Under the pieces are notes generated by a model. It saw only the letters and a program-made list of their open reading frames with translations, did no database searches and was not told the DNA's origin. The position numbers were made by a program, and so were the translations under genes. A stretch of DNA of 26,338 bases. Origin: a virus. Location: the IMG/VR virus record IMGVR_UViG_3300037486_000541, positions 1 to 26,338 of that record; one strand, written 5' to 3'. Shown here in pieces: positions 1 through 26,338 of this stretch; positions within the stretch are counted from its first letter, which is position 1, and each line of letters starts with the position of its first letter.

Positions 1-2
1 TC

Positions 3-37
3 CCCCCACATTAACACACCTTTGGTGTGTGTGGGGG
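3..37. repeat. 35-base imperfect palindrome at the window edge
   Basis: CCCCCACA (3-10) pairs with TGTGGGGG (30-37), and CACACC (15-20) pairs with GGTGTG (24-29) around a TTT loop. A four-base TTAA bulge lies on one side. There is no T-run on either strand, so it is not a classic intrinsic terminator, although it lies downstream of the minus-strand operon that ends at 395. It could be a 3' end structure or a protein-binding palindrome. Confidence 0.5.
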
Positions 38-394
38 TCCCCCCTGGAGTGGAGATGGGTATGTGGGTAAAAGTAAGCCAAACAAGCCAAAAGCGGGGTA
101 TTTGGTTTTTAGGGGTGGTGGAGCGGGCAAAGAATGGGTGAGCTTCAACGGTTTACGTTCTGGAAAACCCCTAACATTCCAGCAAGATTCCGGAAACTGG
201 AGTGAATTGGCATAGAATTGACGTAAGTGGTTGATAATGGTACAGCGTATAGAAGTTGAATTAAATATGTTAGGGGTATGGTGAATTCGCGTAAAGTGTT
301 GGCAGCCAACAGAACTAAAGTTACTTCAGGGGTTCGGATTGTGGGGGGAAATTTGGGGGTTACAATTCGTATAAAGTGTTGGCAGCCAACAGTG
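38..394. other. Non-coding stretch left of the minus-strand operon
   Basis: I see no convincing gene here. A GTG-initiated plus-strand ORF at 27-215 has no ribosome-binding site and no recognisable domain. The stretch contains the two copies of a palindrome-bearing repeat listed separately. The plus strand is notably G and T rich, a skew that continues through the cupin and the next gene up to about 1650. Confidence 0.5.
284..319 (+). repeat. Palindrome-bearing direct repeat, copy 1
   Basis: This 36-base unit matches 364-399 at all but four positions. Its core is the perfect inverted repeat TGTTGGCAGCCAACA (297-311), with 7-base arms around one central A. The flanks AATTCG and CTAAA are shared with copy 2. 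The palindromes of the two copies start exactly 80 bases apart. The likely role is a binding site for a dimeric protein, such as an operator or replication/partition iteron; which one cannot be told. Confidence 0.7.
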
Positions 395-399
395 CTAAA
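364..399 (+). repeat. Palindrome-bearing direct repeat, copy 2
   Basis: This is the second copy of the repeat at 284-319, with the same perfect palindrome at 377-391. Its right end overlaps the last codons of the minus-strand cupin gene. Because the palindromic core is conserved exactly while some flanking bases differ, the palindrome appears to be the constrained element. Confidence 0.7.
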
Positions 400-922
400 T
401 TTTGAAAGTTGGTGTTAGGGGTGGTGGTTTGGGTTTTGAGGCTGGGGAGATGCGGAAGGTATCGGAATTGGAGTGAGGGGTAGAGGCTTCGAAGACAGAC
501 CCGGCATGGGAGCAACAGACCTGGTGGGCGGTGCCGGCTGGGAGGTGGATGATGGATCCATGGGAGGCTGGGAAGAAGGTATGGGTGCCGGTTTTGGGAT
601 TGACGGTGGTGATGAGGAACTGGCCGGATTCGACGAACCAGGTTTCGGTTTTGGCGAGGTGGTAGTGGAGGGAGCCGTGGGTATTGGCGAGGAAGTTGAG
701 GATTTTGAAGGTATAGAGGGGGCCGTTATGGATCCAGAGTTCATGGCCCCAGGATTTGGTATGGGTGGTGGTTTGGGTGGGTGGAGGATATTTCATGTGG
801 ATAATTTTGCGTTTGAGGTTACCGCGTTCGGAGAGGCCCGAGCAGACGATATCGCGGAACTGCTGGCAGGAGATGTTCGGGATTCGCCGTCTTTTTTTCG
901 TCTTTCGCCGGGTATTTTTCAT
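395..922 (-). CDS. Cupin-domain protein (sugar isomerase/mannose-6-P isomerase type II-like fold)
   Basis: This 175-residue protein has a very basic N-terminus (about residues 1-15, KNTRRKTKKRRR) followed by a single cupin barrel. The cupin signature is visible as GSLHYHLAKTETWFVESGQF, giving the H-x-H...E metal-ligand pattern, and later HLPAGTAHQV, which supplies the second-motif histidine. Phage and cell-surface sugar genes often carry such cupins, which act as sugar-phosphate isomerases or sugar-binding proteins; the substrate here is not determinable. The C-terminus is Pro/Lys/Ser rich. The ATG at 922 was chosen because upstream ATGs overlap the preceding gene. No strong ribosome-binding site is visible, and a shorter start (MKYPPP...) is possible. 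It is the last gene of the minus-strand operon. Confidence 0.72.
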   Translation of the reverse strand: MKNTRRKTKKRRRIPNISCQQFRDIVCSGLSERGNLKRKIIHMKYPPPTQTTTHTKSWGHELWIHNGPLYTFKILNFLANTHGSLHYHLAKTETWFVESGQFLITTVNPKTGTHTFFPASHGSIIHLPAGTAHQVCCSHAGSVFEASTPHSNSDTFRISPASKPKPPPLTPTFKI

Positions 923-945
923 GTTTAGCTGTCTATTTTGGGGAT

Positions 946-1422
946 TTAGGTGTGACAGGATTTGTCCTGGGGGCATTGGCAGGCTTTGGATTCGCGGATC
1001 CAGCCGCCGAGGGTTTGGATCATTTCTTCGAGGAGAGATTCGGCTTCGAGGCGGGTGATGGGGTGGGTTTTGGGGTTTGGGGTGCGGGTTTGGCGATCGG
1101 AATGGGGTGTGACGATGAAGAACGGGGCTCCGTGGGCGGTTGGGGCGCGGATGAAGGCGAAGTCATTTTTCATGGGGGTGGTGGCGTTGGGGTCATGGGT
1201 TGGTGTGGGAGACTGCGGCAACTTTTGGACACTGGCGGCCTGGGTGCCGGACAGGAACAGGTCAGTGGCCAGGCAGAGGGCGATGCTGGCGACCACGGGG
1301 TTGGCCTGTTTGAGGTTTTGAAGGAAGTGGCTCAGGAGTTCCTGGACGGCTTTCTGGTCGGCTTGGGGCAGGTTGGCCAGGAATCGTTTGACGTCTTCGA
1401 AGGTGACGGTTGGTTCGTTCAT
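946..1422 (-). CDS. Hypothetical protein, 158 aa
   Basis: I do not recognise the family. The N-terminal third (residues about 5-55) looks helical, with a hydrophobic stretch around VVASIALCLATDLFLSG. The middle is a Pro/Thr/Asn-rich linker, a second helical segment lies at about 120-145, and the tail ends in a CQCPQDKSC cluster. The start ATG overlaps the stop of the upstream gene as ATGA (1419-1422), which supports both the start and translational coupling. The coding strand is C/A rich, like its neighbour. Confidence 0.6.
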   Translation of the reverse strand: MNEPTVTFEDVKRFLANLPQADQKAVQELLSHFLQNLKQANPVVASIALCLATDLFLSGTQAASVQKLPQSPTPTHDPNATTPMKNDFAFIRAPTAHGAPFFIVTPHSDRQTRTPNPKTHPITRLEAESLLEEMIQTLGGWIRESKACQCPQDKSCHT

Positions 1423-1676
1423 GAGTGTTCGGGGTTGGGGTTATCTGGGACGTCGTGGGAGATGCAGACGGAGGCGATTTTGAACTGCATTGGTGGGACG
1501 TATTTTTTGGTTTTCGGCAGTGAGTTGTTGTGGAGGCTGCGGGCGCGGATGTAATCCATGGCCTCGGGGATGGAGGAGAAGAAGTTGCCGACGACCCGCT
1601 CTTTTTCGCAGAGGTAGGGGACCCAGGTTTTGGAACCTTCCGGCCGGCAGAGGACGACGTGGTAGCAGATTTTCAT
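1419..1676 (-). CDS. Hypothetical protein, 85 aa
   Basis: This is a small compact protein beginning MKICYHVVLCRPEG. No family was recognised. It alternates predicted strands (ICYHVVLC, FKIASVCI) with one helix (IPEAMDYIRARSL), suggesting a small alpha/beta fold. It starts 8 bases after the stop of the primase-helicase and overlaps the next gene by ATGA, so it belongs to the same operon. Confidence 0.62.
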   Translation of the reverse strand: MKICYHVVLCRPEGSKTWVPYLCEKERVVGNFFSSIPEAMDYIRARSLHNNSLPKTKKYVPPMQFKIASVCISHDVPDNPNPEHS

Positions 1677-1684
1677 GCGGGTGA

Positions 1685-3790
1685 TTAGGCTTGGGGGCCT
1701 TTGATGTAGAGTCCGCTTTTCTTTGCGAGTTTGCCATTTTCGACGAGGGCGTCAAGGGTTCGCGAGACGGTGCCGCCGTGTATGTTGACGCGGAGGACAT
1801 TGGCTGCGTACTCGGTGATGCGGGTGCTGATGGCGTTGTGGCGTTCGCCCTCTTCGGTGCAGACGGCCAGGAATTCGGCCAGGTTGGCGGTGGCGATCTT
1901 GCCGGCTTTGCCGCGTTCGGTGAGGATTTCCTTGGGCTGGGGGTTGCTGACGGTGGCGCTGGCGCACTCGACCGGGGGGTCGGTCTGGATCCAGAAGATG
2001 TTCTGGGACGAATGGCTCAGGAGGATGGTGTTGGTCCGGTTACCGTTGGGGTGGGTGGCCTGGGCGCGTTTGCCGCGTTTGGCCAGGAGTAGCTCGTAGT
2101 TGGTGTCCTGGAGTGGGTTGAGCACCATGATGGCCCGGGCCCAGTTGGTCAGTTCGGACGAGCCGATGCCGTGGTAGGCCCATTCGGACATGCTTTTGAC
2201 CGGGCGCGGGTTCTTCTTGGTGGGCTGGAAGTCTTTAGGGGGCTTGCCGCTGTGGTGGACCCCCAGGAAGGCCACGTTGGAGCCGGCCAGGATGGGATTG
2301 AGCCAATTCCGGCAGAACTGGCCGACGACCTCCTGTTTGGAGATGTCGTTACCGATAAAGGAAAGGAGGGGATCCACGATCACCAGGTCGGGTTGGTGGT
2401 GGTCGATCAGGCGTTGGAGGGCGACGATGAAGGCGTGGCCGGTGTCGGCGACGTTGTGGTTGGTGATGAGGCAACGCTCGAGCTGTTCCCAGACGGCCGT
2501 GTCTTGAACGATGCCCATGCCCTGCGCGATGCCCAGGTCCATGTCGTGGAGGTCGGCCAGGTCGTTCTCGGCCTGGATCATGAGGATCTTGAGGGGCCCG
2601 GTGGGGGTGATGCCGAAGCAGGGCCGGCCGAGCGCCCAGGTCATGGCCAGCTGCCGGGCGAGGGAGCTCTTGCCGATCCCCGAGGGGCCGACCAGGAGCG
2701 CGGAACCGCCTTTGCGCAGCCAGTGGTGGCCGGCCACGGTCAGCCCATCGTCATCGGCGTTGTAGTCGCGGATCCGTATGCTGCTGTAGGTGGTGCCGAT
2801 CCCCTGGACCAGGAGGTGCCGGGACCAGTCGGTGAAGGAGGCCGCGCCGATGTCCAGGGCCAGGAGCATCTGGACCGAGTCGCCGCGTTTGGCGTCGGGG
2901 CAGCGGCTGAACCGGGAGGGGTTCTTGTTGTGGGCATCGGGCTTGTAGGCGGCGAAGTGGTTGTAGACCAGGTTGACCCGTTCGTCGTATTCCTTGCGGT
3001 TCTTGGCGTGGATCTTGACCCAGGCGTGGATGCTCTTGCCGCCCGAGTAGATCACGGCCGCACACGGCAGGTTGGACTTGGTGTAGAGTAACCACTGCTC
3101 CTCCAGGCTGATCTCGTCGAACTCGATCAGGGCGTGGCGAAAGGAGGTGACGTCGGAGTCGCGGCCGCGCCCGTCCTGGCTCATCGGGTTGATCCCGAGG
3201 TAGACGCCGACCGGTGGACCGCCCAGGCGGTAGTAGATGCTGTTGATGTCGATATGCTTCTCTAACTTGGCCAGCCACTCCTCCCGGGAGAGCACGGCGC
3301 CACCGTGGGGATCGCAGCCGATCGTGCCGTCCTCGGTGAAGCCGCTCATCACCCGCACGCCTTCCCCGGGCTCAAAGCAGCTGCGCAGGACCAGCTCGAA
3401 GCCGTCCCACTTCCCGTTGGGCAGCTCCAGACCGGCGGCTTCGGACAGGTCGTAGTCCAGGCTGGGTAGGGCTGGTCGACCGTCGGGGGGCCTGGTGGCC
3501 GGCGCCAGACGGTCGGGGCGTTCCCGGCGCCCGGTCAGGAGGTAGCCCCGGGGCTTGCCGAAATCCTTGGTGTCGGCCTCGCGGATCTTGTGTTCGAGGT
3601 CGGCCGGGGACCAGGGCGGCTGGCAGCCACGGTTCCACTCCTCGAGCAGGAGCATGGCCTCGTGGTCGGGTAGGTTGAAGCCCCACTTGAGCGCCCGGGC
3701 GGCATTGAGGGCTTGAACGTGTCCTTGCTGGCCTGAGACTGACGGGGGGATGGCAGCCAGGTATTTTTGGGCTTGTTCGAAAATAGTCAT
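1685..3790 (-). CDS. Primase-helicase: PriCT + AEP-like primase + RepA/RecA-like ATPase
   Basis: This 701-residue replication protein has several regions. Residues about 15-80 resemble a PriCT helical module (GHVQALNAARAL, EWN.GCQPPWSPADLEHKI). Residues about 190-320 look like an archaeo-eukaryotic-type primase core, with EFDE at 223-226, the SGGKSIHAW motif at 249-257 and an Arg/Asp cluster near 293-303. Residues about 350-600 form a RecA-fold ATPase of the RepA/AAA_25 type, with Walker A GPSGIGKSS (368-376), IQAEND at 405-410 and Walker B LVIVDP (469-474). A GVHHSGKP element follows at 510-517. The C-terminal region (about 630-700) looks like a winged helix (TRITEYAANVLRVN...GGTVSRTLDALVENGKL). 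It presumably primes and unwinds phage DNA. Whether the primase centre is catalytically complete is uncertain. Confidence 0.85.
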   Translation of the reverse strand: MTIFEQAQKYLAAIPPSVSGQQGHVQALNAARALKWGFNLPDHEAMLLLEEWNRGCQPPWSPADLEHKIREADTKDFGKPRGYLLTGRRERPDRLAPATRPPDGRPALPSLDYDLSEAAGLELPNGKWDGFELVLRSCFEPGEGVRVMSGFTEDGTIGCDPHGGAVLSREEWLAKLEKHIDINSIYYRLGGPPVGVYLGINPMSQDGRGRDSDVTSFRHALIEFDEISLEEQWLLYTKSNLPCAAVIYSGGKSIHAWVKIHAKNRKEYDERVNLVYNHFAAYKPDAHNKNPSRFSRCPDAKRGDSVQMLLALDIGAASFTDWSRHLLVQGIGTTYSSIRIRDYNADDDGLTVAGHHWLRKGGSALLVGPSGIGKSSLARQLAMTWALGRPCFGITPTGPLKILMIQAENDLADLHDMDLGIAQGMGIVQDTAVWEQLERCLITNHNVADTGHAFIVALQRLIDHHQPDLVIVDPLLSFIGNDISKQEVVGQFCRNWLNPILAGSNVAFLGVHHSGKPPKDFQPTKKNPRPVKSMSEWAYHGIGSSELTNWARAIMVLNPLQDTNYELLLAKRGKRAQATHPNGNRTNTILLSHSSQNIFWIQTDPPVECASATVSNPQPKEILTERGKAGKIATANLAEFLAVCTEEGERHNAISTRITEYAANVLRVNIHGGTVSRTLDALVENGKLAKKSGLYIKGPQA

Positions 3791-3844
3791 GGGGAGTAAA
3801 GTTCGATCGGTTCGGTTTGCTGGGTTAGTATCGTTCAGGGGCAG

Positions 3845-3868
3845 CCCCGGTTTGGTTGTTCGCCGGGG
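3845..3868 (-). terminator. GC-rich hairpin downstream of the DHH gene
   Basis: CCCCGG (3845-3850) and CCGGGG (3863-3868) form a perfect 6-bp stem with a 12-base loop. The stem extends by partial pairing to GCA/TGC outside. It lies between the stop of the DHH gene (3881) and the start of the primase-helicase (3790). No U-tract follows on the minus strand, so it may be an attenuator or an RNA-stability element. Confidence 0.35.
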
Positions 3869-3880
3869 TTGCCTTCTTTG

Positions 3881-5554
3881 TCAGCCTCGGACTGGCTGGG
3901 TCCCTTCCGGCGTGAGCGTGCTGGCCGTGATGACGGCCACCGGCGGCGCCCCGGTCACCGACGTGATCGGCACACTCGCCACATCGCGGCCTTCGAAATA
4001 GACATCGCCCACCGCCAGGTCGTCGAAGCAAAAAACTCCAGAATGCACATCGAAACAACAGCCGAAGGTGGTGTCGCTGTAGTTGGTCGTTTCCAAGACC
4101 TTGGCAAAGGCGGCGCCCGTTCCCGACTGACGCAGGTAGTAACGTGCGCCTGAACCAGGCTGAGTTTCGATCCGGAAATCGTAGGACAGACCGCGAGTGT
4201 AGGTTGCCACCTTGCCTCGGTCGGTTCCGTTTTCGTAGACACGCAAATCGCCATTCGCAAAATACACCGCGTAGACGAGTTGAGCGTAATTCCCCGAAGC
4301 GAGACTCGGCCTCCGAAAACCGACCATGGCATGCGTGGTCCCCGTCGGGGTGTCCACCCGGCCCTCCAACCAGCCGCCACGCTTGACCTTCAAATCGAGC
4401 GGGAAAGCCCAGGCACTACCCCAACTGCCCTGGCCCTCCAGTATCAGCTTCTCGTCCTGCTGGGCGTTGGCCACCCGCCATTGGTTAAGATCAAGATCCT
4501 TGCCGTGGAAATCGAATTGCCGGTGGTGATTCTCACTTTGGTCAAGATCGAGCTCCTGGATTACCGACGGCTGACCCGGTTCCGGCCTTACCAGGAACAT
4601 GTCGGCTCGGAGGTCCTGCACAAAGCCACTGGCCTGTTTGTGTCCCCCTCCGCCGAGCGCCTTCGCGATCACCGAACAGTCGAAGCTCGGCCGGCTGCGG
4701 AGCCCCCACTGCCGTTGGCCGTCGCCCCGGTCCATGTAGTAGCCGGCGAATGGCGAGGCGGGGTGGCGCTTGAGCAGCTCCTCACCCACCTCGGAGTAGA
4801 AGACCGTGGCATTGGCGACCGGCACAAAATACTGCTTCTCATAGCACTCGGGGCTGGTCTGGGTCAGGATCCTGGCCGGATCGTCATTCAGATCGAACAG
4901 CATCCACCGGGCATGATCGCACATGTTATCGACCATCTGCCTTTGGAGGTTGAGCGCGGTGATGCCGCCGATGATCATCTCCTCGCGTTCCCGGGTCGAT
5001 TCCATCCGGTCCATGAGCCAGTGCCAGAGATTCATCTCCATGGGCCGCGACTTGATGTAGGCGCTTATGGCGTGGCTATGGGGCAGCTTGAACAGCCAGA
5101 GATCCCGGTCTTGGAGGTACTGGATGAACATGGGCGCAGGCTTGCCGGGATTGAAGTACTCCCAGGCCAGCATGGCGCCGGATTTGGTCATGTCGAACTT
5201 GAGCGAGATGTTATTTACTCGGTTCATCTCGGTGGTCAGGTCTGTCTGGAACGTGGTTTCGTCGATCAGATTGAGGGCTTGCTTGAACGCCGGCCACGAG
5301 AGGTCCTTCTCTGCCGTTGCGTGATGGTCGAGCACTACGACTTTGTTCTGGAACGCGGCAATCTCAAGCAACACCTTGGCCGGGTAACTGAAGTCCAGGA
5401 TGTAAACGTCGCTCCCGGGATCGAGTGTGGGCGGCGCCTGGCCATAGAGCACAGGGATGTGCGTGCAGCCCGTGTCTTTGAGCGCCAGGTACGCCACCAT
5501 GGCGGCACCAAATCCGTCGAAGCAGTTTCCGTGATAGAGGATGTAGCTTTTCAT
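3881..5554 (-). CDS. DHH/DHHA1 phosphoesterase fused to a concanavalin/LamG-like domain
   Basis: The protein has 557 residues from the ATG at 5554, which overlaps the upstream stop as ATGA; a longer frame to 5719 is rejected. Residues 1-315 are a DHH-family phosphoesterase. They show HGNCFDGFGAA (8-18), an Asp at 54 in YILDFS, the DHH motif (76-78), QDRDLW (148-153) and the DHHA1 signature GGGGHKQASGF (301-311). NrnA/RecJ-type DHH enzymes cleave nanoRNA, cyclic dinucleotides or ssDNA. Residues about 340-557 add a beta-rich module (NYAQLVYAVYFANGDLRVYE, GLSYDFRIE, FGCCFDVH) resembling a concanavalin A-like/DUF1080-type sandwich, which is not a usual partner of DHH enzymes. The domain assignment of this half is by pattern only. 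Confidence 0.82.
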   Translation of the reverse strand: MKSYILYHGNCFDGFGAAMVAYLALKDTGCTHIPVLYGQAPPTLDPGSDVYILDFSYPAKVLLEIAAFQNKVVVLDHHATAEKDLSWPAFKQALNLIDETTFQTDLTTEMNRVNNISLKFDMTKSGAMLAWEYFNPGKPAPMFIQYLQDRDLWLFKLPHSHAISAYIKSRPMEMNLWHWLMDRMESTREREEMIIGGITALNLQRQMVDNMCDHARWMLFDLNDDPARILTQTSPECYEKQYFVPVANATVFYSEVGEELLKRHPASPFAGYYMDRGDGQRQWGLRSRPSFDCSVIAKALGGGGHKQASGFVQDLRADMFLVRPEPGQPSVIQELDLDQSENHHRQFDFHGKDLDLNQWRVANAQQDEKLILEGQGSWGSAWAFPLDLKVKRGGWLEGRVDTPTGTTHAMVGFRRPSLASGNYAQLVYAVYFANGDLRVYENGTDRGKVATYTRGLSYDFRIETQPGSGARYYLRQSGTGAAFAKVLETTNYSDTTFGCCFDVHSGVFCFDDLAVGDVYFEGRDVASVPITSVTGAPPVAVITASTLTPEGTQPVRG

Positions 5555-5808
5555 AGGTTGAGTCGTTTCAAGTCCAGTTCTGTCTGTTGCTCGCGGGCCT
5601 GCATATCGTCGGCAACCTCTCCGAGCATTTTGAGTTTTTCCAGTGAGGTGCATATCGATTGCATGCACTCGATTTCGTATGCAGCCTTCTCTGCCGTCAT
5701 CCGGCCGCCTTCGACCCACTTGGGGTAGACGTTTGTCCGGAGGGAGAGTTCGCGCCGTGCGCAGGCCAGCATTTCCGCGTGACTGCGGGTTGGTGTTGGT
5801 AGTTCCAT
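5551..5808 (-). CDS. Small conserved-type phage protein, 85 aa
   Basis: A mostly helical protein containing ARRELSLRTNVYPKWVEGGR, which resembles a short family seen in many phage replication operons (REL..R...YPK.V..G.M....A..EI..M..I). Its function is unknown. It begins one base after the preceding gene's stop and overlaps the DHH gene by ATGA, so it is probably co-translated with it. Confidence 0.68.
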   Translation of the reverse strand: MELPTPTRSHAEMLACARRELSLRTNVYPKWVEGGRMTAEKAAYEIECMQSICTSLEKLKMLGEVADDMQAREQQTELDLKRLNL

Positions 5809-5809
5809 G

Positions 5810-6103
5810 TCAGTTTCGGCTGGGTCGTGATCTAAATTTGATGGTTTCGAAGAAAAACTCGCGTTCGGCTGGGGTGGCGAACATTACGCCTTCCAGTGTG
5901 GTCGACAGTTTGTCGACGAACTGATCCAGGGTGTAGCCCGACCCCGGTTTGGGCGCCCATTCCTTGTCAATGAACGCGAGTACGCATGGGTCCGTTTCAG
6001 CCGCATCAATCTGATCTAGCGCCTGGTCCAAAAGTGCTAGGTCCTTCCCGTGTCGGACCCAGATTCTGCGATAAGCCTCATATCGGATTTGGCGCACCGT
6101 CAT
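5810..6103 (-). CDS. Hypothetical protein, 97 aa
   Basis: The start at 6103 (MTVRQIRYEAYRRIW) follows the helicase stop by one base (TAATATG) and is preferred over an upstream frame that would run into the helicase. The protein is helical in the first 45 residues, with acidic and aromatic patches, and ends in a basic tail (IKFRSRPSRN). No family was recognised. Its place between helicase and DHH genes suggests an accessory replication role, but nothing in the sequence proves it. Confidence 0.62.
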   Translation of the reverse strand: MTVRQIRYEAYRRIWVRHGKDLALLDQALDQIDAAETDPCVLAFIDKEWAPKPGSGYTLDQFVDKLSTTLEGVMFATPAEREFFFETIKFRSRPSRN

Positions 6104-6104
6104 A

Positions 6105-8471
6105 TTACTTTCCGGCGTTGAGCGCGACGAAGAACTTCCGCGCATCCGCCCGTGTGGCCTTGCCGGCATTGGGGTGTCCCTTCTGTTGCATCACCCACCG
6201 TTGTTTGTAGGTGGCCAGTTGGAGATCCTTCTCCTTAAAAATGATGTCCAGCAGCACCGAGGCGTGGCCGCGCCCACGGACGCTGTCGAGATCCAGATTT
6301 GCCTGTACGAGGTATTTGGCCTGCGCATCAGTGACGCCTTTGGACTCCCAGACCATGGTGGGCTCGTAGAACGCGGCAGACCGGTTATCATGCTGAAGGC
6401 AGAATTCATCGGCGCTGATATATTTGGCCTTGCGATTGGCCAGCGCGGCCAGTTCTTGGCGCAGTGCAGCGGACCGTTCCTCTGCCACCTGGTCGGCCAT
6501 GTCTATGAGGTCGGCACAATCGTTGCCGTTGTCGGCTGCGAGTTGAGTGATGCAATCAGCCTCCTCGGTGTCTTTTGCCAGTAAATCGGCCGGGTGAACG
6601 ATCCTGTGTTTCTCGTGCAACCACAGGAAATCAAGCAGGAGCAGGTTCTCCTTGGTCTCGTGGATCCTAGTGCCGCGACCACACATTTGGGCGTAGAGGG
6701 GCCTGGATTTTGTGGGGCGGAGCACCAGTACGCAGTCGATGGTCGGATCATCGAAACCTTCGGTGAGCAGCATGGCGTTGCTCAGGAGATCGAACTCCCC
6801 GGCCGCAAAGCGCTCCAGGGCCTCCTTGCGATCGGATGATTCACCCGAGACGTGCTTGGCCACCAGGCCGACCTCGTTGCACGCGGCGATGAACTTGAGC
6901 GAGGTGTCGATCAGGGGCAGGAACGCCAGCACCTTGCGGAATGACGCATGCTTGCGCACCGCCTGGGCGATGGTAAACAGGTAGGGCTCGAGGGCATGTC
7001 CAAGTTCCTCGTCCGAAAAGTCGCCGGCCAGGAGGTGGACGTTGCCCAGGTCGATCTCGAGCGGCACGCTTTTGACCGTGATCGGACAGAGGTATTCCTG
7101 CCTGATCAGTTCGACCAGGGGAACGTCAATCGCCACGTTTTCGAAGAATGTCCCCAGCTTCCTCTTGTCGCCCCGGTCGGGCGTGGCAGTGACCCCCAAC
7201 ACCTGGCCGGTGAAATGGTCGAGGACCGTCTGCCAGGAATCGGAGATGGCGTGGTGGCAATTATGAACTAGGATGCCGTTGGCGAGGTAGGTGTTCCCAT
7301 TCAAGACTTCGAGATTGTAGACAAAACCTTCTGGACACAACCGCTCAAATTCGCCTCCACTTCCTGGTTCAAGAATCTCACGACTGACCATCCGAGTGAA
7401 CCTAGCAACTCGTCTTTCTTCTGGTCTTGGGCCTGCCTGGTGTAAGCCGCATGAGAGTTTCCATCCACCTCTATGGCCACTTTCAAACTTCGGTTTCCAA
7501 TATCCACCTTGTAGACAGTTGGATAGCCACTGCCTCTGGGTTGCTTGGTCCGTATCGTAATTTCCATCCCCCATCCCAGAGCCATGGCCAGAGCTTGTTG
7601 GTGAATCGGGGGCGGGTGTCCGTTCCCTCGCCTGATTGTCGGGCCCCACCCCATTGCTCTTAGTTTTGTGGACACTAATGCCCGAACAGCTGCATCGTGC
7701 ATCCCGTTCGTTTTTCTGAACTTGGTTATCTGCCCCCCGTGCTTCTTGAAGGTCTTGTTGATTGTTCGTCGGGAGAATTCCGATCTGCACTTCGGACGGT
7801 TGCAAAGCCGATTCTTGGTTGGGGTTCTGCAGATGATGCATTTCTTCATAAGGCATGATGGTAAGCACCATATCATTAGTGGTTAAGCCAATCGCCGCAA
7901 CGAATCCTTTTTCGGTCCAAACTGGATGACGCGGGGTGCAAACCAATTGACGGCCATCTTCGAAGTTGAGTCGGCATAGAATGGTCGTTTTGTTCTTGAA
8001 GACATGCGTCACAGTGCCCAAGCCCAAGTGCGTGGTCACTTCGTCAAATTGCATGATCCTCTCAATTGGGCGGCCATCAACTAACGTCCCAGGCACAAAA
8101 CATTCGTCGACCACGATCAGCCCAAAGTGATCGGCCGGCCACTTATCGAGCCGGCGAATCATGGTCTGAACCGATGCCACCACGACAGGTGCTTCCACGG
8201 AGGCTGTGAACTCCGCTTTTTCCTTCGAGGCAATGATCCCCGTGGCCATTCTAATTTTCTGAATCGCCTGGTCGATCAGCTCGTCCCGATGGGCGAGTAC
8301 CAGCGTGCGCTGAGGTAGCCGGCGAGCTGCCAACCAGGCAAAGATGCAGGTCTTGCCGGAACCAGTTGGCAAAACCGCCAGTTGTCGGTTGAATTCCTTG
8401 AATCCGATTTCAACGCGCTCGATGGTCTCTTGCTGGTAAGGCCTCGGCGACAGTTGGTTTTCCGGGCTCAA
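6105..8471 (-). CDS. SF2 DEAD/DEAH-type helicase, intein-containing precursor
   Basis: The precursor has 788 residues from a TTG at 8471 that overlaps the upstream TGA (TTGA). The frame is open to 8663, but that part lies over the preceding gene. The extein (507 residues) is a superfamily 2 helicase. It has PRPYQQETI as a Q-motif-like entry, Walker A TGSGKT (36-41), LVLAHRDELIDQA (motif Ia), motif II DECHH, VTATPDRGD (motif III), and MCGRGTRIHETKENLLLLDF (motif VI). It resembles phage UvsW-like/RadD-like DEAD-box helicases acting in recombination and replication restart. Motif II is split after DE by a 281-residue intein (precursor residues 124-404), so the helicase should be inactive until protein splicing rejoins the site. 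Upstream lie RecT-like, nuclease and candidate SSB genes. Confidence 0.88.
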   Translation of the reverse strand: MSPENQLSPRPYQQETIERVEIGFKEFNRQLAVLPTGSGKTCIFAWLAARRLPQRTLVLAHRDELIDQAIQKIRMATGIIASKEKAEFTASVEAPVVVASVQTMIRRLDKWPADHFGLIVVDECFVPGTLVDGRPIERIMQFDEVTTHLGLGTVTHVFKNKTTILCRLNFEDGRQLVCTPRHPVWTEKGFVAAIGLTTNDMVLTIMPYEEMHHLQNPNQESALQPSEVQIGILPTNNQQDLQEARGADNQVQKNERDARCSCSGISVHKTKSNGVGPDNQARERTPAPDSPTSSGHGSGMGDGNYDTDQATQRQWLSNCLQGGYWKPKFESGHRGGWKLSCGLHQAGPRPEERRVARFTRMVSREILEPGSGGEFERLCPEGFVYNLEVLNGNTYLANGILVHNCHHAISDSWQTVLDHFTGQVLGVTATPDRGDKRKLGTFFENVAIDVPLVELIRQEYLCPITVKSVPLEIDLGNVHLLAGDFSDEELGHALEPYLFTIAQAVRKHASFRKVLAFLPLIDTSLKFIAACNEVGLVAKHVSGESSDRKEALERFAAGEFDLLSNAMLLTEGFDDPTIDCVLVLRPTKSRPLYAQMCGRGTRIHETKENLLLLDFLWLHEKHRIVHPADLLAKDTEEADCITQLAADNGNDCADLIDMADQVAEERSAALRQELAALANRKAKYISADEFCLQHDNRSAAFYEPTMVWESKGVTDAQAKYLVQANLDLDSVRGRGHASVLLDIIFKEKDLQLATYKQRWVMQQKGHPNAGKATRADARKFFVALNAGK
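7260..8102 (-). mobile_element. Intein in helicase motif II (281 codons)
   Basis: The N-terminal junction is DE^CFVPGTLVDG, with Cys1 encoded at 8102-8100. The C-terminal junction is NGILVHN^CHHA, with Asn281 at 7262-7260 and Cys+1 following. Splicing blocks are clear: block A CFVPGTLV, block B CTPRHPVW (Thr56, His59), block F VYNLEV and block G ANGILVHN with penultimate His280. All catalytic residues for class 1 splicing are present. Residues about 85-200 between the splicing halves are hydrophilic and low in hydrophobic content (rich in Gln, Gly, Ser, Arg), with no in-frame LAGLIDADG or HNH domain. That stretch is the other-frame reading of the nested endonuclease ORF at 7301-7876. Confidence 0.93.
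7301..7876 (-). CDS. Out-of-frame nested Vsr/DUF559-like (EDxHD-type) homing endonuclease
   Basis: This 191-codon ORF lies wholly inside the intein on the same strand, shifted by one base. Residues 13-30 give a C-x2-C-x8-C-x4-C zinc-finger-like cluster. Residues about 75-175 match the Vsr/DUF559 nuclease pattern: a basic NGHPPPIHQQALAMALGWG region, then YKVDIGN (Asp125), AIEVDGNSH (Glu136, Asp138, His142), QAQDQKKDELL, and GWSVVRF (162-168). This fold is used by Vsr repair enzymes and by a homing endonuclease family known from fractured, split-intein phage genes. The start is uncertain: ATG at 7876, or ATG at 7849 just before the zinc cluster, neither with a strong ribosome-binding site. The inferred role is cutting intein-less helicase alleles to spread the intein. 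Confidence 0.85.
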   Translation of the reverse strand: MIWCLPSCLMKKCIICRTPTKNRLCNRPKCRSEFSRRTINKTFKKHGGQITKFRKTNGMHDAAVRALVSTKLRAMGWGPTIRRGNGHPPPIHQQALAMALGWGMEITIRTKQPRGSGYPTVYKVDIGNRSLKVAIEVDGNSHAAYTRQAQDQKKDELLGSLGWSVVRFLNQEVEANLSGCVQKVLSTISKS

Positions 8472-8962
8472 AATGGAGTGTTTCCCATCGTCCCGGTTGA
8501 TGTCGGTTTCTTGCGCAGCACGGGGTCGGGCGGCAGCACAGGGAGTTTGGGATCGGTGTTGAATGCCCCGACCTTGTTCTTGGTCACCTCGTTCCCACGC
8601 TGGGACATGTAGGTGTCGTGGATCAGGCTGGCGTGGCAGCGTAGCCCCATCGGGTTGATCCACGGGACACCCTCAGTGTCGGCCTCCTCCTTTTCAAACT
8701 CCCAGGCCTGGCCCTTCTTCATGTTTCGGATGCCGGACGCCTTGAGAAACGTGTCGATCTTCCAGATGCACGAGTCATGATCGATGAGGGCCTCTTTGAG
8801 CTTGGAATCCGTGCCCTCGATGTTGAAAACGATGTTGTATCGCTTTGACCCGTTGGTCTTCTTGCCGGTTGATATGTCCGTTGAGAATTCGAACACGCAG
8901 AGGACATAGTCCCCCTCGGGCACGACCGCGTAAGCACTTTCAGAGTCTTGGAATATTGGCAT
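8468..8962 (-). CDS. Candidate single-stranded DNA-binding protein (DUF669-like)
   Basis: This 164-residue protein has an N-terminal beta-rich region (AVVPEGDYVLCVFEFSTDIS) with SKRYNIVFNIEG, then an acidic/hydrophobic middle (GQAWEFEKEEADTEGVPWINPMGLRCHASL) and a flexible Pro-rich tail. The layout resembles DUF669-type phage proteins that sit beside annealing proteins and helicases and are thought to bind ssDNA. The sequence match is by pattern only. It follows the nuclease by two bases, and its stop overlaps the TTG start of the helicase. Confidence 0.6.
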   Translation of the reverse strand: MPIFQDSESAYAVVPEGDYVLCVFEFSTDISTGKKTNGSKRYNIVFNIEGTDSKLKEALIDHDSCIWKIDTFLKASGIRNMKKGQAWEFEKEEADTEGVPWINPMGLRCHASLIHDTYMSQRGNEVTKNKVGAFNTDPKLPVLPPDPVLRKKPTSTGTMGNTPF

Positions 8963-8964
8963 AA

Positions 8965-10062
8965 TCAGTCCTTTGATTTCTCCTGCACTAGCATTTGGAT
9001 TGGGTCTTTGCGTTTGATGGTCTCACCCAGCCGCTGTTCCATTTCGCGTTCGGCTGGGGCTTTTTTCATGCCATGGAAAGTGGCATAAAGTTCGAACAGG
9101 CTCTTGGGCTTGACCGTGCAGGCCTTAAGGAATTCAGCCTGGGGCAGGTTGGCCCGTTGGAATGCGGCCGTCACGTCCTCGATCACCCGGTTGCCCTGGC
9201 GACTTTTCAGCTGAAAGCCCGTCGGCACCAGCCCCTGCTTGACGGCCATCTCCCTGGCGTGAAACTCAACCGACTCGCACCAGTCCCCGAGCGTGCGAGC
9301 AATCTTGAGCGCCAGGCCCATGTCTTTGGCCGTCTTCATCTCCGAGGAATGCCATTGCGGTAGGTCCCATTCGGGATTGGATTTGAGCGCGATGTTCACC
9401 TGTTGGATCAATGCTTCGCAGGTCAACTTCTTGGCGCACCACCCACAGAACGTGCATGGCGTGGCCACGGCGAATGGTGCGGTCACGTTTTCCAAGATGG
9501 GCTTGATCGTCGCCCAGGCCGAGTCGGCATCGAACGTCAGGACCCGGTGTGTCTGGACCTGCGCGAACAACAGGTGCGCTTTGATCAGTGAAAACACCCC
9601 CTCCTCGAGGACAAACCAGGAATAGCAAGCCATCTGGGGTTTGTAGTCGCGGGGGCGCCACTTCAGGTCGAACAGCTGGTCGCCGCACACGATGTCCGGT
9701 GTGCCCACGATCACCTGGCCGTTGGGCAGGGTTGCCTTGCGCTGTTTCTCGATGATGAGCGGATGGTCCTTGAGCGGGGCCACCATCTTGATGTAGTCGG
9801 CTGCCCAGACCAGGTTATCCCGTTCGTCATCCTTGAACACGTCCAGGGCCTTTTCGTCACCACCCAGATAGGCGGCGATGGCTTTGTGACGGGCCAGCCC
9901 CGCCTCGATCATCTCGACCCGAGGCGTGACTTCAACCCTGACTAGGGCCTGCTGGTCGTCAGCACCTGGCGTGGCCGGCGTCAGTCGTTTGCTGGGTGTG
10001 GTGGGTGCGCTTACAAACTTCGGGCACTCCGCGAGCATGGGCAATGCGCTCGGTCTAATCAT
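8965..10062 (-). CDS. PD-(D/E)XK nuclease, RecB/Cas4/DUF2800-like, with Cys cluster
   Basis: This 365-residue protein carries a RecB-type nuclease core. It has Glu105 in LIIEKQ, GTPD (120-123), FDLKW with Asp132 and Lys134, and the Q-x3-Y signature (Gln143, Tyr147). Four cysteines at 203, 206, 209 and 215 (CTFCGWCAKKLTC), together with Cys13 in AECPKF, recall the Fe-S staple of Cas4/AddB nucleases; metal binding is inferred. The gene overlaps the RecT-like gene by ATGA. In phage recombination modules such a nuclease resects DNA ends to supply the single strands used by RecT-type annealers. Confidence 0.78.
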   Translation of the reverse strand: MIRPSALPMLAECPKFVSAPTTPSKRLTPATPGADDQQALVRVEVTPRVEMIEAGLARHKAIAAYLGGDEKALDVFKDDERDNLVWAADYIKMVAPLKDHPLIIEKQRKATLPNGQVIVGTPDIVCGDQLFDLKWRPRDYKPQMACYSWFVLEEGVFSLIKAHLLFAQVQTHRVLTFDADSAWATIKPILENVTAPFAVATPCTFCGWCAKKLTCEALIQQVNIALKSNPEWDLPQWHSSEMKTAKDMGLALKIARTLGDWCESVEFHAREMAVKQGLVPTGFQLKSRQGNRVIEDVTAAFQRANLPQAEFLKACTVKPKSLFELYATFHGMKKAPAEREMEQRLGETIKRKDPIQMLVQEKSKD

Positions 10063-11171
10063 GGATTGATCTCCTCGATGGCACGCATGAAAGCGAGGTT
10101 TTGGGTTAGGATTTTCTTGGCACGGGGTTTAGTCAACATGGGCAGTGTGTGCTGGAGGTGCATGGAGGCGTGTGCCTCGGTCTTGATCGGCTGCGTCGAC
10201 GGTGAAATCCATCCTTCCTTGACCATCCAGTTGGCCGCCTCAACGAAGTGGCCTTGCAAGATCAGGCCGATCTCTTCGATCGTGTCCTGGTCGAGTTGTT
10301 CTTTGGTGGATGGCATGTTCGGCTTCTTGGTCGATGGCTTCGGCGCCACCGGTGCGGGGTCGGCCTGTGATGCTTCCGGCTCGATCATGGCCGGCGGGGG
10401 CATCGGTTCTTCCGGCATGATCTCCAGAGGAGCCGCCTTGGTCTTCTTGGGTGCGGGTGTGCTGACCGGTCGCAATCCCATGGCGGCTTCGGTTTCGGCT
10501 TCGTTCTGGACTGGCGGTGCGAAAACCGGGGTCTGGGTTAGGCCGCTGAACCTTTGCTTCATGGCCTCCATATCGATGATCTGGAATTGCGGCTTTTTAT
10601 TGGCAATCGTTTCGACAGGAGGGGGCAGATTCAGGCTGACGGGCGTCGGTGTCATGGGTTCCTCATCCCCATCAACCAGACCACTCGAGACGATCTCGGG
10701 GGCGAGCATGGTCACACCGAGTGTGGTGACCCGGGCCCTGAGCATGTTTCCAGGCGTTTTGATCCAGTTCGAATTCGGCCGCACCAGGCCCTGGCGTTGG
10801 GCGTCTTCGATCCTGAACGTGACCGTGAGCTGTTCACCCTCGAAAACGAACTGGCAGGTTGCCTTGAGCCCGTCCATGCCGTCATCAATCCACTTGTGTT
10901 TGCCTCCTTTCTTGCGGAAGTCAGCCAGGCACGCGGTCGCCTTCTTGCGCAGCTTCCCGTCGATGATGTCGTATCGAGCCATGACCTCGTCAGGAGTCAT
11001 GTTGTTGGTGTAGCAGATCATGGCCAGCTGCCGGCCCTGTTCCACCCGGGTGCAGCCATACATGCCAGACTTCGCCATGTCGTCCCCCCAGGCGTTGACC
11101 GCCTCGAGAGTCGTGATGATTTTCGAGTAGAGTTGAATCGATTCCATAGCTTTGAAACGATCAATTCCCAT
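10059..11171 (-). CDS. RecT-like single-strand annealing protein
   Basis: The N-terminal 190 residues resemble the RecT/Redbeta superfamily. IYGC-type region YGCTRVEQGRQLAMICYTNN is followed by MARYDIIDGKLRKKATACLADF, GLKATCQFVF, LTVTFRIEDAQRQG, and WIKTPGNMLRARVTTLGVTMLAPEIVSG, the last being the typical RecT 'W..P..ML..RA....R...P' segment. A Pro/Ala/Glu-rich linker (about 205-300) leads to a small C-terminal helical domain. Annealing proteins of this type pair complementary ssDNA during phage recombination. The start is uncertain between ATGs at 11198, 11171 and 11147; the frame extends to 11312 over the preceding gene. 11171 is a compromise that keeps the full core. Confidence 0.75.
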   Translation of the reverse strand: MGIDRFKAMESIQLYSKIITTLEAVNAWGDDMAKSGMYGCTRVEQGRQLAMICYTNNMTPDEVMARYDIIDGKLRKKATACLADFRKKGGKHKWIDDGMDGLKATCQFVFEGEQLTVTFRIEDAQRQGLVRPNSNWIKTPGNMLRARVTTLGVTMLAPEIVSSGLVDGDEEPMTPTPVSLNLPPPVETIANKKPQFQIIDMEAMKQRFSGLTQTPVFAPPVQNEAETEAAMGLRPVSTPAPKKTKAAPLEIMPEEPMPPPAMIEPEASQADPAPVAPKPSTKKPNMPSTKEQLDQDTIEEIGLILQGHFVEAANWMVKEGWISPSTQPIKTEAHASMHLQHTLPMLTKPRAKKILTQNLAFMRAIEEINP

Positions 11172-11227
11172 CCGGGTGCTGCTGGCACCCTCGCACATGC
11201 GACGCAGTTTCCGGTTCCGGCCGGCAA

Positions 11228-11431
11228 CTACGGTTTGGGTTTTAATCCGTGCAGATACTTGAAAACGGTTGGGTAGTGAAATCGGACGATCTGGTGTCCC
11301 ATCTGAACACACGGAATCTTGAACTTCTTGACCTGCCGGCGCAGTGTCCGTTCCTTGATGTTGAGACGGGCGGCAACTTCCTCGTAAGTCATCAGCCGGT
11401 CCATGGGTGATTGATTGTCGTCGGTGGTCAT
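11228..11431 (-). CDS. Small helix-turn-helix DNA-binding protein (excisionase/MerR-like)
   Basis: The protein has 67 residues from the ATG at 11431, preceded by AAGGA at a good distance and overlapping the upstream stop as ATGA. The sequence MTYEEVAARLNIKERTLRRQVKKFKIPCVQMGHQIVRFHY is the standard excisionase/AlpA-type winged helix-turn-helix, with a recognition helix near ERTLRRQVKK and a wing at QIVRFHY. It is likely a regulator of this operon, or an excisionase if the phage is temperate. No integrase was seen, so the regulator reading is favoured. A longer frame to 11620 overlaps the ribbon-helix-helix gene and is rejected. Confidence 0.78.
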   Translation of the reverse strand: MTTDDNQSPMDRLMTYEEVAARLNIKERTLRRQVKKFKIPCVQMGHQIVRFHYPTVFKYLHGLKPKP

Positions 11432-11583
11432 GCGGTGTGTTCCTTCAACCCGTGCTTCGTCTTCAAAGCGTCGACGATCAGCCAGGTTTGGGTTTTTCCG
11501 GTCATTTTGCTTTTTCGTTCCAGCCAGTGTGCGATGTCCTGCTGCAGGCGAAAATTCTTCAGAACCTTCTTCGGTCGCTTCAT
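11428..11583 (-). CDS. 51-aa ribbon-helix-helix-like (Arc/CopG) protein
   Basis: A short frame reads MKRPKKVLKNFRLQQDIAHW, then LERKSKMTGKTQTWLIVDAL. It has a basic start, one beta strand (KNFRL), helix A, a TGKTQT turn and helix B, which is the Arc/CopG ribbon-helix-helix layout. Its TGA overlaps the ATG of the helix-turn-helix gene as ATGA. It is the first gene of the minus-strand replication operon and sits next to an inverted-repeat operator, so autoregulation is plausible. The upstream Shine-Dalgarno is weak. Confidence 0.72.
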   Translation of the reverse strand: MKRPKKVLKNFRLQQDIAHWLERKSKMTGKTQTWLIVDALKTKHGLKEHTA

Positions 11584-11601
11584 CGGGGAAAACGATGCCC
11601 A

Positions 11602-11654
11602 TCTTTACAGACGATGGCAAAGTTTTTCTTGCAAACGTAAAGACAGATCTTTAC
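11602..11654. promoter_or_regulatory. Candidate operator: inverted repeat plus extra half-site in the divergent region
   Basis: GTAAAGACAGATCTTTAC at 11637-11654 is an inverted repeat with perfect 7-base arms and a four-base centre. A third TCTTTAC half-site lies at 11602-11608, 46 bases upstream of the matching arm. The elements lie between the start of the minus-strand replication operon (11583) and the plus-strand small-gene block (11683). No consensus promoter pair is convincing. The ribbon-helix-helix or helix-turn-helix product encoded just beside it is the natural candidate ligand. Confidence 0.6.
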
Positions 11655-11682
11655 AACTGACTGGCGGTGCCGCTGAATAAAG

Positions 11683-12027
11683 ATGAGGCCGGCAAAAAGA
11701 ACCAAAACTATGAGAATAACGTGTGAACAATGTCCCAAAACCTTCAAGAAAGCTACGCGAGAGGCGTGTGTGGCATCCATGCGAATGCACGTCGGCCGGG
11801 TACACGGCAACATGAAGACCAGGAGGCCACCGGGTGAAACTCCTGAAACACGGAAGGCCGCTCGAACCCTTAAAAAGAGGGCGTACCAACGGATGTGGCG
11901 CCAGCGCCGTCAAAATGGCCACTCCATGAATAACGGGGCTTTCACCATGGGTTTTTGCCCTTGTTGCGGCATGAACCTGGAAGTCCTGGCGACTGCCCTG
12001 GCCGTTGTGAACAAGTCACAATCATGA
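11683..12027 (+). CDS. Zinc-finger protein, 114 aa
   Basis: The N-terminus shows CEQCPKTF followed by HVGRVHG, a C-x2-C...H-x4-H arrangement like a C2H2 finger. The C-terminus carries a second cluster, FCPCCGMN. Between them is a basic helix-rich segment (TRKAARTLKKRAYQRMWRQRRQ). Nucleic-acid binding is likely; the target is unknown. It is the first gene of the plus-strand small-gene block and overlaps the next by ATGA. An alternative start at 11710 (MRITCEQC) keeps both clusters and would fit a promoter lying in the operator region. Confidence 0.7.
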   Translation: MRPAKRTKTMRITCEQCPKTFKKATREACVASMRMHVGRVHGNMKTRRPPGETPETRKAARTLKKRAYQRMWRQRRQNGHSMNNGAFTMGFCPCCGMNLEVLATALAVVNKSQS

Positions 12028-12359
12028 AACACGCTGAAACAAAACGAGCCGTCAAGAGGAACGTCAATCGGCACAAGATCCGATTCCCGGTGGCACGAGC
12101 GACGGCCTCCCTCGACACTGCCGTCACCGAGGTTCAGGTGTTGATTCGGGCCAAGAACGGGTGGTCGACCGAGGCGATCGCCAACGATCTTGGGTTGTCC
12201 AAGGGCCAGGTGGCCTATCGAATCGCCAAGGGGCTGGCCGTCGGTGACCGGGCAAAGTTCAGAAACGGTGAGAGCTGGGTGGCCCGACGAGCTCTGTCCC
12301 TCACGGCCCACGATCTGATCATTGAAATCGGCAAGACCATCAGTCTAAAATACGTGTGA
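12024..12359 (+). CDS. Helix-turn-helix protein, 111 aa
   Basis: The start at 12024 (MKHAETKRAV) overlaps the preceding TGA as ATGA. Residues about 45-70 hold a helix-turn-helix, WSTEAIANDLGLSKGQVAYR, similar to sigma-like/resolvase-type HTH segments. The N-terminal 25 residues are strongly basic. It is probably a DNA-binding regulator; the target is not known. It is separated by one base from the next gene. Confidence 0.68.
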   Translation: MKHAETKRAVKRNVNRHKIRFPVARATASLDTAVTEVQVLIRAKNGWSTEAIANDLGLSKGQVAYRIAKGLAVGDRAKFRNGESWVARRALSLTAHDLIIEIGKTISLKYV

Positions 12360-12360
12360 G

Positions 12361-12609
12361 ATGAGCCCAAAATCACATCCAACACCCGAGAGCCATCCAT
12401 GGAGGAAATGCCGTGAAATGCACTTGCTCCTCAAAGCAAAAAGAAAGGAACGCAAGCGTATTTACGAAAGGGAAAGCCCGGTCAGAAATGATGAGTTTCG
12501 AAGACTGACCAGTAACGACAACAAAAGAAATCGCTACAGGAAAGCCCATGGGATTCCGCTGGATGCTCCGATAATTCCTCGCGGCAAATATATCAGGAGA
12601 CCAAAATGA
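12361..12609 (+). CDS. Basic hypothetical protein, 82 aa
   Basis: This Lys/Arg-rich protein includes a helical stretch (MHLLLKAKRKERKRIYERE) and the segment KAHGIPLDAPIIPRG. No domain was recognised. It begins one base after the previous stop and overlaps the following gene by ATGA, so it is translated as part of the small-gene block. Its high charge suggests nucleic-acid association, which is inference. Confidence 0.58.
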   Translation: MSPKSHPTPESHPWRKCREMHLLLKAKRKERKRIYERESPVRNDEFRRLTSNDNKRNRYRKAHGIPLDAPIIPRGKYIRRPK

Positions 12610-12974
12610 GGCCCGCACACTCGCACATATGGACACATCAGATTGAGCCCTGCCGGGTCAACACGGGGTTGGTTCGCAGCAGCAACCGGGATGGCAGGAA
12701 CGGGTTCTTCGAATTCCCCGGCGGTCTGCGCGTCCTTTGCAGCGACGGCCTCGGATGGGAACACGTCAGCGTTTCATACTCGCATCGTTGCCCGACCTGG
12801 GAGGAGATGTGCCAGATCAAAGACCTGTTCTGGGATGACGAGGAGGTCGTGGTCCAATACCATCCCAAGAAGTCGGAGTACGTAAACTGTTTTCCCTGGT
12901 GTCTTCATCTATGGAAACCAACCGAGGCAATCCTGCCCGTACCCGCATCGATACTCGTCGGGCCACTTAAATGA
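12606..12974 (+). CDS. DUF7694-like phage protein, 122 aa
   Basis: The central part (GWEHVSVSYSHRCPTWEEM, DLFWDDEEVVVQYHP, YVNCFPWCLHLWKPTEAILPVP) strongly resembles a widespread phage family of unknown function with the 'W.HVSVS....PTW.EM...K..FW...E...Q.HP...YVN..P.CLHLW' pattern. The N-terminus carries HSHIWTHQIEPCRVNTG. The role is unknown. It overlaps both neighbours by ATGA. Confidence 0.72.
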   Translation: MRPAHSHIWTHQIEPCRVNTGLVRSSNRDGRNGFFEFPGGLRVLCSDGLGWEHVSVSYSHRCPTWEEMCQIKDLFWDDEEVVVQYHPKKSEYVNCFPWCLHLWKPTEAILPVPASILVGPLK

Positions 12975-13222
12975 GAGACGCACAGTTCAGAGTGGCCAGT
13001 GTTCAGGATGGGGTCGTCTTCATCGTGGATGAGCTTTTCTATCATCCAGAACTCCGGTACCTCTCCATAACCAACGACGCAGAGAATGTGGTCAAGCGGG
13101 TGCTCAAGGATCACCCGGGCAAGCGGATCGTGTATCAGGACACAGATGGCAACTGGGACGAGCTGGTCTACGACACCCGTGGCAACGTGCGGTTTGCGCC
13201 ATGGGACGGCTGGCACCCGTGA
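12971..13222 (+). CDS. Hypothetical protein, 83 aa
   Basis: A small alpha/beta protein with no family recognised. The first 30 residues alternate hydrophobic strands (FRVASVQDGVVFIVDELF), a helix follows (DAENVVKRVLKDHP), and the C-terminus reads KRIVYQDTDGNWDELVYDTRG. Its ATG overlaps the preceding stop as ATGA. It ends 22 bases before the pyruvyltransferase-like gene. Confidence 0.58.
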   Translation: MRDAQFRVASVQDGVVFIVDELFYHPELRYLSITNDAENVVKRVLKDHPGKRIVYQDTDGNWDELVYDTRGNVRFAPWDGWHP

Positions 13223-13244
13223 GCCCACACTGAATGGACCTACA

Positions 13245-14015
13245 ATGGAAATCTTGAGCTGGATGACGGTCAACCCCGACAACCTGGCCGAGCAGGTCTG
13301 CCGGCCGAGCGATTACTTCCCCGAACTTAAAGACGTCAAGGTTCAGTCCAGCGACGTTTCGCACGGGAACTGGTCGAACGCGGCGGTGATATTCGGAGGC
13401 AGTGGCCTGTTCTTTCCTGAGACGGCCGTGGTTCTCCAGCAGGCCTTGAAGATGAAACGATTCCCCATGGTGCTATGGGGCATTGGAGCAAACACACATG
13501 GCGACCATCTGGTCCAATGGCCGGAATGGGCCGGCCAGTTCGACTTGGTGGGGCTGCGCGACTACGGCAACCCGTGGGAATACGTTCCATGCCCGAGCTG
13601 CATGAGCCCGTTCTTTGACGAGGCCAGGGACACCCAACCGATCTACGATCTGGTCGTTTACGAGCACGTCGACTACCCGATCGACATCATTGGTGTTCCG
13701 AGGAAAACCAACAACCAAAAAGCGGAGGACTTCAAAAGGGTCCTGATGTTCCTGGCCTCTGGAAAAACGATTGTGACCAGTTCCTATCACGGCACCTTCT
13801 GGGGAATGCTGCTGGGAAGAAAAGTGCTCTGCTGGAAACCCTGGTCCTCCAAGTTCTACGGCCTCGAGCCGTTCCACTACAGGGTCAACGAGCAGAACTG
13901 GCATGCAGTCCATAGGAGATATCACAACACGGACAGCATCCCGGGCTACCTCCTGCGCTGCCGCCAGATGAATCGTGAGTTTGCGGCTAACGTGTTTAGG
14001 GTCCTCAAGCTCTAG
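13245..14015 (+). CDS. Polysaccharide pyruvyltransferase-like protein, 256 aa
   Basis: The start at 13245 (MEILSWMTVNPDNLAEQV) is preferred because upstream ATGs lie inside the previous gene. Features of the pyruvyltransferase/WcaK-like fold include VIFGGSGLFFPETA, PMVLWGIGANTHGD, LVGLRDYGNPWEYVPCPSCM, YDLVVYEHVDYPI and the C-terminal GKTIVTSSYHGTFWGMLLGRKV, which matches the conserved 'S.HG...G...G' element. Enzymes of this family transfer pyruvate to sugars; cellular and viral relatives also include catalytically diverged forms. The gene converges with the minus-strand nuclease gene and their last codons overlap by 11 bases. It is functionally related to the opposite-strand sugar cassette that follows. 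Confidence 0.7.
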   Translation: MEILSWMTVNPDNLAEQVCRPSDYFPELKDVKVQSSDVSHGNWSNAAVIFGGSGLFFPETAVVLQQALKMKRFPMVLWGIGANTHGDHLVQWPEWAGQFDLVGLRDYGNPWEYVPCPSCMSPFFDEARDTQPIYDLVVYEHVDYPIDIIGVPRKTNNQKAEDFKRVLMFLASGKTIVTSSYHGTFWGMLLGRKVLCWKPWSSKFYGLEPFHYRVNEQNWHAVHRRYHNTDSIPGYLLRCRQMNREFAANVFRVLKL

Positions 14016-14433
14016 GGTATTCGCAGTAGGGAATGCCCAGGCTTACCACGGCAAAGCTGATGGCGGCGGCGAGGTCAGATGTCACCAGGCATGGGACCTT
14101 CCGCTTTGAAAGGGTGGTAATCACATCAGCCTGATCCTGACTCAGCTTACCGCCTGGGGCTTTGAATTCGATGCAACAGCCCCGGCCGTTCACCAGCAAA
14201 GTAAAGTCGGGGTGCCCGGGCTGAATGGTCGATTTGCGGTCGGTGCGACTGTGGACAAAACTAACTTCGTTGAGATTGCACCAGTCGATGAATTTGTTGT
14301 GAGTCTTGGTCTCCTCCCTCCGCGCCTCCTTATCGAAGACCTCGACCAGTGTTAGGGCGCCGGCCTCCTTTCGGACTTCCTTGGGCATGCACCGCCGGAT
14401 GTTCTCTGGAAGCAGGTTGGATTTGATATTCAT
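14005..14433 (-). CDS. VRR-NUC-type nuclease, 142 aa
   Basis: The start at 14433 (MNIKSNLLPENIRRC) overlaps the methyltransferase stop as ATGA. Residues about 55-120 carry a VRR-NUC/PD-(D/E)XK pattern: HPDFTLLV (Pro-Asp), GCCIEFKAPGGKLSQDQ (Glu-x-Lys followed by the conserved Lys/Ser/Gln) and a helix AVITTLSKR-like segment, then VTSDLAAAISF. VRR-NUC proteins in phages are structure-specific or Holliday-junction nucleases. Its place at the end of a sugar/methyl cassette rather than in the replication operon is unusual. Confidence 0.8.
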   Translation of the reverse strand: MNIKSNLLPENIRRCMPKEVRKEAGALTLVEVFDKEARREETKTHNKFIDWCNLNEVSFVHSRTDRKSTIQPGHPDFTLLVNGRGCCIEFKAPGGKLSQDQADVITTLSKRKVPCLVTSDLAAAISFAVVSLGIPYCEYPRA

Positions 14434-15080
14434 TTCAAGTGCCTGCAGAAGATATCCCACTGCGAATCACTGTAGCGATACGCTTCCTCGAGGTTTCCGT
14501 AGCCCAGGGAACGGAGGGACTCTTCCAGCATCTTTGGCGTGGCGCCAAATTGGGCCAAGCCCACACTGTTGAACTCGACATGGATCATCGGATGCAGCCG
14601 GCAGATCGTGTTGATGGCGCCTTGGATCGTGCGCACCTCAAAACCCTCAACGTCAATTTTAAGCAGGTCCAGCCGGTCCAGCCTGAGATCGTCCAGTCGA
14701 ATGCTGTAACGACGCCCAGGCAGGAGAGGCTTTCCTCCCATGTTGCCGCCTCTTTGATCCGTTGCGAACTGACTCCCGTCGCCCAGTGCCAGGTTGTAAC
14801 AGTGCGCATGTGGGCAATTGTGCAGGAGGCAGACGAAACTTTCCGGCCTCGGTTCAAAAGCGTGGACCTCGCATTGCCTATCAAGGAACACCTTTGCCGT
14901 GTCACCTATGAAGGCGCCGACATCGAGCACGACCATTCCCGGTCGCAATTCCTGCCACACCTTGAGGCTGTTGAATTGATCATCCCAATCCAGGCGCCCG
15001 GTCTTTCGGACGTGAAGACATGCCGTGTTGTCGTTCTTCGGAATGAGCAAACCGTGGATTTCTTCCAGATCGAAAATCAT
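14430..15080 (-). CDS. FkbM-family methyltransferase, 216 aa
   Basis: The start at 15080 (MIFDLEEIHGLL) follows the preceding stop by two bases. The SAM-binding motif VVLDVGAFIGDTAKVF, the second element VHAFEPRPESF, CYNLALGDGS, and the FkbM hallmark LDLLKIDVEGFEVRTIQGA are all visible. FkbM-type enzymes O-methylate sugars and related metabolites, so this probably methylates a glycan made by the neighbouring glycosyltransferases. A longer frame to 15191 overlaps the upstream gene and is rejected. Confidence 0.85.
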   Translation of the reverse strand: MIFDLEEIHGLLIPKNDNTACLHVRKTGRLDWDDQFNSLKVWQELRPGMVVLDVGAFIGDTAKVFLDRQCEVHAFEPRPESFVCLLHNCPHAHCYNLALGDGSQFATDQRGGNMGGKPLLPGRRYSIRLDDLRLDRLDLLKIDVEGFEVRTIQGAINTICRLHPMIHVEFNSVGLAQFGATPKMLEESLRSLGYGNLEEAYRYSDSQWDIFCRHLK

Positions 15081-15082
15081 AT

Positions 15083-15766
15083 TCAGGTTGCTTTTACGAT
15101 GCAGCAGCATCGATTGATCGGGCTCATGTCGAGGGTCGCAGTATGCAGGGCAGGACCCCACCCGGTGGCCTGAAGCATCCAGGCCAGGCATGCGGGATTG
15201 GGTGCCCAGATGGTGGTCGCATCGCCGCTGTAGACACCGCCGTCTCCATTGCTCCGCATCATCGGTGCCGGGTCGTTGTTGTGCCAGTAGGCTGTTTCCA
15301 GAAGCATGACGCCACCCTTTGCGCAGGCCCTCCGCGTCTGTCTTAGGGTGAGCATTGGATCCTCGACGTGGTAGAGCAATCCAAGGTTTTGGATGACGTC
15401 GAATTGTTTCGGGGTCGTCAAGTCGGCAACCTGGTGGACGTCAATGTGCCTGAATTCCATCTTGCTTTTCTTGATGCCGGCCGCCCACTGCGCTTGCTCC
15501 ATGATGCCGGGCTGGTCAATCCAGGTGTCGATGCCAACAATTTCAGTTGCGCCCAAACCCTCAGCCTCAAAGCCCCACGCGCCGTCGCACGTCCCCAGGT
15601 CGATGACGCTTTTGCCTGAATAGTTGATGTCTTTACGGATCGACCGGATCATGTCCCACAGCTTTGTGCCGGGGCAATAGTTTGTCGTGAAATAGCCAGG
15701 CAAGAGCTCGATGGAATGATACCACCTCAGTGAATTTGCCTTTTTGATGATTTCTTCGTTCGTCAT
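15083..15766 (-). CDS. CmoB/DUF1698-like SAM-dependent methyltransferase, 227 aa
   Basis: The N-terminus has LRWYHSIELLPGYFT, which resembles the entry of CmoB/DUF1698 proteins. A class I methyltransferase core follows: SVIDLGTCDGAWGFEAEG, IVGIDTWI, FRHIDVHQV, FDVIQNLGLLYHVEDPM and GGVMLLETAYW. CmoB itself modifies tRNA wobble uridine, but phage and cell-surface-cluster relatives often act in sugar clusters, which the context favours here. Its start overlaps the upstream stop (ATGA). Confidence 0.82.
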   Translation of the reverse strand: MTNEEIIKKANSLRWYHSIELLPGYFTTNYCPGTKLWDMIRSIRKDINYSGKSVIDLGTCDGAWGFEAEGLGATEIVGIDTWIDQPGIMEQAQWAAGIKKSKMEFRHIDVHQVADLTTPKQFDVIQNLGLLYHVEDPMLTLRQTRRACAKGGVMLLETAYWHNNDPAPMMRSNGDGGVYSGDATTIWAPNPACLAWMLQATGWGPALHTATLDMSPINRCCCIVKAT

Positions 15767-16428
15767 ATGCCGATTATCCTGGGGTTAAAATCGTTGGCAA
15801 GCATCCAGCTCTTAGCCAGCGAGACATTGTGCATCTGGCTAGGCAGTGTGCGCTTGTTGGCCGGGTTTTCCCACACGCTTGCGTGCCTCTCGTGATAGAT
15901 CAGATCGTGCAGGGTGGTGTTTTTGTTAGAGTGCGTCTTGTCGATCAGTAGGCGCAGGATTGCATCCCAGCATTCACGGCCGAGCAGCATGTCTGGAAAG
16001 TGGTTTTGGTATGTACGCCACCACCCAACTCGGAACGCATAAAGATCGCTTCCAGCGTAATGCGTTCCCATTTTGATGGTTCGCAGCGGCAGCGGAACGT
16101 CGAGCCTGACGAAGTCGCGCCGGAAACAATAGGCGGCATCGATGCTCTGGAGTGCGGCCACGATGGCGAAGCAACAGTTGCCGGCCACGCAGATGTCGGC
16201 GTTGGTTAGAACAATGATGTCCACGTCTTCCTTCAGTTTGGATGCCAGGTGAATGATGTCTTTGATGTATGGAATTCTACCCGCCCGATCCCGAAAGAGC
16301 CGGGTCCTTTCTTCTTTGACTGGCAGATCTGACCAGGGCTGAACATCCCAGGTCCTCCTAGCCAGCCTCATTCGCCGGATGGTATCGATGTTCGTTGGGG
16401 TGTAGGCCGAGTAAACGTGGAAGATCAT
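15763..16428 (-). CDS. Glycosyltransferase-like protein, 221 aa
   Basis: The start at 16428 (MIFHVYSAYTPTN) overlaps the upstream stop as ATGA. The fold is suggested by IIVLTNADICVAG, a GT-A-like strand ending in Asn-Ala-Asp, and by MGTHYAGSDLYAFRVGWW near the middle, which resembles the 'G.DL.AF' region of small surface-sugar glycosyltransferases. The C-terminal third contains HDLIYHERHASVWENP. No specific donor or acceptor can be assigned. Confidence 0.6.
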   Translation of the reverse strand: MIFHVYSAYTPTNIDTIRRMRLARRTWDVQPWSDLPVKEERTRLFRDRAGRIPYIKDIIHLASKLKEDVDIIVLTNADICVAGNCCFAIVAALQSIDAAYCFRRDFVRLDVPLPLRTIKMGTHYAGSDLYAFRVGWWRTYQNHFPDMLLGRECWDAILRLLIDKTHSNKNTTLHDLIYHERHASVWENPANKRTLPSQMHNVSLAKSWMLANDFNPRIIGI

Positions 16429-17915
16429 AACCAGCTTTCGACGGTGTCGACAATCGCGGAGAGTGAACCCATGAAGCGCGAATATTTGACCTCGAGCTGG
16501 CAGTTGCCGCGTGGGCTGGATGTTGCCCACCCATCAACCGTCAGTGCGATATAAGGCCGTGCGCACCCATGCGCCAGGTGCAGTGTGGCCGTGTCAGTCG
16601 TGATCGTTCCAATCGCATGGTCCATGACGCCGAGCAGGTCGTAGATGCGGTGACACTGGATCCTGGCCAGGTCAATCAAGGCCACCGTCGGCGCCAGGTG
16701 CTTCAGCATCTCAAAAACCTTCTTGCCGTGCGGGAACGGGCTGGAAACGCCGATCGTGTTGATGGCGATGTAGGGCTTGCCGTTGAGCTTTGGAATTGCC
16801 GCCTGTTCCCGCTTCGAGTTCCTCCGGTCGAACACGAGGGGCAGGTCGTTGAACAGCTCGAGCGGCACTCCGGTTCTATCCAGCATCGATGTCATGAAGT
16901 TCGGCCACCTCTTGAGCTCTATCCCCCACATGTGCGCGTAACACTGAAGGACCGTGCCGCCGCCGAAGTGGGCCTCGGCATACTTGCGAGCCTCGGGCAT
17001 GCCCATCCACCAGTGGACCGGAAGAGCGATCGGATCAACGTAGGACACCCCTTCCAGCACCGAGGCGTAATCCTTCGACATGATCAACTTTGGATTGGCC
17101 CCGGTCGTATCAGCCAGGTATTTCATGGCCGGCAGGAGCAGGATGATGTCACCGAACCGGCCGAGCTGGATGTAGGGAAAAGGGTTGGGCGTCTTTTCCC
17201 CGAGGCCTGCCCTACGGCGCAGCAGGGTGATCAACTTGCCATCCTTGGTTCGGTGGAAGAGCACGGCGCCTTTGCGGAGGTAGTCCAGCCCAAAGGTGCC
17301 GGTGCCTGGGATGCCTTTTGGCGCAAAAGTCGGAGGGTTGCCGATCTCGCCCCAGAGGTGCTGGAAGAGGTCACTGCTCTTGGCTTGGGCCACGATGATG
17401 TCGGCCGTCGAGATGTCGAACGCAACCTTCGGGCTGGTCATCACGGGCTTTTCCACCTGGAGGATGGCGTCGGCCGGATAGATGCCCACGCCGGTGAAGT
17501 GACGCATGGGCAGGCCGGGTTTGTCGCACGGCACGATCTGCCCGAGATACCGCGCCCCGCGCACGCGATATTCAATGTCCAACCGGTCAAGCCACCCGGC
17601 ACAGAGCGGCACCGCATCCGGCTCGAGGAACAGCCAGTGCATATTTCGTTCCTTGGCGAAACGTGCTGCAGCCAGAAAGAGCTCGTTCGGACCTACCGGC
17701 CAGCCTTTGACACCCCGATCGGTGGTGGTGACCAGGACCTCGCTGAATACCTTGGATGCCTCGTCTCGAATCTCGAAGATGCTCGGGGCGGGGGTGTCGG
17801 CATCGGCCACAATCACTGTGATATGGTCCCGGCAGCCGCCCAGCTGGCGCATCCACCGGATCAGATTGAGCAACTTTGGGACGTCATCTTTGTAGACTGG
17901 CAGAGTGCATAGCAT
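16425..17915 (-). CDS. Two-domain glycosyltransferase: GT-A-like N-terminus + GT-9 heptosyltransferase-like C-terminus, 496 aa
   Basis: The start at 17915 (MLCTLPVYKDD) falls 8 bases after the upstream stop; a longer frame to 18041 is rejected. Residues 1-230 look like a GT-A nucleotide-sugar transferase (ITVIVADADTPAPS; WLFLEPDAVPLCAGWLDRL with Glu-Pro-Asp in place of DxD). Residues 248-496 resemble a GT-B/heptosyltransferase: YIQLGRFGDIILLLPAMKYL, then YIAINTIGVSSPFPHGKKVFEML, IGTITTDTATLHLAHG, and a terminal helical region. The LGRFGD...LP pattern is typical of ADP-heptose:LPS heptosyltransferases. Together they could add two sugars in series. Donor and acceptor are unknown. Confidence 0.78.
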   Translation of the reverse strand: MLCTLPVYKDDVPKLLNLIRWMRQLGGCRDHITVIVADADTPAPSIFEIRDEASKVFSEVLVTTTDRGVKGWPVGPNELFLAAARFAKERNMHWLFLEPDAVPLCAGWLDRLDIEYRVRGARYLGQIVPCDKPGLPMRHFTGVGIYPADAILQVEKPVMTSPKVAFDISTADIIVAQAKSSDLFQHLWGEIGNPPTFAPKGIPGTGTFGLDYLRKGAVLFHRTKDGKLITLLRRRAGLGEKTPNPFPYIQLGRFGDIILLLPAMKYLADTTGANPKLIMSKDYASVLEGVSYVDPIALPVHWWMGMPEARKYAEAHFGGGTVLQCYAHMWGIELKRWPNFMTSMLDRTGVPLELFNDLPLVFDRRNSKREQAAIPKLNGKPYIAINTIGVSSPFPHGKKVFEMLKHLAPTVALIDLARIQCHRIYDLLGVMDHAIGTITTDTATLHLAHGCARPYIALTVDGWATSSPRGNCQLEVKYSRFMGSLSAIVDTVESWL

Positions 17916-17923
17916 CCGTGTCT

Positions 17924-18610
17924 TCAGTCCCCTTGCTCGTGCCGGATCCAGCACCCGGGGTCTAGCTGGTTGAACCGTTCGCTTGAGAGGTGCTTTTTGA
18001 TGATCGAGAGCGGGGCCCATACTTTCGCTTTGAGCGGACAATCACAGGCCTGGCAGATCTTCAGGTCGTTATCCATGGATGTGTGCAGGTCCAGATCGTT
18101 CAACGCACTGAAAATGGCCATGATCTCCCGGGCGGCCAGGCCCGTGAACCATTCAAGCACATTCCCCTTCTTGTCGTTGAGTGGACACTTGACGCAGACC
18201 TTGGCCCGTTTCTCGGCAATCTCGACCGGGACAGGTTGGCCCTCCCCGAACCAGTCAATCCACAACTTGATCCCAGCGGACGTGTTGGCGAGGAACCTAG
18301 CGCCTCCCGCAACACTTTCTCTTGCCTCTGCGCGGAGGGACAATTTCGGCAGAGGCACCGTAAAAGGTGCTGGAGGCGAATCAGCGCACCAGGACCTGTT
18401 GTTCTTTAGCCGGCAGCACGTATAATCATCCAACTGATCGGCGACCACGTCGGAATCTGTCGCCAGTTTGTATTGCCGGTTCGCATTGCGGTGTTTGATG
18501 ATTGCAGTAACAACCTGCTCGAACATCAGGCCGGCAGGCGCACGCCAGCCAGTCGCAGGTTCCAAAAATTGCCACCCGCCCGGGGGCCATGTGGCTCTCG
18601 ATTTGAGCAT
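17924..18610 (-). CDS. Conserved-type phage protein with C-terminal Cys cluster, 228 aa
   Basis: The start at 18610 (MLKSRATWPPGGWQF) is preceded by GGGGGAT at a suitable spacing; a TTG at 18646 is in frame but weaker. The N-terminus (WPPGGWQFLEPATGW, GLMFEQVVTAIIKHR) leads into LDDYTCCRL. The C-terminus has CVKCPLN, CQACDCPLK and a terminal CWI, a zinc-ribbon-like set. Function is unknown. It is the first gene of the minus-strand sugar operon. Confidence 0.62.
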   Translation of the reverse strand: MLKSRATWPPGGWQFLEPATGWRAPAGLMFEQVVTAIIKHRNANRQYKLATDSDVVADQLDDYTCCRLKNNRSWCADSPPAPFTVPLPKLSLRAEARESVAGGARFLANTSAGIKLWIDWFGEGQPVPVEIAEKRAKVCVKCPLNDKKGNVLEWFTGLAAREIMAIFSALNDLDLHTSMDNDLKICQACDCPLKAKVWAPLSIIKKHLSSERFNQLDPGCWIRHEQGD

Positions 18611-18650
18611 GTTGATGGTTATCCCCCGCACGGCACCGATTTGCAAGCGT

Positions 18651-18689
18651 TCTAAATACGTTGATCTCTAAATCGTTAGGCTTTAAGTT
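18651..18689. promoter_or_regulatory. Direct repeat and weak promoter in the divergent region before the head genes
   Basis: TCTAAATACGTT (18651) and TCTAAATCGTTA (18667) are near-identical units 16 bases apart. The second overlaps a possible plus-strand promoter: TTGATC (18661-18666), 17-base spacer, TAAGTT (18684-18689). The -10 is a weak match. The site separates the minus-strand sugar operon from the plus-strand structural genes, where a late promoter would be expected. Confidence 0.4.
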
Positions 18690-18695
18690 CGAAGC

Positions 18696-18902
18696 GTGAA
18701 CGCGGACGAACAATTTGTGGCAATCAAGAAAGTCTCGGACTTAGGCAAGCCCGGGTCTCCTGGCCACGCTGTTGAGCTGGAAGTGACCATTTCCCGTCGC
18801 CAGATATTCAAGGTCATCGTTCCGTTTTTGGTTGCAAGCTTGTCGCTGGCCGCCCAAAACGGGGACGAACTGCGACGCGAGCTGGCTTCCGACAACGATT
18901 AA
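18696..18902 (+). CDS. Possible small hypothetical protein, 68 aa
   Basis: A GTG-initiated frame (NADEQFVAIKKVSDLGKPG, VELEVTISRRQIFKVIV, FLVASLSLAAQNGDEL) follows the candidate promoter almost directly and ends 34 bases before the portal start. It has a plausible strand/helix composition but no Shine-Dalgarno and no recognised family. It could be a leaderless small gene or chance; the frame is the best one in this 300-base interval. Confidence 0.42.
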   Translation: MNADEQFVAIKKVSDLGKPGSPGHAVELEVTISRRQIFKVIVPFLVASLSLAAQNGDELRRELASDND

Positions 18903-18936
18903 CGCGGCCGTGGGTTCAGCAGAATGGACTCTGATT

Positions 18937-21288
18937 ATGAACTTCTCTACCGCTTCGTTGGTTGAACAGGTGATCTGGGAGATGCGCGATGCAGACAACC
19001 CGCGTTCTGATAACCGTGCGCTGATCGATCGCTTGTTCAACGGGTTCCCGCCGTGGACCGCTGAAGAAGCAGAGTCGGCTCGCATCAACACCAACGTCAA
19101 CTTTCTCGACGGCCCGAAGCTGGCGGCTGATGCACGCCGTTCGTACTACAATGCATTTCTGAAGCCGGCCACTTATTTCACGATGACACTGGACTCGGGT
19201 CCCGAGCGTATGAGGGGGACCTGGTCGGCCATCGTGACCAAGGAAATCAACCGGATCCTGAAGGATTCCCTCTGCTACTTCGAGGTGATCCGGTCCCAGA
19301 TGGCAGCTACCGTGCTGCACGGCATCGGGCCGGTCCATTGGGCTGATCAGGAAAAATGGCGTCCCCGAGCTCTTGATATCGCCGACCTGCTCATCCCGTC
19401 AAACACCCTGCTTTCCCTCGAAAACCTCTGTCACTTCGCGATCTGGCGGCAATACACGGCCGTCGAACTCTCGGACAAGATCGAGCGCAAGAACATCGAC
19501 CCGGCATGGAACAAGTCACTGGCCAGGAAAGCCGTTGCCTGGTGTGTAAGGCAGCCGACCGGCCAGACTGGCGCATGGGACACACTGTCGCCCGAGAAGG
19601 TCGTGGAACAGATCAAACAGGACGGGGTGTATTACGGATCCGACGTGGTGCCGACCATCGATTGTTGGGACTTCTATTACTACGACGATGAGGGAAGCAA
19701 AACCGGGTGGCGCCGGCGCATGATATTGGACACGCCACCCAACGGTGAGATTGGAAGTGACAAGATCACCAAACAGGCGATTGGCAGCCAGGACGCTGAG
19801 TGGCTCTACAATGGTGCCGATCGTGTCTATGCCGACGACATCAGCCAAATTCTCCATTTTCAGTTCGGTGACCTAAGCCCGAAATCGCCGTTCAAGTATC
19901 ACTCGGTGAGATCTCTGGGCTGGCTGATCTACGCCGTTTGCAACCTGCAGAACCGGCTCCGGTGCAAAATCAACGATGCCACTTTCGAGAACCTCCTCAA
20001 CTACTTCCGCGTCTCCAACCTCGAGGACGCAGAACGGCTGACCAAGATCGACCTGCACAACTACGGGGTGGTTCCCGAAGGAGTCGACTTCGTCAAGCAG
20101 GCTGACCGGTGGCAGGTCAACCACGCCCTGGTGATGGCCACCATGGGCGACAACCGGCAGCAGATGAACGAAGCGGCCGCTCAGTTCCGCGAGGGTCGGG
20201 ACACCGGGGTGCAGAAGGAGAAGACAGCTACCGAGATCATGGCCGAGGTCAACTCAGCCAACGCCATGGTGGGCACCATGCTTTTGCTGTCCTACGCCTA
20301 TCAGAAGAACCAATACATCGAGCTTGTGCGCCGATTTTTCAAGGCGAACTCGTCCGATCCCGACGTGCGCAAGTTCAGGCTGCGCGTGCTCAAACAGGGG
20401 GTGCCAGAAAACCTGCTCGACGCCGATTTGTGGCAGGTCAGTCCTGAGCAGGTCCTCGGGTCTGGAAACAAGATGCTGCAGATCGCCATGGCCGAGAAGC
20501 TCATGGCCGTGCGGCCCCTGCTCGATTCTGACGCGCAGCGGGACGTTCTCCGCATGTATGTCCAGGCGAACAGCGACGATCCGAACCTGTCCACCAGGTG
20601 GGTGCCGGCCAAGCCGATCCTGGTGACCGAATCGGTGCATGATGCCGAGCTGATGGTCGGGCCGATCATGTTCGGGGTGAAAGTCAGCCCTCGAGCTGGC
20701 CAGGATCCTGCGCAGATCACCGTTGGTCTCCTGAAATCCATGACCGAGATCTGTCAGCGCATCGATGGCACGACCAAGATCCCCACCGAGTCCGAGCTGG
20801 CTGGGTTGACTAACATGGCGATGGTCATCGAGGGCTATCTCAAGCAAGCCAGTCAGGATGAAGGCAATCAGCAGATGGTCAAACAGGGTCAAACGGACCT
20901 GGCTCAACTGGTGGGAATCGTCACCGAGTGGAACAAGCAGGCCATGGCCAACAAGCAGCAGCAGGCAGGGGCCAACGCGGATCCGGCCGTGGCGAAGGAG
21001 GTCGCTCTGACCCAGGCCAAGATCCAGACCATGCAGGCAACTGCGCAGAACAAGGCGCAGATTACCGCCAAAAACGCCGCGCAGAAACAGCAGCAGAGGG
21101 AGGCACAGTTCCAGCAGAAGCAACGACAGGGTGAGGAGGATCATGTTGCCGGCCTGCGCAAGCAGCTGACCGCGACCCAGGTTGACACGACCATTGCCGA
21201 CGCCAAGGCCGCGACTGACATCCACAACAAACGCATGGCCAGCATGGCTGAGGCCGCTGCAGCCACCGAAACGAGATCTGATGATTGA
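18937..21288 (+). CDS. Portal protein, 783 aa
   Basis: The start at 18937 (MNFSTASLVEQVIWEM) is chosen over in-frame codons upstream; no strong ribosome-binding site is visible. The body (residues about 30-560) looks like a podovirus-type or large portal. It includes NFLDGPKLAADARRSYYNAF, HGIGPVHWADQEKWRPRALDIADLLIPSNT, a KSPFKYHSVRSLGWLIYAVCNL helix, and the segment TGVQKEKTATEIMAEVNSAN, typical of the portal stem/clip region. The C-terminal 150 residues are Gln/Ala/Lys-rich coiled coil, as in portals with a long barrel. It forms the dodecameric DNA channel at the head vertex. The downstream order (small gene, scaffold-like, capsid) supports the call. Its stop overlaps the next start by 8 bases. 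Confidence 0.8.
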   Translation: MNFSTASLVEQVIWEMRDADNPRSDNRALIDRLFNGFPPWTAEEAESARINTNVNFLDGPKLAADARRSYYNAFLKPATYFTMTLDSGPERMRGTWSAIVTKEINRILKDSLCYFEVIRSQMAATVLHGIGPVHWADQEKWRPRALDIADLLIPSNTLLSLENLCHFAIWRQYTAVELSDKIERKNIDPAWNKSLARKAVAWCVRQPTGQTGAWDTLSPEKVVEQIKQDGVYYGSDVVPTIDCWDFYYYDDEGSKTGWRRRMILDTPPNGEIGSDKITKQAIGSQDAEWLYNGADRVYADDISQILHFQFGDLSPKSPFKYHSVRSLGWLIYAVCNLQNRLRCKINDATFENLLNYFRVSNLEDAERLTKIDLHNYGVVPEGVDFVKQADRWQVNHALVMATMGDNRQQMNEAAAQFREGRDTGVQKEKTATEIMAEVNSANAMVGTMLLLSYAYQKNQYIELVRRFFKANSSDPDVRKFRLRVLKQGVPENLLDADLWQVSPEQVLGSGNKMLQIAMAEKLMAVRPLLDSDAQRDVLRMYVQANSDDPNLSTRWVPAKPILVTESVHDAELMVGPIMFGVKVSPRAGQDPAQITVGLLKSMTEICQRIDGTTKIPTESELAGLTNMAMVIEGYLKQASQDEGNQQMVKQGQTDLAQLVGIVTEWNKQAMANKQQQAGANADPAVAKEVALTQAKIQTMQATAQNKAQITAKNAAQKQQQREAQFQQKQRQGEEDHVAGLRKQLTATQVDTTIADAKAATDIHNKRMASMAEAAAATETRSDD

Positions 21289-21553
21289 ATCACCCAAGAA
21301 ACGGTTCCTTCGCACTCCATTCGCCAAGACGGTGGCTGATTACACGGCCGACCCGGCAGTCGTGGCCGCGCTGGATGCCTCCCTGCTCCAGATGACCTGG
21401 GAACAGGGGACGGCAAAAACTGCCGAAACCGCCTCCGCCATCCACTGGCAGCTGACTGGCGCGAATAAGCTGCGCGAGCTGTTTCTCACAATCGCTCTAA
21501 TCGACAAGCCAACCGCCAAACCTCGATCCGATAACCTGCCCAACGAAGTCTGA
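21281..21553 (+). CDS. Small head-module protein, 90 aa
   Basis: The start at 21281 (MIESPKKRFLRTPFAK) overlaps the portal's 3' end. The protein is helical, with DPAVVAALDASLLQMTWEQG and ETASAIHWQLTGANKLRELFLTIAL. Short genes with a similar 'HWQL.GA.......L' segment occur between portal and scaffold in other phages. Function is unknown; an accessory role in head assembly is inferred from position only. Confidence 0.66.
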   Translation: MIESPKKRFLRTPFAKTVADYTADPAVVAALDASLLQMTWEQGTAKTAETASAIHWQLTGANKLRELFLTIALIDKPTAKPRSDNLPNEV

Positions 21554-21555
21554 AC

Positions 21556-22914
21556 ATGCCTTCCACCACCAAGACGTTGCCCCCGGCACCCGCACCAACC
21601 CACAAACCCCAATCAGCCCCTTCGGTGCCTGTTCCAAGCGCCCCTGGCCCGGCTCCCACTCCACCCGCGCCGGCACCTCCATCCTTTCGGCCGGTGGACG
21701 ACGATCTGGTCGAAGCCGCAGCCAAACCAGTCCCCAGAGTCGGGAGACAGGCCAGGACAGCGCCACAAGTCCCAAAGGAGTCTCCGCCTCCAGAGCCCGA
21801 AGAGGCACCTCCTGCGCCCATCCCCGCCCCGACGTTGGCAGGTCCTACAAAAACGGTGGAAGAGGACGACTATTTAATGGGTTCGGTGGCCTCGGAGATT
21901 GGAACCGAAACCAAGGCTGGCATGGATGCCTCCAGGGTCGAGGAATCATCGGCCACCGGACCCTTGAAAGCCCCGGAGCTGCGCACTGAGTATGCCAGGG
22001 TCAAAAACCGCGTCATCCAACTGGAGAAGGAGCTGACCGAATTCAAGGCCAGGACGCCGGCCGCACAGTCGGTCGACGAACCGGAGCGGAAGGCTTTTGT
22101 AGAGCAGATCACCACCCTCAAGAAGCAGGTAGAGGATACCAATGGCGCTCTCAAGGTGGTTGCGTACGAGCATAGCGACGAATACAAGACCAAGTACGAG
22201 CAACCGTTTGCTGAGGCCTGGCGTGATGGGGTGGAACTTGTTAGCCGCCTGACCATGACAGATTCCGACGGCAACACCCGCAAAGGAACCGAGAACGATT
22301 TCGGAGCCATCATGAGCATCACCGACGATGAGAAGGCGGGAGAGATGGCTCAGGAGATGTTCGGGTCGAATTCTTTCTACGTCCTGACCGAACGTCGGGA
22401 CATCATCAAACGGCACCACGCCAGGCGCCGGGCTCTTCAAGAGTACCGGGACAACCTCGGCGAACATGAGAAGGCTCAACTTGAGACCGCGAACAAGCAG
22501 CGGGAGCAACGGGATGCTCAACACATGCAGGCCGTTACGACATTCAAGCGGTTGAATAACGAAGCCGTCGATAAATTCCCCCAGTTCTTTGCGCCCACGC
22601 CCGGCGATGACAAGGGCAACGAGTTGCTCGAGCGTGGATTCAGAGAAGCCGACCTGGCGTTCAATGGTAGCCCGGAGCTCACCCCCGAGCGCAGGATCCA
22701 GTTGCACTCGGCGATCAGAAATCGAGCGGCTGCCTTTGGCCGGCTGGTTCATCAACTGAAGACCAAGGACACCCAGATTGCCGAATTGGAAAAGGAACTC
22801 GGGGAGATCAAAGGGAGTGCGCCTGACGCCGGCCAGGTGGGCAGGGAGGTGTCCGGCACCAAACGGTTGACTGCTGAGGAGGAGATCGATGCGGCTGCGG
22901 TCAGGTATCGTTGA
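21556..22914 (+). CDS. Scaffold-like protein, Pro-rich N-terminus and coiled coil, 452 aa
   Basis: The first 110 residues are almost pure Pro/Ala/Ser/Thr, a disordered leader. After that come Glu/Lys/Gln-rich predicted coiled coils (about 130-180, 280-330 and 390-430), with segments such as KNRVIQLEKELTEFKA and KTKDTQIAELEKELGEIKG. A charged middle contains DDEKAGEMAQEMFG and ERRDIIKRHHARRR. Position directly between portal and capsid, size, and helical composition fit a scaffolding protein that is removed from the prohead. No sequence family was recognised. Confidence 0.68.
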   Translation: MPSTTKTLPPAPAPTHKPQSAPSVPVPSAPGPAPTPPAPAPPSFRPVDDDLVEAAAKPVPRVGRQARTAPQVPKESPPPEPEEAPPAPIPAPTLAGPTKTVEEDDYLMGSVASEIGTETKAGMDASRVEESSATGPLKAPELRTEYARVKNRVIQLEKELTEFKARTPAAQSVDEPERKAFVEQITTLKKQVEDTNGALKVVAYEHSDEYKTKYEQPFAEAWRDGVELVSRLTMTDSDGNTRKGTENDFGAIMSITDDEKAGEMAQEMFGSNSFYVLTERRDIIKRHHARRRALQEYRDNLGEHEKAQLETANKQREQRDAQHMQAVTTFKRLNNEAVDKFPQFFAPTPGDDKGNELLERGFREADLAFNGSPELTPERRIQLHSAIRNRAAAFGRLVHQLKTKDTQIAELEKELGEIKGSAPDAGQVGREVSGTKRLTAEEEIDAAAVRYR

Positions 22915-22925
22915 TAAGGACAAAC

Positions 22926-23105
22926 ATGCCACTGCGAAAAGGACGTTCAAAGAAGGCTGTATCAGCAAACATTGTGATGCTCATGCACGAGGGCTACCCA
23001 CAACGCCAGGCCATTGCGATCGCGATGAGCAAGGCGAGGATGTCTCGGGCAAAACGCAAGACACGGAAAAAAGCCCGTCGGGCAACGAAGAGGCGGCGGC
23101 GGTAG
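22926..23105 (+). CDS. Small basic phage protein, 59 aa
   Basis: AAGGA precedes the ATG at 22926, which fixes the start. The sequence MPLRKGRSKKAVSANIVMLM followed by HEGYPQRQAIAIAMSKA matches a common short phage family of unknown function. The last 20 residues are nearly all Arg/Lys. It may bind DNA or act as an internal head protein; this is inference. Confidence 0.78.
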   Translation: MPLRKGRSKKAVSANIVMLMHEGYPQRQAIAIAMSKARMSRAKRKTRKKARRATKRRRR

Positions 23106-23117
23106 GCCATCGCGCTC

Positions 23118-23146
23118 TTGACAGTTCGCCTCGACTAAACTACACC
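23118..23146 (+). promoter_or_regulatory. Candidate promoter upstream of the capsid gene
   Basis: A consensus -35 box TTGACA (23118-23123) is followed by a 17-base spacer and TACACC (23141-23146), a poor -10. It lies just after the small basic gene and about 240 bases before the capsid start, at the head of a hairpin-rich leader. This is consistent with separate high-level transcription of the capsid gene. Confidence 0.45.
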
Positions 23147-23149
23147 ACG

Positions 23150-23387
23150 GATGGGACGTGATGGTGCTGGCATCGTCCTCCAGCAGGAACGTAGTTTCTG
23201 GATTCGTTCCATCCAGCGTCGGGAGCCGTCAAGCTCCACCTGGTCGCCCCGCGATGGCCAGGTCAGGGCGCCTCGCAAGCGCAAGCGTAGGCTTTTGCCA
23301 GGGCTGTAGAGCCCGTCCTCGCAAGCAAACACTCACAGACACCGTGTAACCTGCGGCCGTTTGGGCTGCACAACTGAGTTTTGCTTT
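23150..23387 (+). other. Hairpin-rich non-coding leader of the capsid gene
   Basis: No gene is supported here. Several perfect stems follow one another: CTGGAT/ATCCAG (23198-23203 with 23211-23216, 7-base loop), GGAGC/GCTCC (23222-23226 with 23233-23237), ACCTGG/CCAGGT (23238-23243 with 23258-23263) and GGGCT/AGCCC (23301-23305 with 23310-23314). The first stem competes with GGAACG/CGTTCC (23186-23191 with 23205-23210), so two alternative folds exist. This could be a structured 5' UTR or small RNA; no tRNA or known riboswitch was recognised. Confidence 0.5.
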
Positions 23388-24737
23388 ATGGCGAGTTTGG
23401 GTTGTACTGGAAACATTTCGTGCGCTGCGTTCACCGACATCATCATGCGGCGAACCGAGCACCTGGATGAGGAGATCCTCAAGGACATCACCCCGGTTGG
23501 CAGCATCAACGGCATGATGGAAATCGGCACCTTCCAGCCTTTCGATGGAACGTCTCACACCTACGACCGGTTTAATCGCGTGGCGATTGATCATTCGGCC
23601 GAGTGGGCGAACGTGAACGACGAGAACTGCGAGGGTCAGCCTTGCGACCCCTGTGAGACCCTGGTCTGTTTCGGGTCCACGCGGGATGAGTTTCACCTCG
23701 AGCAGAAATCGTTCACCTCCTGCCTGTTCTGCTACGACCAGATGCTCACCATTGACCGGGCGAAGGAACACTACGCCAATGCGGTCGAGCAGCTGCGTGC
23801 GGCCCAGGAGCTGATCATCGGCAACCGGATCCGTTCCGAGGCCTTCCGCTATGCTGGCTACCACTGGGTGGCCGGGGGCGGGGCCAACGCTGGCATGACG
23901 GCATTCACGTTCACCGAAACCGGGAACCTGATCAATGTCCTCCCGTCAGTGCTGCCCACGTCTAAGCTGACGGTCAACATGCTTCGGCGCCGGCTGCAAA
24001 CGCAGATTCTCAACGGTGCGCTCGGCAAGACCCCGATGGGCCAGCCGCCCGAGCTCGAGGTCCTCACCGACATGGAAACCATCTGGGATCTGATCGAGGG
24101 GGACTCCAACCTCAAGGATTCCTGGCGGTTTGACGCCTTCAATGCTGGTGCCATCGAGTATTACAAGTACGGATGGGCCGGCCGGGTCGGCAACTTCATG
24201 CTCAAGGCTGACCTGCACCCGATCCGGTTCCAGATCCTGCAGGATGGCGTCACCCTGAACCAGGTGTTCGCCTATTCGAACGAGGCGGCAACCAACGGAA
24301 TTCGCGGCGTGGTCAACGATGCCTACATCAATGCGCCGATCCAGGCCACGTTCATCTGGCATCGCCGCGCCATGTCGCAGCTGGTGCTCGATGCCGCCCA
24401 GGTCCACCCGATGATGCCGTTTGTCCCGCGCAGCTTTGGCGGCAAGTGGCAGTTCGTCATGGACAACCTGACCTGCGGTACCGCCGTCGATGCCAACGGC
24501 CTGGTGATTCCGATCGCGGTCGACAACAGCCGCCGCAACAAGGGCAAGTTCATCGCGGACTTCAAGTTCTCGACCAAGAAGCGGTATCCCGAGTTCATGG
24601 AAGTGATTCTGCACCTGCGCGAGCCTGCTTGCATCATCCCGGTGCCGGTTTGTCAGGATGCGCCCCAGTACGTGACGCAGGACTATTCCTGTGAGCAGTG
24701 CGATTGCGAAGCCGTCGAAGGGCAAAGCGAGGAATAA
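23388..24737 (+). CDS. Major capsid protein candidate, Cys-rich, 449 aa
   Basis: The start at 23388 (MASLGCTGNISC) is chosen; a TTG at 23361 is also in frame. Length, position after portal and scaffold-like genes, and a regular alpha/beta composition fit a HK97-fold capsid protein. Segments such as IDRAKEHYANAVEQLRAAQELIIGNRIRSEAF (helix), GGANAGMTAFTFTETGNLINVLP, and ATFIWHRRAMSQLVLDAAQVHP are compatible, but no family signature was recognised. It is unusually cysteine-rich: 14 Cys, with clusters in CEGQPCDPCETLVC, SCLFC and near the C-terminus SCEQCDC. Disulfide or metal-bound capsid reinforcement is possible. Confidence 0.7.
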   Translation: MASLGCTGNISCAAFTDIIMRRTEHLDEEILKDITPVGSINGMMEIGTFQPFDGTSHTYDRFNRVAIDHSAEWANVNDENCEGQPCDPCETLVCFGSTRDEFHLEQKSFTSCLFCYDQMLTIDRAKEHYANAVEQLRAAQELIIGNRIRSEAFRYAGYHWVAGGGANAGMTAFTFTETGNLINVLPSVLPTSKLTVNMLRRRLQTQILNGALGKTPMGQPPELEVLTDMETIWDLIEGDSNLKDSWRFDAFNAGAIEYYKYGWAGRVGNFMLKADLHPIRFQILQDGVTLNQVFAYSNEAATNGIRGVVNDAYINAPIQATFIWHRRAMSQLVLDAAQVHPMMPFVPRSFGGKWQFVMDNLTCGTAVDANGLVIPIAVDNSRRNKGKFIADFKFSTKKRYPEFMEVILHLREPACIIPVPVCQDAPQYVTQDYSCEQCDCEAVEGQSEE

Positions 24738-24747
24738 GGTTTAGCGC

Positions 24748-24796
24748 GGCGGGTGGGTTCCAGAAAACTGCTAGTCTCTCTGGGCCCACCCTCGCC
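24748..24796 (+). terminator. Hairpin after the capsid gene
   Basis: GGCGGGTGGG (24748-24757) pairs with CCCACCC (24785-24791) and, past one bulged T, with CGCC (24793-24796). The strong GC stem closes a 27-base loop and sits between the capsid stop and the next start. There is no T-run after it, so an attenuator or mRNA-stabilising element is as likely as a terminator. Confidence 0.5.
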
Positions 24797-24812
24797 CCCA
24801 CCTGAAAGTCGT

Positions 24813-25109
24813 ATGCCTTATCAACCCATGGCGCCCGGTGGAATCCCCCCACCACCGGCTGCAGGACCCGGTCCATCCGGGCTACCTCCAGGTGCCGAGC
24901 AGGGCCAGAGTGCGCTCCTGCCTCGGAACTTGTTTGGCGACGGGGTCAAGCCAGGCGACACGATCACGATGAAAGTGGCTGCCGTGTATGGAGACGAAGT
25001 CGAAGTTTTGGCGACGGCCGAGTCTGCGGATGAACCGGAAATGGAAGACGAACAGCCGCCCGTGATCACTGCTGATCAGGAGATCGAAACGGCGGCGGAA
25101 CAGGCTTAG
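24813..25109 (+). CDS. Small late protein, Pro-rich N-terminus, 98 aa
   Basis: The start at 24813 (MPYQPMAPGGIPPPPAAG) is used; a GTG at 24753 would run through the preceding hairpin. The first 40 residues are Pro/Gly-rich and flexible. The core LLPRNLFGDGVKPGDTITMKVAAVYGDEVEVLATA looks like a short beta-barrel/SH3-like fragment, and the tail is acidic. It may be a capsid decoration or head-completion protein by position; no family was recognised. Confidence 0.6.
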   Translation: MPYQPMAPGGIPPPPAAGPGPSGLPPGAEQGQSALLPRNLFGDGVKPGDTITMKVAAVYGDEVEVLATAESADEPEMEDEQPPVITADQEIETAAEQA

Positions 25110-25111
25110 TT

Positions 25112-25561
25112 ATGGCACAAACACATCAAGATCACATATTTGGTCGGGACGTCGGCAGGCCAGCGGGAGACTCGCCGGTTGGGCGATGGGCCGATCCTGA
25201 AACATTGGCCAGGCTGGGGCCCTACCCTTGCCTGCAGTGTTTGTCAGACAAGCAGCTCAAAATCGTGGCAGTGTTTCTGTTGTGCATTATTCTAGCGGAG
25301 AATCCCAATGCAGAATGCACGGTGGAAGAACTCATGCGCAACAATGCCTGCGAGGGCTGTTTCAGTGTGCGCCAGGGTTGGCAGATTCTCGTCGCCCTGA
25401 TCGCCCAGTATGCGTTGGATCAGAGTTTTATCCCTGATCTGGATCTCGTGATCCAAGAGGCGGCCTGCCTCAATTGCGCCAGCGACAAACAGATCCAGGG
25501 CATGCTCATTGGTGTTTTGGCGCGGGGCATAGAGACCGGCACCTTGTTTTGCCCGATTTAG
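25112..25561 (+). CDS. Three-repeat C-x2-C/SDKQ protein, 149 aa
   Basis: After a 35-residue flexible start, three tandem repeats of about 40 residues follow: Cys40-x2-Cys43 then LSDKQLKIVAVFLLC; Cys80-x2-Cys83 then FSVRQGWQILVAL; Cys119-x2-Cys122 then ASDKQIQGMLIGVL. Each looks like a Cys knuckle followed by an amphipathic helix. Repeat 1 has extra Cys58 and Cys69. The next gene encodes a clear paralogue. No known family was recognised. Its location among head/tail genes suggests a virion or assembly protein, and the Cys pairs suggest metal or disulfide bonding, both inferred. Confidence 0.7.
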   Translation: MAQTHQDHIFGRDVGRPAGDSPVGRWADPETLARLGPYPCLQCLSDKQLKIVAVFLLCIILAENPNAECTVEELMRNNACEGCFSVRQGWQILVALIAQYALDQSFIPDLDLVIQEAACLNCASDKQIQGMLIGVLARGIETGTLFCPI

Positions 25562-25596
25562 TTGCGGTTGAGTAGGGTTAGGCATTGGTCGCGGCT

Positions 25597-25624
25597 GGCA
25601 CCAGGTGATGCGGGGCCTGGTGCC
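25597..25624 (+). terminator. Perfect 9-bp hairpin between the two repeat-protein genes
   Basis: GGCACCAGG (25597-25605) and CCTGGTGCC (25616-25624) form a perfect stem with a 10-base loop. It lies in the 90-base gap between the paralogous genes. A pyrimidine-rich GTTCTCTTT follows about 10 bases later but is not a proper T-tract. It is likely an attenuator or RNA-stability hairpin setting the ratio of late proteins. Confidence 0.5.
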
Positions 25625-25651
25625 GCCCTGGCCCGTTCTCTTTGGACGATT

Positions 25652-26041
25652 ATGGCAGTATGTGACCTGACTGAATTGATGCCGGATGCCAGGTGCTATC
25701 TTTGTCTGAGCGACAAGCAGCTCGCGGCTGTGCAGACTGTTGTTCTCTGCAGAATCCTCAACCAGTTGGATCCCATGGCATGCAACATTTCAGACCTTTT
25801 GGCGGAATCGCAGGAGTATCTGTTTCTTGGGACACGCGAAATGGCAGCGGTCCAGACAGCTCTTCTTTGTCTCATTTACCACCAGAGTAGTGGCCCGACC
25901 ACTGGCGGGTCAGTCATCATCGACACTGTGGACCCTGTTGCTGACCCTGGTATGGAATCCCAGCTCTGGATAAACAGAACCACGGGCGGAGTTTGGTATT
26001 GGAACGACACCACCGATTCCTGGGTCTCGCTAATTGTATGA
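25652..26041 (+). CDS. Two-repeat C-x2-C/SDKQ paralogue with C-terminal WY module, 129 aa
   Basis: The start at 25652 (MAVCDLTELMPDARC) is chosen; an ATG-equivalent at 25562 would read through the hairpin. Repeat 1, CYLCLSDKQLAAVQTVVLCRI, keeps the same cysteine spacing as its upstream neighbour (Cys15, Cys18, Cys33 and Cys44 correspond to 40, 43, 58 and 69 there). Repeat 2 (YLFLGTREMAAVQTALLCLIY) has lost the C-x2-C pair. Residues 85-129 are different: DTVDPVADPGMESQLWINRT followed by TGGVWYWNDTTDSWVSL, a short module like those ending many phage virion proteins. It overlaps the next gene by ATGA. Confidence 0.7.
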   Translation: MAVCDLTELMPDARCYLCLSDKQLAAVQTVVLCRILNQLDPMACNISDLLAESQEYLFLGTREMAAVQTALLCLIYHQSSGPTTGGSVIIDTVDPVADPGMESQLWINRTTGGVWYWNDTTDSWVSLIV

Positions 26042-26338
26042 ACTTTCGAAAGCCGCTTATCTTCATCGCGTTGATTTTCGGGGTGGGCGCGTTCGCGCAG
26101 ATGCCACTGTTCAGGAATTCTTTCACGACCAACGTCCCTGGCGCTTATGTCAGGGGCAACCTGGATTTTGGTACCGCCTCTGACTCGTTTCGAGTTAATG
26201 GCCCATTTACGAACCTGACTGGTCCGGCTTATTTCGGGGGGCCGGCCACGGTGATCGGTGTATTCACCAACCAGTCACCCAACGCCTACTTTGTCAGCAA
26301 CCTCGGGGTGGGCACTAAGTTGACCAACGGCACCGGTA
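26038..26338 (+). CDS. Secreted or virion-surface protein, N-terminal fragment (runs off the window)
   Basis: The ATG at 26038 overlaps the preceding TGA. Only 100 codons are present. Residues 1-21 (MNFRKPLIFIALIFGVGAFAQ) form a typical signal peptide with a basic n-region, hydrophobic core and AFA-Q cleavage site. The rest (NSFTTNVPGAYVRGNLDFGT, VNGPFTNLTGPAYFGG, NLGVGTKLTNGTG) is Gly/Asn/Thr-rich and beta-like, resembling repetitive tail-fibre or surface-protein starts. A Sec signal on a gene in the structural operon is unusual. The downstream part is needed for a call. Confidence 0.65.
   Translation, partial: MNFRKPLIFIALIFGVGAFAQMPLFRNSFTTNVPGAYVRGNLDFGTASDSFRVNGPFTNLTGPAYFGGPATVIGVFTNQSPNAYFVSNLGVGTKLTNGTG

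Follow-up and report, generated by a model that had tools for sequence, protein, structure and literature searches.

Can one stretch of viral DNA serve as a protein-splicing element in one reading frame and as a homing endonuclease (HEN) in another? The question is raised by a helicase gene on the minus strand of the window, our term for the whole 26,338-nucleotide stretch that was analyzed (IMG/VR record IMGVR_UViG_3300037486_000541, positions 1 to 26,338). The original prediction placed an intein at 7260-8102 within this gene and, inside the intein, a 191-codon open reading frame (ORF) in a different phase. A check of the ORFs and of the sequence reproduced the coordinates, the frames and the motifs proposed for both.

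A predicted intein in motif II of a phage helicase

The helicase gene belongs to a phage replication region on the minus strand of the window, in which PHROG matches identified primase-like, DHH phosphoesterase, helicase, exonuclease and RecT-like genes. The helicase ORF (6105-8663, minus strand) is uninterrupted across the intein. Its start is uncertain: TTG at 8471 was assumed, and GTG at 8663 is also possible. The ORF at 3881-5719 (minus strand) encodes a DHH phosphoesterase domain at residues 55 to 369 (phrog_4771), followed by about 240 residues without a PHROGs match. PHROG matches were absent for most of the long ORFs tested on both strands between 13000 and 26338, and two methyltransferase-like ORFs lie at 14430-15766 (minus strand). 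The features read in the helicase frame are the following.

6105-8471, minus strand: SF2 helicase gene (RadD/ResIII type), intein included, 788 aa; ORF, with matches to ResIII, Helicase_C and phrog_16 flanking the intein on either side
8103-8471, minus strand: N-extein, ending ...LIVVDE (helicase motif II); sequence, ResIII match at aa 7-124, intein-free relatives
7260-8102, minus strand: intein of 281 aa, from Cys1 (8102-8100) to Asn281 (7262-7260), followed by a +1 Cys; Intein_splicing, TIGR01443, Cys1/TxxH/HN^C, Foldseek
7861-8102, minus strand: Hint N-terminal part, about aa 1-80, blocks A and B; AlphaFold2 pLDDT >90 for most residues
7407-7860, minus strand: in-frame intein linker, the same DNA being nuclease in the +1 frame; AlphaFold2, identity comparison
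7260-7406, minus strand: Hint C-terminal part, aa 233-281, blocks F and G; AlphaFold2, TIGR01443

The intein is inserted in helicase motif II, between DE and CHH (DE^CHH). The alignment with intein-free relatives of the helicase runs unbroken across this site, so that the extein flanks are conserved. All 281 intein codons are open inside the helicase ORF, and predicted splicing would leave a helicase of 507 aa. The splicing residues are present, namely C1, T56-x2-H59, H280-N281 and a Cys at +1. TIGR01443 (intein_Cterm) matched the intein above its cut-off, and the Pfam Intein_splicing match (3.7e-7) fell under the curated cut-off. The AlphaFold2 model consists of two confident Hint parts and a disordered loop; Foldseek returned the gp41-1 intein (6qaz) as the top match and also retrieved the Mtu RecA intein. 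Most of the linker was predicted to be disordered, with pLDDT <50 at aa 135-216, and profile searches of the window's intein frame gave no match to a HEN domain. The element has the open frame, the splicing residues and, in the predicted model, the Hint fold of an intein.

A nuclease encoded in the +1 frame

The features of the nested frame are listed below.

7301-7876, minus strand: nested homing-endonuclease ORF, +1 relative to the helicase frame, from ATG 7876; 191 codons and a stop, DUF559, predicted fold
7301-7849, minus strand: nuclease in its likeliest translated form, starting at ATG 7849 (MKKCIIC..., 182 aa); start position in the family
7787-7840, minus strand: nuclease zinc finger, C-x2-C ... 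C-x4-C (C13, C16, C25, C30); sequence, C16 and C30 being conserved in the family
7313-7513, minus strand: DUF559/EDxHD nuclease core; PF04480 at aa 122-188, nearest fold I-Bth0305I

The nested ORF covers 576 of the intein's 843 bases. It had been proposed to encode a Vsr/DUF559-like nuclease, and the profile comparison agreed, with a match to DUF559 (PF04480) above gathering (E=4.6e-12). The AlphaFold2 model, built from 56 sequences, reached a mean pLDDT of 92. The nearest solved folds found by Foldseek were I-Bth0305I (3r3p) and the DUF559-like 3hrl; I-Bth0305I is matched modestly in structure (E=1.3e-3, query TM 0.35) and weakly in sequence (E 0.03). Candidate catalytic residues are D125, E136, D138, H142 and D151. 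The conserved E, D, H and D fit an EDxHD/Vsr-fold core, a mapping onto the named motif that we infer. Across the family, the nuclease combines one or more zinc fingers with a conserved 'TNRKYASxRMKxNNPM' segment, with no Pfam NUMOD match. On the two models, a single piece of DNA specifies both a disordered loop and, in the second frame, a folded enzyme, in keeping with the flexible linker and the enzyme originally predicted.

The 191-codon ORF of the prediction runs from ATG 7876. The extent of the ORF stands, but ATG 7849 appears the likelier start of the protein, as it fits the conserved start position of the family better. In the close relatives L013 and L014, the nuclease begins with M(S/A)NCVIC.

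The nested layout is common in phages and bacteria

Single-sequence scans of viral contigs with either frame found nothing, and profiles were needed. A tblastn search of 50,697 phage records with either frame retrieved the same loci in 40 records, the carriers being Vibrio phages, Corynebacterium phi673 and Pseudomonas MR14. Four further nuclease queries against the phage records gave the same record number and the same three host genera, and phi673 was the only actinobacterial carrier among the phage records searched. Examination of eight phage loci showed an uninterrupted helicase ORF in each, with a nuclease ORF of 215 to 263 codons in the +1 frame. None of the eight annotated phage stretches examined had the nested gene annotated.

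Profile scans of viral contigs and bacterial genomes revealed hundreds more nuclease loci. We retained 155 strong loci from phages and bacteria, dereplicated at 90% nucleotide identity. They had been found by the nuclease sequence alone, and the state of the intein frame was therefore not preselected. Weak DUF559 loci (L122-L172), mostly ordinary stand-alone genes, were left out of the counts. At 139 of the 155 strong loci, Hint N and Hint C lay in one ORF around the nuclease, and in every one of the 139 the nuclease was offset by +1. Three more were cut by contig ends and were also +1, six had both Hint halves at +1 with stops between them (split loci), and in seven no Hint was detected. The nested layout is common rather than a single oddity, and the unsplit intein with a nuclease one base out of phase, as first proposed for the window, recurs with the same offset in every contiguous lineage. 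A sequencing or frame error, or a misassembly, is excluded by the recurrence of the +1 offset in 139 dereplicated lineages from independent data.

DUF559 matched all 56 nuclease relatives compared, and Intein_splicing matched 39 of 40 inteins. Cys1, the terminal Asn and a +1 Cys or Ser were present in 139/139 nested loci, and His-Asn in 127/139. Residues D125, E136, D138, H142 and D151 of the nuclease were likewise found in all 139, the conservation of E136 and D138 being partly preselected by scans seeded on EVDG-type motifs. Insertion was at or near motif II of many kinds of helicase (ResIII/Helicase_C, SNF2, Helicase_C_2 and AAA_34). Homologous inteins with a freely broken nuclease frame and an intact intein frame, an outcome that would have spoken against the original prediction, were not found apart from the shortened L118. 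In that locus the intein is reduced to about 200 aa and the nuclease ORF to only 101 codons, and it is probably a decaying endonuclease. L121 has a 500-aa intein and a +1 ORF of 475 codons over 95% of it, among the longest overlaps seen.

We rejected an in-frame fusion of nuclease and intein, as no strong member has one. One host protein region (alignment A4) also matches in-frame LAGLIDADG/Hom_end, perhaps reflecting a second intein in the same gene. The intein of Klebsiella phage KpTDp1 (L011) was checked for a hidden nuclease, and none was shown. The portal intein of Mycobacterium phage Cane17 (L012) was rejected as such a case, being a canonical LAGLIDADG intein.

Selection on both frames

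A chance of about 1 in 10^4 had been given for a frame of this length to stay open. This figure holds only for equal base use. With local codon usage, the probability of an open intein frame in the window is about 1e-3 given the nuclease protein, and that of an open nuclease frame is about 0.46 given the intein protein. In the window alone the case for two frames is moderate; its strength comes from the comparison of relatives.

Between Hint N and Hint C, the host frame of the 139 loci contained 0 stops in 29,797 codons, against 2,119 stops in the third frame of the same DNA; as these loci share ancestry, the pooled stop statistics are not independent and their products are not valid probabilities. 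The 25 nested loci with less than 40% GC also had 0 host-frame stops, in 5,646 codons. The six split loci, in which no read-through is needed, served as a natural control and showed 15 to 30 host-frame stops per locus over the same stretch. Across the family, when the nuclease protein and the local codon usage were taken as given, the host frame had a median probability of 2e-5 of being open. Thirteen sister pairs had 0 host stops, compared to 42 expected if the changes in nuclease codons were drawn randomly among equivalent codons.

The pattern of substitution pointed the same way. Divergence at host codon positions 1/2/3 was.16/.11/.35 in Hint-N and.26/.12/.10 in the overlap, where host position 1 is nuclease position 3. 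The shift from host position 3 to host position 1 was seen in 13 of the 13 pairs. Median identity was 40% for the nuclease readings versus 22% for the in-frame linkers of the same DNA. The selection on both frames that would follow from the original prediction is borne out by the missing host stops and by the shift to nuclease position 3, and both frames are maintained across the nested family. A chance ORF was rejected on the comparative evidence, though not by the window alone.

Probable expression of the nuclease

An ATG no more than 12 codons 5' of the first finger Cys was present in 65 of 81 lineages, compared to 18.5 expected. Shine-Dalgarno strength was greater at the nuclease ATG than at other out-of-frame ATGs (p=8e-4). 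Clear examples are L089, L113 and L114, with AAAGGAGGT upstream of the nuclease start in L089 and L114. No Shine-Dalgarno site was visible before the nuclease start in the window, and there was no good one in L013 or L014. Internal initiation is the route that these sequence features favor, because the ATG and the Shine-Dalgarno site are both enriched and because the universal +1 offset is beyond the common -1 slippage.

Probable movement and evolution of the element

Compared with Streptococcus phage helicases that have no intein and whose alignment is unbroken at the site, the helicase of the window shows about 52% identity. Its identity to the helicases of L013 and L014 is only 35 to 38%, while the nuclease of the window is 62 to 64% identical to theirs. 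Similarly, L073 and L081 share 93% identity in the nuclease and about 60% in the exteins. These patterns of identity fit a horizontal movement of intein and nuclease together, with a spread that does not follow the helicases. When L073 was compared with L060 and with L081, the nuclease and extein identities disagreed in opposite directions, which suggests recombination or replacement within the intein.

We built a quick tree of 153 nucleases, which is unrooted for the question of direction. The nuclease of the window grouped with those of L013, L014 and L023 (support 100). The six split loci (L116, L173, L174, L283, L284 and L320) formed one clade (SH-aLRT 100) among nested ones; all have a low GC content, and one member is in a Lacinutrix MAG. 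In these loci IntN ends just past Hint-N (...DELQVV and a stop) and is overlapped by the nuclease, and IntC is encoded by a separate ORF, in most cases one that starts with a conserved ATG (..SKRMRQxK..). A link to the fractured-gene arrangement had been anticipated, and the split relatives, with the same offset and in one clade, uphold it. Free-standing nucleases fell at about five scattered places in the tree. Directly upstream of an intein-free helicase, a free-standing nuclease was found at L093 (3372-3983), L183 (2498-3139) and L281 (2282-2911), and the one of L215 is possibly placed likewise. On the simplest reading, with the direction taken from an unrooted tree, the overlapping layout would be the common state and the split and free-standing forms derived from it.

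A probable mobile intein with an overlapping endonuclease

We consider it very probable that the locus is an intein made mobile by an overlapping homing endonuclease, which is translated from the same mRNA by internal initiation; splicing, cleavage, homing and initiation are steps that we infer. Read in the helicase frame, the 843 bases would encode a Hint splicing domain that bears a long flexible loop, and the intein would excise itself and restore the helicase at its DEAD box. One base further on, some 180 to 190 codons of the loop would give a zinc-finger EDxHD/DUF559 nuclease, probably through internal translation initiation on the same mRNA. The nuclease would then cut intein-free helicase genes at motif II, and the element would be copied into them.

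Other explanations account for part of these data. The nested frame could be a relic, left by an endonuclease gene that was inserted out of frame, is no longer made and is open by chance. Taken by itself the window is compatible with this, given the probability of about 0.46 and the missing Shine-Dalgarno site, and among the relatives L118 has a shortened nuclease. However, the nuclease reading is conserved better than the in-frame linker, substitutions fall at its third codon positions in every pair, its candidate catalytic residues are kept throughout the nested loci, and its model is confident; we regard a relic as improbable. It is harder still to believe that read-through of the host frame is only apparent, the locus being a split intein or an RNA-spliced intron with an incidentally open linker. 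Six relatives are genuinely split around the nuclease at the same offset, but their 15 to 30 stops each contrast with the stop-free host codons of the 139 nested loci, including those of low GC, in which full Hint N and Hint C profiles lie in a single ORF.

Somewhat more room, although not much, is left for two further explanations. Ribosomal frameshifting out of the helicase frame would produce a fusion of N-extein, IntN and nuclease. Such a shift is geometrically possible, as the nuclease frame overlaps the translated intein and extends a few codons upstream of the start, and a good Shine-Dalgarno site is missing in some members. Against it, the offset is +1 throughout and beyond the reach of the common -1 slippage, and a frameshift product would need neither the ATG before the finger nor the Shine-Dalgarno enrichment; we think frameshifting unlikely. 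We are equally doubtful that the nuclease acts in phage competition or defense and not in intein homing, roles that are not exclusive. Its position directly upstream of an intein-free helicase in three or four of six free-standing cases would suit an attack on rival alleles. Nevertheless, the element appears to move between divergent helicases and occupies motif II of several unrelated helicase families, as homing predicts.

The mobile intein with an overlapping nuclease remains our preferred reading. With well over a hundred separate phage and bacterial lineages sharing this layout, it constitutes a real class of mobile element that has largely been overlooked. On balance, we also favor a broader view, in which inteins with an overlapping HEN would be a third organization besides those with an in-frame HEN and the mini or split inteins. 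They would be widespread in phage and bacterial SF2/SNF2 helicases, missed as gene callers drop ORFs that are fully nested, and a reservoir for split-intein 'fractured genes' once the host frame gains stops.

In these elements, one DNA stretch is the loop of a splicing element and, one base over, a folded enzyme, an arrangement kept to a divergence of about 40% identity and in many phyla. As a natural data set on overlapping genes the family is both rare and large: the sequence is constrained by one frame, and the other has mainly to avoid stops. It also suggests concretely how contiguous inteins could become naturally split ones. Since the nested gene was unannotated in all eight phage stretches examined, mobile nucleases may lie hidden in inteins annotated as mini or endonuclease-less and in helicases annotated as one gene.

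Comparison with known systems

Group I introns with internal HEN ORFs are self-splicing elements whose HEN is translated as a separate ORF. The window resembles them in that a self-splicing element would carry a separately translated HEN ORF. The intron, however, leaves at the RNA level, and its HEN need not share codons with an essential frame. Canonical LAGLIDADG inteins, such as that of the Cane17 portal protein, share the Hint splicing fold and the region of HEN insertion; their HEN is part of the spliced-out polypeptide, whereas that of the window would be a separate protein from another frame. I-Bth0305I is the nearest solved fold, with the E..(D/N) and D..K region aligned, and has DNA-binding modules fused to its nuclease core, as the window's nuclease may have too. 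It differs in being catalogued as an intron-encoded protein (mobile intron) with its own gene, and its sequence similarity is weak.

Fractured genes, reportedly described by Dassa et al. in 2009, are said to contain a split intein whose halves flank an EDxHD/Vsr-like HEN. They share with the window an intein and a Vsr-fold HEN between Hint halves, and theirs is the layout of the six split relatives. In the window, by contrast, the intein is unsplit, the ORF is uninterrupted and the HEN overlaps in the +1 frame.

The literature searched gave no description of an out-of-frame HEN inside a true intein; a preprint on a 'non-canonical architecture' of actinobacteriophage inteins lay outside this search. 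Of the cases described, the one nearest to the window is the ShiLan domain (Arsenault, Gosselin and Gogarten 2025, PMC11855218), in which a methylase carries an insert that is open in the host frame and encodes an HNH nuclease out of frame. Its authors found no intein or intron splicing part and could classify it as neither (PMC11855218). Both systems are phage insertions with an open host frame, an endonuclease in another frame and a host-frame product predicted to be disordered, and the distribution of ShiLan suggests homing (PMC11855218). ShiLan differs in having an HNH nuclease and no splicing element, whereas the window combines a complete Hint intein with a DUF559/EDxHD nuclease. Inteins and EDxHD-type nucleases are each known; judging from the literature searched, what is new is their joining in an overlapping layout.

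What the first reader, a model, noticed from the sequence alone, without database searches (positions are those of the whole stretch)
7301..7401. Dual-constraint zone: conserved motifs of intein and endonuclease share the same bases
From about 7401 down to 7301 the endonuclease frame encodes its conserved C-terminal strand GWSVVRFLNQEV and tail, ending in TGA, while the intein frame reads MVSREILEPGSGGEFERLCP and then VYNLEV, the typical C-terminal splicing segment including block F. Both are recognisable family motifs, so neither frame can be dismissed as a passive shadow here. The endonuclease stop falls within intein residues 266-267, just before block G. This implies strong codon-level co-evolution.
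Basis: partly seen in the sequence, partly recalled or inferred. Interest (0 to 1): 0.8.

Follow-up and report, generated by a model that had tools for sequence, protein, structure and literature searches.

The report
Phage intein with hidden overlapping endonuclease
A self-splicing protein insert (intein) in a phage helicase carries a DNA-cutting homing enzyme written in a shifted (+1) reading frame of the same bases, and the same shifted overlap is preserved in more than 120 distinct phage and bacterial relatives, with selection visible on both proteins where their conserved parts share DNA.

Summary
Confirmed, and bigger than stated. An intein (8102-7260, minus strand) splits motif II (DE|CH) of a phage SF2 helicase. 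Inside it, in the +1 frame, lies a DUF559/Vsr-like nuclease ORF (7876/7849-7301).

Of 144 distinct relatives of the nuclease, all 125 with a detectable intein keep exactly this +1 frame; in 117 both intein halves lie in one ORF. The intein frame has 0 stops across the overlap in 74 of 75 loci, against about 600 expected.

Over the flagged zone (7402-7304) both proteins are conserved beyond what the other frame imposes. Nuclease-silent sites change half as often there as upstream (0.22 versus 0.41). The nuclease core strand GWxVxRF shares bases with the intein strand VxSVEV, and its last helix with block F. Upstream, the intein frame looks like an open, disordered shadow.

The window's own intein strand is unusual (R at a V/I position).

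One relative (L113) is a fractured gene: split intein with the nuclease between. Two others have a free-standing nuclease beside an intein-less helicase.

The nearest published case I found is the ShiLan 'hidden HNH', which lacks a splicing domain. Dassa 2009 and Gorbalenya 1998 could not be read. Splicing, cutting and nuclease translation are inferred, not shown.

The parts
6105..8471 (-). Phage SF2 (ResIII/RadD-like) helicase gene interrupted by the intein; likely start TTG at 8471 overlapping the upstream gene's TGA; N-extein 8471-8103, C-extein 7259-6105
   Evidence: ResIII 1.1e-22, Helicase_C 2.9e-9; phrog_16 DNA helicase 4.9e-80; sequence
7260..8102 (-). Intein, 281 aa, inserted at DE|C(HH) of helicase motif II; Cys1, TxxH of block B (TPRH), block F VYNLEV, block G VHN, Cys+1 all present
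   Evidence: TIGR01443 and PF14890; AF2 Hint halves pLDDT 80-97; Foldseek gp41-1 intein 6qaz E 2e-5
7830..8102 (-). N-terminal half of the Hint splicing domain (intein residues 1-91)
   Evidence: AF2 strands, pLDDT above 90 for most; conserved in alignment A7
7301..7849 (-). Homing-endonuclease-like ORF in the +1 frame (182 aa from ATG 7849; an alternative ATG lies at 7876): Zn-ribbon-like CxxC...C...C, NUMOD3-like helices, GNG motif, Vsr-like/DUF559 PD-(D/E)XK domain
   Evidence: PF04480 E 4.2e-12; AF2 mean pLDDT 92.8; structural match I-Bth0305I Z 11.3, Vsr Z 9.8; start at 7849 aligns with starts of L010/L011
7446..7814 (-). Overlap body: nuclease dominates; intein frame open but predicted disordered (intein residues 97-219) and fast-evolving at nuclease-silent sites
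   Evidence: natural mini-inteins without this stretch exist
7304..7402 (-). Dual-constraint zone: both reading frames conserved
7371..7412 (-). Intein Hint strand (residues 231-244) sharing bases with nuclease core strand 155-160 (7387-7370, in GWSVVRFLN)
   Evidence: Secondary structure of both AF2 models
7307..7348 (-). Nuclease C-terminal helix (residues 168-181) that overlaps intein block F
7305..7322 (-). Intein block F, VYNLEV (within strand 260-266)
7301..7303 (-). Nuclease stop codon TGA, formed across intein Leu267-Asn268
   Evidence: Sequence
7260..7280 (-). Intein block G, NGILVHN, followed by Cys+1

Best explanation
This is a contiguous, probably active cis-splicing intein whose homing endonuclease is not a domain of the intein protein but a separate protein encoded in the +1 frame of the same bases. 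The helicase-intein ORF is translated through, the Hint halves (residues about 1-91 and 230-281) splice out and join DE to CHH, and the intein-frame stretch over the nuclease body serves as a disordered linker. Internal initiation near the end of the N-Hint half makes the Vsr-like nuclease, which would cut intein-free DEAH-box alleles so that repair copies the whole element in. In the last roughly 100 nt both proteins need their own conserved elements from the same bases, so both frames are under selection there. Shown: the two ORFs, the conserved +1 frame, the maintained openness, the two-sided constraint, the predicted folds and empty alleles. Inferred: splicing, internal initiation, cleavage and homing.
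For: Frame: of 144 distinct nuclease loci, all 125 with an intein half detected are +1; in 117 both halves lie in one uninterrupted ORF. Sampling by the intein instead of the nuclease: of 57 distinct inteins, 53 have the nuclease in +1 and 4 are mini-inteins without it; none has it in another frame. Openness: 0 stops in the intein frame in 74 of 75 loci, about 603 expected, 1003 in the third frame; Tyr codons preceding AA/AG/GA are TAC in 104 of 104 cases against 100 of 233 elsewhere. Two-sided constraint in the C-terminal zone. Folds: nuclease pLDDT 92.8 and I-Bth0305I/Vsr match; Hint halves confident, overlap body disordered, gp41-1 match. Mobility: empty alleles L247 (80% aa identity), L248 and L249 read DEAHH where the window reads DE|CHH; the same arrangement occurs in diverse SF2 helicases and in DnaX. 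Translation: Shine-Dalgarno matches of 5 nt or more precede the start in 31% of loci against 6.8% in control.
Against: No Shine-Dalgarno match precedes either candidate start in the window or the start in its nearest relatives L010 and L011. The window's intein strand departs from consensus (R and M at V/I-type positions), so its splicing efficiency is uncertain. The PF14890 hit for the window is below its curated cut-off. Related sequences share ancestry, so z-scores are not exact probabilities, although the control frame is near 0 over most of the overlap. The nuclease is shorter in its metal-binding region than most relatives.
Confidence: 0.88

Rival explanations
1. The nuclease ORF is real but the intein frame over the whole overlap, including the flagged zone, is a passive shadow; conservation of the intein strand is a by-product of nuclease conservation.
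For: Upstream of the flagged zone this is essentially true: the intein frame is predicted disordered, its excess conservation is small, and nuclease-silent sites change as often (0.40) as intein-silent sites outside the overlap (0.40).
Against: In the flagged zone intein columns exceed nuclease-synonymous shuffles strongly, nuclease four-fold sites slow by half, and stops are avoided throughout. Natural mini-inteins keep a short strand directly before block F without any nuclease.
Confidence: 0.05
2. The nuclease is made by programmed ribosomal frameshifting as an N-extein/N-intein/nuclease fusion rather than by internal initiation.
For: The nuclease frame is always exactly +1, and the window lacks a Shine-Dalgarno sequence.
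Against: 70 of 75 loci have an ATG or GTG near the nuclease start, Shine-Dalgarno enrichment is 31% versus 6.8%, and in L113 the N-intein ORF ends just after the nuclease start. In the window the nuclease frame is closed only two codons upstream of its first ATG. No slippery-site search was done.
Confidence: 0.08
3. The insert is removed at RNA level (an intron), so the open intein frame is incidental.
For: Vsr-like endonucleases also live in group I introns (general knowledge, Dassa 2009, not read here).
Against: No Rfam match in the window; complete Hint motifs and fold; insert length always a multiple of 3 with no stops in the contiguous cases; Cys+1 replaces Ala of the empty allele, as protein splicing needs.
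Confidence: 0.01
4. The nuclease is a decaying relic in the window; only the intein is functional there.
For: Shortened metal-binding region, no Shine-Dalgarno sequence, and departures such as RGNG for GGNG.
Against: No stop or frameshift; the position pattern of window-L010 differences (0.24/0.24/0.56 by nuclease codon position) shows purifying selection; the residues invariant in the family are retained; AF2 confidence is high.
Confidence: 0.12

Closest known systems
ShiLan domain, a hidden out-of-frame HNH endonuclease in phage methylases (PMC11855218, 2025)
   Same: Mobile insert in a conserved phage gene, no stops in the host frame, endonuclease encoded in another frame, not recognised at first, translation unexplained
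   Different: ShiLan is an HNH in the third frame and has no detectable splicing domain; here a complete Hint intein surrounds and overlaps a DUF559/Vsr-like nuclease in +1
Fractured genes: split inteins with a free-standing, often Vsr-like, endonuclease between the halves (Dassa et al. 2009, cited in PMC12350094 and PMC6801210; not held, from memory)
   Same: Vsr-like endonuclease, gp41-1/NrdJ-1-like Hint, mainly phage DNA-metabolism genes
   Different: There two intein ORFs are separated by the nuclease gene; here one uninterrupted intein ORF is kept open across the nuclease. L113 of this family is in the fractured state
Canonical bifunctional inteins (PI-SceI, Mtu RecA type)
   Same: Hint splicing domain with a homing endonuclease at the usual internal insertion site
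   Different: There the endonuclease is an in-frame domain of the same polypeptide; here it is a different frame and a different protein
I-Bth0305I (Vsr-like homing endonuclease)
   Same: Catalytic-domain fold (Foldseek prob 1.00, VIA Z 11.3)
   Different: I-Bth0305I comes from a group I intron (general knowledge); here the nuclease lies in an overlapping frame of an intein

Membership tests
Intein (class 1 Hint) | Cys/Ser1, block B TxxH, C-terminal HN, Cys/Ser/Thr+1 | tested here: met
   C1, TPRH, VHN, C+1 in the window; C1, T56, H59, N281 invariant in A5
Intein (class 1 Hint) | Hint fold | tested here: met
   AF2 halves pLDDT 80-97 and Foldseek gp41-1, Mtu RecA, NpuDnaB
Intein (class 1 Hint) | Self-splicing activity | not testable with these tools
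   Needs a precursor splicing assay
Canonical bifunctional intein | Homing endonuclease encoded in frame with the splicing domain | tested here: not met
   Nuclease is +1 in the window and in all relatives with a detectable intein
Vsr-like (EDxHD, I-Bth0305I) / DUF559 endonuclease | Sequence family and fold | tested here: met
   PF04480 in 56 of 56 members; 3hrl Z 12.3, I-Bth0305I Z 11.3, Vsr Z 9.8
Vsr-like (EDxHD, I-Bth0305I) / DUF559 endonuclease | Catalytic residues equivalent to EDxHD | tested here: inconclusive
   D116, E127, D129, H133 invariant; residue-by-residue superposition on I-Bth0305I not done
Vsr-like (EDxHD, I-Bth0305I) / DUF559 endonuclease | Site-specific cleavage of the intein-free allele | not testable with these tools
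   Needs the purified protein
Fractured gene (split intein with nuclease between) | Two separate intein-half ORFs | tested here: not met
   One ORF in the window and in the other contiguous relatives; met only in L113
ShiLan-type hidden HNH insertion | HNH nuclease and no splicing domain | tested here: not met
   DUF559/Vsr-like nuclease and a full Hint domain

The most novel reading that the evidence does not exclude
A fourth intein architecture (besides mini, in-frame bifunctional and split): a widespread, old family of contiguous inteins with a dual-coded +1-frame Vsr-like endonuclease. It is also an evolutionary bridge, from a free-standing nuclease beside an intact helicase (L090, L244), through the nested overlap, to the fractured gene with a split intein (L113).
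Probability: 0.6. Interest if true: 0.9.

Novelty: new variant of a known kind. Interest (0 to 1): 0.85.

Why it matters
It shows a repeated, long-maintained case of two unrelated folds reading conserved core elements from the same bases: a nuclease strand on a Hint strand, and a nuclease helix on block F. It offers a concrete route for how endonucleases enter inteins and how split inteins and fractured genes arise. It supplies over a hundred natural sequences for testing splicing versus cleavage trade-offs. It also shows that a family of phage homing nucleases goes unannotated because it lies inside helicase genes: in all 40 listed phage records the annotated feature under the nuclease is the helicase or another host CDS, and no separate nuclease gene is listed.

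Tried and rejected
1) A single-sequence search of viral contigs with the window nuclease found nothing; an alignment found 198 relatives. 3) An intron explanation: no Rfam match in the window. 4) Frames other than +1 were looked for in every locus; none found. 5) The first close-pair analysis had only two usable pairs and was redone with 25 disjoint pairs. 6) Joint inheritance: distances of Hint, nuclease and C-extein correlate about equally (Mantel r 0.53-0.59), so co-inheritance of Hint and nuclease as a unit apart from the host gene is not resolved. 8) Papers: Gorbalenya 1998 and Dassa 2009 are not in the library, so prior description there cannot be excluded.

Full report
What is there. 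On the minus strand a phage SF2 helicase gene (likely 8471-6105) is interrupted by an intein, 8102-7260, exactly between DE and CHH of motif II (families). In the +1 frame lies a nuclease ORF whose likely start is ATG 7849 (it aligns with the only starts of the nearest relatives L010 and L011) or ATG 7876, and whose TGA is 7303-7301. The nuclease is DUF559/Vsr-like (all 56 members of a family alignment match PF04480).

The overlap is a family trait. A tblastn search of phage records finds 41 with the nuclease; the annotated feature under the match in the 40 listed is the helicase or another host CDS. In eight inspected regions it is +1 relative to the helicase CDS. Scans of viral and bacterial contigs and profile searches of three-frame translations give 144 distinct nuclease loci. 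In 117 both intein halves are in one ORF and the nuclease is +1; 7 more have one half detected, also +1; one is split (L113, also +1); 19 have no intein detected, mostly plain DUF559 proteins. Sampling by the intein N-half instead gives 53 of 57 distinct inteins with the nuclease in +1 and 4 natural mini-inteins without it.

The intein frame is kept open. Over the overlap 74 of 75 loci have no stop in the intein frame; permuting synonymous nuclease codons predicts about 603 in total, and the unused third frame has 1003. A simple readout: Tyr codons that could make TAA, TAG or TGA in the intein frame are TAC 104 of 104 times, against 100 of 233 elsewhere (Fisher 1e-29). The one exception, L113, has 10 such stops because its intein is already two separate ORFs.

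Who is constrained where. In non-overlapping parts substitutions peak at intein third positions; over the nuclease body they peak at nuclease third positions, at the same rate (0.40), so the intein frame there is close to a shadow. AF2 agrees: most of intein residues 97-219 fall below pLDDT 50 while both Hint halves are confident, and mini-inteins of 129-139 aa exist. From about 7402 to the nuclease stop, both frames are constrained. The segment from the nuclease GW to the intein end is 134 nt in 50 of 68 loci. In 54 gap-free sequences the intein strand and block F are conserved far beyond nuclease-synonymous shuffles, and the nuclease GWxVxRFxN and STISK segments far beyond intein-synonymous shuffles; after STISK the nuclease columns drop to about zero in most positions. 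Control-frame values are near zero in the first three quarters of the overlap. Four-fold-degenerate nuclease sites slow from 0.41 to 0.22.

Structure. The nuclease model (pLDDT 92.8) has a core strand at residues 155-160 (7387-7370) and a last helix at 168-181 (7348-7307). The intein model has strands at 231-244 (7412-7371) and 260-266 (7325-7305). Thus a nuclease strand overlies a Hint strand and a nuclease helix overlies block F. Best structural neighbours are DUF559 3hrl, I-Bth0305I and Vsr for the nuclease, and gp41-1 for the intein.

Mobility and history. Close helicases without the insert (L247 at 80% aa identity, L248, L249) read DEAHH; the window reads DE|CHH, as a protein-splicing insert requires. 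The same arrangement occurs in diverse helicases and in a DnaX (L103). L090 and L244 carry a free-standing nuclease directly before an intein-less helicase. L113 has an N-intein ORF that ends just after the nuclease start, then the nuclease, then a C-intein ORF. These states suggest a path from neighbour, to nested overlap, to fractured gene; the direction is inferred.

Translation. About a third of loci have a good Shine-Dalgarno sequence before the nuclease start against 7% in control; in several it lies in the codons of a conserved intein D-E-V. The window and its nearest relatives have none, which is unexplained.

Limits. Splicing, cleavage and nuclease expression are not shown. The window's own intein strand is atypical. 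z-scores ignore relatedness. Two key older papers could not be read, so the novelty claim is held at 'new variant'.

Noticed in passing
L113: 3172-5466: A natural fractured gene of the same family: N-intein ORF ends just after the nuclease start, nuclease ORF, then a separate C-intein plus helicase ORF (bacterial MAG contig labelled Lacinutrix).
   Followed up: partly
L090: 3872-5940 and L244: 2830-5101: Free-standing nuclease of the same family directly upstream of an intein-less helicase; their C-terminal tails lack the block-F-like STISK segment.
   Followed up: partly
L260, L277, L280, L323: Natural mini-inteins of this family without the nuclease (129-178 aa); L260 keeps a nuclease-shadow-like segment and looks like a recent deletion.
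   Followed up: partly
L103: 3280-5358: The same intein-plus-hidden-nuclease sits in a DnaX (pol III clamp loader) gene rather than a helicase.
   Followed up: no
L081: 1-8403: A 2800-codon open frame (large phage polyprotein-like gene) contains the nuclease in +1.
   Followed up: no
8471-8468: Helicase TTG start overlaps the TGA stop of the upstream gene, which suggests translational coupling.
   Followed up: no
3881-5719: DHH phosphoesterase ORF with an extra C-terminal region of about 240 aa that PHROGs does not match.
   Followed up: no
4280-5728 plus strand: 482-codon open frame antisense to the DHH gene, probably a shadow.
   Followed up: no
window 7849-7876: No Shine-Dalgarno sequence before either nuclease start in the window or before the starts of L010 and L011; how this subgroup translates the nuclease is unexplained.
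   Followed up: partly
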